DNA of 64,000 bases. It comes from Alcanivorax sp. Lineage in GTDB: Bacteria > Pseudomonadota > Gammaproteobacteria > Pseudomonadales > Alcanivoracaceae. A model generated the notes under the pieces. It ran no database searches. It saw nothing but the letters and a program-made list of their open reading frames with translations, and was not told the origin of the DNA. Below are positions 1 through 64,000 of the stretch, piece by piece. Within the stretch, counting starts at the first letter, position 1. Every line of letters starts with the position of its first letter. A program made the position numbers and the translations under genes. The DNA lies in contig NZ_NVWY01000013.1 in NCBI RefSeq assembly GCF_002733835.1, positions 1 through 64,000 of the forward strand, in the 5' to 3' direction.

Positions 1-1256
1 GGCCAGTCGGAGAACACGCCGATGACGCCCACCTGACGAGCCAGTACATCCAGTAGCGCTAGGGTATCGCCGTCGTTATTAGTGGCAGAAGGGATGCTCT
101 GATAGTACCAGCCTCCGCCGTTGGCCAGTGGCCCGGAGCGTTCCAGGGACCAGGCAATCATCTCCAGGCCTGCCTGTTGCGCGGAGCGGGCATAGAGGCT
201 GGGTACGATACGGTTTTGGGCGTCGGTGGTGACAAGCATCCATAGCGGTGGGGCGATGATGTTGACCCCGTAGCCTTTCAGTGTGGCCATGTCGGGTTGC
301 CAGGTCCCGGGATTTTGCGGGTCCAGTCCGCTGCTGTCACGGCCGTCCAGGTAGACCGCCTGGCGGCCAAAGGCCGGTGTGGCCGATAACCAGTAGAGAA
401 CATCCTCCAGATTGAATGATTGTGGATAGACGCGGTGAGGGCTGACGCCGGCCTCTTGGTAGTCACGGATCATTTGCCGTGCATAGTCCTGCTGGTTGTA
501 ATCGCCCTGATAGGGCATGGGGACTTGCGGGGCCTTCAGTTCCGGGGTCATCTTGACTCCCAGCTGGCGGAACAGGGCGATGCTTTCCCTGTGGCTGAGC
601 AGGGTGCCTCGCTGGCTGTAGAGTTCGGTGCGCCAGTCGGGGGTGCCATTCAGGTACTCGTCAACGGTGGTGGCTTGAGGGTTGGCACCATCCATCTTTC
701 CTTTCAGGGTTTTGAATTGGGCCAGAGTGATGTCACTGGTACAGCATTTCGCACTGGCGGCGTGTGTGCCATCAAAGGGGCTGAACGGTTCACTGCACTG
801 GCTGGCCAGTTCGGTTTCCAGGATGTTGGTGGTGGTATGCAGATCGCACTGTGAATGACGGCAAACCAGCTGCCGGTCTTTGGTAAAGGTGACATCACAT
901 TCCACAATGCCAGCGCCCATACGCGCGGCTGCACGGTAGGATTCTTCAGTGTGTTCCGGGAATTGCAGCGGCGCACCGCGGTGGCCGATGGAAAAGTCGC
1001 TTCGTCGCTGCGGGCGGCGCTCCGCAGCGCAGGCCTGCAGGGCTTCTTTGACAGGCCCGGCATCCATATCAGAGACCAGGTAATAGGGGCGGGGGCCCAG
1101 CGATACGCTACTGCTGTGGGCTGCGGCGTGGTGTGGCGCTTTGCGATTGGCGTCACCTGGTGTGTCGTGATCTGGTGCCTGAGCGGCACAGGCTACAGCG
1201 GCAGAGCCCATGACCAGTGCTGCGATGCAGCCTTTCAATGCGTCAATCCGTTTCAT
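1..1256 (-). CDS. Glycerophosphodiester phosphodiesterase family protein (3' end beyond window)
   Basis: I translated this frame directly from the minus strand because the gene runs off the left edge; 418 codons are present. Residues 88-105 carry the GDPD signature (SIGHRGAP, then PEHTEESY), followed by the metal-binding E-x-D at about 119-121 and a catalytic-type His near 134 (CRHS). The family hydrolyses glycerophosphodiesters to glycerol-3-phosphate and an alcohol. The N-terminus (MKRIDALKGCIAALVMGSAA) is a signal peptide, with a possible weak lipobox ending VAC, so the enzyme is probably periplasmic or outer-membrane linked. The ATG has a GGAGG Shine-Dalgarno about 7 nt upstream. The protein is longer than E. 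coli GlpQ up to the edge. The exact substrate is not shown by the sequence. Confidence 0.85.
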   Translation of the reverse strand, partial: MKRIDALKGCIAALVMGSAAVACAAQAPDHDTPGDANRKAPHHAAAHSSSVSLGPRPYYLVSDMDAGPVKEALQACAAERRPQRRSDFSIGHRGAPLQFPEHTEESYRAAARMGAGIVECDVTFTKDRQLVCRHSQCDLHTTTNILETELASQCSEPFSPFDGTHAASAKCCTSDITLAQFKTLKGKMDGANPQATTVDEYLNGTPDWRTELYSQRGTLLSHRESIALFRQLGVKMTPELKAPQVPMPYQGDYNQQDYARQMIRDYQEAGVSPHRVYPQSFNLEDVLYWLSATPAFGRQAVYLDGRDSSGLDPQNPGTWQPDMATLKGYGVNIIAPPLWMLVTTDAQNRIVPSLYARSAQQAGLEMIAWSLERSGPLANGGGWYYQSIPSATNNDGDTLALLDVLARQVGVIGVFSDW

Positions 1257-1426
1257 GACTCGCCTCCAGGTTGGTGATTGAGGGTGAGTCTGAAAGCCAA
1301 ATATGACGGGCTGGTGGGGGGCAGGCTGCGGCTGCGTGACAGGGCGTGGAAATGTGCTGTTCGTCACGGCGAAACTCCTGCGATGGCCCTTTAAGAAAGA
1401 GACGGACAGGAGCTTGGCATCCTTGC

Positions 1427-1450
1427 CGCCCCGTGCCGGTATCCGGGGCG
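1427..1450 (-). terminator. Stem-loop after uvrA, possible terminator
   Basis: A 7-bp GC stem (CGCCCCG at 1427-1433 with CGGGGCG at 1444-1450) lies 6 nt past the uvrA stop codon. No strong T-run follows on the minus strand, so it may only protect the 3' end or terminate weakly before the GDPD gene. Confidence 0.4.
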
Positions 1451-1455
1451 TTGCA

Positions 1456-4278
<2,823 letters not shown>

Positions 4279-4294
4279 CTACTGCCCCTGAGTA

Positions 4295-4310
4295 CTGTCA
4301 AAATGAACAG
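4295..4310 (-). promoter_or_regulatory. LexA (SOS) box of uvrA
   Basis: The sequence CTGT-CAAAATGA-ACAG matches the gammaproteobacterial LexA consensus CTGT-N8-ACAG exactly, 17 nt upstream of the uvrA ATG. uvrA is a classic SOS gene. A TATACT-like -10 (complement of AGTATA near 4313-4318) lies next to it, so bound LexA would block the promoter. Confidence 0.8.
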
Positions 4311-4322
4311 GGCAGTATAAGG

Positions 4323-4399
4323 GACGCTGGACGCCCGACGCCAGACGCAGGATGCGAAAAGCCGGTGTCAGGCATTTGGCGTCTTGCGTCAGGCGTGGT
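4323..4399. repeat. Heptad inverted-repeat element A
   Basis: Eleven consecutive 7-bp units fill the space between uvrA and the CsgD-like gene. The first five read gacgctg, gacgccc, gacgcca, gacgcag, gatgcga. After one spacer unit (aaagccg) the motif returns on the other strand as gtgtcag, gcatttg, gcgtctt, gcgtcag, gcgtggt. The arms are reverse complements with mismatches at the variable unit ends, giving a long imperfect hairpin. The right end reaches the stop codon of the CsgD-like gene. Confidence 0.85.
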
Positions 4400-5049
4400 T
4401 ACAGGTTTTCCTGGGCCCAGTTCACCGCTTGCAGGCGGTTGGAGGCGTTGATCTTTTTGAAGATGTTGTAGATGTGGGTCTTGATGGTGTGCGGGCTCAA
4501 ATTCAGGCTGCTGGCGATTTCCGAGTTCTTGGCGCCGGTGGCCATCACTTTCAGCACTTCCACTTCCCGGTCTGTCAGGCTGACTTCGCTACGCGAGAAC
4601 GTCTTGTTGAAGGTCCGGCTCTTCATCAGGTAGGTCTGCAGGACGGCGCGCGGGAACCACAGCTCACCATCGAAAATGGCCTTGATGCCTTTGCTGAGCA
4701 GGGCCTGGGGGCAATCGTGCTGGAAGCCGCCGTTGACCATGGGGAGCCCGGCCAGTTTGGAGAGTGACTCATCGCTGTCCACGTTGAACACGGCGATCAG
4801 GACATCGCTTTCCACTTCCTGGTCGGCTTCCAGCAAGTGAGCAATGACTTCGTTCACGTCTACGGAGTGATAGTCCACCAGAAACAGGTTCTGGTTCTGT
4901 TCACGAAGGATCTCGGTGGTGATATCTAGGGCGGTGGGAATGCTCTTGGCTGCCACGTTTTCCTTGACGAGAAACTCTGTAAGCAGAGCGTTTTGCAGCT
5001 GTTGGCTGCCGACCACGTAAACTTGCTGGGTATGTTCTTGGCTATTCAT
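4399..5049 (-). CDS. CsgD-like LuxR-family transcriptional regulator
   Basis: The 216-residue protein has an N-terminal receiver-like domain and a C-terminal LuxR/FixJ helix-turn-helix (LTDREVEVLKVMATGAKNSE, then LSPHTIKTHIYNIFKKI). The HTH and the central MVNGGF region resemble E. coli CsgD, master regulator of curli and biofilm matrix. CsgD proteins have a degenerate receiver, and this one also lacks a clear DD/D/K phosphorylation set. I chose the ATG at 5049 (MNSQEHTQQ) because it has a GACGGGG Shine-Dalgarno; a TTG 27 nt upstream is also in frame. It sits between uvrA and the MFS gene, which I recall as near neighbours in pseudomonads. Target genes are unknown. Confidence 0.8.
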   Translation of the reverse strand: MNSQEHTQQVYVVGSQQLQNALLTEFLVKENVAAKSIPTALDITTEILREQNQNLFLVDYHSVDVNEVIAHLLEADQEVESDVLIAVFNVDSDESLSKLAGLPMVNGGFQHDCPQALLSKGIKAIFDGELWFPRAVLQTYLMKSRTFNKTFSRSEVSLTDREVEVLKVMATGAKNSEIASSLNLSPHTIKTHIYNIFKKINASNRLQAVNWAQENL

Positions 5050-5314
5050 TGGCCCCGTCCGTGATTGCTCAGGCAAACACCTAAGAAAAAAAACTGATCA
5101 GCCTGTCAATTTATCACCGCTTTGGCGGGGGTTCAATTTGATGCACTCGAGTTTTACCGATTTCACGATCAAAGGCTGAGTGCTGCAGGTGTGCTGTTCG
5201 GGTTCTGGCGGAGCCGGAATCTGCTACACTGCGTGCCCTTTTGTATCGGCCGGGGTTGCAGCAGCGATGTGCTGCGGTGCTGAGGCCACTCCGGGTTAGG
5301 AGCGAAAACGGTTC

Positions 5315-6682
5315 ATGACGGCATCATCTTCCCATGCCCTGCAGCGGACAGAACTGAAAACCACCGGTTATCTGGCAACGATTTTTGCGTTGCGGATGTT
5401 TGGTTTGTTCATGATTCTGCCGATTTTTGCAGTCTACGGGCAGGCGCTTGAAGGGGCTTCCCCGCTTTTGATCGGTACGGCCATTGGCGCCTATGGCCTG
5501 ATGCAGGCATTGCTGCAGATTCCGTTTGGCATGCTGTCGGACCGTTTTGGGCGTCGCCCGTTGTTGTTGATCGGCCTGTTGCTGTTTATTGCCGGTGGCG
5601 CAGTGGCAGCCATGAGTGACCATATTTACGGCGTGATTGCGGGGCGGGCGCTGCAGGGGGCCGGGGCCATCGCCAGCGTGATCATGGCGTTGATTGGTGA
5701 TGTGGTGACGGAAAAGCACCGTACCCGGGCCATGGCGCTGATTGGCATGTCGGTGGGCGGCTCTTTTGTGCTGGCGCTGATTCTTGGCCCCCTGCTGGCG
5801 GGATGGCTGGGCTTGTCCGGCCTGTTCTGGATGACCTCGGTGCTGGGGGGCTTTGCCTTGCTGGTTGCTTTTGTGGTGCCGGCTCCGAAAGCCTTGCAGG
5901 GTGAGGCATTGCCCGCGTCGGAGCGCTTCCGCCGCGTATTGGGTAGTAAGACATTGCTGCGTTTTGATGTGGGCATTTTTAGCCTGCACCTGATCATGAC
6001 CGCATCCTTTGTGGTGGTGCCTGCCCTGCTCAGTGAGCGCCTGGGGCTGACGCTGCAAAGCCACAGCTTGCTGTATCTGGCGGTGCTGGTGGCAGGGTTC
6101 CTGGCCATGGTGCCCTTGATTATCCGGGCGGAGCGCCGCGGAGCGGTGCCGATGAAGCGTCTGGCGGTGGTGTTGCTGGCGGTTTCCCAGTTGCTGCTGG
6201 CGCTGGCTGGCGCGCAATTGTGGCATTTTGTCCTCGCCTTGCTGGTTTTCTTTACGGCTTTTAACCTGCTGGAAGCCTTGCTGCCCTCACTGGTGGGGCG
6301 TGCTGCCCCGGCCGGCACACGGGGAACGGCCATGGGGGTGTACTCCACCAGCCAGTTTCTGGGTGTGTTTGTCGGCGGGCAAATGGGGGGCGCGCTGTAT
6401 CAATGGGTGGGCGCGGAAGCGGTTTTTTATGGCTGCGGGTTGCTGGCGTTGATCTGGTTGCTGGTGTTGGTGGGCATGAAAGAGCTGCCCAAGCTGGATA
6501 ACCGGGTCCTGCCGTTGTCTCCCGGGCAGGACTGGCAGGCCTTGGCAGAGCGGCTGAAATCCGTGCCCGGGGTGGTAGAAACAGTGATTGTGGAAGAGCA
6601 GGCTCTGGCTCTGCTGAAGGTGGATGCCGGCCAGCTGGATGAACAACAGTTACAGGGTGTCGCCGGAGCCGGACAAAGCTGA
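5315..6682 (+). CDS. MFS transporter, YajR-like
   Basis: A 455-residue inner-membrane protein with about 12 hydrophobic segments and the MFS loop 2-3 motif (GMLSDRFGRRP, residues 75-85). The extra C-terminal soluble part (about 395-450) fits the YAM domain of YajR-type drug/H+ antiporters. The ATG follows an AGGAGCG Shine-Dalgarno. It lies upstream of ssb, as I remember for the homologous MFS gene in Pseudomonas. Family assignment is firm; substrate is unknown. Confidence 0.9.
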   Translation: MTASSSHALQRTELKTTGYLATIFALRMFGLFMILPIFAVYGQALEGASPLLIGTAIGAYGLMQALLQIPFGMLSDRFGRRPLLLIGLLLFIAGGAVAAMSDHIYGVIAGRALQGAGAIASVIMALIGDVVTEKHRTRAMALIGMSVGGSFVLALILGPLLAGWLGLSGLFWMTSVLGGFALLVAFVVPAPKALQGEALPASERFRRVLGSKTLLRFDVGIFSLHLIMTASFVVVPALLSERLGLTLQSHSLLYLAVLVAGFLAMVPLIIRAERRGAVPMKRLAVVLLAVSQLLLALAGAQLWHFVLALLVFFTAFNLLEALLPSLVGRAAPAGTRGTAMGVYSTSQFLGVFVGGQMGGALYQWVGAEAVFYGCGLLALIWLLVLVGMKELPKLDNRVLPLSPGQDWQALAERLKSVPGVVETVIVEEQALALLKVDAGQLDEQQLQGVAGAGQS

Positions 6683-6694
6683 CACAATGGACAG
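6679..6694 (+). promoter_or_regulatory. Possible LexA-like site upstream of ssb
   Basis: CTGA-CACAATGG-ACAG overlaps the stop codon of the MFS gene about 80 nt before ssb. It keeps the CTG-N10-CAG core of LexA boxes, with one mismatch in CTGT, and lies in a wider AAGCTG...CAGCTT inverted repeat. ssb is SOS-linked in E. coli. Support is only pattern-level. Confidence 0.35.
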
Positions 6695-6772
6695 CTTGAT
6701 TGAGTTTGTCGTCCAGCGGCGATGACGAGAAGATAGACAGTAGTCAGACCATAAGAAGTCACGGAGAGAAAC

Positions 6773-7288
6773 ATGGCGCGCGGCGTTAACAAGGTAATTT
6801 TGATTGGTAACCTGGGGGCGGATCCGGAAACCCGCTTTATGCCCAGCGGTGGCGCTGTCACGAATGTGCGGCTGGCCACCAGCGAAAGCTGGAAGGACCG
6901 CCAGAGCGGCCAGATGCAGGAACGCACTGAATGGCACCGGGTGGTGTTCTTCAACAAGCTGGGTGAAATTGCTGGCGAGTACCTGAAAAAAGGCTCCAAG
7001 GTGTACATCGAAGGCTCTATCCGTACCCGCAAATGGCAGGGGCAGGACGGCCAGGATCGTTACACCACGGAAATCGTGGCCAACGAAATGCAAATGCTGG
7101 ATGGGCGCGGTGACGGTGGCGGCCAGGGCGGCGGCTATGCCCAGTCTTCTGCGCCTCAAGGGAACCAGGGCGGTTACGGCAATGATAGCCAGTCCGGAGG
7201 CGGCCAGCCGCCGCAGAACCAGAATAGCAACCAGGGCGGCGGTTTCAGTGGCCCGGCGGATGACTTCGACGACGACATCCCGTTCTGA
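6773..7288 (+). CDS. ssb: Single-stranded DNA-binding protein
   Basis: This 171-residue protein has the N-terminal OB fold of SSB ([15 protein letters not shown], residues 1-15; WHRVVFF near 60), a Gly/Gln/Asn-rich disordered linker from about 115, and the conserved acidic tip DDDIPF that docks SSB partner proteins. It coats single-stranded DNA during replication, repair and recombination, probably as a tetramer. E. coli SSB is 178 aa. The Shine-Dalgarno is GGAGAG. gspN follows 26 bp later and could be co-transcribed. Confidence 0.98.
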
Positions 7289-7314
7289 TCGGCTGACAGG
7301 AAACCGGCTCCGTT

Positions 7315-8043
7315 ATGCCACGAAAAATAACACTGGCGCTGCTTTTCAGCGCCAGTCTGCTACTGTTCTTGCTGCTGCTGATGCCGGCCGCTGTGTTGGT
7401 GGAGCGTGTCCCGCCCTTGCGGCCCGGTGGTGCCCCCTTGGTGCTGACCAACCCTCAGGGGCTCTGGTGGGATGGGCAGGCTGACTGGCAATGGCAACGC
7501 CGTCAGGGCTCGGTGAAATGGGCGCTGGACTGGCACGGCCTGGTGCCGGGCCTGGCGTTGAAAATGCATAGCAACGATGACGCCGCGCGTCTGTCCGGTT
7601 GGCTGGGCGCCGATTGGGGCGATTGGCAGTTGCAGCAGACCCGGCTGTCGTTGCCGGTGGCGCTGGTGGCTGACCATATTCCCCAGGGCAGTGCAGACGG
7701 GCGTGTGGACGCAACCTTGATGCAGGTTACCTTTGGTGATGGCAAGATCAAGGCATTGCAGGGCACGCTGCAGTACGGCGGCGGCACGGTCACTTGGGGC
7801 CGCAATGGCTCCGCAACGGTACCGGTGCTGCAAGGCCGTTTGAGCATGGACAATGAGCAACCTGCCTTGCAGGTGGTGGGCCCGGAGAGTGAGTCGTTGG
7901 TGGATGCCCGGCTTGCAGATGGGCGCTTCGAACTGGAAGTGCGGCGAGCCTGGCCCATGCTGTTGGGGGTGAGCCAGGGAGGCAATCCGGAGGATGTGGT
8001 ATTCCAGATGTCGCAACCTTTTGCCCTGCCGGGTGGTCAGTAA
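7315..8043 (+). CDS. gspN: Type II secretion system protein N
   Basis: The 242-residue protein has one N-terminal transmembrane segment (about residues 7-29) and a periplasmic domain with a GLWWDGQADWQWQ stretch typical of GspN. GspN is an accessory type II secretion component present in some systems. It sits directly upstream of gspC and gspD. The spacing to ssb (26 bp) suggests read-through from ssb, while the 96-bp gap before gspC may hold another promoter. The protein is weakly conserved, so assignment rests partly on neighbours. Confidence 0.82.
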   Translation: MPRKITLALLFSASLLLFLLLLMPAAVLVERVPPLRPGGAPLVLTNPQGLWWDGQADWQWQRRQGSVKWALDWHGLVPGLALKMHSNDDAARLSGWLGADWGDWQLQQTRLSLPVALVADHIPQGSADGRVDATLMQVTFGDGKIKALQGTLQYGGGTVTWGRNGSATVPVLQGRLSMDNEQPALQVVGPESESLVDARLADGRFELEVRRAWPMLLGVSQGGNPEDVVFQMSQPFALPGGQ

Positions 8044-8139
8044 CACTATATTGCAATAATAAGCCGTAGAATCCGGTAGGTTGTAGCCTCTGCCATATCG
8101 GTAATCGGCAATAACGATAAAGGAAGTCGCAGGACGGTT

Positions 8140-9000
8140 ATGTCGCAACTGGCGAGTTGGGGAAAGCAGCAGCAATGGGGCGCACCGCTTCGGTGGGTGA
8201 TCGCTGTATTGCTGGTGGTCGCGTTGGCCTATGTGCTGGCGCAGACCGTATGGCTATTGTGGTATGGCCCCAGCGAGCCCGTGCCTGCGAATACCCGGAC
8301 CCGCCTGGAAGTGTCTTCATCTGGCGATGCCCCGACCCTCTCCCAGGCCCAGATCGATAACTGGCAACTGTTTGGAAACTATGAGCCAGTGGCCAGCACC
8401 GGCAATGACAAGCCCACCGACGCCCCCGATACCCGTCTGCGCCTGGAGCTGCTGGGGGTCTTCCAGAATGCCGATACCAAGCGCGCCACGGCGATTATTG
8501 CCGAGAAAGGTAAAGAGGGAGAGCTGTACCATATCGGTGACAGCATTCCCGGTAACGCCAAGCTGGAAGAGGTTTACCCCGACCGGGTGATCCTGCGCCG
8601 GGCGGGTCGACTGGAAACGCTGCGCTGGAGCGACAATGCCCTGGGCGGTGTGACGGAAGTGACGCGCGAGCCCGCGCCGCGCCCGGCGCCCACTGTGCCA
8701 GACGGCAATGGGGGCGGGGCCGATCTGGCACGCCAGCGCACCGCTATTATTGGCCAATTGGGGCTGGAGCCTGTCACTGATGGTGGCAGCGCCGGTTACC
8801 GGTTGGGCAAGCGTGCTCCAAAACAATTGCTTGCGCAGGTTGGCCTGCAAAGCGATGACGTAATCCTCTCGGTTAACGGACACCCGCTGGGAACAGAAAG
8901 CAACGACATGGCGGCTCTGCGTTCGTATCAGGACACCCAGCAGGCATCCATCGTGGTGCAACGGGGTGACCAGCAATTTACCGTGAACTATCCGCCTTAG
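8140..9000 (+). CDS. gspC: Type II secretion system protein C
   Basis: GspC is the clamp linking the inner-membrane platform to the GspD secretin. This 286-residue protein has one transmembrane helix (about 18-42), then the homology region starting near NWQLFGNYEPV and including LELLGVFQN and AIIAEKGKEGELYHIGD. A C-terminal PDZ-like domain (about 205-286, LLAQVGLQSDDVILSVNG) follows a Gly/Pro linker. The ATG has an AGGACGG-type Shine-Dalgarno. gspD begins 12 nt after or overlaps the stop codon, so the two are translationally linked. gspE-M are not in this window. Confidence 0.93.
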   Translation: MSQLASWGKQQQWGAPLRWVIAVLLVVALAYVLAQTVWLLWYGPSEPVPANTRTRLEVSSSGDAPTLSQAQIDNWQLFGNYEPVASTGNDKPTDAPDTRLRLELLGVFQNADTKRATAIIAEKGKEGELYHIGDSIPGNAKLEEVYPDRVILRRAGRLETLRWSDNALGGVTEVTREPAPRPAPTVPDGNGGGADLARQRTAIIGQLGLEPVTDGGSAGYRLGKRAPKQLLAQVGLQSDDVILSVNGHPLGTESNDMAALRSYQDTQQASIVVQRGDQQFTVNYPP

Positions 9001-9011
9001 TGAGTGGTTTT

Positions 9012-11135
9012 ATGACGCCTTTTTTCAGAACGTCTCTATCAAGAATAATAATGCTGTTGGCACTGTCGGCCGTCATGGCGACCACAGCCCATGCGCGGAC
9101 AACGAACGAAGTGCAGGCCAGTGATGACGGCAAGAGCTGGACGGTGAATATTCGCAATGCGGATATTCAGGCGTTTATCAGCCAGGTGGCCGACATGACC
9201 GGCAAGAACTTCGTGGTCGACCCCCGGGTCCGGGCCAGGGACGTGACGGTGGTGTCCACCAAGTCGCTTACCTCCAGCGAAGTCTATGAGTTGTTCCTGT
9301 CCGTGCTTCAGGTCCACGGCTATGCGGCGGTGCCGGCCGGCGACATCATCAAGATTGTGCCCAACACCACGGCCAAACAGAGCAATCTGCCGCTGGTGGG
9401 CGAGAATGCAGCCGGTGGAGAAGAGTTGGTGACCCGGGTAATTCCGGTGGAAAACTCGCCGGTGGAAGAGTTGGTGCCAGTACTGCGCCCATTGGTGCCC
9501 CAGTACGGCCATCTGGCGGCGGTGGGGTCTGCCAATGCGCTGATCATCAGTGATCACATGGACAACATCCGTCGCATGGAAGCGATAATTGCCAGCCTGG
9601 ATAGTGCGGAATCCGAAGACGTTCAGGTGATCAAGCTCAAGTATGCCTTCGCTGGTGACATGGTGAAGATGCTGGAAAGCCTGACGCCACAGACGGGCGG
9701 TCGTCGCGGTAAAACCCCGGAAGGCGGGGTGACCGTGGTGGCAGATGAGCGGACCAATCGGCTGATTATCAAAGGGGATCGAGTTACCCGTCAGCGTATG
9801 GTGCAGATGATCCGCAGCCTGGACACGGAAGAAACGGATAATGGTGGTGTGCAAGTCATCCGTCTTAGCCATGGCGATGCCAAGACGCTGGCGGAGCTAT
9901 TGAAGAATTTTGCCGATGGCGCATCGGTGACCAAGGCGGGCGGCGACAGCAAGAGCGCCACAGCCGCATCATCCAATAACAGTAAGGTGTCCATTCAGGC
10001 AGATGAATCCCTGAACGCGCTGGTGATCCGGGCTGAACCGAGCATGATGCGTGAGCTGCAGTCGGTGATCAGCCAGCTGGATGTGCGCCGTGCGCAGATC
10101 CTGATTGAGGCGGCGATTGTAGAGATCTCCGGCGAGCAGGGTAAGAATTTGGGCTTTCAGTACGTGGGCGGCAGCAATGAAAGTGGCGTCGGCGCAGTGA
10201 ATTTTGGTGGCGGTGGGTTGAGTATCAATTCCATCGTCCAGGCCCTGGCCACTGATGACCCTTCTGGCCTGAGCCTGGGCGACGGTATTACCGCCGGGCT
10301 GGGTGAAACCGATTCCAACGGCGACTTGAAGTGGGGCGCCCTGGTTCAGGCACTTTCCACTTCGTCAGATGTGAATCTGCTGTCCACGCCGAGCATCCTG
10401 ACCCTGGATAACGAAGAAGCCTCCATCGTTGTTGGTGAAAATGTGCCGTTCGTGACCGGGCAAAGCACCAACACGGGTTCCGGGGTATCCAATCCGTTCA
10501 CCACCATTCAGCGTGAAGATGTGGGTCTGACACTGAAAGTCACCCCGCATGTGGCGGGCTTGTCCACCATTCGTCTGGAGCTGGAGCAGGAAAACTCTGC
10601 GGTGAAGGACTCCGCCGGTGATGCCGTGGATATCGTTACCACGACCCGCAAGTTGCAAAGTACGGTGCTGGCCGATGATGCTGAGACCATCGCCCTGGGT
10701 GGCCTGATCAAGGACGATATTCGCGTTACGGTGCGCAAGGTGCCGCTGCTGGGTGACATCCCGCTGTTGGGGTTCCTGTTCCGGTCTACCAGCAAGGACC
10801 GGGTGAAGAGTAATCTGATGGTTTTCCTGAAACCGACGATTCTGGCCAACAATGATCGTCTGGTGCAAATGAGCCGCGAGAAGTACATGGGGCTCACCGC
10901 CCTGCAGTTCCGTCTTAACGATGATGGCGAACTGGAGCAGGTGGAGAAGAATCCGATTCCCCAGACTCTGGATCATATTTTTGAAGGGCGCACACCGGTG
11001 CCGCAGGATTTCCGTGATGCCTACTTCAATGAGCAGGATGCGCCGATTCCGGCCACCAAAAAGGACATCGAGGACAAACAGCCCAGGAAGGTTCCAGGGG
11101 TGGATCGTCAGGCGGAGGGAGATTCAGACCTGTAG
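9012..11135 (+). CDS. gspD: Type II secretion system secretin
   Basis: GspD forms the outer-membrane channel of the type II secretion system. The 707-residue protein has a signal peptide ending near ATTAHA, an N0 domain (about 35-110), repeated N1-N3 domains, and the secretin core (from about 350) with VNLLSTPSILTLDNEEASI and the late motif VPLLGDIPLLGFLFRS. A Ser/Ala/Lys-rich insert lies near residues 310-325. I chose the ATG at 9012; an in-frame GTG at 9000 overlaps the gspC stop codon and is an alternative. A strong terminator follows 28 bp after the stop. Confidence 0.96.
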   Translation: MTPFFRTSLSRIIMLLALSAVMATTAHARTTNEVQASDDGKSWTVNIRNADIQAFISQVADMTGKNFVVDPRVRARDVTVVSTKSLTSSEVYELFLSVLQVHGYAAVPAGDIIKIVPNTTAKQSNLPLVGENAAGGEELVTRVIPVENSPVEELVPVLRPLVPQYGHLAAVGSANALIISDHMDNIRRMEAIIASLDSAESEDVQVIKLKYAFAGDMVKMLESLTPQTGGRRGKTPEGGVTVVADERTNRLIIKGDRVTRQRMVQMIRSLDTEETDNGGVQVIRLSHGDAKTLAELLKNFADGASVTKAGGDSKSATAASSNNSKVSIQADESLNALVIRAEPSMMRELQSVISQLDVRRAQILIEAAIVEISGEQGKNLGFQYVGGSNESGVGAVNFGGGGLSINSIVQALATDDPSGLSLGDGITAGLGETDSNGDLKWGALVQALSTSSDVNLLSTPSILTLDNEEASIVVGENVPFVTGQSTNTGSGVSNPFTTIQREDVGLTLKVTPHVAGLSTIRLELEQENSAVKDSAGDAVDIVTTTRKLQSTVLADDAETIALGGLIKDDIRVTVRKVPLLGDIPLLGFLFRSTSKDRVKSNLMVFLKPTILANNDRLVQMSREKYMGLTALQFRLNDDGELEQVEKNPIPQTLDHIFEGRTPVPQDFRDAYFNEQDAPIPATKKDIEDKQPRKVPGVDRQAEGDSDL

Positions 11136-11163
11136 TTATGACGGGTCTTGCTTCGTTCGAGTT

Positions 11164-11190
11164 AAAAAACGCGCTTCGGCGCGTTTTTTT
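11164..11190 (+). terminator. Rho-independent terminator after gspD
   Basis: An AAAAAACGCGC-TTCG-GCGCGTTTTTTT hairpin closes the gspN-gspC-gspD unit. The UUCG tetraloop and the A/T tracts on both sides make it a good bidirectional terminator. Confidence 0.9.
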
Positions 11191-11227
11191 ATGTTCATCG
11201 TGGATTAGCGGGAAGCTGGCGGGCCAT

Positions 11228-11276
11228 ACGTCTGAAGTCAGGCGTCAGACTTCTGACGTTCGACCTTCGACCAGAT
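11228..11276. repeat. Heptad repeat element B
   Basis: Seven 7-bp units in register: acgtctg, aagtcag, gcgtcag, acttctg, acgttcg, accttcg, accagat. Part is also an inverted repeat (GTCTGAAGTC at 11230-11239 with GACTTCTGAC at 11248-11257). It lies between the gspD terminator and the 3' end of the convergent lipoprotein gene. It is shorter and less symmetrical than the other elements. Confidence 0.65.
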
Positions 11277-11334
11277 CAGTCTTCTTCCCTCAAATGTGCG
11301 AAGAACCTTTTTATGCGGTCATGGTTGTGCCCGG

Positions 11335-12360
11335 TCAGGGCCAGGATTGCTGGAGGCTGCGCAGGTTGCTCAGCACTCGCTGGCTGCGTTCCAGTTTCTT
11401 GTTGAGTTCTTCGTTGTCCGGATACAGCGGGGCGACCTGTTTCCAGATTCGGTAAGCCTCGCGATACTGGCCGCGGGCGTAGAGCGCCTCCCCTGTATTC
11501 ATCTCTTCCGCAAACCGGCGACGGCACCATTGCTCCAGACGTTTGCGATGACTTGCCAGAGCCGGGTTGCCCGGGTGCCGGTTCAGGAAGGCGCGGGCGG
11601 CGAGCAGCGATTGCAGCTGACCGTTGCGCTGGTAGCGGCTCATCAGTTGTTCTGCCTGGGTTTGCAGAGCAAGGTTACGCTTGGCGCGGGCGCGCTGTTC
11701 TTCGTTGTTCAGTACCTGCTGGGCCTGTGCCAGGACCGGGGAGGGTTCGGCCTGGGGGGCCAGTTGATGGGCGGAACGCAGCAGGTCGCGGGCCAGCATC
11801 CACTGTTCCCGCTCACCGAAATATTCGCCCAGGGTGGTCAGGTCCTGAATCAGCTGCTGACGCTCCTCGGCCAGCTTCTGGCGTTCCTGCTTGGCGTGGG
11901 GCGCATGAAAGTCGGCCAGCTGCTGTTCCAGCCTGTCGTTGGCCAGCATGGCGACAGCCTGGGCCTGGCGTCTCTCTGCCAGTAACTGGTTCAGCTGGCG
12001 CTCTTCCTGTGTGGATAAGGCGGTGCTTAATTCATCCATGGCCGCCGGGTTCAGTACCTTGTCGCGGTTCTGGTTCAACAGGTTGAAGGCATCATCCCAT
12101 TGCTGGTTTCTGCCCAGTTCCTGGGCCTGGAGAATGATGTGCTGGCGGTACGCCTTGCTGGCCTGGCGGATTCCGGGGTATTGCTCCTGCAAGGCCGGGT
12201 ATTCGGGGTGCCTGGGTTTGGTTTGTTCAATAATGGCGGCGGCCCGGCTGTAATTGTGTTGTTCCAGCGCAGCGCTGACATCGCTTTCCGGGTGGGGGTT
12301 GCCGAGGGTGGCACAGCCAGCCAGTACCGTGGCCAGGGTCAGGCTACTCGCCTTGTACAC
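11335..12360 (-). CDS. TPR-like lipoprotein next to adenylate cyclase
   Basis: The 341-residue protein starts with a lipoprotein signal whose lipobox LAGC gives a lipidated Cys at residue 15. The rest is helical and Gln/Leu/Arg-rich, with degenerate tetratricopeptide-like repeats (for example NYSRAAAIIEQ, QWDDAFNLLNQ and ALYARGQYREAYRIWKQVAP near 290-310). It is probably a scaffold on the periplasmic side of the envelope. It overlaps the start of the cell by 17 bp with the upstream adenylate cyclase gene, which strongly suggests co-translation. No enzyme motif is visible and I do not recognise a named family. Confidence 0.75.
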   Translation of the reverse strand: MYKASSLTLATVLAGCATLGNPHPESDVSAALEQHNYSRAAAIIEQTKPRHPEYPALQEQYPGIRQASKAYRQHIILQAQELGRNQQWDDAFNLLNQNRDKVLNPAAMDELSTALSTQEERQLNQLLAERRQAQAVAMLANDRLEQQLADFHAPHAKQERQKLAEERQQLIQDLTTLGEYFGEREQWMLARDLLRSAHQLAPQAEPSPVLAQAQQVLNNEEQRARAKRNLALQTQAEQLMSRYQRNGQLQSLLAARAFLNRHPGNPALASHRKRLEQWCRRRFAEEMNTGEALYARGQYREAYRIWKQVAPLYPDNEELNKKLERSQRVLSNLRSLQQSWP

Positions 12361-13846
12361 GTTGATGCTCCGTATTCAGTTTTGCCAGAAACTGGGCAAT
12401 ACGCTGTTCCATCAGCGTTTCGGACAAGGCGTGAACGCCATCGATACGATAGGTGCCCACGGGGTTTTCTTTGCCGCGAATCCGCATGGCCCCGGATTCG
12501 GTGGCGCGAACCCGGGAGGCAATATTGGGGTTGGACAGAAGCGGCGCGGCGGCAATGATTTCGTTACCGCCGGCCATGTTCGACAGCCGTGAAGCCAAAT
12601 TGACCGCGTCACCCACCACGGTGTACTGCATGCGATCGCGTGACCCCAGATTGCCGGCCAGCATGTCACCGGAGTTGATGCCAATGCGGAATTCCACGGT
12701 GGTTTGGCCGTGGGCATGGCGGTGTTCATTGAGGCGCTCTACCAGCCGCTGGATCATCACCGCACAACACAGGCCGTGGAACAGGTGTTCATCATCTTTC
12801 TCCGGCACACCGAAGACGATCATGGCGCAATCACCCATGTATTTGTCGATGGTCCCCCGATAAAAGCTGGTGGCCGTGGTGATAGCATCAAAATAGACAT
12901 TGAGCATGTCGGCGATGGCGTCCGGCGCCAGGTTTTCGGACAACCGGGTAAAGCCGACGATGTCCGCAAAGACCACCGTGGCGGAAACGTCACGGCCACC
13001 GAGTTGTACCTGATCCAGATCAGCCATCATGTTGCGTGCTACGGACGGGCTGACGAAACGTTGCAGCACCCGTTCTACCTGGTCTTTTTCGAGCATGCCG
13101 TGGGCCATGGTGTTGTAGGCTTCGATCAGGCCGCCAATTTCGTCGTTGCGGCGATCCTGAATGCGGTAGTTGAGGTCACCCTTGCGCATGGCGCTGGTGG
13201 CAGCCAGCAGGTCATGAATCGGCTGGGCCAGGCGGCGGCTGATCAGGAAAGCAACGATAATGGCGATCACGCTCATGATCAGGGTGGCGGTCACCATGGT
13301 GTCCTGCACGGCCTGGCGGGCTGCCACGATGGGGCGGTCAGACAGGGAAATGGCGGTGTGGCCGGCCACCGCATCGCTGATCTTGATCGGGGCGTAGTAG
13401 GTGGTGACGGGCTCGTCTTCCAGATCCCAGCGTTTTACCTGCTCATGCAGTGGGCTGGCGGCCAGCGGCAGAATGCCGGCCTTGTCGATCAGGTTGCCGT
13501 CGCGACCGAACAGGGCGGCGCCGCGAACGCTGTCGCTGCGGGCCAGGTTGTTGAGTTGTACCTTGAGAAAGAAGGTGTCGTCCGCCAGTAGTGGTTCGCG
13601 GGCGGTGTTGGCCAGTTGCTGGGCGATGGCGGTGCCAAAGCTGTCTGCCTGGTCGCGCATGCGGCTGAGCTGATTGTTGAGCAGCAGGGTGCCGAGGATG
13701 GTCATGCCGCACAGGATCAGCAGGGAGATGGACAGGCCCAGCTTCCAGGCCACCGGGAAATAGGCCGGGATATAGGGTGCCAGCCACTCGCCGAGGCGGG
13801 TGCGTTGGGGGGGGCTGGATTGTTCGGGGCCCTTTGGCGTGCTCAC
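12344..13846 (-). CDS. Membrane class III adenylate/guanylate cyclase with HAMP domain
   Basis: This 500-residue protein has a transmembrane helix at about 30-55, a periplasmic sensor domain (about 60-180), a second helix (about 185-207), a HAMP domain (about 205-260, DLLAATSAMRKGDLNYRI) and a class III cyclase domain (about 285-460). The metal-binding aspartates are in VVFADIVGFTRLSE and KYMGDCAMIVFG, and VGDAVNLASRLSNMA supplies the transition-state Asn/Arg residues. These residues look intact, so it should make cAMP, or less likely cGMP. It overlaps the downstream lipoprotein gene. A perfect CRP/Vfr-type site at 45770-45785 is a plausible downstream target of its product. Confidence 0.9.
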   Translation of the reverse strand: MSTPKGPEQSSPPQRTRLGEWLAPYIPAYFPVAWKLGLSISLLILCGMTILGTLLLNNQLSRMRDQADSFGTAIAQQLANTAREPLLADDTFFLKVQLNNLARSDSVRGAALFGRDGNLIDKAGILPLAASPLHEQVKRWDLEDEPVTTYYAPIKISDAVAGHTAISLSDRPIVAARQAVQDTMVTATLIMSVIAIIVAFLISRRLAQPIHDLLAATSAMRKGDLNYRIQDRRNDEIGGLIEAYNTMAHGMLEKDQVERVLQRFVSPSVARNMMADLDQVQLGGRDVSATVVFADIVGFTRLSENLAPDAIADMLNVYFDAITTATSFYRGTIDKYMGDCAMIVFGVPEKDDEHLFHGLCCAVMIQRLVERLNEHRHAHGQTTVEFRIGINSGDMLAGNLGSRDRMQYTVVGDAVNLASRLSNMAGGNEIIAAAPLLSNPNIASRVRATESGAMRIRGKENPVGTYRIDGVHALSETLMEQRIAQFLAKLNTEHQRVQGE

Positions 13847-14055
13847 AGTTACGTCCCTGGTGTGGCTGTGCGGGTTGTTCCTTTGTGTTTCTCTCGGCCT
13901 GCCGCAGTATCACTAGGCGCGGGGCGCCGGCCTGTGCTTGTCAGCGGCAGTGCTTGCTGTCAAATTCAGGCATGTGCCTTATGCCAACAATAGCATTTTA
14001 GTGGTGCCGGGTAAGTAGCCGTCTGACTGTTTGTTACCCGGCCTTGAATTAGGAT

Positions 14056-15030
14056 ATGAGTATGGCGTTTACGCGAGAGCGACAGATTCCTGCCAATGGG
14101 CTGGATTTTTTTGTGGCGGAGGCTGGCGAAGCCGGTGCGCCCCTGGTGCTGTGTTTGCACGGTTTCCCGGAATGCTGGGCTTCCTGGCGGTACCAGCTGC
14201 CGGTGCTGGCCCAGTCCGGTTATTACGCGGTGGCTCCGGATTTGCGCGGTTACGGCTTTACCGGTGGTCCCAAAGAGGCCGATGCTTACCGGCAGAGTGT
14301 GCTGGTTGAGGATGTAATGGCCCTGATTAAGGCGCTGGGCTATGACAGCGCCATCCTGATGGGGCATGACTGGGGCTGTGGGCTGGCCTGGCAGGTGGCA
14401 CGCCGATATCCCAAAGCAATCAGAGCGGTGATCGGTATGTCTGTTCCCTATGGTGGCCCGGCGCCCGAGCCGCCTACTACCGCCATGCGCAAGCTGTTCG
14501 AGGACCGTTTTTTCTACATGCTGTACTTCCAGCAAGCGGCCCTGCCTGAGCAAGAGCTTGAGGCTGACGTGTCGTACAGCTTGCGGTGTATTTTTCATGG
14601 TCTTTCCGCCGACGGGATCGCGGATTTCAAGGTCGGCCCGGATGATACCGGCTTCCTTCAGTCCATGCCGGTTCCGGCGACCCAGCCCCGCTGGATGCGC
14701 GAAGAGGACCTGGCTTATTACGTGGAGCGTTTTGAGCACAGCGGTTTCACTGGCCCGATCAACTGGTACCGGTCCATGGATGCTTCCTGGGAAGAAAGCC
14801 GTGATGACACTGACTGGCAGATCGTGATGCCGACCCTGTTTATCGGTGGCCTGCAGGACCCGGTGATCATGTTTGGCCAGAAAGCGCTGCAGCGCATGCC
14901 GGATTACATTCCGGACCTGCGTACCGTGATGCTGGATCAATGCGGCCACTGGATCCAGATGGAGCAGGCGGCCGAAGTGAACCGGGAAATACTGGCTTTT
15001 CTGGAAGAAATTCATGCCGATGAAGTCTGA
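14056..15030 (+). CDS. Alpha/beta-fold epoxide hydrolase
   Basis: The 324-residue cytoplasmic enzyme has the epoxide hydrolase layout: oxyanion-hole motif HGFPECW (about 34-40), nucleophile Asp in GHDWG (about 102-106), a helical lid with Tyr residues (for example INWYRSM near 236), an acid Asp in GGLQDPV (near 264), and the catalytic His in CGHW (near 298). The nucleophile being Asp excludes a serine esterase. Haloalkane dehalogenases share the fold, but HGFPE and lid tyrosines favour epoxide hydrolase. Such enzymes could detoxify epoxides formed during alkene oxidation in hydrocarbon degraders. It overlaps the next gene by 17 bp. Confidence 0.88.
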   Translation: MSMAFTRERQIPANGLDFFVAEAGEAGAPLVLCLHGFPECWASWRYQLPVLAQSGYYAVAPDLRGYGFTGGPKEADAYRQSVLVEDVMALIKALGYDSAILMGHDWGCGLAWQVARRYPKAIRAVIGMSVPYGGPAPEPPTTAMRKLFEDRFFYMLYFQQAALPEQELEADVSYSLRCIFHGLSADGIADFKVGPDDTGFLQSMPVPATQPRWMREEDLAYYVERFEHSGFTGPINWYRSMDASWEESRDDTDWQIVMPTLFIGGLQDPVIMFGQKALQRMPDYIPDLRTVMLDQCGHWIQMEQAAEVNREILAFLEEIHADEV

Positions 15031-15514
15031 GGTTAGCAACTTTCATAAGGTTGGGGAGTTTCATCGGGCATTTTCCTTGCCCGTGGAGCCTCGGCCAGTG
15101 GTGCCGGACGATGCGACCGTGCGCCTGCGTCTGGCCTTGTTGCTGGAGGAATTTCACGAGCTGGCCGAAGCGACGTGTCAGAATGCCAGTGATGCCCAGC
15201 AGGCGTTTCTCTCCACATTGGCCCAGGCCCGTGAGCAGTTGGAGGCGTTGGATCGGTTTCAGGTTGACCTGGTGGAAGTGGCGGATGCGCTTACCGATAT
15301 CAACTATGTCACCTACGGCGCCGGGCACACCTTTGGTATCGACCTGAATGCCTGCTGCGAAGAAGTGCATCGCAGCAACATGAGCAAGTTGGGGGCTGAT
15401 GGCAAGCCGGTGAAGGATGAGCGAGGAAAGGTGTTGAAAGGCCCGACGTACTCGCCTCCGTCACTGGCGCCGGTGCTGGCGGCCCAGGCGGGCAATCCGC
15501 AAAGCGCTGGGTAA
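15014..15514 (+). CDS. MazG-like nucleotide pyrophosphohydrolase
   Basis: This 166-residue protein matches the all-alpha NTP pyrophosphatase superfamily (MazG/HisE/dCTPase-like). It has an EE-x2-E type metal motif (LLLEEFHELAEA, about 42-53) and a second acidic helix (LVEVADALTDINYV, about 90-103). Such enzymes cleave nucleoside triphosphates or related compounds to monophosphate and pyrophosphate. The C-terminal HRSNMSKLGADGKPV segment is typical of a subfamily annotated as phosphoribosyl-ATP pyrophosphohydrolase-like. The start overlaps the epoxide hydrolase gene; the ATG at 15020 is an alternative. Substrate is unknown. Confidence 0.8.
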   Translation: MPMKSEVSNFHKVGEFHRAFSLPVEPRPVVPDDATVRLRLALLLEEFHELAEATCQNASDAQQAFLSTLAQAREQLEALDRFQVDLVEVADALTDINYVTYGAGHTFGIDLNACCEEVHRSNMSKLGADGKPVKDERGKVLKGPTYSPPSLAPVLAAQAGNPQSAG

Positions 15515-15562
15515 TGTCTGGCGATCGTCAGGGGATGCGGTTGTGCAGTACAGAAAAAAAAC

Positions 15563-15576
15563 CTGATCTACGTCAA
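15563..15576 (+). promoter_or_regulatory. FNR/ANR-type box upstream of candidate sRNA
   Basis: CTGAT-CTAC-GTCAA resembles the FNR/ANR consensus TTGAT-N4-ATCAA with one mismatch per half-site, a common form in pseudomonads. Its centre is 41.5 bp upstream of G15611, the class II activator position, with a TATGAC-type -10 between (15602-15607). Confidence 0.55.
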
Positions 15577-15610
15577 GGCGGGGCGGTGCGGTCGGCGGCA
15601 CTATGACTGC

Positions 15611-15684
15611 GGGATCTGATCCCGCTGCGTATGCTTCCGGTTGTCTCCGGAAACAATTAGGCCCCGTTTTCGGGGCCTTTTTTT
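15611..15684 (+). ncRNA. Candidate ANR-controlled small RNA with intrinsic terminator
   Basis: No gene lies between the pyrophosphohydrolase (ends 15514) and the acyl reductase (ends 15828), yet three stem-loops are tightly packed: GCGGGA/TCCCGC at 15609-15625, TTCCGG/CCGGAA at 15635-15652, and a terminator GGCCCCG-TTTT-CGGGGCC followed by seven T at 15660-15684. With an ANR-type box and -10 upstream, this reads as a short anaerobically induced sRNA of about 74 nt. The alternative is a plain terminator for the upstream gene, but that would not explain the promoter elements 97 nt past its stop codon. I know of no family match. Confidence 0.5.
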
Positions 15685-15687
15685 ATG

Positions 15688-15826
15688 GGAGGCTGGATGC
15701 CTGACGCTGGACGCATAACGAGAAAAAATTAAACGAAAACCGGGTTGAGCCGGTTTTTCCTTAGGCTTTAATTTTTGGCGTCAGGCGTCAGGCGTCAGGC
15801 GTCAGGCGTCAGGCGTCAGGCGTCAA
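15688..15826. repeat. Heptad inverted-repeat element C with perfect tandem array
   Basis: The left arm has units ggaggct, ggatgcc, tgacgct, ggacgca, taacgag (15688-15722). The right arm is six perfect GCGTCAG copies plus one GCGTCAA (15778-15826), ending one base before the stop codon of the acyl reductase. The arms are reverse complementary in their core (GACGC/GCGTC). An A/T-flanked terminator hairpin lies between them. Confidence 0.9.
15736..15758. terminator. Bidirectional terminator inside element C
   Basis: AAAACCGG-GTTGAG-CCGGTTTTT, extended by outer AAAATTAAA/TTTAATTTT pairing (about 15724-15777). It can terminate the acyl reductase transcript on the minus strand and read-through on the plus strand. 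Confidence 0.85.
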
Positions 15827-15827
15827 A

Positions 15828-17834
15828 TTACCAATGAATCCCTTTGAACAACCGCGAGAAAGCGGCCTGTTCGCGGCGGATCTTCTTCGGTGTGCCCTCC
15901 TTGTCTCCCAGGGCGGCAGAGGAATCCGAGAACAACTTGTAGCCGGTGTTCATGATGGTTTCGGTGACCCGGGGGGTGATGAAGTGCATCACCTGCCCCA
16001 TGACGCCCAGGTTGGTGGCGATGCGTTTTGGCTGGCGCACAATAGCGTCGCAGATCATGTCCGCTGCTTGGGTGGGGCTGATGGTCGGCACGTGGTTGTA
16101 GATCTTGGTGGGCGCGATCATCGGTGTGCGCACCAGCGGCATGTTGATAGTGGTAAAGCGGATCCCCTCGTGGGCCAGCTCGCTGGAGGCGCAGCGGGTG
16201 AAAGCATCCAGTGCCGCCTTGGAGGCCACATAGGCGGAAAAGCGGGGTGCATTGGTGAGCACGCCGATGCTGGAAATGTTAATCACATGGCCGCCGCCGT
16301 TTTCGATCATGCTGGGCATCAGCTGCATGATCAGTCGCAGGGCGCCGAAGTAATTGAGCTGCATGGTGCGTTCGTAATCGTGGAAACGGTCAAACGCATG
16401 GACCACGGAACGGCGAATGGAACGCCCGGCGTTGTTCACCAGAATATCCACATGGCCATGATCGGCGAGGACCTGCTGGATTAAATTGTCCACGTCGGTC
16501 AGGTCGGAGACATCACAGCTGTAGGCCTGTGCGGTGCCGCCCAGCTGGTCGATTTCATGCAGGGTTTCTTCCAGTTTTTCGGCGGTGCGGGCAATCACCA
16601 GCACGGTGGCGCCGGCGCGAGCCAGCTTCAGCGCGCTGGCCTTGCCGATACCGGAGGTAGCACCGGTGACCATGACGACCTTGCCTTCCACCCGTTCGGG
16701 CAGGGTGGGCAGCGGTTGCAGTTCATCCTTGCGCTCGCCGCGGTCCGGGTCCAGATGGTTTTCCCAGAAATCCCACAGTTGCTGGATATAGCTTTCCAGC
16801 TCCGGTGCCGCGATGCCAGTGCCTTCCAGAGCCGCTTTGGCGCGGCTGTTATCGTACTCGGTGGGGAAGGTGAGGAACTTCATGGCCGAGGGCGGGATGT
16901 CCAGGTTGTCCAGTGCGGCATTGAGCAGCAGGTTGGGGGTCAGGGCGCTGACGCCCTTGCGAACAAAGCCCGGGACCACATCGAACAGGCGGTTTTCCAG
17001 CTTCAAGGCCACCCGCGGGGCCTGGGCGGCGCCGGCGATGATGTCCATGATCTCGCCCAGGCTGTAGCTGCGGTCTGCGGTCAGGTGGAAGCATTGGCCA
17101 TCGTGGTCAGGCTGGTGGGCAATGTGGTCCAGGGCGTCCGCCACGAAATCCACCGGCACCACGTTGAAGTGGCCGCCTTCCACGCCGATCAGAGGTATCC
17201 AGTTGGGCAATACGTCTTTCAGCTTCTGGATGAACTTGAACAAGTAATAGGGGCCGTCCACCTTGTCCATGGCCCCGGTTTCAGAATGGCCGACGACCAT
17301 GGCAGGGCGGTAGATGCGCCAGGGGATTTTGCTTTCCTGGCGTACCAGTGCTTCGGATTCGTGCTTGGTCAGCAGGTAGGCGTCATCAAGCCCGGTGGCT
17401 TCCTCGAACATGTCTTCGGTAAAGGTGCCGTCGTAAAGGCCGGCAGCCGCGATGGAGGAGACATGGTGAAAACGGCCGGCCTGAATTTTTTCAGCCAGTT
17501 TCAGCGTTTGCCGTGTGCCTTCGATGTTAGTGTAGCGCTGGGTGTTTTCATCGGCGGTCAGGTCATAAATGGCGGCCAGATGAAAAAAGTGATCGATTTG
17601 CCCGTTCAGGTCATCCTGATCACGCTTGCTCACGCCCAGCAGTTTTTCGTTGATGTCGCCATGGATGGCCACCAGACGGTCGGCATCCACGCCAAGCCGG
17701 CTGCGCAGGGCATCCAGCTTGTACTCGGAGCCACAGCGGACCAGGGCAAAAACGCGGGTATCGTCGCGTTTCAGCAGACGGCCAACCAGAAATCGGCCGA
17801 TAAACCCGGTGGCACCGGTAACGAAATAGTTCAT
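15828..17834 (-). CDS. Bifunctional fatty acyl-CoA/aldehyde reductase (fatty alcohol-forming)
   Basis: This 668-residue protein joins two Rossmann reductase domains. The N-terminal extended-SDR part starts MNYFVTGATGFIGRFL with YLLTKHESE as the YxxxK motif (about 155-163). The C-terminal short-chain part has VTGATSGIGKASAL (about 387-400), NNAGRSIRRS and the catalytic YVASK (about 535). Order and motifs match, as I recall it, the Marinobacter fatty acyl reductase that reduces acyl-CoA or acyl-ACP through the aldehyde to fatty alcohol, the alcohol precursor of wax esters. The ATG at 17834 has an AAGGGGAAAG Shine-Dalgarno. A FabR-like repressor is transcribed divergently and palindromes lie between, so lipid-responsive repression is likely. 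Confidence 0.93.
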   Translation of the reverse strand: MNYFVTGATGFIGRFLVGRLLKRDDTRVFALVRCGSEYKLDALRSRLGVDADRLVAIHGDINEKLLGVSKRDQDDLNGQIDHFFHLAAIYDLTADENTQRYTNIEGTRQTLKLAEKIQAGRFHHVSSIAAAGLYDGTFTEDMFEEATGLDDAYLLTKHESEALVRQESKIPWRIYRPAMVVGHSETGAMDKVDGPYYLFKFIQKLKDVLPNWIPLIGVEGGHFNVVPVDFVADALDHIAHQPDHDGQCFHLTADRSYSLGEIMDIIAGAAQAPRVALKLENRLFDVVPGFVRKGVSALTPNLLLNAALDNLDIPPSAMKFLTFPTEYDNSRAKAALEGTGIAAPELESYIQQLWDFWENHLDPDRGERKDELQPLPTLPERVEGKVVMVTGATSGIGKASALKLARAGATVLVIARTAEKLEETLHEIDQLGGTAQAYSCDVSDLTDVDNLIQQVLADHGHVDILVNNAGRSIRRSVVHAFDRFHDYERTMQLNYFGALRLIMQLMPSMIENGGGHVINISSIGVLTNAPRFSAYVASKAALDAFTRCASSELAHEGIRFTTINMPLVRTPMIAPTKIYNHVPTISPTQAADMICDAIVRQPKRIATNLGVMGQVMHFITPRVTETIMNTGYKLFSDSSAALGDKEGTPKKIRREQAAFSRLFKGIHW

Positions 17835-17935
17835 TGCTTTCCCCTTGTGCTTCCTTGCTGCCTGCTCGGGCAGGCAGGTTGTGTTGTAGCGCTGTCTGAT
17901 CATGCGCCGTGATCAGGCCGTGTGCCAAATCTTAG

Positions 17936-17953
17936 GCCTTACATCTGTAAGGC
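17936..17953. promoter_or_regulatory. FabR-like operator palindrome
   Basis: GCCTTAC-ATCT-GTAAGGC is a perfect 18-bp inverted repeat about 100 bp upstream of the acyl reductase. Its core TACA-TC-TGTA has the same spacing as the TACA-N2-TGTA core of E. coli FabR sites, and the neighbouring regulator is FabR-like, so this is its most likely operator at the reductase promoter. Confidence 0.6.
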
Positions 17954-18043
17954 GAATTCTCTTCCAGCTAACAAGTGTTTGTCAAAGATTGTTTTGTAAC
18001 CGCTGCGTTGTTGCGCCGTGGCCGTCGTTTATGGGATTATTTA

Positions 18044-18059
18044 ACTAACATTCGTTAGT
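18044..18059. promoter_or_regulatory. Operator-like palindrome at the tetR-family start
   Basis: ACTAAC-ATTC-GTTAGT is a perfect 16-bp inverted repeat ending 9 nt before the regulator's ATG, a position suited to autorepression. It differs in sequence from the palindrome at 17936, so two regulators may act here. Confidence 0.6.
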
Positions 18060-18068
18060 GATACTGTT

Positions 18069-18701
18069 ATGGCTGAAACAGCGCGACAGCGCCAGAAACG
18101 GCAAACCCGGGAACGGATTCTGGAATCCGCCCGAAACCTTATGGCGGGCGGGCGTGGCCTGGACAGCCTGGGGCTGCGCGAAGTGGCCCGGGAATCCAGT
18201 CTGGCTGCCACCTCCCTGTATAACCATTTTCCGGATATGGAAGCGCTGGGGTTGGCGCTGATTGACTCCTGTTGCTTTCGGCTGCGCTCTGCCATGGAGT
18301 ACGAGCGGCGCAGCATGATCGAAATCGGTGCGGCCCAGGCGGTGCAGGAGCTGGTCGGGCGGTTTACCCGTTATATTGCCGAGAACGGCAATGATTTTCG
18401 CTTGTTGGTGCAGCAGCGTCTGGGTAGCCATGATCGCTACCGGTTGAGAATTCAGCGCGAATTACAGTTGCTGGTGGACGAGCTGGCCGAAGACGTGCGT
18501 CAGGCGGTCGCCAGCCAGGGGCGGGTCCAGGTGCCGGCAGAACAGGAGGCGCAAGCGGCCATTGCGATCATGTTTGGCGCCGGTATTTCCATGCTCGACA
18601 GTAGCCCCGCTGCGCGCCGTGTGTTGGCGGATCATGCCTGCCTGCAGCTGGAAATGATGGCGCTGGGCGGCAGGCAGATGGCGGTAGGTAATCGGCTATG
18701 A
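18069..18701 (+). CDS. TetR-family transcriptional regulator, FabR-like
   Basis: The 210-residue protein has an N-terminal TetR helix-turn-helix (residues 12-60, LREVARESSLAATSLYNHF) very like FabR/DesT (LREVAREAGIAPTSFYRHF in E. coli). The resemblance continues through the ligand domain (NDFRLLVQQRLG near 100 and EAQAAIAIMFGAG near 165). FabR and DesT sense acyl-CoA/acyl-ACP saturation and repress unsaturated fatty acid synthesis. It is divergent from the acyl reductase and probably controls it and itself. The Shine-Dalgarno before ATG 18069 is weak. Family is firm; specific ligand is inferred. Confidence 0.87.
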   Translation: MAETARQRQKRQTRERILESARNLMAGGRGLDSLGLREVARESSLAATSLYNHFPDMEALGLALIDSCCFRLRSAMEYERRSMIEIGAAQAVQELVGRFTRYIAENGNDFRLLVQQRLGSHDRYRLRIQRELQLLVDELAEDVRQAVASQGRVQVPAEQEAQAAIAIMFGAGISMLDSSPAARRVLADHACLQLEMMALGGRQMAVGNRL

Positions 18702-18816
18702 AATGGCGGTTTGTGACGTGATTCGTGGGTTTGTGCCGTAAAATGCACTAAAAAGGGTCGCGAACTCAGCAACGTTAATACCGCAACGTTGCCGCCGATT
18801 GCCACAGGAGGTGGCG

Positions 18817-19146
18817 ATGTCTTTTGATCCCAAGGATCCGTACGACGCCGCAGCACTGTACGACATGTGGCTCAATTGCAGCCGTTGCCCTGCCACCTTT
18901 GATTTTGAACCCGGTGGTGAGGTCAATCTGGATTATTATCACCGTATCGGCCAGCAGGCCCGGATGGAACACTGGGCAGTGTTGCCGGCTCGCAATCACG
19001 GCGAAGAACTGGTGTTCAATGTGCTTTGTCCTGACTGCGCCCGGCGCTTTGGGGTGGATGGCTGCGACGGCCGCATGGAGTTGGCTGCACCGGTGATCGA
19101 CCAGATCTGCCAGGCCATGCGTGACGCGTCCGAACAAGCGGCCTGA
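18817..19146 (+). CDS. Small cysteine-motif protein of unknown function
   Basis: A 109-residue protein starting MSFDPKDPYDAAALYDMWL with a strong AGGAGG Shine-Dalgarno 8 nt upstream. It has two CxxC pairs, CSRC (about 22-25) and CPDC (about 74-77), which could bind one zinc ion. There is no signal peptide or transmembrane segment. It lies between the TetR regulator and a nitroreductase, both on the same strand. I do not recognise the family. Confidence 0.7.
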   Translation: MSFDPKDPYDAAALYDMWLNCSRCPATFDFEPGGEVNLDYYHRIGQQARMEHWAVLPARNHGEELVFNVLCPDCARRFGVDGCDGRMELAAPVIDQICQAMRDASEQAA

Positions 19147-19214
19147 TCGCTACGGTCATCGTGTCTGTCTCTCCGCCCCGGTAGACTCGGAGCGAGTGTT
19201 GACAGGAGCCCTTG

Positions 19215-19898
19215 ATGACCGCCCACGATATTTCCCTGGCTGATGCCATGATTCAGCGCCGCTCCGTACGCGGCTTTACCGACAAACCGGTGCCTCAGGA
19301 GGTGCTGGACGCGGTGTTCTCGCTTGCCCAGCGCTCTCCCTCCAACTGCAATATCCAGCCCTGGAAAGTGTGGGTAGCGTCCGGTGCCGTGCGCGATGCG
19401 CTGCGCGAGCGCATGGTGGAAAAGGTTACTCAGGGCGTCCCTTTTGCTCCGGATTATGACAGCCTGCCGCGTTTCGAGGGGGTGTACCGGGAGCGCCAGG
19501 TGGATTGCGCCATGGCGCTGTACGGCAGCATGGGCATTGCCCGCGAAGACCGTCCTGGTCGCCAGCGTGCCGAATTGCGCAATTTCGAGTTGTTTGATGC
19601 GCCCCATGTGGCGTTTATTGGCATGGAGCGGGAGTTCGGCGTCACCGTGGGACTGGATGTGGGCATGTACGTGCAGTCATTGCTGCTGTCCATGAGTGCC
19701 TATGGGCTGGGCGCCTGCGCCCAGGGCAGCATGCGTTACTATCCCGACGATGTGCGGGAAATGCTGGGGATCCCGTCCAGTACGGCCATCGTGCTGGGGA
19801 TCAGCTTTGGGTACGAGGACCCGGATATCGCGGCAAACAAGGCCCGAGTGGATCGGGTGCCGGTCTCCGACTCGGTGCAGTTCTGCGATAGTTTGTAG
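19215..19898 (+). CDS. Nitroreductase family flavoprotein
   Basis: This 227-residue enzyme has the FMN-binding nitroreductase pattern: MIQRRSVRGFTDKPV (about 13-27), RSPSNCNIQPWKVWV (about 43-57), and MYVQSLLLSMSAYGLGACAQ (about 150-170). Members use NAD(P)H to reduce nitro compounds, quinones or enones. The ATG follows an AGGAG Shine-Dalgarno. The gene appears to be monocistronic or co-transcribed with the small CxxC protein 68 bp upstream. Physiological substrate is not evident. Confidence 0.92.
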   Translation: MTAHDISLADAMIQRRSVRGFTDKPVPQEVLDAVFSLAQRSPSNCNIQPWKVWVASGAVRDALRERMVEKVTQGVPFAPDYDSLPRFEGVYRERQVDCAMALYGSMGIAREDRPGRQRAELRNFELFDAPHVAFIGMEREFGVTVGLDVGMYVQSLLLSMSAYGLGACAQGSMRYYPDDVREMLGIPSSTAIVLGISFGYEDPDIAANKARVDRVPVSDSVQFCDSL

Positions 19899-19987
19899 TC
19901 GAGCCCCTGTGCTGAAAACAGGCAGGGTCCGGGCAGCGTTGGCTCGATTGTGCTACAATGGTCGTTTTCCCAGCGTAGTGACCCTCC

Positions 19988-20350
19988 ATGATCATAGTGA
20001 AAGGCTCCTTTCCCGTGAAAGAAGACGAACAGCCCCATGCGTTGGCGCTGGTGCAGGCGCTTGCCAGTGCGTCGCGGGGAGAGCGGGGGTGTCTGGCCTA
20101 TGAGGTATACCTGCAGGCGGATGCGCCCAGGGTGATTATGGTGTGGCAGCAGTGGTCGAACCTGGATGCGCTGGAAATCCATTTTGGCTCCGAGCATGTG
20201 GACGCCTTTCTCGATGCCATTCCCGACATGATTGATGGTGATGTCACCTCGGCTCGCTTTGATGTGTCCAGCATGGATGGCGACCCCATTGTCGAGGATG
20301 TCAGCGAGATTGCGCCCGTGGTGCTGGCGGACAACATCATTCTGCATTGA
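19988..20350 (+). CDS. Antibiotic biosynthesis monooxygenase (ABM) domain protein
   Basis: The 120-residue protein begins MIIVKGSFPVKED and has the dimeric ferredoxin-like ABM pattern: a central RGERGCLAYEVY (about 30-41), MVWQQWSNLDALEIHF (about 52-67) and an acidic C-terminus. ABM proteins are small cofactor-free or heme-handling oxygenases and often have no known role. A TACAAT -10-like hexamer lies near 19954. No partner enzyme is obvious. Confidence 0.75.
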   Translation: MIIVKGSFPVKEDEQPHALALVQALASASRGERGCLAYEVYLQADAPRVIMVWQQWSNLDALEIHFGSEHVDAFLDAIPDMIDGDVTSARFDVSSMDGDPIVEDVSEIAPVVLADNIILH

Positions 20351-20539
20351 TGCCCCGGGCGAACCGTTCTGTGCTCGCCTATTGACCCTTTTCCTGCGCT
20401 GGTTTTGGGCATGCCGCCGCTTCCTGTCGGTGTTGTGTCGTGGTTGGCCAGTGTCTCCCGTCGTGCTCTGCGTTACTCTGTCTGGCTCAGGCAAGGTCTG
20501 GCTTTCGCTGTGCCTTGGCAAGGTTGTGCAGGAGTGCCC

Positions 20540-21469
20540 ATGAAAACCCGTATCGACTCCGTCGAAGACATTATTCGCAGCTTCTCCGAGCAGGGTTACA
20601 TTTGCAGCGAGCGCATTGCGCTGGCGGTGTACCTGGCGGCGCAGCTACACAAGCCGGTGCTGGTGGAAGGCCCGCCGGGGGTGGGCAAAACCGAGCTGGC
20701 AAAAGCGGCCGCCGCCTTTCTGGAAGCGCCGCTGATTCGCTTGCAGTGCTATGAAGGGCTGGATGAAAGCCGGGCGCTATACGAATGGAAGTACGGCAAG
20801 CAGTTGCTGTATACGCAACTGCTGCGCGACAAGCTCGGTGGCATGCTGGCCGATACGGATAGCCTGGAAGCCAGCATGGATCGCCTGGGGGATTTGGGTG
20901 AAGCGTTCTACAGTGAAACCTTTCTGGAGCCGCGCCCCCTGTTGCATGCACTCCGCAGTGAAGAACCTGCGGTACTGTTGATCGATGAAATCGACAAGGC
21001 GGATCAGGAATTCGAGGCGTTTCTTTTGGAGTTGCTATCGGACTTCCAGATTTCCATCCCCGAGCTGGGCACCGTCAAGGCGCGCCACCAGCCCCTGGTG
21101 CTGTTGACCAGTAACGACCAGCGCGAGTTGTCCGATGCACTCAAACGCCGCTGTCTGCACTTGTATATTCCCTACCCGGAAGCGGAGCTGGAAGCGAACA
21201 TCGTGGCGGCACGGGTGCCGGATCTGGATGCACGACTGCGCGAGCAACTGGTGGCGTTCATTCAGTACCTGCGCGAGCAGGACATGAAGAAATTACCGGC
21301 TATCTCCGAGACGCTGGACTGGGCCCGGGCGCTGGTGCTGTTGCATGCGGATTCGCTGGAGCAGGAGCTGGTGGCAGATACGCTCAATCTGGTTTTAAAA
21401 ACCGAGCAGGACGTGACCCTGGCACGGGAGTTGTTGCCTGCCTGGTTGCGCAAGCTGGGCAAACGCTGA
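20540..21469 (+). CDS. MoxR-family AAA+ ATPase
   Basis: The 309-residue ATPase has Walker A GPPGVGKTELAKA (about 44-56), Walker B LLIDEIDKAD (about 142-151), a sensor region VLLTSNDQRELSDALKRR, and a C-terminal lid. MoxR ATPases act as chaperones for metal-enzyme maturation, usually with a VWA protein. I chose the ATG at 20540 (MKTRIDSVEDI), which has a CAGGAG Shine-Dalgarno; the frame is open 135 bp upstream without a good start. The next gene encodes a CoxE-type VWA protein whose ATG overlaps this stop codon (TGATG). The client enzyme is not in the window. Confidence 0.9.
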   Translation: MKTRIDSVEDIIRSFSEQGYICSERIALAVYLAAQLHKPVLVEGPPGVGKTELAKAAAAFLEAPLIRLQCYEGLDESRALYEWKYGKQLLYTQLLRDKLGGMLADTDSLEASMDRLGDLGEAFYSETFLEPRPLLHALRSEEPAVLLIDEIDKADQEFEAFLLELLSDFQISIPELGTVKARHQPLVLLTSNDQRELSDALKRRCLHLYIPYPEAELEANIVAARVPDLDARLREQLVAFIQYLREQDMKKLPAISETLDWARALVLLHADSLEQELVADTLNLVLKTEQDVTLARELLPAWLRKLGKR

Positions 21470-22830
21470 TGCCGGTCCGTCGCCTTTCAGAATTTGTGCA
21501 GGCGCTGCGGGGAGCGGGGTTGCGAATATCGCCGGACGAGGCCAGCCAGGGCATGGATGCGGCTGCACTGGTGGGCTATCAAGGGCGGCAACGCTTTCAC
21601 GATGCCCTGGCGATGACGCTGGTGAAGCGCGAAGACGATCGCCCTGCGTTTGAGGAAACCTTTGCGCGTTTCTTTGCGGTGACGCCCGGCGCGGCGGCGG
21701 CCACATCGAACAACAGCGCCATGCCCGAACCCGTTGAGGAGGCGGGCGAGGCGGGTGAATCTTCCCAGGGCGATGATGGGCTGGCGGGCGACGACGACCT
21801 GACGGCACAAACCCCTGCCGAGCTGGAGCAGCGGCTGGCTGAGGCCGCAGCACAAATGGATTTCACCCAGATGGAGGTGATTACCCAGCAGGGCCTGTAT
21901 ACCCGTCGCCTGCTGATGAACATGGGGATGGGGGCGGTGGATGACCGCATTCTGCAGCTGGATCAGGGCGATGCGCCCCGCCAGGCGCGGGCGGAGGCGC
22001 TGCGCCAGTGGCGACGGGAGGTGCGCGAGCAGGCCGCCGGCCATGTGCGGCGCCAGTTTTTGCTGCATGGTGCAGGCAAGGGGAGGGCGTTGCGGGAACA
22101 GACCATGCGTGCGGTGCCGTTTCGGCATCTGCGTGAATTCCAGGAAGTGAAAACCCTGGTGCGCCGCATGGCTCGGCGCCTGGCCAGTCTGCATCAGCGG
22201 CGCATGAAGAAAAGCCGGCGCGGCATGCTGGATGCCCGGCGCACCCTGGTGGCCGGTATTCGTCACGATGGGGTTCCTGCCCGATTGCACTGGCGTCAGC
22301 GGCCTGTGCAGAAAAGCCGGGTGATGGTGATTTGTGATGTTTCCAGTTCGGTGAGCGATGCGGCCCGTTTCCTGCTCCAGTTTCTCTATGCCATGAATGA
22401 TGTGCTGCCACGGGTGCGCAGCTTTGCGTTTGCCTCTCGTTTTGATGAAATCAGCGAGGATTTTCAGCGCTACAGCCCGGACGTGGCGGTGGGACGGGTG
22501 CTGGACCGTCTTTCCGGGAGTGGCACCGATTACGGCGAAATGTTTGCGGATTTCTGGCGCCGTTGTGAACGGGAGCTGGACAGCCATACCACCGTTATCA
22601 TTCTCGGCGATGCCCGCAACAACAACCTCCCGGAAGGCGCAGAGGTGCTGCAGCAGATTCGTCGGCGAGTGAAGCAGGTGTGGTGGCTGAACCCGGAAGC
22701 ACGTTCCCGCTGGAACAGCGGCGATGCGGTGATGGATCGTTATCTGCCCCATTGCCGGCTGGCCCGCCAGTGCGCGTCACTGGATGATCTTGAGCGGATT
22801 GTGGATTCGTTGCTCAAGGGGCTGAATTAG
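21469..22830 (+). CDS. VWA domain protein, CoxE-like
   Basis: The 453-residue protein has an acidic low-complexity region (about 80-115, Glu/Asp/Gly-rich), an Arg-rich middle, and a C-terminal VWA domain. The MIDAS metal site is present as VICDVSSSVSD (about 288-298), with a Thr in SGTDYGEMF near 350 and an Asp in IILGDARNN near 375. Such CoxE-like proteins pair with MoxR ATPases to insert or activate metal cofactors. Start and stop overlap with the MoxR gene shows co-translation. Convergent to the histidine kinase gene, 19 bp away. Confidence 0.88.
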   Translation: MPVRRLSEFVQALRGAGLRISPDEASQGMDAAALVGYQGRQRFHDALAMTLVKREDDRPAFEETFARFFAVTPGAAAATSNNSAMPEPVEEAGEAGESSQGDDGLAGDDDLTAQTPAELEQRLAEAAAQMDFTQMEVITQQGLYTRRLLMNMGMGAVDDRILQLDQGDAPRQARAEALRQWRREVREQAAGHVRRQFLLHGAGKGRALREQTMRAVPFRHLREFQEVKTLVRRMARRLASLHQRRMKKSRRGMLDARRTLVAGIRHDGVPARLHWRQRPVQKSRVMVICDVSSSVSDAARFLLQFLYAMNDVLPRVRSFAFASRFDEISEDFQRYSPDVAVGRVLDRLSGSGTDYGEMFADFWRRCERELDSHTTVIILGDARNNNLPEGAEVLQQIRRRVKQVWWLNPEARSRWNSGDAVMDRYLPHCRLARQCASLDDLERIVDSLLKGLN

Positions 22831-22849
22831 TCAGGGCGTTTTTTTGGAA

Positions 22850-25276
22850 TTAGACGTTATGGGGTTTTGAAGGTGGTGCCCCGGCGTCACGAAGGATCTG
22901 CCGCAAGGTGGTTTGCAGGCGCGCCAGGTTCACCGGCTTGGCCAGATGCCCGATCATGCCGGCATCGTGGCAGGCATGGATCTTGTCCGGGATGGCGTGG
23001 GCAGTGAGGGCAATAATGGGAACCCAGGGCAAGCGGCCTTCCTGTTGCAGCTTGATAATCGCTCGCGAGGTTTCAAAGCCGTCCATGTCTGGCATTTCGC
23101 AATCCATTAATACCAGGTCGAAGGGCTGCTGTGCAGACATCAAGACGGCGATAGCTTCCAGCCCGCTCTCCGCCACTTCCGTCTCGTAGCCCAGTTTTTG
23201 GCACAGTCCCTCGGCCACCATCAGGTTGATGTGGTTATCGTCCACGATCAGCAATCGGCCGCCGGACAGGCCGGGCTGGTTGTCAGCGACGGGTTCGCAG
23301 GTAAAGGTGTCGGCGCGTTCCGTGGAAGGAATGGGGAGCCGGAACCAGAAGCGAGACCCCTGTTTGGGCTGGCTGTTTACGCCGATTTCTCCTCCCATGA
23401 TCTCTACCAGTTGCCGGCAAATGGCAAGCCCGAGGCCGGTGCCGCCATAGCGTCGGCTGGTGGAGCTGTCGCCCTGCTGAAAATGGTCGAAGAGTCGGCG
23501 CTGCTGCTCTTCGGTAATGCCAATGCCGCTGTCGTGCACCTCAAACAAGGCGTAATCCGCGTTGTCCGAATCCCTCTGTACCCGCACGGTGATGGTGCCG
23601 TTGTCGGTGAATTTCACCGCGTTGCTGATCAGGTTTACCAGAATTTGTCGCAGCCGCACCGGGTCGCCCATGCAGCGTTCGCCCACATGGGGAGCAATGT
23701 CGAGTGTCAGAGTGTTGGAGTGAACGTGTGCCTTGTGCTGGAACAGGGCCAGGGATTCATTGATCAGGTTGAACAGGTTGAAGCTGGTTTGCTCGATGGG
23801 CATTTTGCCCGCTTCGATGCGGGAATAATCGAGGATGTCATTAATCAGGTTCAGCAGGCTGTTCCCGGACTGTTCAATCACGTTCAGGTTGTGGCGTTGA
23901 TCATCATCCAGGGAGGTCCCCTTGAGCATGTCCACGGTGCCGATAATACCGTTCAGTGGTGTGCGAATTTCGTGGCTCATTACCGCCAGAAATTCGCTGC
24001 GGGCGCTGAGTGCGGCATTCAGCTCCCCGGTGCGCTCGGTGACGCGCTGTTCCAGCACTTCGTTGGCTTCGCGTTGAATACGGGCATTCTCGCTTTTCAG
24101 TACGGTCATGCGATGCGCCAGCGCAAAGGACAGCAGCAGTGCTTCGGTAAAGGTGCCCAGCTGCATGACGTTTTCCAGTATCCAGCCGCCGTCGATAAGC
24201 TGAAAGGTTTTCAGTATGTATGCCGTGGTGGCCAGTGCTACGGCGGTAAAGGCCAGCAGAAAATACCGTGCAGGGCTGTAGCCCTGCCGGATCAGCCAGA
24301 TAGACAACACAATGGCGATAAGCGGCCAGGGAAGAACAACGGCGGTACTCGCCTGAATGAAAAAATGAAAATTCACCAGTGTTAGCGGCGCAGTGAGAAT
24401 CAACACGCTGGCGGCGGCCAGCAGCCAGCGATTGATGGCCGGTGCGCGTTTTTTGAGTTCCAGGAACTGGCAGGTGAACAGAATCGAAAACGCCAGGGTC
24501 AGCAGATTCAGAACCGGTAATGAGTAATGGTTCCACAGTGTGGCCTGGGGCCAGAGCCACTGATAGCTCAGCCCTTCGCGGGTGAACAGGTTCAGGGTGA
24601 ACGTGCCCAGATAGAGAACATAAAGCAGGTAGCTACGGTCCCGGATGGAGACAAATATCAGCAGGTTGAACAGAAAGATGGCCACCATGGCGCCGAAATA
24701 CAGCCCATAAAAAATGGATACCTGAGTGTCTTGCTGGTTGAAGGCGATCGGTGACATCAGCGAGACCGGCAGTTCAATGACATTGTCACCCTGGGCGCGT
24801 AGCAGCAGGTAGCGTTGCGAATGCACCGGCAGATCGAGTGTGGAGATCAGATGATTGTGGGCAAAGGAGCGGGTGGCGAAGGGGATGCGATCACCGAGAC
24901 GGTTATGCCACAGCTGTTTGCCTTGCCGATCAAAAAGGTAGAGATCGAGATAGTCCAGATGGGGGCGCCCCAGTCGGGCAAGCCACGATACCTGGCGGCT
25001 CTGATTGTCGATCGGCACGAGGAACCATTGCGGTCCGTCACGAAAACCCAGTGAGGGGTACTTGTCGTGAATTTCTTCGCCTGCGCCATCGAGGAAGGCC
25101 TGTAGAGCCATTTCCGGGCTATAGGCGTGCTGGGGGTCGGCTAGCCACTGCATGCCGAGTGACGCCTGGTAGCTGTCCTGATCATCGGTGAGGGTCAGGC
25201 TGTGGGCTGATGCGGCCAGTACGAGCAAAAGGAGGCTGGCAAGTCCCTGCCTGATGATGACGAATCCTTGTGTCAT
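22850..25276 (-). CDS. Hybrid sensor histidine kinase (7TMR-DISM, HisKA, HATPase, receiver)
   Basis: The 808-residue protein has a signal peptide, a periplasmic DISMED2-type sensor domain (about 30-170), seven transmembrane helices (about 180-385), a coiled-coil linker, and HisKA with H-box MSHEIRTPLNG (about 435). HATPase N and G boxes follow (NLISNAVKFTDNG, GGTGLGLAI), then a receiver domain with acidic pair VDD and phospho-acceptor Asp in LVLMDCEMPDMDG. 7TMR-DISM sensors often detect carbohydrate-like or unknown extracellular ligands. I chose ATG 25276, with an AGGATCGGGA Shine-Dalgarno, over an upstream GTG. No response regulator is adjacent. Confidence 0.93.
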   Translation of the reverse strand: MTQGFVIIRQGLASLLLLVLAASAHSLTLTDDQDSYQASLGMQWLADPQHAYSPEMALQAFLDGAGEEIHDKYPSLGFRDGPQWFLVPIDNQSRQVSWLARLGRPHLDYLDLYLFDRQGKQLWHNRLGDRIPFATRSFAHNHLISTLDLPVHSQRYLLLRAQGDNVIELPVSLMSPIAFNQQDTQVSIFYGLYFGAMVAIFLFNLLIFVSIRDRSYLLYVLYLGTFTLNLFTREGLSYQWLWPQATLWNHYSLPVLNLLTLAFSILFTCQFLELKKRAPAINRWLLAAASVLILTAPLTLVNFHFFIQASTAVVLPWPLIAIVLSIWLIRQGYSPARYFLLAFTAVALATTAYILKTFQLIDGGWILENVMQLGTFTEALLLSFALAHRMTVLKSENARIQREANEVLEQRVTERTGELNAALSARSEFLAVMSHEIRTPLNGIIGTVDMLKGTSLDDDQRHNLNVIEQSGNSLLNLINDILDYSRIEAGKMPIEQTSFNLFNLINESLALFQHKAHVHSNTLTLDIAPHVGERCMGDPVRLRQILVNLISNAVKFTDNGTITVRVQRDSDNADYALFEVHDSGIGITEEQQRRLFDHFQQGDSSTSRRYGGTGLGLAICRQLVEIMGGEIGVNSQPKQGSRFWFRLPIPSTERADTFTCEPVADNQPGLSGGRLLIVDDNHINLMVAEGLCQKLGYETEVAESGLEAIAVLMSAQQPFDLVLMDCEMPDMDGFETSRAIIKLQQEGRLPWVPIIALTAHAIPDKIHACHDAGMIGHLAKPVNLARLQTTLRQILRDAGAPPSKPHNV

Positions 25277-25412
25277 TCCCGATCCTGTTATCACTGTTAT
25301 GTGGATACGGAGTTGGTGTTATCGATTCATTTTACAGAATTTACCGTAGTCGCTGGAACTGTGCGACAGATAAGGTCTCGAAATCGGTGACTTAACGGAA
25401 AAGGAGTCCTGT

Positions 25413-25964
25413 ATGAAAGTCATTATGCGTAATGCACTGGTCCTGTCTTGTTCACTGATCGCCGCCCCGGGGGCGTTTGCTGCCGGCCCTTACATTGGCG
25501 GTAACTACAGCCAGATTCAGTACGACAATGAAGAATACGACACGGACACCCTGAAAATTGACTCGGCCACGGTTAATGCGGGTTTTGAGTTTACCGATTT
25601 TCTGGCGCTGGAAGCCCGTGGTGGTCTGGGTTTTGACGAAGACTCCCAGGGTATTGCTGACTTCGAAATGGATCACCTGTACGGGGGGTACGTGAAACTC
25701 GGCGCCCCCATTGGCGAAACGATTCGCCCGTATGTCATCGGCGGTTATACCAAGGTGAAAGGCAAGGTATCGGCCAATGGCACGGTGGCTGGTGTGGATT
25801 ATTCCTACAGCGATACTGAAACGTTTGAAGATGAGTCCTATGGTGCTGGCCTGGATTTCAATATTACCGATACCGTTGGCGCCAACCTGGAATACATGCG
25901 CTATGTGGATACCGATGAAGAAGAAATTTCCGGTATCAGTGTTGGCCTGCGTTCCGCGTTCTGA
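25413..25964 (+). CDS. Outer membrane beta-barrel protein (OmpA/OmpW-like fold)
   Basis: The 183-residue protein has a signal peptide ending APGAFA (about residue 24) and alternating strands typical of an eight-stranded barrel: AGPYIGGNYSQIQYD at the start, FTDFLALEARGGLGFDED, YGGYVKLGAPIGETIRPYVIGGYTKVKG, and a C-terminal strand ISVGLRSAF ending in Phe, as needed for BAM recognition. It is acidic (many Asp/Glu in loops), as usual for marine bacteria. It could be a structural or adhesion barrel; no pore motif is visible. It is followed by a strong terminator. Confidence 0.88.
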   Translation: MKVIMRNALVLSCSLIAAPGAFAAGPYIGGNYSQIQYDNEEYDTDTLKIDSATVNAGFEFTDFLALEARGGLGFDEDSQGIADFEMDHLYGGYVKLGAPIGETIRPYVIGGYTKVKGKVSANGTVAGVDYSYSDTETFEDESYGAGLDFNITDTVGANLEYMRYVDTDEEEISGISVGLRSAF

Positions 25965-25989
25965 TTGCGGTAGCCAAACACAGGGATAC

Positions 25990-26020
25990 AAAAAAGCCCC
26001 TCCGAGTGAGGGGCTTTTTT
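25990..26020. terminator. Bidirectional terminator
   Basis: AAAAAAGCCCCTC-CGAGT-GAGGGGCTTTTTT lies between the beta-barrel gene and the convergent UbiB-like gene and can serve both. Confidence 0.92.
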
Positions 26021-26050
26021 GTGGTGGATGAGGCTGTCTGTTGGTGGGGG

Positions 26051-27385
26051 TCAGTCCCCGGGCGCAGCGGCGTTGATCGCTTTTTCCAGGTTGGGACGGA
26101 ATGCGGTGTTCACGCCGAGTTTCATCATGGTCCAGTAGTGCCCGCTGATGACCCGTTCTACCAGCAGGCTGCGCGAGGAGGGCTGGAACTTGAGCATCTG
26201 TTCCAGTGGTGTGCGCTTCACCTGGCGCATGATGTCGGTATGCAGCTGTGAGTCTCCGAAATCGTAGGGTTCGTCATCAAAGGCTCGCAGTAACAGCTCG
26301 ATCCAGACCGCATAAAAGTCACCGCTCACCCGGGTATCTTTTTTGCGGGCGCCCAGCTCCAGCAGCAGGGTGTCCAGAGTGCTCCAGTCCTTGTTGATGG
26401 CGGTGCGCACCAGACGCTTCAGTAATTCGGCATCCTGTTCGGGCAGGCGTTTAACCGCGCCAAAATCGTAGATCACGATGGTGCCATCCGGGCGGAAGGC
26501 AAAGTTGCCGGGGTGAGGGTCGCAATGGACCGCCCGCAACTGAAAGATCTGCTGGCCAATGGCATCGAAAAGGCGTTCGCCCAGCTGGTTACGGGTGGCC
26601 TGGTCGAAGCCGTGCGCATCGTCCACCTGGTCCAGTGCGGTGCCGGTTTCGTAGCTCAGGGTCAGCACCTTCTCACTGGAGAGGCCAGGAAAAACCTGAG
26701 GGATGACCAACCAGGGCTGATCCTGGTGGAAGGCCTGAAAGTGCTCCAGGTTGTTGGCTTCCTGTCGGTAATCCAGTTCCTCATGGAGCTGGTTGCGAAT
26801 TTCCCGAAATACCGCATCCAGTGCTGCTTCATCCACTTTCAGCAAACTGCCCAGGCGCAGAATGCGGCGCAGGTGCTTCATGTCCGAGTCGATGGATTCC
26901 TTGACCGCCGGGTACTGCACTTTCACCACCACTTCGGCGCCGTCCAGCGTCACTGCGTGGTGTACCTGGCCAATGGAGGCCGCGGCAAAGGGTTGTTCAT
27001 CGAAGCGGGTGAATAATGCGTTCAGTGGCGCGCCGAGTTCGCGCTCCAGTTGTCGCCGAATCACATGAAATGGCATGGGGGCGGAGGCATTCTGGAGCAC
27101 TTTCAGCTGATCGCTGATTTCGGCGGGCAGGATATCCTGCATCTGTGAGGCAATCTGGCCGACTTTCATGACCGCGCCTTTCATTTCGCCCAGCGTTGCG
27201 GCCACTTCCTTGCCGATATGTTGCATCAGCTTTTCCCGATCCGCGGCTTTGGACTGGTCCGACTGGAACAGCCCCTTGACCTGATGTCCTGCCACGCGGG
27301 TGGCGATAGAGGTGGTCATGCCGGTGAGCCGGAACAGTCGGCCGGTAGCAGTAGTCGGGCGTTTTCGGCGACGATCGTCGGCCAT
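26051..27385 (-). CDS. ABC1/UbiB-family atypical kinase
   Basis: The 444-residue protein has the family's KxGQ signature (MKVGQIASQ, about 72-80), the Ala-rich nucleotide loop (FAAASIGQVH, about 131-140), the catalytic HCDPHPGNF (about 290-298) and metal-binding YDFGAVKR. These proteins are protein-kinase-like ATPases involved in quinone or lipid handling. It lacks the C-terminal transmembrane helices of true UbiB and is not near ubiE/ubiJ, so it is more likely the AarF/ABC1 paralogue. Exact role unknown. It is transcribed alone, with the phasin gene 214 bp upstream. Confidence 0.9.
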   Translation of the reverse strand: MADDRRRKRPTTATGRLFRLTGMTTSIATRVAGHQVKGLFQSDQSKAADREKLMQHIGKEVAATLGEMKGAVMKVGQIASQMQDILPAEISDQLKVLQNASAPMPFHVIRRQLERELGAPLNALFTRFDEQPFAAASIGQVHHAVTLDGAEVVVKVQYPAVKESIDSDMKHLRRILRLGSLLKVDEAALDAVFREIRNQLHEELDYRQEANNLEHFQAFHQDQPWLVIPQVFPGLSSEKVLTLSYETGTALDQVDDAHGFDQATRNQLGERLFDAIGQQIFQLRAVHCDPHPGNFAFRPDGTIVIYDFGAVKRLPEQDAELLKRLVRTAINKDWSTLDTLLLELGARKKDTRVSGDFYAVWIELLLRAFDDEPYDFGDSQLHTDIMRQVKRTPLEQMLKFQPSSRSLLVERVISGHYWTMMKLGVNTAFRPNLEKAINAAAPGD

Positions 27386-27523
27386 GGTAAAACCTCGCGG
27401 GTTTTCTTGTTATGTATGCAGTTGCATCAAGGCTAGCGCTATGGGCCGCGTATGCACAAGGTGCAATAGTGCCAGAAGGCAGTTCGGGGAAGGCAGACTG
27501 ACGGATGGGTCAGACAAAGAAAA

Positions 27524-27542
27524 GGGGCCCAAACGGGGCCCC
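27524..27542 (-). terminator. Terminator after the phasin gene
   Basis: GGGGCCC-CGTTT-GGGCCCC (minus strand) followed by TTTTCTTTG. It lies 58 nt after the phasin stop codon and separates it from the UbiB-like gene. Confidence 0.8.
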
Positions 27543-27599
27543 AAAAGGAGAGTAAGACAGAGTTAAAACAACACGTACTACATTTTCACAAAAACAGAA

Positions 27600-28028
27600 T
27601 CAGCCGCGTTTTTCGCCGGTGGAAACCAGTTCGTTGAACAGTTTCTCACCTTCTTCGCGCGCAGTGGCAACGGCACCCAGGCCGGCCAGCAGGTATTCAT
27701 TGGTTTCTTCGGCTTTCTCGCCGCGCTCTTTCTTGCCGGCTTCCAGCAGCTTTTCGTACAGGGCCTGACGCTTTTCCGGAGCGCTGTCGAGCAGTTCGCG
27801 GGCAGCAACCAGGGCGCCACGGCTAGCCAGCAGGGCTTTGGGCTTGTTTTCGGCATCGTCGCCGAAGGCTTTGGAGCCGTTCTCGACGTATTTGTTGAGA
27901 AGCTCTTCAGAGCCCTCTTCGGCCTTTTCGTAGGCGCCCAAGCCGGCCAGGTAAAGCTTGTTACCCAGTTCCTTGGCACGGTTTACCAGAGATTCGCTTT
28001 GTTCGCGGAGATCTTTCAGCTCGCCCAT
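27600..28028 (-). CDS. Phasin-family granule-associated protein
   Basis: The 142-residue protein is highly charged and helical, with two similar segments: LYLAGLGAYEKAEEGSEEL (about 26-44) and YLLAGLGAVATAREEGEKLF (about 114-133). The (W/Y)LAGLGA-x4-EEGEKLF pattern is that of PhaF/PhaI-type phasins, which coat polyhydroxyalkanoate or other lipid granules. I chose ATG 28028 because AAGGA is 9 nt upstream; an ATG at 28037 directly touches that Shine-Dalgarno. A terminator follows, and a palindrome lies upstream in the divergent promoter region. Together with the acyl reductase it suggests storage-lipid metabolism. Confidence 0.82.
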   Translation of the reverse strand: MGELKDLREQSESLVNRAKELGNKLYLAGLGAYEKAEEGSEELLNKYVENGSKAFGDDAENKPKALLASRGALVAARELLDSAPEKRQALYEKLLEAGKKERGEKAEETNEYLLAGLGAVATAREEGEKLFNELVSTGEKRG

Positions 28029-28140
28029 ATCGATCATTCCTTAACGTTGTCCGGTGTTAAAAAGAGAGAATTTCTGTGCAACGTTTATTGCGCTGCGTGG
28101 ACAAAGAGTAGGGATTGTTGAGGGAGGAACAGGCAATAAC

Positions 28141-28157
28141 TGTCCAACAATTGGACA
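28141..28157. promoter_or_regulatory. Operator-like palindrome between phasin and divergent gene
   Basis: TGTCCAA-CAA-TTGGACA is a perfect 17-bp inverted repeat about 113 bp upstream of the phasin start and 130 bp upstream of the divergent gene. It looks like a repressor site; the regulator is not known. Confidence 0.5.
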
Positions 28158-28286
28158 TCGAGTCAGGGGCGGCGAAGTTCCAAGGTGTGATGTCCATCAA
28201 AGTTAGTACGCCAAACCGGCCATGGTCGGGATTTCTTCCCATGCGTACACTGGCAAAAAAGACTGTACCGGCTTAGAGAGAGCGAC

Positions 28287-28667
28287 ATGATTGAAAAGTT
28301 TATCGCCAAGGTGCCTTCCCGAATCTGGGCTGAGGGCCGCCCGGCCCGCGCCCGTCAATGGGAAGCGGAATTTAATGTGGCGTCCTGGGTGCGTATTGCC
28401 GGCGCGCCGGGCAAGGTGCAGCTGCTGGTGCGCTACATTGATAACAAGAATGATAAGGCGGTGCTGGTGGATACGGCCGATGTGGGCGGCGAGGGCAGTG
28501 CCCTGTTGTCAGGGTCAATTCGGTTGAAGTTGAGTGCCGAGGTGGAGCAGGTGCAGATTTCCCTGCGTCTGGCGGACCCCGCCATGACCCATGTGGTGGA
28601 GGAGTTGTTCATGCAGCGACGCGGAGCGGCACTGAAGTCTTCCGACAAGTTGATTTCCAACTACTGA
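28287..28667 (+). CDS. Hypothetical protein, 126 aa
   Basis: The start MIEKFIAKVPSRIWAEGRP has an AGAGAG Shine-Dalgarno. The protein has no signal peptide or transmembrane segment. It shows alternating hydrophobic strands (ASWVRIA, VQLLVRYIDN, AVLVDTADV, IRLKLSAEVEQVQISLRL) typical of a small beta-rich domain, then a helical HVVEELFMQRRG end. It is divergent from the phasin gene across a 258-bp region that carries a palindrome, so the two may be co-regulated. I do not recognise the family. Confidence 0.65.
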   Translation: MIEKFIAKVPSRIWAEGRPARARQWEAEFNVASWVRIAGAPGKVQLLVRYIDNKNDKAVLVDTADVGGEGSALLSGSIRLKLSAEVEQVQISLRLADPAMTHVVEELFMQRRGAALKSSDKLISNY

Positions 28668-28705
28668 TTCTGCTTTCCGTGCGGTCGGTTGCCAGAATGC
28701 CTGTG

Positions 28706-28897
28706 TCAGCCTTGCTGGCTGACGCGTTGCGGGGCGGCGGGCCTGTCCGTGTCTTCGCTGTCCTGCGCGCGCACTGTGGTGTCGCTGTTGTCGATCAGCG
28801 ATTCCGGCCAGCTTTGAAAATCCAGCCCGGTGAGCCGGTTCAGGTTCTTCAGGGCCGTTTCGGGGCGGTGTTTGTGTAAGGTCAGTATCTTGCTCAT
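28706..28897 (-). CDS. Small hypothetical protein, 63 aa
   Basis: Starts MSKILTLHKHRPETALKNLN after an AGGGAA Shine-Dalgarno. The N-terminal half looks like a folded helix (LNRLTGLDFQSWPESLI) and the C-terminal half is polar and probably disordered (Asp/Thr/Gln-rich). It is convergent with the 126-aa gene. The reading frame is short, so it could be spurious, but the start signal and sequence composition favour a real gene. No function can be assigned. Confidence 0.5.
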   Translation of the reverse strand: MSKILTLHKHRPETALKNLNRLTGLDFQSWPESLIDNSDTTVRAQDSEDTDRPAAPQRVSQQG

Positions 28898-29007
28898 GGC
28901 ACTGTTCCCTGTGATTTGGAATCAATAAAGCGAGAACTGTGCCAGTCGCAGGTTGCTGCTTTTCTCTTTTTATAACAAAGACTTAAAAATTTGCTATGAA
29001 AAAGGGG

Positions 29008-29075
29008 ACAGGGTGGCCGGCGGGGTGCGGCAGCAAGTGACAATTTTGGTAACCCCTGCCGCGAGTCCACCCTGT
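29008..29075 (-). terminator. Long stem-loop, likely terminator of the SDR gene
   Basis: ACAGGGTGG (29008-29016) pairs with CCACCCTGT (29067-29075), with an inner CGGCAG/CTGCCG stem. On the minus strand it is followed by CCCCTTTTT, and it starts 18 nt past the SDR stop codon. Confidence 0.6.
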
Positions 29076-29092
29076 GCGGTTGCCTGGTCTGC

Positions 29093-29929
29093 CTAGTCCA
29101 GGAAAAAGTCCGGTAGCAGCTGGTTGTCTTCCAGTGCCGGGTCGACCCGGTACGGGCTGAAATCCGTCGTGCCGGTTTCTCTCAGAATTTCTTCATCAAT
29201 GAAAAACTGCCCGGAGGCGCTGGCCATGGGGCGAGACAGGATGGCGTGGGCGGCATCGGCCATGATGGACGGTTGCCGTGCTGCCTGTACCGCGGGTACG
29301 CCACCGAGCTGATTCTGCACCGCGGCGGTGTTGATCACGGTTTTCGGCCACAGCGCATTCACTGCGACTTTGCCCCGGTATTCATCGGCCATCCCCAGCA
29401 CACACAAGCTCATCCCATATTTGGCCATGGTGTAGGCCACATGGCGGCCAAACCAGTGTGGCGTCATGTTCAGCGGTGGAGACAGGTTGAGAATGTGAGG
29501 GTTGTCGGCTTTACGCAGGTGAGGGAGGCACAGCTTGCTGGCGAGAAAGGTGCCGCGGCTGTTGATCTGGTGCATCAGGTCATAGGACTTCATGCTGGTG
29601 GCTTCGGTGCCGGTGAGGGCGATGGCACTGGCATTGTTGACCAGAATGTCGATGCCGCCAAAAGTGGCGACAGCCTTGTCCACGGCGGCCTGGAGCTGGT
29701 CTTCGTGACGAATGTCTCCCACGCAGACCAGCGGAGTACCACCGGCTTCACGAATTTCCTCGGCGGCGGTGTACAGGGTGCCGGGTAGTTTCGGGTGGGG
29801 TTCGGTGGTTTTGGCGAACAGGACGATGTTGGCGCCGTCGCGGGCGGCGCGCACCCCGATGGCCTTGCCAATGCCGCGGCTGGCGCCGGTGATGAACAGG
29901 GTTTTCCCTTTTAGTGGTGGTGTGCTCAT
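29093..29929 (-). CDS. Short-chain dehydrogenase/reductase, HSDL2-like
   Basis: The 278-residue enzyme has a Rossmann cofactor motif TGASRGIGKAIG (about 13-24), NNASAIAL (about 99-106), catalytic YTMAK (about 171-175) and a Ser in ILNLSPP. The long insert with KTTEPHPKLPGTLY after the first strand is typical of hydroxysteroid dehydrogenase-like protein 2 (HSDL2/SDR13C) enzymes, which act on fatty acyl or steroid-like substrates. ATG 29929 (MSTPPLKGK) has a GGGAGAGAG Shine-Dalgarno. An AraC-type regulator is divergent and may control it. Confidence 0.88.
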   Translation of the reverse strand: MSTPPLKGKTLFITGASRGIGKAIGVRAARDGANIVLFAKTTEPHPKLPGTLYTAAEEIREAGGTPLVCVGDIRHEDQLQAAVDKAVATFGGIDILVNNASAIALTGTEATSMKSYDLMHQINSRGTFLASKLCLPHLRKADNPHILNLSPPLNMTPHWFGRHVAYTMAKYGMSLCVLGMADEYRGKVAVNALWPKTVINTAAVQNQLGGVPAVQAARQPSIMADAAHAILSRPMASASGQFFIDEEILRETGTTDFSPYRVDPALEDNQLLPDFFLD

Positions 29930-29973
29930 GCTGCTCTCTCCCGAGCCTGTATCCAGATAAAGAAGAAACCTAG

Positions 29974-29983
29974 CAAGCGCTTG
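29974..29983. promoter_or_regulatory. Short palindrome in the SDR/AraC divergent region
   Basis: CAAGCGCTTG is a perfect 10-bp palindrome 45 bp upstream of the SDR start. Similar AAGCNNGCTT-type cores are known for some TetR regulators of acyl-CoA metabolism, but at this length it may be chance. Confidence 0.3.
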
Positions 29984-30087
29984 GTTTGTTGGCAAGTAAA
30001 CGTGAGTTACTTGTCAGCGCCGCGTGGCGACGCTATGGTTGCCTATTCGGTCATTTGGGGCCAGTGCGGCGTAATCGGAATGCAGTC

Positions 30088-31104
30088 ATGACAATTCTAA
30101 AAATGGACCCGACGGAGTACTCCGTATCAGCAGAATATCTGGCGTTGTTGCTGGATGTGTTGTCCCGGCGTGGTGTGGCCACGGAAACGTTGCTGGCAGA
30201 CACCCGTATTGAGCCCGGTTGCTGGCGTGATCCCCAGGCGCGCATCACCGCCCAGGACTTTGAAGTGGTGGCGACACGGGCCATGGCGTTATCCGGTGAG
30301 CCCTGGCTGGGCTGGGAGCTGGGCGCGTCCATGACTCTGTCGTCCCATGGTTTTCTTGGCTATGCGGCCATGAGCAGTGCCACTCTGGGAGAGGCGCTGG
30401 AGCTGGCGGTGAAATATTTCCGTACTCGCAGCACCCTGGTGCAGCTGGAAACCTTTACCGATGGCGACATGGCCGTGATGCAGATCAACGAGCTGTTGGC
30501 ATTGGGTGATTTGGCACCGCTGATCATGGAAAGCCTGTTTTCCAGCTTCCATTTCATGGGTGAAAAACTGGTGCCCGGGCTGGATGTGATTGGTGAGTTG
30601 CGTTTTTCCTACCCGGAACCCGATTACTTTGCGCGCATGCGCCCGGTGATGCCGGTGCCGGTGTATTTCGATTGTGCCTATAACCAGATGCGTTTCCCGG
30701 TGGAGCGGATGCAGTATCCGCTGCAGTTTGCGGATCCGCGCCTGGCGAGAATGGCAGCGGACCAGTGTGAACAGGAAATGGCCAGCATCAAGCTGCCGCC
30801 GCCGTTGCTGGGGCAGGTGCGGCGGATCATTCTGGGCGGTGGTGGCCGTTTCCCCGGGGTGGAAGAAGTGGCCGGCGAGCTGCATATGTCATCGCGGACC
30901 CTGAAGCGCAAGCTGCAGCAACTGGGCACCAGTTACCAGGAAGTGCTGGATGGGCTGCGCAAAGGGCTGGCGGTGGAATATCTCACCCAGTCGGAAAAAA
31001 CCGTGGACGAAATTGCGATGACGCTGGGGTACTCCGATGCGTCGAATTTTGCCCGCGCGTTCCGCCGCTGGACCGCGCGCAGCCCGTCAGATTATCGCCC
31101 ATAG
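30088..31104 (+). CDS. AraC-family transcriptional regulator
   Basis: The 338-residue protein has an N-terminal arabinose-binding-like/OruR-type domain (about 20-200, including PWLGWELGASMTLSSHGFLG) and a C-terminal double helix-turn-helix (about 245-335, with VAGELHMSSRTLKRKLQQLG and the AraC signature IAMTLGYSDASNFARAFRRW). It is divergent from the HSDL2-like SDR, so it probably activates that gene. The ATG at 30088 has a GGAA Shine-Dalgarno; the frame is open for 102 bp upstream without a good start. Effector unknown. Confidence 0.9.
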   Translation: MTILKMDPTEYSVSAEYLALLLDVLSRRGVATETLLADTRIEPGCWRDPQARITAQDFEVVATRAMALSGEPWLGWELGASMTLSSHGFLGYAAMSSATLGEALELAVKYFRTRSTLVQLETFTDGDMAVMQINELLALGDLAPLIMESLFSSFHFMGEKLVPGLDVIGELRFSYPEPDYFARMRPVMPVPVYFDCAYNQMRFPVERMQYPLQFADPRLARMAADQCEQEMASIKLPPPLLGQVRRIILGGGGRFPGVEEVAGELHMSSRTLKRKLQQLGTSYQEVLDGLRKGLAVEYLTQSEKTVDEIAMTLGYSDASNFARAFRRWTARSPSDYRP

Positions 31105-31147
31105 CATGCCGTGCGATGTCGAGTATCGCGTTACTAAAGGAGAAATT

Positions 31148-31570
31148 ATGTCCTCGCTTCATCCCCGTCTTGCTGCCGACACCCGGGCTCTGGGAGAAAC
31201 AGAGCTTTGCTGGTTGCGCTGGATGAACGATCAGCGGTTTGCCTGGATTGTGGTAGTGCCCAAGCGGGACGGGCTGCGCGAATGGCATCATTTGCCCGTG
31301 GATGAGCAGCAGGCGTTGCTGGCGCAGGTGAATGCGCTGGCAGGCCAGCTTGAACAGGTGACCGGCGCAGACAAGATCAACATCGGTGCGCTGGGGAACA
31401 TGGTGCCGCAGCTGCATGTGCATATTATCGCCCGCTTTGCGGATGATCCATGCTGGCCTGGACCGGTGTGGGGGCAGGGGCAACCTGAACCCTGGCCAGA
31501 CAATCAGGAGCCGGGCTGGATTGCCGAGTTGACGTTGACCGACGATGTGGTAACCACTGGAGGGCGTTAA
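31148..31570 (+). CDS. HIT-domain protein
   Basis: This 140-residue protein has the histidine-triad core GALGNMVPQLHVHIIARF (about 83-100), where LHVHII replaces the canonical HxHxH, a form seen in a common proteobacterial HIT subgroup. The family hydrolyses nucleoside phosphoramidates or dinucleotides. The ATG has a strong AAAGGAG Shine-Dalgarno. The next gene overlaps by one base (TAATGG), so they form an operon. Confidence 0.9.
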   Translation: MSSLHPRLAADTRALGETELCWLRWMNDQRFAWIVVVPKRDGLREWHHLPVDEQQALLAQVNALAGQLEQVTGADKINIGALGNMVPQLHVHIIARFADDPCWPGPVWGQGQPEPWPDNQEPGWIAELTLTDDVVTTGGR

Positions 31571-31764
31571 TGGCGGGGTTGTTGCCGGTGACGGTTCAGT
31601 GTCCACATTGCTGGGAGGCCATCGAGGTGTTGGTGGATCCTTCGGTGGAAGAGCAGGAATACGTGGAAGATTGCCAGGTGTGCTGCCAGCCGCTGTTGTT
31701 TACGGTGGCGGTGCCGTTTGGCAGTGAAGAGCCGCAGGTGGAGGTGCGGCCGGAGAATGAATAG
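31570..31764 (+). CDS. CPXCG-motif cysteine-rich protein
   Basis: The 64-residue protein has two CxxC pairs, CPHC (residues 11-14) and CQVCC (about 35-39), with an acidic middle (DPSVEEQEYVEDC). This is the Cys_rich_CPXG family of small putative zinc-ribbon proteins, whose function is not known. It overlaps the HIT gene. A heptad-repeat arm begins 10 nt after its stop codon. Confidence 0.88.
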   Translation: MAGLLPVTVQCPHCWEAIEVLVDPSVEEQEYVEDCQVCCQPLLFTVAVPFGSEEPQVEVRPENE

Positions 31765-31773
31765 AAGCGGGCC

Positions 31774-31922
31774 ACTCGCTGTGAGCTGTAACGCGGGGTT
31801 ATGCTGCTCTAATAGTGCTGGCCTTTAGCGCCGCGTGGCAAGTGTTGGAGCGCGACGACTGCTGTTTTCGTTAACCTCAAACATGTGTCGCGTTGTAGCT
31901 TGAGGCTTGCAGCTTGTTGCTG
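31774..31922. repeat. Heptad inverted-repeat element D
   Basis: The left arm is actcgct, gtgagct, gtaacgc (31774-31794). The right arm is gtagctt, gaggctt, gcagctt, gttgctg (31895-31922) and ends one base before the stop codon of the SelW-like pseudogene. The arms are reverse complements at most core bases (GCT, GAGCT, AACG). The roughly 100-bp core has no clear hairpin. Confidence 0.75.
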
Positions 31923-31923
31923 A

Positions 31924-32458
31924 CTATTTGTCGATATGTCCCAGCGCCCGCTCCGGGCAGACTGCATCCCGTACCCGTCGTTTCAGCTCGGTGATTTCCG
32001 GAAAGCCGCCATCCTTTTTCCTGTCCCAGATTGGTTGCCCGTTGGCCTCAATCGAGAACACGCCGCCGGTGCCCGGTTGCAGGGTCACTTCATCCAGTTC
32101 ATCACTGAAGGTGGCGAGCAGCTCCTGCGCGTACCAGCCGCTACGCAGCAGCCAGTTGCATGGGGATCCCCTGCATAACTCCTTGCATGCTCAGCGTGAT
32201 CTGAAGTGCGTAGCTGTTGTTCTTTGTCGCGCAGGCAAGGGTGGTTTCCTTTTCAAGCGGCAAAGGGCAGCAGATGCGCGCTTCAGGTCACGCCCTGCGG
32301 GGCTTTCAGGCTGCCCCGCACTCGTTGTTGCAATTTCTCGATGGGTCGACACACACCTTCACAATTGCGCCTAGATTGCGAACCAGCCTGAAAGCCTGAG
32401 CACGCAAGGAGTTATGCAGGGGATCCCTGCTGCAGTAGTGAATCACCACGCGGTTCAT
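31924..32458 (-). pseudogene. SelT/SelW/SelH-family (Rdx) gene broken by a short inverted-repeat element
   Basis: I reconstructed this by hand on the minus strand. The 5' part (ATG 32458 to 32428) encodes MNRVVIHYCS. The 3' part (32162 to 31924) encodes CNWLLRSGWYAQELLATF, then TLQPGTGGVF and FPEITELKRRV, ending HIDK-stop. Together they form a SelW-like thioredoxin-fold protein interrupted inside its C-x-x-C redox motif. The 265-bp insert (32163-32427) brings an in-frame stop, leaving a peptide of about 50 residues. The ATG overlaps the stop of the upstream lipoprotein gene (TGATG), confirming the original start. Loss of function is expected. Confidence 0.9.
32163..32427. mobile_element. MITE-like element with 32-bp terminal inverted repeats
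   Basis: The left end GGGATCCCCTGCATAACTCC, continuing TTGCATGCTCAG, is repeated in reverse complement at the right end (to 32427) with one mismatch over about 32 bp. The 265-bp element contains no plausible coding region, only an inner GCGGGGC/GCCCCGC hairpin. It sits inside the SelW-like gene. No clear target duplication is visible; the palindromic GGGATCCC ends blur the boundaries. Movement would need a transposase from elsewhere. Confidence 0.85.
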
Positions 32459-33039
32459 CAGGGGGTGTCATTGCCGGCCAGGAAGGCCTGCATTTTAGGG
32501 TCGTTGAGCATGCGGGTGATGGCGCCGCTGAGGATCTCGTTGACCATGGCCTGGTTGCGATCGGCGGTGGGGGTGAGCGGCAGGTCGTGGACCACGCTGC
32601 TCTTGTAGGTGCCGGTGTGCACCACATCACCACGGGTGGCTTCGGCGAGAAGCGTCAGCGACAGGGTGACTTCGTTGACCACCGAGCCTTCTTCGGGCAC
32701 GTAGTCCAGCTGTTCCAGGCGCACCTCCAGGCGGGTGGCGTCGGCGCCAGGATTGAAGGCGTTAAAGCCCTGGGTTTGCAGCCCCTTGCGCACGGCGTCT
32801 TCAATGGCGGCTTTCACGTCGTTGGCGGGCTGAACCAGGGCGGTTTCCTTGTAGACGCCGCCGCGGGTGCCGAAGGCGCTCTGGTCACGGGAATCCACAG
32901 CGATAACCTGCACCGGCTGATTCTGGCCGATATTGGCCGCTTCAACGTCTGCCTTGGGGGTAACGTTGATCATCTGGGGGCTCAGGGCGCAACCGGCAAA
33001 CAGGGTGGTTGCGGTCAAAATCAGGGCTGCACGCAGCAT
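32458..33039 (-). CDS. YajG-family lipoprotein
   Basis: The 193-residue protein begins with a lipoprotein signal and lipobox FAGC, lipidated Cys at residue 17. The mature part matches YajG proteins, with LSPQMINVTPKADV near the start, VYKETALVQPANDVKAAIEDAVRKG in the middle and NDPKMQAFLAGN near the end. YajG is an outer-membrane lipoprotein of unknown role. It lies 26 bp downstream of ispB, and its stop codon overlaps the start of the broken SelW-like gene, so these three formed an operon. Confidence 0.85.
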   Translation of the reverse strand: MLRAALILTATTLFAGCALSPQMINVTPKADVEAANIGQNQPVQVIAVDSRDQSAFGTRGGVYKETALVQPANDVKAAIEDAVRKGLQTQGFNAFNPGADATRLEVRLEQLDYVPEEGSVVNEVTLSLTLLAEATRGDVVHTGTYKSSVVHDLPLTPTADRNQAMVNEILSGAITRMLNDPKMQAFLAGNDTP

Positions 33040-33065
33040 GGTAACTCCTTAGTGGGTCGGTACGC

Positions 33066-34037
33066 TCAGTAGGTGCGCTTCAGTGACTCTTCCGCCAGGC
33101 GGAACAGGGCATCCTTGTACGGTGAGGCGGGTACATGGTCGATAGCCGCCAGGGCAATGCGGGTGTGCTCTGCCGCCTTGTCCACCGTATATTGAAGACC
33201 GCCGCTGGCGCGAACGGTTTCAACGATTTGTTCCAGATGCTCCAGCCCGCCGCTGCGAATGGCATCCTTGATCAGGGTGGCCTGTTCAGGGGAGCCGTTG
33301 GCGATGGTGTAGATCAGTGGCAGGGTGGGTTTGCCTTCGGCCAGGTCGTCGCCCACATTCTTGCCCAGTTCGCTGGCGTCACCCTGATAGTCAAGCACGT
33401 CGTCGATCAGCTGGAAGGCGATGCCCAGGTGGCGGCCATAGGTGGCAAAGGCGTCCACATGATCGCTGGCCTGGTCCGCGCCCAGCACGGCGCCGGTTTC
33501 CGCCGCCGATTCGAACATTTTGGCGGTTTTATGGTGAATCACCCGCATGTAGTTCTCTTCGCTGGTGTTGGGGTCGCGCACATTGATCAGCTGCAGCACC
33601 TCACCTTCGGAAATGGTGTTGGTGCTCTGGGAGAAAATGTCCAGCAGGCGCGGGTGGCGCAGGGCAACCATCAGTTGCAGGGCGCGGGAAATCAGGAAGT
33701 CGCCCACCAGCACGCTGGCGGCGTTGCCCCACACCGCATTGACGGTGGGGCGCCCGCGGCGCAGATTGGACTCGTCTACCACGTCGTCATGGAGCAGGGT
33801 GGCGGTATGCAGAAACTCGATGATGGCGGCCACGTCCACGTGGCGATCGCCCTGATAGCCGGCGGCCCGGGCGCAAAGAATGGCGATCAGCGGGCGTAGC
33901 CGCTTGCCGCCGGATTGAATGATGTAATCGCCCACTTCGCGGATCAGGGGGACGTTGGAATCCAGGTGGTGACTGATAAACTGGTTCACCGCCTCGAAGT
34001 CGTCATCGACGACGGCATAGATAGCCTTGAAATCCAT
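33066..34037 (-). CDS. ispB: Octaprenyl diphosphate synthase
   Basis: The 323-residue enzyme makes the C40 (or similar) polyprenyl chain of ubiquinone from farnesyl and isopentenyl diphosphate. It has both Asp-rich motifs, LLHDDVVDESNLRRG (about 80-94) and QLIDDVLDYQGD (about 208-219), plus GGKRLRP near 45. Length equals E. coli IspB (323). ATG 34037 (MDFKAIYAVV) is preferred to an upstream TTG. Divergent from rplU-rpmA, the arrangement in E. coli too. Chain length cannot be told from sequence alone. Confidence 0.95.
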   Translation of the reverse strand: MDFKAIYAVVDDDFEAVNQFISHHLDSNVPLIREVGDYIIQSGGKRLRPLIAILCARAAGYQGDRHVDVAAIIEFLHTATLLHDDVVDESNLRRGRPTVNAVWGNAASVLVGDFLISRALQLMVALRHPRLLDIFSQSTNTISEGEVLQLINVRDPNTSEENYMRVIHHKTAKMFESAAETGAVLGADQASDHVDAFATYGRHLGIAFQLIDDVLDYQGDASELGKNVGDDLAEGKPTLPLIYTIANGSPEQATLIKDAIRSGGLEHLEQIVETVRASGGLQYTVDKAAEHTRIALAAIDHVPASPYKDALFRLAEESLKRTY

Positions 34038-34236
34038 GTATTCAGGTCCAGACAAAGGGTGGCGCGACAGCGGGCAATGCTAGCAGTGGCTGGCGGGTAG
34101 TCAAGGAAACCGCAGCCCCCGTGATTACTGGGTCAAGGCGAGAAGGAAAGGCTTGTAGGTCCTGGTTGGTTCGCGTACACTTCGCGACCCAATTTCATCC
34201 TCTGCCTGGCTTGCAAGTGGTGGTGGCTGTTTCCCG

Positions 34237-34301
34237 CACTATTAAAGTGCTGTGGACGCCGTGGATCGCCCGCCTGAGTGGAGTTGTGCTGGAGCACACA
34301 C
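34237..34301 (+). promoter_or_regulatory. rplU leader hairpins
   Basis: Two small stems precede rplU: GCACT-ATTAA-AGTGC (34237-34251), and TGTGCT-GG-AGCACA close to the ATG, whose loop and 3' arm contain the GGAG Shine-Dalgarno. Pairing would mask the ribosome site, so autoregulation of L21/L27 is possible. The first stem could equally contain the -10 region (ATTAAA). Confidence 0.35.
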
Positions 34302-34613
34302 ATGTACGCAGTAATCAAAACCGGCGGTAAGCAGTATCGCGTTGAAGAAGGCGATGTTGTTCGCATCGAGAAAATTGAAGTAGCCACCGGCGAATCCGTT
34401 GATTTCGACCAGGTGCTGCTGGTTGCCAATGGCGACGACGTGAAAGTCGGCCAGCCGATGCTGGATGGTGCCAAGGTAACCGCGGAAGTGCTGGAGCAGG
34501 GCCGTCACAAGAAGATCAAGATTGTGAAGTTCCGTCGCCGCAAGCATTCCCGTAAGCAACAGGGTCACCGTCAGTGGTACACTGCGGTGAAAATCACCGG
34601 GATCCAGGGCTGA
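34302..34613 (+). CDS. rplU: 50S ribosomal protein L21
   Basis: The 103-residue protein starts [18 protein letters not shown] and ends with the RNA-binding [18 protein letters not shown] segment and TGIQG, matching E. coli L21 (103 aa). It binds 23S rRNA. The ATG at 34302 is chosen over an upstream in-frame start. rpmA follows 45 bp later in the usual rplU-rpmA operon. Confidence 0.98.
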
Positions 34614-34658
34614 TCCTTAAGACCTGATTTTCAGAAATTGAGTAGAGAGGATTGAGAC

Positions 34659-34919
34659 ATGGCGCATAAAAAAGCCGGTGGTAGTACTCGTAACGGTCGC
34701 GATTCGGAAAGTAAACGCCTTGGCGTGAAACGCTATGGCGGCCAGGTTGTCAGTGCAGGCGAAATCATTGTTCGTCAGCGCGGCACCAAATTCCACGCTG
34801 GCGTAAACGCCGGCATGGGCAAAGACCACACCATCTTTGCCAAGGAAACCGGTCGTGTGAAGTTCGAAGTCAAAGGTCCGCTGAGCCGCAAATATGTGGT
34901 GATCGAGCCTGTGGCCTGA
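34659..34919 (+). CDS. rpmA: 50S ribosomal protein L27
   Basis: The 86-residue protein starts [20 protein letters not shown], the conserved N-terminus that reaches the peptidyl transferase centre, followed by LGVKRYGGQ and [10 protein letters not shown]. No cleavable N-terminal extension is present, unlike in Firmicutes. A GAGAGG Shine-Dalgarno precedes it and a terminator follows. Confidence 0.98.
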
Positions 34920-34925
34920 TCCTGA

Positions 34926-36248
<1,323 letters not shown>

Positions 36249-36319
36249 CGCATTGTTGTGTCTGGCGAGTTGAGTGGCAGGAAATGCCAGATGTTCGGAC
36301 CCGATGGTAAGGAGTGAGC

Positions 36320-37450
36320 GTGGCAGATCGCCAGCGTTGGGTAATCAAGATAGGCAGTGCCCTGCTGACCAATGACGGCAAAGGGCTGGACTGTGCGCTC
36401 ATGCAAACCTGGGTGGACCGCATGGTGGCCCTGCGTGAGCGTGGCATTGAAGTGGTTATTGTCTCGTCCGGGGCGGTGGCCGAAGGCATGACCAGGCTGG
36501 GCTGGTCGGTGCGCCCGGATTCCGTGCATGAGCTGCAGGCCGCCGCCGCCGTGGGGCAGATGGGGCTGGTGCAGGCCTGGGAGACCCGCTTTCAGCAGCA
36601 TCAGTTGCATACTGCCCAGGTCCTGCTCACCCACGACGATCTGTCTGATCGCAAACGCTATCTCAATGCCCGTTCTACCTTGCTGACCCTGCTGGGGTTC
36701 GGTGTGGTGCCGGTGGTGAATGAGAACGATACCGTGGTCACCGACGAAATCCGTTTTGGGGATAACGATACCCTGGCGGCGCTGGTGGCGAATCTGGTAG
36801 AGGCGGACCGGCTGCTGATTCTCACGGATCAGGAAGGCCTGTTTGATGCGGATCCGCGCAACAATGCCGATGCCAACCTGATTCGCGAGGCCCGGGCCTC
36901 GGATCCGGCCATTGCCCGTGTCGCTGGCGGCGGCGGTTTATTGGGGCGCGGAGGTATGGCCACCAAGGTGCGGGCCGGCAAGTTGGCCGCTCGCTCGGGT
37001 GCGATTACCACTATTGCCTCCGGGCGTAGCCCGGAAGTGCTTATCGAGTTGGCGGATGGTCAGGGGCCGGGCACGACGTTGTTGCCGGATACCTCGCCGA
37101 TGAACGCCCGCAAGCAATGGCTGGCCGGGCATTTGCAGATGCGCGGGCGTCTGGTGCTGGACGCCGGGGCGGTGGCGCGTTTGCGTGATGGTGGTTCGAG
37201 CTTGCTGCCGGTGGGCGTGGTGGGTGTGTTTGGTCAGTTTTCCCGTGGCGAGATGGTGGCGTGTGAGGATGAGCAGGGCGAGGGGGTTGGCTGCGGCCTG
37301 GTGAATTACGATGCGGCGGATGCACGCCGGATTTGCCGCAAGAAGAGCGCCGAGATCGCTGAGGTGCTGGGCTTCATGAATGAGGAAGAGCTGATCCACC
37401 GGGATAATCTGGTGGTGTTTGACGCCGGAAGCCTGACGCCGGAGGCTTGA
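36320..37450 (+). CDS. proB: Glutamate 5-kinase
   Basis: This 376-residue enzyme phosphorylates glutamate in the first step of proline synthesis. It has the amino-acid kinase domain ([17 protein letters not shown] near the start, [41 protein letters not shown]) and a C-terminal PUA domain (from about 285). The start is a GTG. I prefer GTG 36320 because the AAGGAG Shine-Dalgarno (36309-36314) overlaps the other in-frame GTG at 36314. Heptad element E begins directly after the stop codon. Confidence 0.96.
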
Positions 37451-37528
37451 CGCGAAGAGCAAGTTTCGAGAAGCGAAAGGCAAGACCGGTTTGGATTTTC
37501 GAAACTCGCTTCTCGCAACTCGATACTG
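37451..37528. repeat. Heptad inverted-repeat element E
   Basis: The left arm, directly after the proB stop, holds units gaagagc, aagtttc, gagaagc, gaaaggc, aagaccg (37454-37488). The right arm holds gattttc, gaaactc, gcttctc, gcaactc, gatactg (37494-37528). Read in reverse complement the right arm gives GTTGCGAGAAGCGAGTTTCG, close to GTTTCGAGAAGCGA of the left arm. A terminator follows. Confidence 0.85.
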
Positions 37529-37540
37529 ATTTTCAGACAT

Positions 37541-37569
37541 AAAAAAACCGGCTCAAGGCCGGTTTTTTT
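37541..37569. terminator. Bidirectional terminator between proB and rpsT
   Basis: AAAAAAACCGGC-TCAAG-GCCGGTTTTTTT serves the convergent proB and rpsT transcripts. It lies next to heptad element E. Confidence 0.93.
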
Positions 37570-37584
37570 ATGTCCACCAAGGGA

Positions 37585-37851
37585 TCAGGCTGCCATCGCC
37601 TTGATCTTGGTGTTCAGGCGGCTCTTGTGACGAGCGGCCTTGTTCGGGTGGAACTTACCCTTGCGGGTGGCTTTGTCCAGCACAGACACCGCCTGGTTGT
37701 AAGCTTCCTGAGCGCTGCCTTGGTCGCCGGACGCAATAGCCGCGTTCACCCGCTTCAGGTATGTGCGCACCATGGAGCGCATCGCTGCGTTGTGCTGACG
37801 GCGATTTTCCGCCTGACGCGCACGCTTGCGTGCTTGCGGTGAGTTAGCCAA
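37585..37851 (-). CDS. rpsT: 30S ribosomal protein S20
   Basis: The 88-residue basic helical protein (MANSPQARKRARQAENRRQH, then RSMVRTYLKRVNAAI, KGKFHPNKAARHKSRLN) is S20, close to the 87 aa of E. coli. It binds 16S rRNA. It is transcribed toward proB and shares a terminator with it. The 246 bp up to murJ holds its promoter but I see no distinctive motif there. Confidence 0.97.
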   Translation of the reverse strand: MANSPQARKRARQAENRRQHNAAMRSMVRTYLKRVNAAIASGDQGSAQEAYNQAVSVLDKATRKGKFHPNKAARHKSRLNTKIKAMAA

Positions 37852-38097
37852 GGTCCTGCTCCTATCTAAAATTCGAGGTCAAATTCGGTTTACGACACTG
37901 GCCCTGTGGGCCGACCTGAGTATTGGAAGCCAATCTATGGTCAAAAAACACACGGGTCATGGTCTAAAGACGCGCAACTATGCCGATCAAGGCGGCCTGT
38001 GTCAATGGGAAAAGCCTGCTGAAATGATGATTGGCATGCGCCTCTCTGGCGGTTTGGGTAGCCTTTCGTTAACCTTCACCGGTTTCCTGGAGCGACC

Positions 38098-39663
38098 ATG
38101 ACTGATACCCCCGAGCAACCCCCGAAAAAGGCAGGTTTACTGGCGTCCACCGCCGTGGTGGCAACCATGACCATGCTGTCGCGGGTGCTGGGGCTGGTGC
38201 GTGACGTGGTGATCGCGCGGATGCTGGGCGCGTCCGCCGGCGCCGATGCCTTTTTTGTGGCCCTGAAAATCCCCAATTTCCTGCGCCGGTTGTTTGCCGA
38301 AGGCGCCTTTAATCAGGCCTTTGTACCGGTGCTCAGCGAATACCGCAGCAATGGCAGCATGGCTGCCACGAAATTGCTGGTGGACCGGGTGGCCGGCACC
38401 CTGGGTGGCACCCTGGTGCTGGTGACGCTGGTGGGCGTGCTGGCCGCGCCGGCGATTATCTGGGTGTTTGCCCCCGGTTTTGGCGATGACCCGCAAAAAC
38501 GGGCGCTGGCGGTGGAGATGCTGCGCCTGACGTTCCCTTATCTTTTCTTTATTGCGCTGACGGCGTTCGCCGGCGGCATTCTCAATAGCTGGAACCGCTT
38601 TGCCGTGCCGGCTTTCACTCCGGTATTGCTGAACCTGAGCCTGATTGGCTGCGCCCTGTTTCTGGCGCCGCACTTTGCCGAAGACCGCATGGCGGTGGCG
38701 CTGGCCTGGGGGGTGTTGATCGCCGGGGTGGTGCAGCTGCTGTTCCAGTTGCCCTTCCTGGCCCGGTTGAATTTGATGCCGATTCCGCGCATGGGCTGGC
38801 GTGATCCCGGTGTTCGCAAGATCATGAAACTGATGGCGCCGGCCCTGTTCGGGGCGTCGGTCTATCAGCTGAACTCCCTGGTCAACACGATTCTGGCCTC
38901 CATGCTGGAAACCGGGTCGGTGACCTGGCTGTATTACACGGACCGGCTGATCGAGCTGCCGCTGGGCATTTTTGCGGTGGCCATTGGCACGGTGATTCTT
39001 CCCAGCCTGTCCAGCAAGCATGCGGAAGCCTCGCCAGAGGCGTTCTCGCGCACTCTGGATTGGGCGATTCGCATGGTGCTGCTGATTGGCTTGCCCGCAG
39101 CACTGGCGTTGTTCGCACTGGCCGAGCCGCTGCTGTCTACGCTGTTCCAGTACGGGGAATTTTCCGCCTTTGATGTGACTCAGACGGCGGCCTCGCTGCG
39201 GGCGTATAGCGCCGGGTTGTTGGCGGCCATGCTGATCAAAGTGCTGGCGCCGGGGTTTTACGCCCGCCAGGACACCCGCACCCCGGTGCGGATTGGGGTG
39301 CTGGCCATGCTGGCCAATATGCTGCTGGGCGCGCTGCTGGTGTGGGAATGGCGCCATGTGGGGCTGGCCTCGGCCATGGCGCTGTCGGCCTGGTTGAATG
39401 CCGGGTTGCTGTATCTGGGGCTGCGCCGCAGTGGGGTGTATCAGCCGTTGCCGGGCTGGGCGTTGCAATGGTTGCGGATGCTGTTGGCAGGGGTCGCCAT
39501 GGTGGCGGCTTGCTACTGGTTGTCGTTGCAGACGGCGGTGTGGAATGAGGCCGGGGTGTGGCCGCGGGTTGGCTGGCTGTCCTTGATTGTGGTCGCTGGC
39601 GTGGCAATTTATTTGTCGTCTCTGGCGGTGTTAGGTTTGCGGGTGCGCCATCTGCGCCGTTAA
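38098..39663 (+). CDS. murJ: Lipid II flippase
   Basis: The 521-residue protein of the MOP superfamily has about 14 hydrophobic helices and MurJ landmarks: TMLSRVLGLVRDVVIARMLG (about 21-40), ADAFFVALKIPNFLRRLFAEGAFNQAFVPVLSEY (split over about 45-80), and the central-cavity Arg/Asp residues implied by these. It flips lipid II across the inner membrane for peptidoglycan synthesis. Divergent from rpsT, upstream of ribF and ileS, as in pseudomonads. A basic N-terminal extension (TDTPEQPPKKAG) precedes the first helix. Confidence 0.96.
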   Translation: MTDTPEQPPKKAGLLASTAVVATMTMLSRVLGLVRDVVIARMLGASAGADAFFVALKIPNFLRRLFAEGAFNQAFVPVLSEYRSNGSMAATKLLVDRVAGTLGGTLVLVTLVGVLAAPAIIWVFAPGFGDDPQKRALAVEMLRLTFPYLFFIALTAFAGGILNSWNRFAVPAFTPVLLNLSLIGCALFLAPHFAEDRMAVALAWGVLIAGVVQLLFQLPFLARLNLMPIPRMGWRDPGVRKIMKLMAPALFGASVYQLNSLVNTILASMLETGSVTWLYYTDRLIELPLGIFAVAIGTVILPSLSSKHAEASPEAFSRTLDWAIRMVLLIGLPAALALFALAEPLLSTLFQYGEFSAFDVTQTAASLRAYSAGLLAAMLIKVLAPGFYARQDTRTPVRIGVLAMLANMLLGALLVWEWRHVGLASAMALSAWLNAGLLYLGLRRSGVYQPLPGWALQWLRMLLAGVAMVAACYWLSLQTAVWNEAGVWPRVGWLSLIVVAGVAIYLSSLAVLGLRVRHLRR

Positions 39664-39779
39664 GGCGTCTGTCTGGGGCTTCGTTTTACGCGCTCCAGTC
39701 TGCATCGCCGATGGTGTGCCAGGTTTTGATTTGGCGTGAAGCATGCAGGCCTGTTGCGTGCAGCGTAGTGGTGTTCCTG

Positions 39780-39785
39780 TATAAT
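39780..39785 (+). promoter_or_regulatory. Consensus -10 hexamer of ribF
   Basis: A TATAAT hexamer lies about 27 nt upstream of the ribF ATG. The -35 is poor (GTGCAG at 16 bp). It probably drives the ribF-ileS-lspA-fkpB operon. Confidence 0.55.
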
Positions 39786-39811
39786 CGGGCGTCTTTTGAT
39801 ATGAGGGTGAG

Positions 39812-40795
39812 ATGCGACTGATTCGCGGCATTCACAATCTGCGCGACACGCATCGCGGCTGTGTGGCCACCATCGGCAATTTCGATGGGGTGCATCAGGG
39901 TCACCAGCGCATTCTGGATCAGGTGATCGCAGAGGCCCGTCGTCGTGGTTTGAAATCCACGGTGATGTTGTTTGAGCCGCAGCCCCAGGAATTCTTTTCT
40001 CCCCGGACCGCGCCGCCGCGGCTGATGTCGCTGCGCGACAAGTTGATCGCCCTGCGCGAAGCCGGTGTGGATCAGGTGCTGTGCGTGCGCTTCGGTGAGC
40101 GTTTCCGTTCACTGACCGCAGAGGCCTTTGTGAAAGCCCTGTTGGTGGATGGCCTGGGCGTGGAATATCTGGTGGTAGGGGATGATTTCCGTTTCGGTTG
40201 TGGCCGGGACGGCGATTTTGCCTACCTGCAGCAGGCCGGTCAGCAGTTCGGTTTTGCGGTGACGGATACCGCCACCTGTGAGGTCGACGGTGAGCGGGTG
40301 TCCAGTACGCGCGTGCGGGCGGCGCTGTGTGACGGCGATTTTGCTCTGGCAGAGCGCTTGCTGGGGCGACCTTTTGCCATCAGTGGGCGGGTGCGCCATG
40401 GTGACAAGATCGGCCGGACCCTCGGCCTGCCCACGGTGAATCTGGCGCTGAAGCGGTTGCAGTCTCCCCTGCACGGCGTCTTTGCGGTGACGGTCACCGG
40501 CGCCGGGCTGACCGATCAGCCCGGCGCCGCCAACATGGGCACGCGGCCCACGGTGAATGGCACGGAAAATCGCCTGGAGGTCTATCTGCTGGATTACAGT
40601 GATTCGGCGGGTGGTTCTGGTTCGGGCGACGCGCAGCACACGCATCAAGACAGCCTGTATGGCGCACACCTGACCGTGGCTTTTCGCCATTATGTGCGCC
40701 CGGAAGAAAAATTCGCGGATCTGGACCAACTCAAGACTGCCATCCGGCAGGATGTGGACGCGGTTCGGGCTTTTTTTGATATGCCTACGGTGTAA
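39812..40795 (+). CDS. ribF: Bifunctional riboflavin kinase/FAD synthetase
   Basis: This 327-residue enzyme converts riboflavin to FMN and FAD. The N-terminal adenylyltransferase domain has [16 protein letters not shown] (about 22-37) and FGCGRDGDF; the C-terminal kinase domain has [20 protein letters not shown] (about 192-211) and the metal/catalytic [11 protein letters not shown] Ser/Gly-rich loop (about 267-280) is inserted near the C-terminal domain. ileS follows 11 bp after its stop codon. Confidence 0.96.
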
Positions 40796-40806
40796 TAAGC
40801 GGAATC

Positions 40807-43620
40807 ATGACGGACTACAAGGCAACGCTAAACCTTCCCCAAACCGGCTTTCCGATGAAAGCCGGCCTGTCCCAGCGTGAACCTGCGCGGCTCAAAGAGT
40901 GGCAGCAAAAGCAGCTGTACCAGAAGATTCGCGAGACCTTTGCCGGTCGGCCCAAGTTCATTCTTCATGATGGCCCTCCCTACGCCAACGGCGATATTCA
41001 TATCGGCCATGCGGTAAACAAGATCCTCAAGGACATGATCGTCAAGTCCCGCACACTGGCGGGCTTCGATGCGCCCTATGTGCCGGGCTGGGATTGCCAT
41101 GGTTTGCCCATTGAGCTGATGGTGGAGAAGAAAGTCGGCAAGGCCGGCCACAAGGTGGATGCCGGCACCTTCCGCAAGAAATGCCGCGAATACGCCAGCA
41201 AACAGGTGGCCGGGCAGAAGTCGGACTTTATGCGTCTGGGCGTGTTTGGCGACTGGGATAACCCCTACCTGACCATGGATTTTGCCTTCGAGGCGAACAT
41301 CATCCGCTCGTTGGGCAAGATCGTGGATAACGGCCACCTGCAGCAGGGCTTCAAGCCGGTGCATTGGTGTCTGGATTGCGCCTCCGCGCTGGCGGAAGCG
41401 GAAGTGGAATACGAAGACAAAACCTCGCCGGCCATCGATGTGGCGTTCCCGGTGGTGGATGTGGCGGACTTCGTTGCCCGCTCAGGCATTGAAGCCAGCG
41501 CTCCGGCGCTGGTGATCTGGACCACCACCCCCTGGACTCTGCCGGCCAACCGGGCGGTGGCAGTGCACCCGGAGCTGGATTATGTGCTGCTCTCCGGCGA
41601 GCAGGACGGCGTGGCCCGTGAGCTGCTGGTGGCGGAGGCGCTGGCCGATGATCTGGTGGCGCGCTGGGGGTTGGACAAGGTGTCCCGTTCGGCCACCGTC
41701 ACCGGCAGCAAGCTGGAAATGATGGCTTTGCAGCATCCCTTCCTGGAGGCCCAGGTGCCAGTGATCTTCGGTGAGCACGTCACCACCGACGCCGGTACCG
41801 GCCTGGTACACACCGCCCCGGGCCATGGTGCCGATGACTTTGTGGTGGGCAAGCAGTACGACCTGGACCCGGTCAGCCCGGTGCTGGATAACGGCCTGTT
41901 CCGCGACGATCTGCCCGTGGTAGGCGGCCTGCATGTGAGCAAGGCCAACGAGCCGGTGATCGAGGCGCTGAAAGACAGCGGCAATCTGGTCAAGTTGGCG
42001 AAAATTGAACACAGCTACCCGCATTGCTGGCGTCATAAAACACCGCTGATTTTCCGTGCCACGGCGCAGTGGTTTGTGTCCATGGATCAGGCGGGCCTGC
42101 TGCCCCGCGCCCGTCAGGAAGTCGACAAGGTGCAGTGGCTGCCGGAGTGGGGCAAGGCGCGCATTGAAGGCATGCTGACCGATCGCCCCGACTGGTGTAT
42201 TTCCCGTCAGCGCACCTGGGGTGTGCCGATCGCCCTGTTCGTGAACAGGGAAACCGGCGAGCTGCATCCGCAAACCCCGGCACTGATCGAGCAGGTGGCC
42301 GAGCGGGTGGAGAAAGCAGGCATTGATGCCTGGTTCGATCTGGAGCCGGCGGAACTGCTGGGTGAAGACGCGGACAAGTACAGCAAGGTCACCGATACCC
42401 TGGACGTGTGGTTCGATTCCGGTGTCACCCATTATTGCGTGCTGGACCAGCGCGAGCAGCTGCGCGCGCCGGCGGATCTGTATCTGGAGGGGTCGGACCA
42501 GCACCGTGGCTGGTTCCAGTCGTCCCTGCTCACCAGCCTGGCGATTCGCGACACAGCCCCTTACAGTACGGTGTTGACCCACGGTTTCACCGTGGACGAG
42601 CACGGTCGCAAGATGTCCAAGTCGGTAGGCAACGTGATTGCCCCACAGGAAGTCTGGAATGACCTGGGTGCGGATATTCTGCGCCTGTGGGTCTGCGCCA
42701 CGGATTACCGGGGCGAGATGTCCGTGTCCAAGGATATCCTCAAGCAGATGGGTGACAGCTATCGCCGTATCCGCAATACCAGCCGTTTCCTGCTCTCCAA
42801 CCTGAGCGGTTTCGAGCCAGCCACGGATGCGTTGCAGCCGGAGCAGATGCTGGCGCTGGACCGCTACATCGTGGATAGGGCGTTGCAGGTGCAGGGCGAG
42901 ATCGAAGACCTGTACGACGGCTACCACTTTCATCAGGTCTACCAGAAGCTGCATAACTTCTGTGCACTGGATCTGGGCGGTTTTTATCTGGATATCATCA
43001 AGGATCGCCAGTACACCACCCAGGCTGATTCCGTGGCACGGCGCTCCTGCCAGACCGCTTTGTACCATATCGCCCAGGCGCTGGTGCGCTGGATGGCGCC
43101 GGTGCTCAGCTTTACCGCCGAAGAGATCTACGAAAACCTGCCCGGCGAGCGGCTCGATTCCGTGTTCCTGACCGAATGGTACGACGGCCTGTTTGCGTTG
43201 GCCGAGGGTGCCGATATGGGCCGGGCGTTCTGGGACAAGGTGCAGGACGCCAAGCAGGCAGTGAACAAGGCCATCGAAGGGGCTCGTGCTGCCAAGCTGA
43301 TCAAGGGTAGCCTGAGCGCTGAGGTGGTGCTGTTTGTGGACTCTGAGCAGAGTGCGTTGTTACAGCGCCTGGGCGATGAATTGCGTTTTGTCACCATTAC
43401 TTCTGCCGCTGTGCTCAAGCCATTGGCAGAGGCCCCGGCAGAGTTGGAAGACACTGCTGTGGCGGGGTTGAAAGTACAGGTGCTGGCCTCGGATCACAGC
43501 AAGTGCGCTCGCTGTTGGCATCACCAGCCGGATGTGGGCAGCCATGCTGATCATCCGGAACTGTGTGGGCGCTGTATCACCAATGTGGATGGTGACGGCG
43601 AGGTGCGACACTATGCCTGA
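40807..43620 (+). CDS. ileS: Isoleucyl-tRNA synthetase
   Basis: The 937-residue class I synthetase charges tRNA-Ile. It has HIGH as [18 protein letters not shown] (about 58-75), an editing CP1 domain (about 180-400, with [15 protein letters not shown]), KMSKS as [14 protein letters not shown] (about 598-611), and a C-terminal zinc finger (CARCWHHQ and CGRC, near 900-925). Length is as in E. coli (938). The stop codon overlaps the lspA start region. Confidence 0.98.
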
Positions 43621-44155
43621 TAATGCGCCGAATGCCGGCCGCCAAGCGCCGGGTGCAAAAAAACGGCTGCCCGGGCAATTGTCCTGGTTGTGGCTGACGG
43701 CGCTGATTGTCGCGCTGGACCAATGGACCAAGCATGAAGTGGTGGCGGTGTTTTCACTGTATGAACGGCTGGAAGTCTTTCCGCACTTCAATCTGACCCT
43801 GGCCTATAACAGCGGTGCCGCATTCAGCTTTCTGGCCGATGCGGGCGGTTGGCAGCGCTGGTTCTTTACGGCTATTGCGGTGGGCGCCTCGGTGATGATT
43901 TTGATCTGGCTGGCCCGGCTTACCGCTGCCGAGAAACTGCAGGGGGTAGCCCTGTCGCTGATCCTGGCCGGTGCCCTGGGCAATTTCTACGATCGATTGG
44001 TGCTGGGGCATGTGGTGGATTTTCTCGACTTCTACTGGGGCGATTATCATTTTCCGGCCTTCAATATTGCTGACACCGCCATCACGATCGGCGCCGGATT
44101 GATTCTGCTGGATATGCTGCTGGGAGCCAGAAAGGAGCCCAAAGACAATGACTGA
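43613..44155 (+). CDS. lspA: Lipoprotein signal peptidase
   Basis: This 180-residue inner-membrane aspartyl protease cleaves lipoprotein signal peptides. It has four hydrophobic segments, the [13 protein letters not shown] motif (about 61-73) and the catalytic Asp pair in NFYDRL and FNIADTAI (about 123 and 142). The N-terminus has a polar extension ([20 protein letters not shown]). The ATG overlaps the end of ileS by 8 bp, and fkpB overlaps its own end by 8 bp, showing tight operon coupling. Confidence 0.97.
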
Positions 44156-44618
44156 ATTACTGCGAGCAGGCCCGGATACCCGGATTACCCTGCATTTTGC
44201 TGTGCGCCTGATGGACGGCACGGACCTGGACTCCACCTTCGACGGTGAGCCCGCCTCTTTTGTGTGGGGGGATGAGTCCTTGCTGCCGGGCTTTGAAAAT
44301 GCCATTCGTGGTCTCAAGGCCGGTGATCGTCGCAGCGTTTTCCTGGAAGCGGCCAAGGCGTTCGGGGAGTACAACGAGCAGAATGTGCAGCATTTCACCC
44401 GCGACACCTTTGCCGAGCACGATTCCCTGGAGCCCGGCATGGTGCTGAGTTTCGCCGATGCGGCCGGTGCCGAGCTGCCAGGGGTGATCGCCAAGGCGGA
44501 TGATGAGTGGGTGATGGTGGACTTCAATCATCCGCTGGCAGGCCGGGATCTCACCTTTGAAGTGGAGATTATCGGTATCGAACGCTACGCCCCCGAGCAG
44601 CCTGTAACCCTCAATTGA
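44148..44618 (+). CDS. fkpB: FKBP-type peptidyl-prolyl isomerase (SlpA-like)
   Basis: The 156-residue protein starts with an FKBP half-domain (ITLHFAVRLMDGTDLDSTFDG, split here at about 14-34), followed by ESLLPGFENAIRGLKAGDRR (about 44-63). An IF (insert-in-flap) domain with VQHFTRDTFAEHDSLEPGM and the closing VDFNHPLAGRDLTFEVEI match SlpA/FkpB. It is a cytoplasmic proline isomerase and chaperone. Standard neighbour of lspA and ispH, though here separated from ispH by heptad element F. Confidence 0.95.
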   Translation: MTELLRAGPDTRITLHFAVRLMDGTDLDSTFDGEPASFVWGDESLLPGFENAIRGLKAGDRRSVFLEAAKAFGEYNEQNVQHFTRDTFAEHDSLEPGMVLSFADAAGAELPGVIAKADDEWVMVDFNHPLAGRDLTFEVEIIGIERYAPEQPVTLN

Positions 44619-44738
44619 CCGTTGACGGTGGACAGCCGCCGGTGAAGAGAGGAACGTTCATGGGTAGGTGTTCAAACAGCGGGCAGGAGGAATGTTTCTG
44701 GCTTTCCGCTGTCCATTATCCACAGTCAACGATCAGCT
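44619..44738. repeat. Heptad inverted-repeat element F
   Basis: After the fkpB stop, the left arm reads gttgacg, gtggaca, gccgccg, gtgaaga (44621-44648). The right arm reads ttccgct, gtccatt, atccaca, gtcaacg, atcagct (44704-44738). In reverse complement the right arm gives CGTTGACTGTGGAT and AATGGACAGCGG, close to the left arm. The core holds GGAACGTTCA, also present in element H. The right arm ends 5 nt before the ispH ATG. Confidence 0.85.
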
Positions 44739-44743
44739 GAATT

Positions 44744-45679
44744 ATGGAAATTCGTCTCGCTAATCCCCGTGGCTTCTGTGCTGGCGTGGATCGTGCCATC
44801 GACATCGTCAACCGCGCTCTGGAAGTGTTCGGGCCACCGATTCATGTCCGTCACGAAGTGGTGCATAACCGTTATGTGGTGGAAGACCTGCGTCAGCGCG
44901 GCGCGGTGTTTGTGGAAGAGCTACACGAAGTGCCGGACGACGCCATTGTCATTTTCAGCGCCCACGGCGTCTCCAAAGCGGTGCAGGAAGAGGCCGAGCG
45001 GCGTCAGCTGCAGGTTTTCGATGCCACCTGCCCGCTGGTCACCAAGGTGCATATGGAAGTCATTCGGTATGCCCGTGAAGGCCGTGAAAGCATCCTGATT
45101 GGCCATGCTGGCCATCCGGAAGTGGAAGGCACCATGGGCCAGTACGACAAATCCCATGGGGGGGACATTTATCTGGTGGAAGACGAGGCTGACGTGGCGA
45201 CCCTGACGGTGCGCAATGAAAGCAAACTGGCTTTCGTCACCCAGACCACCCTGAGTGTGGATGATACTGCCCGCGTCATTGATGCCCTGCGCCAGCGCTT
45301 TCCGGCGATTCTTGGCCCCAAACGCGAAGATATCTGCTACGCCACCACCAACCGCCAGGATGCCGTACGCCAGCTGGCGCTGGAGTGTGGTCTGGTGCTG
45401 GTGGTCGGCTCGGTAAACAGCTCCAACTCCAACCGGCTGCGCGAGCTGGCCGAACGCTGCGGTGCCGATGCCTACCTGATTGACGAGCCATCGCAGATTG
45501 ATGCGGACTGGTTGAAAGGCAAAGCCGCTGTTGGTGTCACCGCCGGCGCCAGCGCCCCTGAGGATCTGGTACAGCAGGTCGTTGCTACACTCAAGAGCCT
45601 GGGAGGCAAAGACGCCGAAGAAATCCCCGGCCGTGAAGAAAATATCCGCTTCTCCATGCCCAAGGCGCTACGTCCGTAG
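44744..45679 (+). CDS. ispH: 4-hydroxy-3-methylbut-2-enyl diphosphate reductase
   Basis: The 311-residue iron-sulfur enzyme catalyses the last MEP-pathway step, giving IPP and DMAPP. The three cluster cysteines lie in [11 protein letters not shown] (Cys 12), [11 protein letters not shown] (near 96) and [10 protein letters not shown] (near 197), and the substrate-binding [12 protein letters not shown] and AGASAPE are present. Heptad element F reaches to 5 nt before the ATG, and I see no good Shine-Dalgarno there, unusual for an essential gene. It feeds isoprenoids to ispB-type reactions. Confidence 0.97.
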
Positions 45680-45684
45680 CGCCT
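45663..45684 (+). terminator. Terminator-like hairpin spanning the ispH stop codon
   Basis: AGGCGCTAC-GTCC-GTAGCGCCT is a perfect 9-bp stem that contains the ispH stop codon (45677-45679), followed by a T-rich stretch (gtcccgtctttt). Confidence 0.65.
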
Positions 45685-45769
45685 GTCCCGTCTTTTAGAC
45701 CGTCCATTCTTCCGCAGCCAAGCCTAGTTCTTTTGGCTAAGCAAAAAATGCTCTAGTCTACGATTAAAG

Positions 45770-45785
45770 TGTGAGACCTCTCACA
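45770..45785 (+). promoter_or_regulatory. Perfect CRP/Vfr-type site upstream of the pilus operon
   Basis: TGTGA-GACCTC-TCACA matches the core CRP/Vfr consensus TGTGA-N6-TCACA without mismatch, inside a larger perfect palindrome GTGTGAGA-CC-TCTCACAC (45769-45786). A CATTAT -10-like hexamer (45804-45809) puts the site about 39 bp upstream of a possible start, suitable for class II activation of fimT and the genes after it. Confidence 0.75.
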
Positions 45786-45839
45786 CACTAAAGTACCAAA
45801 ATTCATTATTTTTCAGCAGCTTATACCGTTCGGGTGCGG

Positions 45840-45885
45840 CAAGGCCCCACTGGTCTCCATTCAATTGAAGGCATATCGGGCCTTG
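45840..45885 (+). promoter_or_regulatory. Leader stem-loop of the minor pilin operon
   Basis: CAAGGCCC (45840-45847) pairs with GGGCCTTG (45878-45885), with a TTCAATTGAA palindrome in the loop. It lies in the untranslated leader before fimT, followed by TTAAAG. It could be an attenuator or RNA-protein site; there is no strong T-run. Confidence 0.4.
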
Positions 45886-45928
45886 TTAAAGTGATACCAC
45901 GTACAAAAACCGATAGACCGGGGCAGGG

Positions 45929-46417
45929 ATGAAAACAGGATTTAAAAGCCGCAATCAGTTTGGTTTTACGATCATTGAGTTGATGGTGACGATTGCTGTG
46001 GCGGGCGTTCTCTTAACGATTGCTGTGCCAGCGTTTAATGGCCTTCAGGCAAGAAGCGCGCTTCGCTCTACGGCCGCCGATTTTATTACTGCGGTTAATA
46101 CTGCGCGGGTCCAGGCGGTGAGTTTACGAACGACGGTCACGTTAAAGCCGAAATCCGGAACGGATTGGAAAAGTGGATGGGTTATTGAGTACCCGGCTTC
46201 AGTAACCACCGAGGAGAATCAGGAGTTCTTGCCTAAAGGTACCAGCAAAATCGAATCCGATGATGGGCTAAGTAAGATTGAATTTCGTAACAATGGTTTG
46301 ACTAATGCCGGACTGGCAAAGTTTTCGTTGTGTGATGACCGTACCGGGGAAGAGGGAAGAGCGATTACCGTATCGCCGTTTGGCAAGATTACCAACGAAG
46401 TGAAGAGCTGCAGCTGA
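45929..46417 (+). CDS. Type IV pilus minor pilin, FimT/FimU family
   Basis: The 162-residue prepilin has a leader cleaved in FGF-TIIELMVTIAVAGVLL (Glu +5 present) and a GspH/FimT-type C-terminal domain (ARSALRSTAADFITAVNTAR, then KLFSLCDDRTG-like CDDRTGEEGRAITVSPFG). Minor pilins of this class prime pilus assembly together with PilV, PilW, PilX and PilY1. It overlaps pilV by one base. The AT-rich codons begin here and continue through pilY1. Its partner, another FimT/FimU-like pilin, is at the other end of the cluster on the opposite strand. Confidence 0.88.
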   Translation: MKTGFKSRNQFGFTIIELMVTIAVAGVLLTIAVPAFNGLQARSALRSTAADFITAVNTARVQAVSLRTTVTLKPKSGTDWKSGWVIEYPASVTTEENQEFLPKGTSKIESDDGLSKIEFRNNGLTNAGLAKFSLCDDRTGEEGRAITVSPFGKITNEVKSCS

Positions 46418-46938
46418 TGAAAAGCAAAGGGATGAAAAAACAGCAGGGTGTGGGGTTGGTTGAGGTGCTGATCGCCTTGCTGGTGTTGGCCATTGGGGTG
46501 CTGGGTTATGCCGGAATGCAACTGACGGCATTGAAAGCCGCTGAAGATGCGAACAATCGCGCCCAGGCTGCGTTGTTGGCGCAAGATGCGCTAGAGCGGT
46601 TTTTGGCTAATGAGGCTGCGATGAGTACTTACACTAATGTTAATAGCTGGCCGGATGCGAAATCTGACCCGGGCACAAAGCCTTCAGGGCTGAATACCTG
46701 TGTCGATGCTGACTGTGCTCCTCCCAATCTGGCAGATTGGGATATCGATGTTCTGTCTTGGCAGGTGGCCAATCAACTGCAAGGTGGAATGATTGCTGTA
46801 GATGCATGTGGCTCGGGCTCCCCTATCCATTGTGTGGCAGTGAGTTGGGGGGATCAGGATGCAGGAAAATGCTTTGATGCCGATGGTGTTAATGTGGGTG
46901 AAGGCTCCGAGTGTGTGGTGCTGGAGGTATCCCGATGA
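46417..46938 (+). CDS. pilV: Type IV pilus minor pilin PilV
   Basis: This 173-residue prepilin has leader KQQG cleaved before VGLVEVLIALLVLAIGVLGY; Val at +1 and Glu at +5 match PilV proteins. The pilin domain follows (AGMQLTALKAAEDANNRAQA) with several Cys in the C-terminal half (CVDADC, CFDADG). It overlaps fimT (TGATGA) and pilW (GATGA) by a few bases, so the operon is translationally coupled. Confidence 0.9.
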   Translation: MKSKGMKKQQGVGLVEVLIALLVLAIGVLGYAGMQLTALKAAEDANNRAQAALLAQDALERFLANEAAMSTYTNVNSWPDAKSDPGTKPSGLNTCVDADCAPPNLADWDIDVLSWQVANQLQGGMIAVDACGSGSPIHCVAVSWGDQDAGKCFDADGVNVGEGSECVVLEVSR

Positions 46939-47678
46939 TAATAAAAAAACATTATCAGGGTTTCAGTCTTGTCGAATTAATGGTCGCAATGTTGCTGGGG
47001 TTGCTTATTACTGGTGCTGCATTGCAGCTTTTTCTGGCAAATCAGCAATCCTTCGCACTTCAACAGGCCTTGTCCCGAATCCAGGAAGATGGGCAGCTCT
47101 TTGTTCGTTTCCTGGTGAGGGATCTGCGCCAAGCTGGTTTGGAAATGGATGACGTCGTGTCGTCCTACCCTCAAGGTGTCAAGTTCGTTACGACCCAAGG
47201 CAAGCCAGGCTCGAGTAATGGCGCAAACTATGATCGCCTGACAATTGCCTATCACGGTGTTTCAGATTGTGAAGGGGGGGCTGTGGCAGGAGGCAGTGCT
47301 GCTGAAATTGTTAACACCTACTTCGTTAACGATGAAAGCGAATTGGTTTGCGATGGCAGTGTTTCGGGTGGTGATGGAGTGGTTCTGCTGGAAGGGGTTC
47401 AGGCTTTTGAGGTGATGTACGGCATCGATACCAATAAAAATGGTTATGCGAATGCCGGTCAATATGTTTCCGCAGGGGATTTGGGCGGCAAAGAGGCTGT
47501 TGCTGTTCGTTTCGCCATATTGCTAAAAAACGATTCTCTCTCTCTCCCTGAAAGCGAAGGAACGCAAAAATTTTATGTTTTGCAAAAAGAAATTACAGCG
47601 CCGCAGGATCAAGCCGTGCGACGAGTTTTTATGTCCACAGTCAAGCTGCGTAATTACAGCGACTGGGACGCCATCTGA
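46935..47678 (+). CDS. pilW: Type IV pilus minor pilin PilW
   Basis: The 247-residue prepilin has leader KKHYQG cleaved before FSLVELMVAMLLGLLITGA, and the pilin region LQLFLANQQSFALQQALSRI followed by RDLRQAGL, as in PilW. I chose ATG 46935, overlapping the pilV stop codon. PilW is one of the core minor pilins that joins the PilY1-tipped priming complex. C-terminal VFMSTVKLRNYSD is typical. Confidence 0.92.
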   Translation: MIIKKHYQGFSLVELMVAMLLGLLITGAALQLFLANQQSFALQQALSRIQEDGQLFVRFLVRDLRQAGLEMDDVVSSYPQGVKFVTTQGKPGSSNGANYDRLTIAYHGVSDCEGGAVAGGSAAEIVNTYFVNDESELVCDGSVSGGDGVVLLEGVQAFEVMYGIDTNKNGYANAGQYVSAGDLGGKEAVAVRFAILLKNDSLSLPESEGTQKFYVLQKEITAPQDQAVRRVFMSTVKLRNYSDWDAI

Positions 47679-47700
47679 TCATGAAGAAAGGTGAAAAAAG

Positions 47701-48228
47701 ATGAAAATAAAAGAGAGGGGTGCGGCGCTGGTGGTTGCGCTTCTTATTCTGGTGGTTGTGTCGCTAATGGGGATATCGGCGATGAAATCAAGCATTTTTT
47801 CCGCCAAGGTTGCAACAGGCACGCAGGCTGATGCCATGACATTTGAAGCTGCGGAAAGTGCACTGTCCGCAGCTTATACAGAGATTAATGGCATGCCGGG
47901 TGCGGCGTTGTACGCCAGCTTGGGAGGTGGCGAGCCTCTTTATCGCTGTGTCACCAAGGGTGATACAAGTAAGAGTGGAAAGTGCGGTGCCAATAATAGC
48001 GATAAGCTGGATTCCCGAGGTTTGCTTATGGCTACTTCAGCAACAAAGCTCAATGGTTTTGAACCAATAGCGGGTGCGGAAATTGGCACCAGTGGTGGAT
48101 CGCAGATTATGGTCGATTACAGAATTGCGATGTTGGGCGAGAGTGAAATGAAAAGCTTTAATTTATCGAATCATCATCTTCAGGAGGCCTTGAAGATGGG
48201 GGTTAAGCCTGGCTCTGAGATACAGTAA
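47701..48228 (+). CDS. pilX: Type IV pilus minor pilin PilX
   Basis: The 175-residue protein has the PilX N-terminus KERGAALVVALLILVVVSLM (leader cleaved after Gly), with PilX-like MKSSIFSAKVATGTQADAM following. It lacks the Glu +5 of the other pilins, as is usual for PilX. AAAGGTGAAAAAAG before the ATG gives a weak Shine-Dalgarno. pilY1 starts 10 bp after its stop codon. Confidence 0.9.
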   Translation: MKIKERGAALVVALLILVVVSLMGISAMKSSIFSAKVATGTQADAMTFEAAESALSAAYTEINGMPGAALYASLGGGEPLYRCVTKGDTSKSGKCGANNSDKLDSRGLLMATSATKLNGFEPIAGAEIGTSGGSQIMVDYRIAMLGESEMKSFNLSNHHLQEALKMGVKPGSEIQ

Positions 48229-48237
48229 GGGGGCGTT

Positions 48238-51200
48238 ATGAGTAAGTTAAGATTAATTGTCGGGGTGCTGGCTGTTTCGTTGTTTTCCAGCTCGCTGCTG
48301 CAGGCTGATGATACGGAAATTTTCTTTTCCAAGGCCGATGCAAATGAAAGTAAAAATAAGCAATCTGCCAATGTGATGATCATGCTGGATACCTCTGGTT
48401 CCATGCAAGACTGCAAAACATCTAAATGCAGCTACAACGAAAAAAAACGTATAGATCTGCTTGAAGAGGCGATGCATATTTTGATTGATGACGTATCGCC
48501 TGATATCCGCCTTGGGCTAAGCCGTTTTCGCAGAGGGACCATGAATAACGGTGTGGCCGAAGGCGGCCATGTTTTGGTTCCTGTGATTGATTTAAATAAA
48601 AATACCCGAAACTTCCTGAAAGAGGAGGTGAGCAAACTTAACGACATTAAGGGTACAGGAGACCCTACGGGGGGGACGCCAACGTCAAAGACCTACTGGG
48701 AAACCGCGCTCTACATGATGGGAGGTACCCCGTACAGCGGTAAATATGGGTCGTCCAACTATTATGATGACAATACCAAATCAATGTGTGTGGAATACGG
48801 TGAGTTTGATGTGGAGGGCACCTGCCAAGATGTCTTCGATGGGTGGAGTGAATGGGCGGAGCTTGGTGGCGGCGCTAGTTGTAATACTGCTCTGGATACC
48901 TGTAAGAGTGAAACAGATGGCTGGGCTGGCGTTCCATCCTGTGATGTGTCCCGGGAAGACTGCCGAGCTACATCCTATGGTGACTGGCAGCAGATTGGCG
49001 GTGCTTGTGATGCCTCACTGGAAACGTGTCAAAAGGTTGTCGGCAACTGGAAAAACATTTCTGGCTCCTGCAATACAAATAGCGATAACTGTCGGCTTGG
49101 GTCTTGGTCAAGCTGGCAAAGCACAGGTGATTATGCGTGGAATTGTGATGAGCAGTCAGCGACTACTTACCAAAAAGAACGTGATGGATGGGGCTGCCGT
49201 GAGCGCTCACGCTCCTATCAGCAACGTAATGTCTATTATGAAGAACGGGATGTCACCGGCTTTGAAGAAGGTGTGACTCGTTATTTTTCCCGTGAAGGTC
49301 TCTATAAGGAAGTGTGCGAAAAAGAAACCCGCTGCGTTAATGACGCCAAGATTGTTGAGAACGGCAAGTATGTTTCCCCAATGAATATGGAGAACCAGTG
49401 CGAGTCAAATCATATTGTTCTTTTTACTGATGGGGAGCCGTCAGCTTCTGCTTCTGTGCCATCCAGTTCTGTCTTGCCTGCGGGAAGTTGCAAGAGTTAT
49501 GTGAATGACAAGGATTACAAGTGCCAGGAAGATATCTCGGGTTACTTGTCTTCTGAAACGAATATGAAAGGGCGCTCGATAAAGACTTACAATGTGGCGC
49601 TCTACCTGAATGATGCAGCAGAAAAAATGGAAGCGGTTTCCACCGATGGTGCAGAAGGAACCTTTGTTGCCTCTACGGCGAATGAGTTGGCTGGCGCATT
49701 TCTTGAGGCGATAAATCAAATAGATGAAAGCTCCCGTGCGCTTTCGTCGCCAGGGGTGTCGGTTAACCAGATGAACCGTTTTGAACACCTGAATGACCTG
49801 TATTACGCCGTATTCACGCCCAATAAATACAATGCTTGGCAAGGGAACCTCAAAAAATACAAGTTAAAAAATAAGCAGGTCGTGGGTCAGACAGGCAATG
49901 CGATTGACTCCGAGACAGGGTTCTTCAGTGAAAATGCGCGCAGCTTCTGGAGTGGTGAAGTCGACGGTTATGATGTGGAGAAAGGCGGCGCTCGGGCGGA
50001 AGTGAAGGATCGTAACCTTTACTATAACAACGGAAGTACGGTTAAGAAGCTGGAGTGGGACAAGGTTGATAAAGCGGGGGGGGTTGATAAAACGTTCCTT
50101 GGGCTATCGGATGATGCAACAGACAAGCAGGTTTCGGAGCTGATTGAGTCTCTTAAAAAATCATGGGGGGACCCGCTGCATAGCGTGCCCTTGATTATCA
50201 ATTACGGTAGCAATGAGAATAATAATCTTATTTTTGTGTCCACGAATGGAGGTATGCTGCACGCGATTGATACCAGTGACGGTGCCGAAAAATATGCGTT
50301 TATGCCTGAAGAGTTTATTGGTAAGGCAAACGAGTTTGTTGATGAAGAGAAATCTTTAACGGCGGATAATCGACGCACTTTATATGGGCTGGATAGTTCT
50401 TGGGTTGCCTGGAGAAAACCAAACAAAACGGATCCAGTAGCGGGAGCTCCTGAAGCTGTTTATCTCTATGGCGGGATGCGTCGGGGTGGAAGGAGTTACT
50501 ACGCGTTGGATGTCTCCTCCAAAAATAGCCCTAAAGTGAAGTGGTCCATTAAGGGTGGTGAAACGTCGGGCTTTAAAAAGCTGGGTCAAACGTGGTCTGT
50601 TCCTACCCTTACCCAGATCATGGATGGCGATAAAAAAGTGCCTGTGCTGGTGTTTGGTGGTGGTTATAGCCCTGAAGATCATGACCTGAAACAAGGCCAA
50701 GGCCGCTCTTCCAGTGGCGATGACATGGGGAATGCTGTTTACATTGTTAATGCAGAAACCGGATCGTTGATTTGGGAAGGCTCGGATACCAACATGAAGT
50801 GGTCTGTGCCTGGCAGCATTTCCGCTGTTGACAAGAATTTTGACGGCATTGCTGACTTTTTGTACTTCGGTGATTTGGGGGGGCAATTGTTCCGTGTGGA
50901 TCTGGGGCAAAGTGGCGAAGGTGAGGCTAAAAAGTTTTCGGCCGACATTCATCGGTTGGCTGATGTGGGGAGCACCCAAGGAAGCAAGAATCGGCGGTTT
51001 TACGACGCACCGGCTGTTGCTTATATGATTGAAGGTGGGAAGAAGAAGCTGTTTGTTGTTGCAGGCTCAGGGTATCGTTCCCATCCTCTGGATGAAAGCG
51101 TGGACGATGCTCTATTCGTGATCAAGGACGAAACGGCTATGCAGGCGAAGCCAGGAAAGCCCGGAGATGTTTCGATATCTGATTTGATCAATGTATCCAC

Positions 51201-51690
51201 GGCAGATGCAGAAGAAGATAAAGGTTGGTATTTACCGATGGAGGAAACGGGCGAAAAGATGCTTGCGTCGCCGGTAATATACCCTGTTGTGATTGATGGC
51301 GAGGTTGTATCTATCCTTGCGGCAACCTCTTATACCCCGGATCTCATAGAAAATGATGAGAACCCTTGTGCGGTAACCTATGGGCAGCCAGCCAACTACA
51401 CTGTTGGCTTGCTAAATGGGAAAGGCGTTGATCTGAACAATGATGGTGAAACTGACCCGATTAAGGATTTGCCGCCTCCCGGCGTTATTCCTCCTAAACC
51501 TACACTACTTTTTGATCCTGACCCTGAGTGTGAGGGGCCCGATTGCGATAAGATTATAAAGTGTGTGGGGACTGACTGTGAGGAAGCCGGTACATCACCC
51601 TATAACCATTTGCGAAAGCGCCGTTGGCTACAACTGGATAAAACAGAAGCAGATATGTTCAAGTCGTCGCCTGATGGTGAGGGGGAATGA
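48238..51690 (+). CDS. pilY1: Type IV pilus tip adhesin PilY1
   Basis: The 1150-residue tip protein has a signal peptide (about 1-23), an N-terminal VWA-like domain with MIDAS DTSGS (51-55) and a late TDGE (about 397-400), then a C-terminal PilY1 beta-propeller (about 630-1050). The calcium loop is visible as DKNFDGIAD near 864-872, and a second DxNxDG loop near 1064. Between 200 and 330 the VWA domain carries a Cys/Trp-rich insert of repeated units such as GDWQQIGGACD and GNWKNISGSCN. It promotes pilus assembly, adhesion and surface sensing. It overlaps pilE by 4 bp. Confidence 0.95.
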   Translation: MSKLRLIVGVLAVSLFSSSLLQADDTEIFFSKADANESKNKQSANVMIMLDTSGSMQDCKTSKCSYNEKKRIDLLEEAMHILIDDVSPDIRLGLSRFRRGTMNNGVAEGGHVLVPVIDLNKNTRNFLKEEVSKLNDIKGTGDPTGGTPTSKTYWETALYMMGGTPYSGKYGSSNYYDDNTKSMCVEYGEFDVEGTCQDVFDGWSEWAELGGGASCNTALDTCKSETDGWAGVPSCDVSREDCRATSYGDWQQIGGACDASLETCQKVVGNWKNISGSCNTNSDNCRLGSWSSWQSTGDYAWNCDEQSATTYQKERDGWGCRERSRSYQQRNVYYEERDVTGFEEGVTRYFSREGLYKEVCEKETRCVNDAKIVENGKYVSPMNMENQCESNHIVLFTDGEPSASASVPSSSVLPAGSCKSYVNDKDYKCQEDISGYLSSETNMKGRSIKTYNVALYLNDAAEKMEAVSTDGAEGTFVASTANELAGAFLEAINQIDESSRALSSPGVSVNQMNRFEHLNDLYYAVFTPNKYNAWQGNLKKYKLKNKQVVGQTGNAIDSETGFFSENARSFWSGEVDGYDVEKGGARAEVKDRNLYYNNGSTVKKLEWDKVDKAGGVDKTFLGLSDDATDKQVSELIESLKKSWGDPLHSVPLIINYGSNENNNLIFVSTNGGMLHAIDTSDGAEKYAFMPEEFIGKANEFVDEEKSLTADNRRTLYGLDSSWVAWRKPNKTDPVAGAPEAVYLYGGMRRGGRSYYALDVSSKNSPKVKWSIKGGETSGFKKLGQTWSVPTLTQIMDGDKKVPVLVFGGGYSPEDHDLKQGQGRSSSGDDMGNAVYIVNAETGSLIWEGSDTNMKWSVPGSISAVDKNFDGIADFLYFGDLGGQLFRVDLGQSGEGEAKKFSADIHRLADVGSTQGSKNRRFYDAPAVAYMIEGGKKKLFVVAGSGYRSHPLDESVDDALFVIKDETAMQAKPGKPGDVSISDLINVSTADAEEDKGWYLPMEETGEKMLASPVIYPVVIDGEVVSILAATSYTPDLIENDENPCAVTYGQPANYTVGLLNGKGVDLNNDGETDPIKDLPPPGVIPPKPTLLFDPDPECEGPDCDKIIKCVGTDCEEAGTSPYNHLRKRRWLQLDKTEADMFKSSPDGEGE

Positions 51691-52136
51691 TGTCTGGAGC
51701 GTATCCCCAAAGTGGTCAGATCCAGCGAGGCTTCACCCTGATAGAGCTAATGATTGTGGTAGTGATAGTGGCCATTCTGGCCGCTATCGGTTATCCCAGT
51801 TATACGCGCTATGTGCAGGATACCCGGCAGGCCGAAGCGCAGGGTGAGATGATGGCCTTGTCCGGAGCGTTGGAGCGTTACCGCGCCAAGAACTTTTCCT
51901 ATAAAGACGCTAATACTAAATTGTCGGAGCTGTCGCCAGTGCTTGCCAATAGTGACTATTTCACAACGGCAATCTCCGTGACGGGAACGGGCAACCAGCA
52001 GTATGTCATTACCACAAAGCCGAAAACGGGTTTGATGACAGGCACGGAAGTGCTGAAGCTCAACAGTGAGGGGCAGACATGCATGAAAGTCTCTGATTGC
52101 ACTATCGGTTCTGATGATTCCTGGAAAGAGCATTAA
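51687..52136 (+). CDS. pilE: Type IV pilin-like protein PilE
   Basis: The 149-residue prepilin has leader IQRG cleaved before FTLIELMIVVVIVAILAAIG, then YPSYTRYVQDTRQAEAQGEM. Its C-terminal Cys pair (TCMKVSDCT, near 131-139) forms the typical pilin disulfide loop. The ATG overlaps the pilY1 stop; ATG 51690 is a second candidate. It closes the fimT-pilV-W-X-Y1-E operon, and its stop overlaps the convergent FimU-like gene by 4 bp. Confidence 0.92.
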   Translation: MMSGAYPQSGQIQRGFTLIELMIVVVIVAILAAIGYPSYTRYVQDTRQAEAQGEMMALSGALERYRAKNFSYKDANTKLSELSPVLANSDYFTTAISVTGTGNQQYVITTKPKTGLMTGTEVLKLNSEGQTCMKVSDCTIGSDDSWKEH

Positions 52137-52651
52137 TTGCAGTCTTCTGGCTTGGCCGCTTCCACTCTGGGGCGGCCAATCCAGTTCATGACAATTCTTC
52201 TGGCTGCAACGTGGTTACATAGATAGAAACTGCCATTTTGGAAATGGCTGTTACCTCTGTTGTGAAATACGAGCGCATCCCCCTTGAATCGCTTCCAGAC
52301 CAGGCGAGTTGCCCCGGGAAGTTGGTAGTGCTCAATGATTTCCGAAGCGCTTAGTGCTCCATCATCATTTTGATCAAACCCCATCCATACCTTCTGCGTT
52401 TTCTCGAACTTGCTGCACCCTGTCTGTCCGTCGCAGAGCATGCGGTTGCCGTCGGTGATCGCGCCGGCGCGGGCCTGCCTGATCAGGCTATGTAATGTCA
52501 TTGTGGCCGTGCGAACCTGGTAACGAGGGAGGAGGTCGTTCCAGGCATGTGAGACGCAGACAAGAAGAATGCCGGCTATTGATAGACCCACTAATAATTC
52601 AATCAGTGTGAATCCTTGCTGCTGTAGGCAGCGGCATCGATAAGGGCGCAT
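52133..52651 (-). CDS. GspH/FimT-family pilin, opposite strand
   Basis: The 172-residue prepilin has leader LQQQG cleaved before FTLIELLVGLSIAGILLV and a GspH/FimT domain (TATMTLHSLIRQARAGAITD) with four Cys (CDGQTGC and later YLCNHV, DCN). It is a second FimT/FimU-like minor pilin. Its orientation, convergent with pilE and divergent from thiO, is unusual: relatives normally sit in the forward operon. It may be separately regulated. The thiO start lies 104 bp upstream on the other strand. Confidence 0.87.
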   Translation of the reverse strand: MRPYRCRCLQQQGFTLIELLVGLSIAGILLVCVSHAWNDLLPRYQVRTATMTLHSLIRQARAGAITDGNRMLCDGQTGCSKFEKTQKVWMGFDQNDDGALSASEIIEHYQLPGATRLVWKRFKGDALVFHNRGNSHFQNGSFYLCNHVAARRIVMNWIGRPRVEAAKPEDCN

Positions 52652-52754
52652 CGTGGTGGCTCCTGTAACACTTCTATGGAAGCCTACGGAAGAATGCGCC
52701 TGGTGGTTATGCTATTGTTGCCACCCTTAGTGTCTTCCGTTTCCCTGTATTGCC

Positions 52755-53870
52755 ATGTCTGATGTACTTGTTGTAGGTGGTGGAATTATCGGCCTTCTTG
52801 GTGCGCTTGAGCTTACACGGCGTGGAAGGACGGTGACGATTATTGATGCCCCTGCTCAATATCCCCCGGCTTCCTGGGCCGGTGGCGGCATTCTATCTCC
52901 GTTGTATGCCTGGCGTTATTCCGATGCCATCACCCGCCTGTCCGTGGATGCTTTTTCCCGCTATCAACAGATGCTGGATGAGTGCAATGCCGCGGGCGTT
53001 CCTGGCTGCGAGGCGCTACTCCATAGTGGCGGTCTGTGGGTGGAAACGTCCGGCGATGACGCTGCTCGTGCCCGCCAGTGGGCTGAGCGCTGGCAGATAC
53101 CTGTGCAAGCGATGCCTGCCAGCGAACGGATGCCGGAATCCGCTGTAGGTGCCGGGCTGTTGTTCCCGTCGCTGGGTAATATTCGTAACCCGGGCCTGTT
53201 GAAAGTGCTGCGTACGCATTTACAGCGGTTGGGGGTTCGGTTTGAATCGGCAATGATTAGCCGAGTTGTGTCTGGCGCGGTGGGTGGAAAGGTGTTGGCT
53301 GCCGACGGCAGGCAATGGCAGGGCGCTACCGTTGTCATCAGTGCCGGTCATGCGGCCGCAGATCTTTTGCGCTCCATACACTTCCCAATGCCGCTATTTC
53401 CTGCAAAAGGCGAGATGCTTTTGTATCGCGTGCAACCGGGTCAGGTGCCAGGGGTCATGTTGACTGAGAGGGGGTATCTGATACCCAGGCAGGACGGCTC
53501 TGTGCTGGTGGGATCAACGCTCAGGAAAGGGGATGATACGACGTACCCCACGGTCGCGGGACGTTATCAGCTGGAGCGGCTGGCTGCGTCATTATGGCCA
53601 CAGCTGGCATCCTGTTCGCCGGCCTTTCACTGGGCGGGAGTACGGCCGGGCTGTGACCGTGATATTCCTCTTATTGGGCCGGTGCCAGGAGCCAACGGGG
53701 TGTTCGCTGCAGTGGGGCATTATCGCAATGGGTTGGTGGCGGCACCGGCCAGTGCGGAGCTGCTCGCGCAATTAATTACCGGTGAGCAACCCTTTACTGA
53801 CCCCGAGCCTTATTCGTTGTCTTCTGCCTCGCCGTCATCCCGGTCCAGTTCCAGTTTTTTGAGCCGATAG
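52755..53870 (+). CDS. thiO: Glycine oxidase ThiO (FAD-dependent)
   Basis: The 371-residue FAD enzyme oxidises glycine to the imine used in thiazole synthesis for thiamine. It has the dinucleotide-binding start VLVVGGGIIGLLGALELTRRG (split by FAD-binding glycines, about 4-24), ASWAGGGILSPLYAW (about 39-53), a later VGSTLRKGDDTTYPT and HWAGVRPGCDRDIPLIG (about 295-311). It is next to the pilus genes as I recall in pseudomonads. Its 3' end runs 61 bp into the antisense 3' end of pilR and encodes a Ser-rich tail. Confidence 0.92.
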   Translation: MSDVLVVGGGIIGLLGALELTRRGRTVTIIDAPAQYPPASWAGGGILSPLYAWRYSDAITRLSVDAFSRYQQMLDECNAAGVPGCEALLHSGGLWVETSGDDAARARQWAERWQIPVQAMPASERMPESAVGAGLLFPSLGNIRNPGLLKVLRTHLQRLGVRFESAMISRVVSGAVGGKVLAADGRQWQGATVVISAGHAAADLLRSIHFPMPLFPAKGEMLLYRVQPGQVPGVMLTERGYLIPRQDGSVLVGSTLRKGDDTTYPTVAGRYQLERLAASLWPQLASCSPAFHWAGVRPGCDRDIPLIGPVPGANGVFAAVGHYRNGLVAAPASAELLAQLITGEQPFTDPEPYSLSSASPSSRSSSSFLSR

Positions 53871-55210
53871 CGCAACGAGCGAAAGGTCATGCCGAGTTTT
53901 TTTGCGGCGGCGGTGCGGTTCCAGTGGGTGGCATCCAGGGCCTTGAGTATTTCCTGCTTTTCGATTTCCTGAAGGAAATCCTCCAGAGGCTGTTCGCCGG
54001 GCCTTACTGGTGATGTCGTTGTTGCTGCCGGGGCGTTATGGCGGGTTGTGGCTGGGGCGGGGCGGTTGGATGTCAGACGCAGATGCTCTGGCAGAATGGT
54101 GTTGCCGTCGCAGAGGGTCAGCGCCCGCTCCAGCGTATTTTCCAGTTCCCTGACATTGCCGGGAAAGGCGTAATTTTCTATGGCGTTCACCGCGTCAGAG
54201 CTGACGCTGGGCGGTGGGATGTCCCAGGCTTGGCTGAGCCGGTTGAGAATATGCTGAACCAGTTTGGGGATATCTTCACGTCGGTCACGCAGCGGCGGTA
54301 CATGTGCTTCGATAACATTCAGCCGGTAGAAGAGATCCTGACGAAAGCGGCCCTCTTCCATTTCGTCTTCCAGGTTCTTGTGGGTGGCACAAAGAATCCG
54401 CAGGTTGACCTGAAACTCCCGCGCTTCCCCCACCGGCCGCACGCTTTTTTCCTGGATCGCTCGCAGTAACTTGACCTGCATGTGCAGGGGGAGATCGGCG
54501 ACTTCATCCAGAAACAGGGTGCCGCCATCGGCCTCACGGAACAGTCCCTTGCGGTCTTCCACGGCGCCGGTAAACGCCCCTTTGCGGTGGCCGAAAAACT
54601 CGCTTTCCATCAGCTCTGAAGGAATGGCCCCACAGTTGACGGCCACAAACGGTTTTTCCCGGCGCGGGCCGAGAGTATGAATCAGCCGCGCAATACGTTC
54701 TTTACCACTGCCTGACTCGCCGCTGATATAGATGGGAGCCTGGCTGCGGGCCAGCTTTCTAACCTGGGCTTTCAGTGCAACCATGCAGGGTGCGTCACCA
54801 ATCAGATTATCTTCTTCTTCATGGTGTTCTTCGACTTCGCTGATGCCCAGGCCGTCTTCGATCAACTGCCGTAACCGGTCCAATGCCACTGGCTTGGCAA
54901 TGAAATCATAGGCGCCATATTTCATCGCATCGGTGGCGGTTTCCATGCTGCCGTAGGCGGTGATGACGGCGGTGGGCATGGTTGGGCAGTGTTGTGAGAT
55001 GAATTGGAGAAGTTCCAGGCCTGTGCCATCCCCCAGATTCATATCCGTCAGGCACAGGTCGTAACGCGCGTCTTTGAGCTGTTGCTTGGCGGCAGACAGC
55101 GAGTCCGCTGCGGTGGCCTGAAGTTTCATGCGACCCAGTGTGATGACCAGCAGTTCGCGCAGGTCAGCTTCGTCGTCAACAACCAGTACGTGGGGGGTAT
55201 CTGCACTCAT
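53810..55210 (-). CDS. pilR: Type IV pilus response regulator PilR (NtrC family)
   Basis: The 466-residue sigma-54 activator has a receiver domain (VLVVDDEADLREL start; phospho-Asp in LCLTDMNLGD near 57), an AAA+ domain with Walker A GESGSGKERIARL (about 163-175), the sigma-54-binding GAFTGA, Walker B GGTLFLDEVADLP, and a C-terminal Fis-type HTH (KKLGMTFRSLRYRLKKL). PilR with PilS activates the major pilin pilA promoter. pilS is 11 bp upstream. Confidence 0.95.
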   Translation of the reverse strand: MSADTPHVLVVDDEADLRELLVITLGRMKLQATAADSLSAAKQQLKDARYDLCLTDMNLGDGTGLELLQFISQHCPTMPTAVITAYGSMETATDAMKYGAYDFIAKPVALDRLRQLIEDGLGISEVEEHHEEEDNLIGDAPCMVALKAQVRKLARSQAPIYISGESGSGKERIARLIHTLGPRREKPFVAVNCGAIPSELMESEFFGHRKGAFTGAVEDRKGLFREADGGTLFLDEVADLPLHMQVKLLRAIQEKSVRPVGEAREFQVNLRILCATHKNLEDEMEEGRFRQDLFYRLNVIEAHVPPLRDRREDIPKLVQHILNRLSQAWDIPPPSVSSDAVNAIENYAFPGNVRELENTLERALTLCDGNTILPEHLRLTSNRPAPATTRHNAPAATTTSPVRPGEQPLEDFLQEIEKQEILKALDATHWNRTAAAKKLGMTFRSLRYRLKKLELDRDDGEAEDNE

Positions 55211-55221
55211 AGGCGATTCTG

Positions 55222-56775
55222 TTATTGAAATTGTCGGTGCGGGTGGGCAAAGGTTATCACAAAGCTGGCGCCTTTCGGGGTTTCCTCAAGATCCAGTGTG
55301 GCCTGGTTGGCGTGGCAGAGTTCCCGGCACAGATAGAGGCCCAGACCATTGCCGTCTTTGGCGGTGGTGTAAAAAGGCTCGAAGAGATAATTCATGGCTT
55401 CTTCGCTGATGCCCTGACCATTATCCTGAACTTTTAGCCAGGGAAGACCGGTGCGGTCGTGGTGCCCGCACCGCAGTGTGACGGTGCAGGGGCTGCCGCC
55501 ATGGCGTAGCGCATTGCCGATCAGATTGTCCAGAACCTGAATGAGTTGATTACGATCAAAGCGGACTTCTACCTCGGGTTGGCAATGGAGGCTGAAGCTG
55601 GCTGCGGGGTCTTTCATTTTCCATTGAGCGGTCGTTTCCTCAATCAGCGCCGTCAAGGTAAAGCGTTCGGCTTGCCCCTTGGGTCTGCGTGATAGGTCAA
55701 GGACGTCATGAATAATGCCGTTAACCCGGGTCACATGGTTGCGGATGATCTGCAGCAGGTGTTGATCTTCCGGGCTGGGTTCGTCGTCCAGCAATAGGTC
55801 TGTGGCATGGTTGATGGCGCTGAGCGGGTTGCGAATTTCATGGGCCAGGGTGGCGGACAGGCGCCCCAGGGATGCCAGGTTCATCTGCTGGGCTTCCTGA
55901 GCGACTTGTGCCGTGTTTTCCAGGAACAGCAGGGTCAGGTTTTCATGGCCGGTATCCAGCTGTGCAAAACGGGGGCTTAGCACCGGGGATTGCTCCGATA
56001 CGCGCAGCGTGCTCAGTGGCAGTAGCGGGTTGTCCTGCCAGCGCTGGAAGCGGCTGGTCAGGGCGTCGGGCAGGGTGTTGCCGAGCATGGGGCTGTCAAA
56101 CAGGTTATTGGCAGACTGGTTGGACATGAGGATATGAAAAGCGTCGTCGAAAACCAGAATGCCCGTGCGCATGCGCTGCACAATCTGCTGGTTCAGTGCT
56201 TCCAGCCGCTCAATGGCAACCTGTTGCTGCCTGGTGATCTTTTCTGTTTGCTCCAGGCGCTGGGCAATTTGCTGGATGATCAGCGACACCATGAAAAAGG
56301 CAATGCCCAGCAGGCCGGATTCCGTCAGGGCGAACGGGGACGAAAGCTGTGTATGGATGGAAAAATAGAATTGCTCGAACATGGCGGACAGGGTCGCCAA
56401 TGCTGCAATAAGAAAGCCTTGTCGACCGCGCAACAGAATATTGCCGGCGGCAACGGTCACCAGCAAAAGCACTGCCAGACCTCCCTCCAGCCCGCCATTG
56501 GAGTGCACCACCAGCGTCAGCATGCCCAGATCGCTGATTAACGCCGCCGGTTGTGCCCAGGCAGGGAAGGCCCGCTGATACCGGCGGTTATCCAGCGTGG
56601 CGGAGGCCAGCGTCAGACCCAGATAGAGAAAAAGCGTGGTCTCGAAAAGGGCCGGGAAATGGGTGCCGAGCAGCGCCTTGTCCGGCCCGTAATGCAGCAA
56701 CAGCAGCACACAGGCAATGGCAATGCGGTACACATTATAAATGCGTGCCGGTGTCCAGCCCTGGTTAGCGGTCAT
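55222..56775 (-). CDS. pilS: Type IV pilus sensor histidine kinase PilS
   Basis: The 517-residue kinase has six hydrophobic helices (about 20-180), a PAS domain (about 190-290), HisKA with H-box TLAHEIRNPLSAI (about 308-320) and HATPase motifs NLIGNALRHGG and DNGQGISEE, GNGLGLYL. It phosphorylates PilR in response to pilin levels in the membrane. I chose ATG 56775; the longer open frame above is the antisense-like end of the PP0621-type gene, which overlaps it by 11 bp. Confidence 0.94.
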   Translation of the reverse strand: MTANQGWTPARIYNVYRIAIACVLLLLHYGPDKALLGTHFPALFETTLFLYLGLTLASATLDNRRYQRAFPAWAQPAALISDLGMLTLVVHSNGGLEGGLAVLLLVTVAAGNILLRGRQGFLIAALATLSAMFEQFYFSIHTQLSSPFALTESGLLGIAFFMVSLIIQQIAQRLEQTEKITRQQQVAIERLEALNQQIVQRMRTGILVFDDAFHILMSNQSANNLFDSPMLGNTLPDALTSRFQRWQDNPLLPLSTLRVSEQSPVLSPRFAQLDTGHENLTLLFLENTAQVAQEAQQMNLASLGRLSATLAHEIRNPLSAINHATDLLLDDEPSPEDQHLLQIIRNHVTRVNGIIHDVLDLSRRPKGQAERFTLTALIEETTAQWKMKDPAASFSLHCQPEVEVRFDRNQLIQVLDNLIGNALRHGGSPCTVTLRCGHHDRTGLPWLKVQDNGQGISEEAMNYLFEPFYTTAKDGNGLGLYLCRELCHANQATLDLEETPKGASFVITFAHPHRQFQ

Positions 56776-56995
56776 GGTGTTCCAGGTATTGCCGCTGATG
56801 TTCTTGGGTGCAGAAGTGCAGGCCGTTGTGGCTGAACGCTTCGGGGGTGGGGACATGTACGCCGCATTGCGCGCATTTCACCATGATCTGGGGATTGCCG
56901 GAATCCGTGGGCCGGGCCTGGGCCAGTAATCGTTTTATGACCCGCCAGGCCAGATAGATCAGGGCGGCGATGATAATCAGGCGAATCAGGCCCAT
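56765..56995 (-). CDS. PP0621-family small protein
   Basis: The 76-residue protein has one N-terminal transmembrane helix (IIIAALIYLAWRVIKRLL, about 7-24), then a zinc-binding CAQCGVHVP (41-49) and later CTQEHQRQYLEHH (about 62-74), a C-x2-C...C-x-x-x-H arrangement. The family is widespread next to pilS and has no known function. It overlaps the start of pilS by 11 bp, so it is likely in the pilSR operon. Confidence 0.85.
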   Translation of the reverse strand: MGLIRLIIIAALIYLAWRVIKRLLAQARPTDSGNPQIMVKCAQCGVHVPTPEAFSHNGLHFCTQEHQRQYLEHHDR

Positions 56996-57072
56996 GGAGC
57001 TCCCCTCGGTTTAGTGTTTTGTCAGATGCTGTGGCGTTCTGTGTTTTTAGCGCATTCATCGATTGCCGGCTA

Positions 57073-57340
57073 AGAACCTGCTTGGGGTCTATACGCAGCC
57101 GCGTTGCCGCTGAAAATGGCGCCAGGCAAGGCGTAAACTGCAGGGCCTGACGGGTCAAGTTCAAGGTTTACAACACAGCATGGCGCCATTTGCAGCGGCA
57201 ACCCGAAGGGCCGGGGCCCTTTTGCCGCCAGCCCGCGATTGCTCTTGCTTATGTAGAATGACTACACATCACAATCGCAATCACGACCTGGCGAAAAAAT
57301 TACCGCCGGCGCGGCTGCGTATAGACCCCAAGCAGGTTCT
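57073..57340. repeat. Composite inverted-repeat element upstream of nadE
   Basis: A perfect 31-bp inverted repeat (57073-57103 with 57310-57340; outer end AGAACCTGCTTGGGGTCTAT) encloses a second one of 21 bp with one mismatch (57104-57124 with 57181-57201; TTGCCGCTGAAAATGGCGCC). On the left the two arms touch; on the right they are separated by 108 bp that contain nested palindromes (GCGATTG...CAATCGC around TGTAG-AATGA-CTACA). It looks like a non-coding mobile repeat with a later insertion. No clear target duplication is seen. Confidence 0.8.
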
Positions 57341-57383
57341 AAAGAGTACAATCAGCGCTCACTTGAGGAAAGGCCGGTTGATC

Positions 57384-59009
57384 ATGCGAATTATTATGGC
57401 CCAGCAGAATGCGCTGGTGGGCGATATCGAAGGGAATGCCCAGCGCGTTATTGCCGCGGCAGACGAAGCTCGCCGATTGCTGGGAGCGGACCTTGTGCTG
57501 TTCCCGGAGCTGATGCTCACCGGTTACCCGCCGGAAGACCTGTTGCTGCGGCCCAGCCTGAATAGCCGGGTCGATGCGGCGCTGGCCGACATTGGCGCGG
57601 CGATTTCGGTGCCGGTGGTGTTGGGCTATCCGGCGGTACGCAACGGGCACCGCCGTAATGCGGCTGGAGTGGTGTTCCCGGGGGAGTCTGGTCCTCGCCA
57701 TGAGTATTTCAAGCAGCACTTGCCCAATTACCGGGTATTTGACGAAAAACGCTATTTCCAGCCGGGCACCGATGCCTGCACCTTTGATATCGATGGCTGG
57801 ACGTTGGGTATCACCATTTGTGAAGACATCTGGCACGATGGCCCGGCGGCCCAGTTACAGCAGGCGGGTACCGACCTGATCCTGAACTTGAATGCCTCCC
57901 CTTACCGCACCAACAAGGCCGAGGAACGTTTTGCCCAGGTACAAGCCCGCAGCCGGGAAACCGGATTGCCGGTGCTGTATTGCAACCTTGTTGGTGGGCA
58001 GGATGAGTTGGTGTTTGATGGTGCCTCGTTTGTCTGTGATAGCAAGGGCGCGCGCTGCGTGCAGGCGGCCAGCTTTTCCGAAGCACTGGTGCCCGTGGAT
58101 GTGCAGTGCCAGAGCGGGCACTGCGAGCCGTGTGGCGAGGCGTTGCCGTTACCCGGGCCGGAGGAGGGCATGTACCAGGCGCTGGTGTTGGCGACCCGCG
58201 ATTATGTGAACAAGAATGGTTTCAAAGGCGCGTTATTGGGGCTGTCCGGTGGTATTGATTCCGCCCTGACGCTGGCGGTGGCGGTGGATGCCCTGGGCCC
58301 GGAACGGGTAGAGGCGGTGATGATGCCGTTCCAGTATACCTCTGCCATGAGCCTGGAAGATGCTGAAAAGCAGGCGCGCACCTTGCGGGTTCATTATCGG
58401 GTGTTGCCCATCGAGGCCGCGTTCAATGGCTTTATGGATATCCTCAGTGAGTCGTTTGCCGGCACGGCCCGGGATACCACCGAAGAAAACCTCCAGGCCC
58501 GTTGTCGGGGCGTGCTGTTGATGGCGCTTTCCAACAAGAACGGCTCGGTGGTGCTCACCACCGGTAACAAGAGCGAAATGGCGGTGGGCTACGCCACCCT
58601 CTATGGCGATATGGCCGGGGGCTTCTCGGTATTGAAAGACGTCTTCAAAACCTCCGTGTTCAATCTGTGCCGCTGGCGCAATCAGCAGGCGGGGGCCGAA
58701 ATCATCCCGGACCGGGTAATCACGCGCCCGCCGTCTGCCGAGCTGGCCCCGGACCAGGTGGACAGTGATTCGCTGCCCGATTACGACGAGCTGGATGCGA
58801 TTCTGGAGCGTTACGTGGAGCAGGACATGAGCGCGGAAGCGGTGATCCGTGACGGTTTTGACCGCGAGACGGTCTACCGGGTGGTGAAACTTACCGATCG
58901 TAATGAGTACAAACGCCGCCAGGCCGCTGTTGGCCCCCGTGTTAGCCGTCGTGCTTTCGGCAAGGATCGGCGGTATCCCATCACCAATGGGTGGCGGCCG
59001 GGAGACTAA
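57384..59009 (+). CDS. nadE: Glutamine-dependent NAD+ synthetase
   Basis: The 541-residue enzyme forms NAD from deamido-NAD and ATP using glutamine ammonia. The N-terminal nitrilase domain has Glu in LVLFPELMLTGYPPEDLL, Lys in YFKQHLPNY and Cys in LGITICEDIWHDG; the C-terminal synthetase has the ATP P-loop LLGLSGGIDSALTLAVA. I chose ATG 57384 (MRIIMAQQNA) with an AGGAAAGG Shine-Dalgarno; the open frame extends upstream into the inverted repeat. A heptad-repeat arm with terminator follows directly. Confidence 0.95.
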   Translation: MRIIMAQQNALVGDIEGNAQRVIAAADEARRLLGADLVLFPELMLTGYPPEDLLLRPSLNSRVDAALADIGAAISVPVVLGYPAVRNGHRRNAAGVVFPGESGPRHEYFKQHLPNYRVFDEKRYFQPGTDACTFDIDGWTLGITICEDIWHDGPAAQLQQAGTDLILNLNASPYRTNKAEERFAQVQARSRETGLPVLYCNLVGGQDELVFDGASFVCDSKGARCVQAASFSEALVPVDVQCQSGHCEPCGEALPLPGPEEGMYQALVLATRDYVNKNGFKGALLGLSGGIDSALTLAVAVDALGPERVEAVMMPFQYTSAMSLEDAEKQARTLRVHYRVLPIEAAFNGFMDILSESFAGTARDTTEENLQARCRGVLLMALSNKNGSVVLTTGNKSEMAVGYATLYGDMAGGFSVLKDVFKTSVFNLCRWRNQQAGAEIIPDRVITRPPSAELAPDQVDSDSLPDYDELDAILERYVEQDMSAEAVIRDGFDRETVYRVVKLTDRNEYKRRQAAVGPRVSRRAFGKDRRYPITNGWRPGD

Positions 59010-59010
59010 A

Positions 59011-59140
59011 AGCAGCTACGAGCTCCTGGCTGCGAGCTGCAAGGAAGATCAAAATCAAAAAAGGGTGGCCCGAATCATGGTCGGTGCCACCCTTTTTTAG
59101 CTAGAAGCTAGAAGCTAGAAGCTAGAAGCTAGAAGCTCAC
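59011..59140. repeat. Heptad inverted-repeat element G with terminator core
   Basis: One base after the nadE stop the left arm reads agcagct, acgagct, cctggct, gcgagct, gcaagga (59011-59045). The right arm is five perfect AGCTAGA units plus AGCTCAC (59099-59140) that includes the stop codon of the convergent bamD. AGCT is self-complementary, so the two arms pair across a terminator hairpin (59057-59098). Confidence 0.9.
59057..59098. terminator. Bidirectional terminator between nadE and bamD
   Basis: AAAAAAGGGTGGC (59057-59069) pairs with GCCACCCTTTTTT (59086-59098). It is the core of heptad element G. Confidence 0.9.
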
Positions 59141-59955
59141 AGAAGGTCAAACGTCAGCAGGCTCAACAGCCCTTCATCCTCATCCGGCCACCAGGCCAGG
59201 TCCACCTGTTTGTCGTCATCCAGGAAGCTGCTTTCCGGCCAGTTCAGGGCCAGTACGGCGCGGCTTTTTTCTGCCTGTTCAGGAAGCTCCAGCCGTTGAT
59301 AACCCTTGACCATAATGGCCAGGCCTTCTTCCACAGCGGGGGTCTGCTGGTAGTGTTTGACCACATACTGCGCCCGGTTCACGGAAGCAACGATGGCGCC
59401 ACGGCGAGCGTAGTAACGGGCTACGTGCAGTTCCTGGCGGGCCAGCTGGTTGCGGATGTGGACCATGCGAGCGCGGGCGTCGGGGGCGTACTCGCTGTCC
59501 GGGAAGCGGGCAACCAGCCGCTCGAAGTCGCGGAAGGAGTCTTTCGCGGCGTCCATATCCTTGCTGGAGCGGTCGGAGGTGACCATGTTGTCAAACAGGC
59601 CTTTCTCCATGTTGAAGTTGGCCAGCCCGCGCATGTAGAGGGCATAGTCCATGCGTGGATGCGCGGGATAGTTGCGCATGAAGCGTTGCGCCGCTACCAC
59701 GGTGGCCGGGTAATCCACGGACTTGTACTGGGCGTAGATCAGGTCCAGCGCAGACTGTTCGGCATAGTCCCCATACGGAAAGCGCGCCTCCAGCTCCTTG
59801 AGCTGGTCGATGGCCGTCAGGTAGTTTTTCGATTCAATGGACTCGCTGGCCTCCCGATATTGATCGGCCTCGGTAAGTTCCGGGCGATCTTCCGGGTTGC
59901 CGGCGCAGCCGGCCAGAATCAGTACACACAGTAGTGGCCATAAAAGTCGTGGCAT
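59137..59955 (-). CDS. bamD: Outer membrane assembly lipoprotein BamD
   Basis: The 272-residue lipoprotein (also called ComL/YfiO) has lipobox LAGC with lipidated Cys 16, followed by TPR-like helical repeats (YREASESIESKNYLTAIDQL, FPYGDYAEQSALDLIYAQY and RYYARRGAIVASVNRAQ). It is a core part of the BAM complex that folds beta-barrel proteins such as the one at 25413. Size fits BamD (E. coli 245 aa). It is divergent from rluD, as in pseudomonads. Confidence 0.95.
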   Translation of the reverse strand: MPRLLWPLLCVLILAGCAGNPEDRPELTEADQYREASESIESKNYLTAIDQLKELEARFPYGDYAEQSALDLIYAQYKSVDYPATVVAAQRFMRNYPAHPRMDYALYMRGLANFNMEKGLFDNMVTSDRSSKDMDAAKDSFRDFERLVARFPDSEYAPDARARMVHIRNQLARQELHVARYYARRGAIVASVNRAQYVVKHYQQTPAVEEGLAIMVKGYQRLELPEQAEKSRAVLALNWPESSFLDDDKQVDLAWWPDEDEGLLSLLTFDLL

Positions 59956-59978
59956 TCTTTCCTCGTTGAACGGGTTAC

Positions 59979-59990
59979 AATTCGCGAATT
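59979..59990. promoter_or_regulatory. AATTCGCGAATT palindrome between bamD and rluD
   Basis: A perfect 12-bp palindrome lies in the 68-bp divergent promoter region, next to TACAAT and TTGAAC hexamers. It probably overlaps both promoters; whether it is an operator is unknown. Confidence 0.35.
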
Positions 59991-60023
59991 CGGTATTTAA
60001 GCACAGGTTGAGGAACCTTTTAT

Positions 60024-60998
60024 ATGGGACATCTTGGCGGCGAAAAAATTCAGCGCACCGAACAGGTGAAGCCGGAGCACGCCGGGCAGCGGGTAGATCA
60101 GGTGGCGGCAGAGCTGTTTGACGGCTTTTCCCGGTCTCGCCTGCAGACCTGGATCAAGAATGGCGTGCTGACGGTCAACGGTGCCAAGACCAAGCCCAAA
60201 GAGAAGCTGACCGGCAACGAATCACTCACTCTGGAGGTGGAAATTGAGCCTGAGCTGGATGATCAGCCCCAATCCATTGATCTGGACGTGGTGTACCAGG
60301 ATGACGACCTGATTGTGATCAACAAGCCCACCGGGCTGGTGGTCCACCCGGCTGCGGGGCACGCAGATGGTACTCTGCTGAACGGTCTGCTGCACCTTGA
60401 TGAACGGCTCAATAGCCTGCCCCGCGCGGGAATTGTGCACCGGCTGGACCGTGACACCACCGGGTTGATGGTGGTGGCTCGCTCCCTGGAGGCCCACCAG
60501 AGTCTGGTGGCGCAACTTCAGGACAAGAGCCTGTTCCGGCAATACGAGGCGATTGCCGTGGGCGTGATGACTGGCGGCGGCAAGGTGGACGCACCCATGG
60601 GGCGTCACCCGGTGGACCGCAAGAAGCAGGCCGTGGTGAAAACCGGCGGCAAGAATGCGGTGACCCACTACCGTGTTCTGGATCGCTACCGGGCCCATAC
60701 CCGCATTCAGGTGCAGCTGGAAACCGGCCGCACCCACCAGATCCGCGTTCACATGGCGCATCGTAACTACCCGCTGGTGGGGGATCCGCTCTATGGTGGT
60801 CGCCTCAAGCAGCCTGCCGGGGCCACCGAAGCGCTGCGTCAGGCGCTGCACAAGTTCCCCCGCCAGGCACTGCATGCCCGCAAGTTGGGGCTGATTCACC
60901 CGGCCACGGGCGAATACCGTGAATTCGAAGCGCCGCTGCCGGCGGATATGACAGGGCTGATTGCCGCACTGGAAAACGATATCAAAGAAGAAGAGTGA
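60024..60998 (+). CDS. rluD: 23S rRNA pseudouridine synthase RluD
   Basis: The 324-residue enzyme makes pseudouridines 1911, 1915 and 1917 in helix 69 of 23S rRNA. It has an S4 RNA-binding domain (about 20-80, GQRVDQVAAELFDGFSRSRLQ) and the catalytic Asp in GIVHRLDRDTTGLMVVAR (about 136-153), plus the RTHQIRVHMAHRNYPLVGD motif. Next to bamD and pgeF in the usual order. Confidence 0.96.
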   Translation: MGHLGGEKIQRTEQVKPEHAGQRVDQVAAELFDGFSRSRLQTWIKNGVLTVNGAKTKPKEKLTGNESLTLEVEIEPELDDQPQSIDLDVVYQDDDLIVINKPTGLVVHPAAGHADGTLLNGLLHLDERLNSLPRAGIVHRLDRDTTGLMVVARSLEAHQSLVAQLQDKSLFRQYEAIAVGVMTGGGKVDAPMGRHPVDRKKQAVVKTGGKNAVTHYRVLDRYRAHTRIQVQLETGRTHQIRVHMAHRNYPLVGDPLYGGRLKQPAGATEALRQALHKFPRQALHARKLGLIHPATGEYREFEAPLPADMTGLIAALENDIKEEE

Positions 60999-61369
60999 TA
61001 AGAGGTGAAGGGTATGGGGTTGCTGATGGCCGGCTGCGCTAGGGAGCCTTTGAGGAATTCCCTGCGTACTCAGCGTGCGCGGTAAGTTACCACGCGGAAA
61101 AAGGAACAGACTGGGCGGTGCTGGATGGCTATCTGCAGCGCCGTTGTGAGACGCTACTGGGCCAGCAAGCCGCTTCGGTGACGGATATCACCCACCGAAT
61201 CCACGGCAATGTGGCCCCAGTCAGACATGGCGACCAGTGCGCCAGTGCGAACCGGAGGCGATGCCATGGGTGGAAACTTAAGTTCTCCCTGCCTGTCTCA
61301 GCACGGAGTGCTGTTCAAGTTGCGTGTGGCGGAAGGGGTGTGTTCCCCCGACTGACCAAGGAGCCAGCA
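60999..61369 (+). other. 371-bp region between rluD and pgeF: short ORF and small stems
   Basis: No recognised gene. It has a GCGGTAA...TTACCACGC stem near 61080-61096 and a 29-codon ORF at 61266-61355 described separately. The upstream open frame joined to pgeF has no convincing start. I see no heptad array or terminator here. Confidence 0.5.
61266..61355 (+). CDS. Possible 29-residue small protein upstream of pgeF
   Basis: ATG 61266 has a perfect GGAGG Shine-Dalgarno with 7-nt spacing. The peptide is MGGNLSSPCLSQHGVLFKLR plus nine residues ending CSPD. Its stop codon falls 14 nt before the pgeF ATG and just before the pgeF Shine-Dalgarno, the position of a leader peptide. It is too short to judge by composition and I recognise no homologue. 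Confidence 0.35.
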   Translation: MGGNLSSPCLSQHGVLFKLRVAEGVCSPD

Positions 61370-62122
61370 ATGTCACTGCCTGACAAGAGCCAATGGCTAT
61401 GCCCGGACTGGAATCCACACCCGGCCGTGCGGGTGTGCGTGACGACCCGTGCCGGTGATCATTGCCCCAAGCCCTGGCACGGGTTCAATCTGGGGTTGAA
61501 CTGCGGTGACCAGCCGGCGCGGGTCGAGCAGGCCCGTCATCATGTGGAAAAACTGCTGCAGGCGGATCACCCCGCCGCCTGGTTGTGGCAGGTCCACGGC
61601 AAGCAAGTGATACGCGCCGATGCCCAGGATAACGAAGCCGATGGGGTTTGGACTGACCAGCAACGCTGGCCCTGTGTGGTGCTGACCGCTGATTGTCTAC
61701 CGGTGTTGCTGGCCCGCACTGATGGAGCGGCTGTTGCGGCGGTCCATGCCGGTTGGCGGGGTTTGCAGGCCGGTATTATTGCCGAAGGCGTGGCCAGTAT
61801 TGCACCCAACGGTGAGGCCGTCAGCGCCTGGCTGGGTCCGGCCATTTGTGGGCAGTGCTACCAGGTGGGGGATGAGGTCTACCGTGCCTTTACCGAGAAT
61901 CGGCCTGCGTTCAAGCCTGCTTTCCAGAAAGATGCTTCCCCCGGCCACTGGCGATTCTCGGTGGCTCATGCCGCCATCATCGAGCTGGCCCAGCTCGGCG
62001 TCGATGATGTCCATGGTGGGGATCTCTGCACGGCCTGTGACCTGTCCCGTTTTTATTCCTATCGCAAGGAAGGCGAGACCGGGCGTTTTGCGTCGCTGAT
62101 CTGGCTGGACGGGGATAATTAA
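61370..62122 (+). CDS. pgeF: Purine nucleoside phosphorylase/laccase-like protein PgeF (YfiH)
   Basis: The 250-residue protein matches the Cu-oxidase_4/YfiH family: VTTRAGDHCPKPWHGFNLGL (about 20-39), WLWQVHGKQV (about 67-76), CVVLTADCLPVLL (about 104-116), AVHAGWRGLQAG (about 124-135), and the zinc-type Cys in CTACDLSRFYSYR (about 222-234). Relatives are described as purine nucleoside phosphorylases and peptidoglycan editing factors that remove wrong amino acids. ATG 61370 has an AAGGAG Shine-Dalgarno. Element H begins directly after its stop. Confidence 0.93.
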   Translation: MSLPDKSQWLCPDWNPHPAVRVCVTTRAGDHCPKPWHGFNLGLNCGDQPARVEQARHHVEKLLQADHPAAWLWQVHGKQVIRADAQDNEADGVWTDQQRWPCVVLTADCLPVLLARTDGAAVAAVHAGWRGLQAGIIAEGVASIAPNGEAVSAWLGPAICGQCYQVGDEVYRAFTENRPAFKPAFQKDASPGHWRFSVAHAAIIELAQLGVDDVHGGDLCTACDLSRFYSYRKEGETGRFASLIWLDGDN

Positions 62123-62275
62123 TAGTTAATAATGAATAAGTAATAGCTGCGCGTTCAGCGCTGTTGGAACGTTCAAACAATGAGGCCGCGCCCAAGCTCT
62201 GGGCGCGGCCCCCTGCATTTAAGATCAATCTAAAACTCTGTCGCGCTTTATTAATTATTCATTATTAACGATTAA
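62123..62275. repeat. Heptad inverted-repeat element H
   Basis: Directly after the pgeF stop the left arm reads tagttaa, taatgaa, taagtaa, tagctgc (62123-62150). The right arm (62247-62275) is its reverse complement: read backwards it gives TAATCGT, TAATAAT, GAATAAT, TAATAAA. The core has a perfect 10-bp hairpin GGCCGCGCCC/GGGCGCGGCC (62184-62210) and the GGAACGTTCA motif shared with element F. The right arm ends 6 bp before the clpB heat-shock promoter. Confidence 0.88.
62184..62210 (+). terminator. GC-rich hairpin in element H, possible terminator
   Basis: GGCCGCGCCC-AAGCTCT-GGGCGCGGCC is followed by CCCTGCATTT, so the T-run is weak. It sits about 60 nt past the pgeF stop and likely ends that transcript. 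Confidence 0.55.
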
Positions 62276-62280
62276 CTGCT

Positions 62281-62309
62281 CTTGAGTTTGGCCCAATCGG
62301 ACCCATTTA
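62281..62309 (+). promoter_or_regulatory. Heat-shock (sigma-32) promoter of clpB
   Basis: CTTGAG (62281-62286) and CCCATTTA (62302-62309) match the RpoH -35 (CTTGAA) and -10 (CCCCATTTA) with a 15-nt gap, 89 bp upstream of the clpB ATG. clpB is a standard RpoH target. Confidence 0.8.
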
Positions 62310-62397
62310 ACTCTCAGTTGATAGATAACCGGTGATCGCATTGACCTTGCCGTCAGGGAGGTGCTGTGCGGATCACGACCGGATAGGAGAGTGAAAA

Positions 62398-64000
62398 ATG
62401 CGAATGGATAAACTCACTGCCCGCTTGCAGGAAGCCCTGTCAGACGCGCAATCCCTGGCCGTGGGGCAGGGAAACAGCACCATTGAGCCGGTCCACCTGA
62501 TGTTGGCGTTGATGCAGCAGCAGGGTGGCGCTGCCCGGCCCTTGCTGGAAAAAGCCGGTGCCAACAGCGCCGATGTGATCACCGCCCTGAATATGGCCGT
62601 GGACAAGCTGCCCACCGTGAACAACTTCAATGGTGACGTGCAGATGGGCCAGGCCACCGGTCGCATGCTGAACCTTGCCGACCGGGAAGCGCAGCAACGT
62701 GGTGATCAGTATTTGTCCACGGAAGTGGTGTTGCTGGCGGCCTGTGACGATAACGGCGAGCTGGGCAAGCTGTTCAAGAACGCTGGTGTGACCCGTAAAG
62801 TACTAGCGGAAAAAATTGCCGAAGTGCGCGGGGGCGAAGCAGTGAACGATCCCAATGCGGAAGACAAGCGTGAAGCGCTGGACAAGTACACCGTCAACCT
62901 GACCGAGCGGGCCGAGTCCGGCAAGCTGGACCCGGTGATCGGCCGTGACGATGAAATCCGCCGCACCATCCAGGTGTTGCAGCGTCGCACCAAAAACAAT
63001 CCGGTTTTGATTGGTGAGCCCGGCGTGGGCAAGACCGCCATCGTGGAAGGGCTGGCTCAGCGCATCGTTAATGGTGAAGTGCCTGAAGGGTTGAAAGACA
63101 AGCAAGTGCTGTCTCTGGATATGGCCGCGCTGATCGCCGGAGCCAAGTACCGGGGTGAATTCGAAGAACGCCTGAAAGCGGTGCTCAATGAGTTGGCCAA
63201 GCAGGAAGGGCGCATCATTCTGTTCATCGATGAACTGCATACCATGGTCGGCGCCGGCAAGGGCGAAGGGGCCATGGATGCTGGCAATATGCTCAAGCCG
63301 GCGCTGGCCCGGGGCGAACTGCACTGCGTGGGCGCTACCACGCTGGACGAATACCGCCAGTACATCGAGAAAGATGCAGCGCTGGAGCGTCGTTTTCAGA
63401 AAGTGCTGGTGGATGAGCCCACGGTGGAGGACACCATTGCCATTCTGCGGGGCTTGAAAGAGCGTTATGAGGTGCACCACGGCGTCGATATTACCGATGG
63501 CGCTATCATTGCGGCCGCGCGCTTGAGTCATCGCTATATCACCGACCGGCAGCTGCCGGACAAGGCTATCGACCTGATCGACGAGGCGGGCAGCCGTATC
63601 CGCATGGAAATTGATTCCATGCCGGAAGAAATGGACCGTCTGGACCGCCGCCTGATCCAGCTGAAGATGGAACGCGAAGCGCTGCGCAAGGAAGAAGATG
63701 ATGCCAGCCGCAAGCGTCTGGAAAAGCTGGAAGAAGAGATCGACGAACTGGAAAAACAGTATGCCGATCTGGAAGAAATCTGGCAGGCGGAAAAAGCTGC
63801 CCTGCAGGGCGCTGCGGAATACAAGGCAGAGCTGGAGCAGGCACGGGTGGAAATGGAGCAGGCGCGTCGCGCCGGTGACCTGAGCCGCATGTCCGAGCTG
63901 CAGTACGGGCAGATTCCGGAACTGGAAAAGAAAGTGCAGGATGCCCAGGACCGTGAAGAGCAGGCCCAGGCGGAAACCCAGCTGCTACGCAACAAGGTCA
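62398..64000 (+). CDS. clpB: ClpB disaggregase (3' end beyond window)
   Basis: The frame starting [20 protein letters not shown] runs off the right edge after 534 codons. It has the ClpB N-domain (about 1-145), NBD1 with Walker [16 protein letters not shown] (about 206-220), Walker [15 protein letters not shown] (about 275-288), and the start of the coiled-coil middle domain (about 400 on, Glu/Lys/Arg-rich). ClpB with DnaK rescues aggregated proteins. A GAGAG Shine-Dalgarno precedes it and a sigma-32 promoter lies upstream. Confidence 0.97.

Follow-up and report, generated by a model that had tools for sequence, protein, structure and literature searches.

Heptad arrays in the window

The intergenic element at positions 59011–59140 of the window, by which we mean the whole 64,000-nucleotide (64-kb) stretch of DNA analysed from the marine bacterium Alcanivorax, lies where two convergent ORFs end and fills the gap from one stop codon to the other. 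AGCT-type heptads flank a strong hairpin with a T run, as the first-pass annotation had described. The left arm begins 4 nt past the stop of ORF 57180–59009, the right arm abuts the stop codon of the minus-strand ORF 59137–59955, and the core has a folding energy of −25.0 kcal/mol.

59014–59043, plus strand: left arm, four AGCTNNN heptads (AGCTACG AGCTCCT GGCTGCG AGCTGCA)
59057–59098, unstranded: core hairpin AAAAAAGGGTGGC..GCCACCCTTTTTT, bidirectional terminator-like, T run at end
59099–59136, minus strand: right arm, AGCTAGA x 5.6, TRF score 78

Judging from its hairpin and T run, the core at 59011 is a putative terminator, unlike most cores. Eight arrays of this kind had been listed for the window. 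In the scan described below, five of them (4322–4398, 15699–15825, 37458–37527, 59014–59118 and 62119–62276) were recovered from the window's own DNA as lag-7 arrays accompanied by an inverted partner, but 44619–44738 fell under the array threshold, 31774–31922 was weak and 11230–11272 was unpaired. Among named relatives, Alcanivorax sp. DG881 is the closest in the comparison (97% for one protein), and the loci other than 59011 are as follows.

4322–4398, unstranded: GACGCNN element, core 22 nt; DG881 match 89/91 bases
11230–11272, unstranded: heptad array without inverted partner (rank 7 among 20 controls)
15699–15825, unstranded: GACGCNN element around an ACCGG..CCGGT hairpin, from the scan
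31774–31922, unstranded: degenerate element, weak in own DNA
37458–37527, unstranded: CGAGTT/GAGAAGC element, core 11 nt, from the scan; same orientation in DG881
44610–44738, unstranded: TTGACNG element upstream of ORF 44744–45679, paired arms readable
62119–62276, unstranded: TTAATAN element, 108-nt core with GGCCGCGCCC..GGGCGCGGCC hairpin; aligns inverted relative to DG881

The DG881 ortholog of the element at 44610–44738 was detected by the scan that misses the own copy, and the orthologs of 31774–31922 in three other species (G004, G007 and G012) have clear arms and CGCG borders. The element at 62119–62276 sits between ORF 61118–62122 and a gene that we take to be clpB. At 37420–37453, a period-14 repeat at the extreme end of ORF 36314–37450 continues into the neighbouring heptad element; the end of this ORF differs in more distant species.

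Period 7 in intergenic DNA

The genome (G000) comprises 3,596,023 bp in 64 contigs, and 840,256 bases (23%) were sampled. Gene borders were drawn by a crude ORF rule, with no annotation, which gave an intergenic set of 475 regions of at least 40 bp (91,808 bases); segments matching themselves at a given lag were then counted at a threshold of 11. This 840-kb sample yielded 73 intergenic segments at lag 7, compared with 0.3 in shuffled sequences. Lags 4, 5, 6, 8 and 10 gave no segments, lags 9, 11, 12 and 13 gave 2, 1, 6 and 2, respectively, and lags 14, 21 and 28 carry harmonics of lag 7 (31, 14 and 9 segments). A 458-kb sample contains 32 intergenic segments of period 7, with lags 4, 5, 6, 8 and 10 empty, and at a stricter threshold 3 lag-7 segments in 410 kb of coding DNA (where lag 18 gave 7) compare with 18 in 49 kb of intergenic DNA. 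The lag-7 observation made in the window is real and strong, although the densities of elements given here may be slightly high because the sampled contigs came from a list of AGCT-array matches.

Intergenic DNA of DG881 contains 24 arrays at lag 7, 1 at lag 6 and 6 at lag 12, and G004, G007 and G012 together contain 21 lag-7 arrays. A further close relative, G001, is a single contig of 3,120,143 bp without a Y1 transposase match, and heptad elements are nearly absent from it (1 lag-7 array and 1 element in 150 kb). Among the loci of the first scan, the lag-7 excess is clear in Alcanivorax (19), whereas Alloalcanivorax shows a small one (4, the same number as at lag 12); in the remaining groups the excess is not specific to lag 7. 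The stretches read from other genera of the order contain 3 (G236), 4 (G142) and 0 (G019) lag-7 arrays, with 0–3 at non-harmonic lags, and, given these low numbers, the strong excess is so far a property of Alcanivorax. The first-pass impression of similar arrays in other gammaproteobacteria is borne out by the pattern AGCTNNNx4, which 57 of 390 genomes from the order contain; the AGCTNNN pattern occurs in 26 of 46 genomes of the family, with 1 to 583 matches per genome within the genus. The control pattern TCGANNN x 4, the same motif read backwards, gave 338 matches in G005 and 116 in G007, so that these two genomes probably harbor a further palindromic heptad family, TCGANNN.

Inverted arms and inward polarity

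A partner of the same unit in opposite orientation was sought within 230 bp of each of 91 arrays, found at a looser threshold, with array-free intergenic regions as the null. The inverted partner exceeded the 99% null level for 69 of the 91 arrays and the null maximum for 56; in the first sample, 26 of 32 arrays had an inverted partner and 13 of 32 a direct one. Elements are about 60–250 bp long, with arms mostly of 3–8 degenerate heptads each around a core, and the spacing between arms is bimodal (8–69 and 87–127 nt, plus one at 189). The sampled 23% of the genome holds 50 distinct elements, so that about one in nine or ten of the 475 intergenic regions carries one and, if the sampled contigs are typical, the genome has about 200. 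Genes flanking these 50 are in tandem in 32 cases, convergent in 8, divergent in 8 and unknown in 2, compared with 210, 79, 105 and 35 for all regions of at least 60 bp, which amounts to only a mild lean of elements towards tandem genes.

Plain polymerase slippage would make these ordinary heptanucleotide repeats, whose inverted partners would be products of chance or of fold-back duplication. Some arrays are indeed perfect over 5 to 10 units, and an excess of heptamers in bacteria is already in print, in the available text of PMC4692102; the share of arrays with inverted partners, however, is hard to reconcile with this account.

Of 82 elements in the six non-palindromic families, 80 have a left arm with the unit pointing inward, none has it pointing outward and 2 are ambiguous. 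As the families were defined by inward reading, the real test of polarity is whether any family is the reverse complement of another, and none is. The order of units agrees slightly between arms, with a mean identity of 0.794 versus 0.768 after permutation (92 elements, 62 above and 30 below; Wilcoxon p 8e-5); the effect is small and the elements are not all independent.

Unit families and a dispersed AGTTNAA element

Counting orthologs, 99 elements were assembled from 15 sources, and 95 of these fall in eight recurring unit families, whose patterns were written down after the elements had been seen.

AGTTNAA: n = 20, median core 101.5 nt
TTAATAN: n = 17, median core 101 nt
GACGCCN (GACGC): n = 15, median core 43 nt
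CACGCNN: n = 12, median core 14.5 nt
CGAGTTN: n = 11, median core 35 nt
AGCTNNN: n = 10, median core 63.5 nt
TTGACAG: n = 7, median core 95 nt
GTCNGAC: n = 3, median core 34 nt

The earlier statement that no single consensus links the arrays holds in so far as there are several units and a search with one consensus would miss the class, but the units recur in families rather than differing freely from locus to locus. To a search with one consensus, the elements would look like short repeats without a relation to each other. Rfam at gathering score gave 0 matches in the window, L105, L115 and L155. Core length is largely a trait of the family, and each of the about eight families has its own. 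Alignments of half-elements show that the inner borders are family-specific as well, with CGAAAGGCAAAACC-like sequence in CGAGTT and AAGCGCG or ACGCG in AGTTNAA elements. Units common to whole families, with conserved inner borders and cores, again speak against slippage. Fixed polarity and family-specific core lengths are more than slippage would lead one to expect, and suggest descent or function.

Function of one particular kind would fit several of these traits. If the heptads of each family were bound cooperatively by a DNA-bending or nucleoid protein of its own, the arms looping a promoter or terminator between them, a single inward polarity in each family, a family-specific arm spacing and arms that flank unrelated cores would all follow, and the IHF/HU reading of paired repeats in Geobacter metallireducens provides a precedent (available text of PMC2700814). 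Against such a role, the close relative G001 lives nearly without elements, and further contrary observations come from the species comparison below.

A search with one AGTTNAA element returned three more long matches in the own genome and, besides the ortholog, four in DG881, all at 69–79% identity; the other matches span arms or parts only. The consensus runs from arms through AAGCGCG, ~30 variable bases, GCCCGCG..CGCGGG, ~30 variable bases and CCGCGTTT to arms again, and is drawn from an alignment of 40 sequences, several of which are one copy fetched twice and some of which come from other species. Because the two ends differ (AAGCGCG versus CCGCGTTT), a copy has a direction. The AGTTNAA family is thus a dispersed repeat of ~150 bp with an asymmetric consensus, and the joint alignment of arm and core shows common descent and dispersal, not slippage at each site independently. 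The arms in the alignment hardly vary, which leaves little covariation from which to read an RNA stem: among 16 pairs, one is changed on both sides in 7 sequences, and the same pair is broken in 8. The central hairpin is absent from the consensus structure predicted from this alignment. A composite array of about ten TAGCTTC and then about seven CGGCGTC units lies at L099:4162–4286 (own C1:64162–64286); DG881 has the TAGCTTC/CGGCGTC composite too, in fewer copies.

Orthologous slots differ between species

The slots of 19 own elements were located in DG881 by their flanks, and orientation was judged from alignments that include the arms. Alignment of orthologous intergenic regions between relatives had been suggested as a check on gain, loss and unit change, and it returned elements that are kept, inverted or replaced: 7 slots have the same orientation, 3 align better inverted and 9 hold something else in DG881.

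Same orientation in DG881: 4322, 37458, C1:64076, 104097, 138729, 139435, C6:38969
Inverted relative to DG881, 62119: 150/159 bases inverted versus 135/160 direct
Inverted relative to DG881, C1:184995: 197/231 inverted versus 133/174 direct
Inverted relative to DG881, C6:35861: 72/88 inverted versus 21/26 direct

The element at C6:35861 aligns inverted together with its arms, its first 31 bases being identical; this whole-element inversion could also stem from loss and reinsertion. Orientation is kept in 7 of the 10 elements with an orthologous core, which counts against the reading favoured in the Discussion. Inversion of any element, on the other hand, is not what slippage produces.

Seven of the nine non-matching slots hold, by eye, a different heptad-armed element in DG881; four of the seven DG881 occupants were also picked up by a script, and the other three, including 59011, are by-eye assignments. 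The DG881 occupant seems to come from another unit family at five slots (15699, 59014, C1:173445, C1:183492 and C6:43227, by eye) and from the same family, with a different core, at two (C1:83785 and C6:40054, by eye). The slot of 15699–15825 thus has a CACGC-type element in DG881, and at 59011 a GACGC element with a different hairpin faces the own AGCT element (both by eye). A further slot is occupied by a REP-type palindrome in the own genome, where DG881 has a CGAGTT element.

At the clpB slot, L012 is reversed (136 versus 74) relative to L002, L005, L009, L010, G012 and the reference G004, with L003 and L006 left out of the orientation comparison. The hairpin there is kept across several species while both arms change unit together; L007, L008 and G007 show no element, and G001 has the hairpin without arms. 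A joint difference of unit in both arms between species is seen by eye at 62123, 44619 and 31774. Such a change of unit in both arms at one locus, and the coexistence and swapping of several families within the same slot, sit poorly with a dedicated protein for each family.

Nine arm indels between the own genome and DG881 have lengths of 1, 2, 3, 7, 7, 8, 9, 10 and 70 nt; three of the nine are multiples of seven, and some may be alignment artefacts. Of the three mechanisms that the first-pass annotation had proposed (slippage, a rolling enzyme or a hairpin-binding protein), slippage fits part of the data, namely the indels of 7, 7 and 70 nt, but inverted, co-varying arms and inverted elements are unexplained by slippage alone.

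Candidate functions and movers

The suggestion that the core is often a terminator is sound at 59011 but does not carry over to the class: a GC hairpin with a T run was found in 3 of 51 own cores and in 27 of 358 controls, the detector being strict on GC and likely to have missed the hairpin at 15688. A terminator model for the whole class was accordingly set aside. Selection on fixed heptad positions fared no better. A first test (651 versus 484 ± 14) could count one variant unit twice, and with each variant counted once the figures are 326 versus 323.5 ± 11.6, or 250 versus 265 ± 11 without AGTTNAA arrays. Substitutions that are not focused on fixed unit positions weigh against protein-binding sites; variation spread in this way over the unit is what drift and homogenisation predict. 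Taken with the joint arm changes and the slot swapping, protein binding is a live rival that we consider quite unlikely.

The elements might alternatively be miniature mobile elements of a MITE- or REPIN-like kind, mobilised by a transposase with specificity for the hairpin or the heptad ends, with inversion and swapping as by-products. Terminal inverted repeats are present, as in the definition of a MITE (the paired arrays above), the AGTTNAA family is dispersed with common ancestry and two distinct ends, slot occupants vary between close species, and one element is inverted arms and all. The AGTTNAA end pattern is also restricted: of 381 genomes drawn from the order, 6 carry it, of which five are among the six that belong to the genus of the window and one is in the family. 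No autonomous copy was found in the sample, however. Among 17 solitary arrays, one (C14:44176) beat the control for a distant partner (18.0 versus a null maximum of 15.3), and the set gave no convincing distant partner of the kind that an autonomous parent element would have. Likewise, neither a target-site duplication nor a clean empty site with one was seen in the slots read.

REP and REPIN sequences are short, dispersed, intergenic palindromic elements with Y1 transposases and without heptads. The likeness to the present elements lies in the short dispersed intergenic palindromes; here, Y1 genes lie among GTAGGAGC-like palindromes, not heptads. Y1/REP-type transposase genes are present in 15 of 16 Alcanivorax genomes, and at least 11 of the 18 with flanks read lie among palindromes of the GTAGGAGC, GTGGGAGC or GTAGGTCG type (by eye). 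Heptad arrays lie within 330 bp of these 18 genes at one locus by scan (L279) and at one more by eye (L278), compared with about 0.7 neighbouring elements expected from overall density, which is an underestimate for intergenic flanks. Several genomes of the sister genus (g2), moreover, have Y1 genes without an AGCT array. Within the genus, the lack of Y1 genes in G001 matches its near-absence of heptad elements, a coincidence. Y1/REP transposases, the one candidate checked for the enzyme that had been proposed, are not as a rule beside the elements and are not supported as the mover. On balance, transposition is a live rival but, in our estimate, an unlikely one.

REP-type palindromes and heptad elements seem to be nested in each other: L278 has a CGAGTT element inside a GTAGGAGC palindrome pair, and own C1:184995 is an AGTT-type element with a REP-like pair in its core (both by eye). 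Separately, L154:16280–16550 (own C14) belongs to a dispersed repeat of ~265 bp, of which DG881 has at least 12 copies of nearly full length (74–92% identity); as far as seen, it has no relation to the heptad elements.

Comparison with known heptamer repeats

A close likeness is to the GGGAATC heptamers of Xanthomonas, described in the available text of PMC4692102 as intergenic, degenerate (GGGANTN)n arrays, most often of four units, with 70 close convergent pairs in Xcc and 75 in Xac. In related species the arrays mostly have the same neighbouring genes, but vary extensively in length and sequence (PMC4692102). The heptad elements here are likewise degenerate 7-nt intergenic arrays in convergent pairs. 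By contrast, that text treats one unit, read as a G-quadruplex former, whereas eight families occur here, and the part available describes neither several families nor inversion, joint change of the arms or swapping of slot occupants (PMC4692102). Unlike the quadruplex-capable GGGANTN, the eight unit consensus patterns all lack a GGG tract. The pattern GGGAATCx3 occurs in 0 of 274 genomes of the class, the Xanthomonas repeat being compared by description only.

Geobacter metallireducens belongs to another phylum. Its multicopy octamers GTTGCTYN, heptamers MTYCTGA and TCTCCGTS[Y] units are paired on opposite strands (available text of PMC2700814), and both several unit classes and opposite-strand pairing are seen here too. 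They differ in that the units are partly 8 nt and that sites for IHF/HU or another global regulator are only hypothesised; inversion and joint arm change are not described in the same text (PMC2700814). The TAACTGA repeats of Beggiatoaceae are multicopy and intergenic, with 169 direct sets and one indirect repeat in one genome (available text of PMC4679880), and tandem heptanucleotides of cyanobacteria are mentioned in that of PMC4692102; both share with the present elements the multicopy intergenic 7-nt array, but as far as these texts go they are direct repeats of a single unit, in contrast to the inverted arms and many units seen here. Since Xanthomonas and Geobacter already provide examples of heptamer arrays in pairs, the elements here are a variant and not a new kind. 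A literature search, with most subscription papers outside its range, returned no account of an organisation into several families, each with one polarity, together with inversion, joint change of the arms and swapping between slots, and nothing on repeats in Alcanivorax by title or abstract.

Discussion

We lean towards the view that the elements are dispersed, hairpin-forming intergenic repeats, the arms of which grow in 7-nt steps and are kept matched by copying from one arm to the other, a process that would also invert them. Inverted arms that are internally periodic could pair in several registers during replication, and arm length would then rise or fall by unit-sized steps. Pairing might take the form of a cruciform, or of a nascent strand switching from arm to arm, and would write the sequence of one arm into the other and at times flip the element, so that arms would be homogenised and elements inverted. 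Copies and swapped alleles would spread through recombination, transfer between lineages or a transposition activity. The copying, or template-switch, step is inferred; matched arms could equally be maintained by selection for pairing. Also against this view are the small size of the unit-order effect, the seven of ten orientations that are kept, the arm indels that are not multiples of seven, the fixed polarity and family-specific core lengths, and the lack of a clean empty site with target duplication in the slots read. Plain slippage, by comparison, fails as a full account and is very unlikely. The benefit of the elements to the cell is probably incidental and locus-specific, as with putative termination at 59011.

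A wider reading would take the elements as a class defined by design (inward heptad arms, an invertible core, both arms rewritten at once by an activity working in 7-nt steps, and cassettes exchanged among intergenic slots) and would place the same activity behind the heptamer pairs of Xanthomonas and Geobacter; we regard this as improbable. The abundance of heptamers has been suggested, as speculation, to mirror how long a piece of DNA the active site of the polymerase holds (PMC4692102, Discussion, in the text available). With the present elements, this printed remark on surplus bacterial heptamers becomes testable, as the question of what copies in sevens while keeping inverted arms alike. 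The elements would offer a natural system for hairpin-driven template switching and small inversions. They explain part of the intergenic difference between close Alcanivorax species, and represent a fast-evolving, little-described class of bacterial repeat that can flip and is swapped between close relatives.
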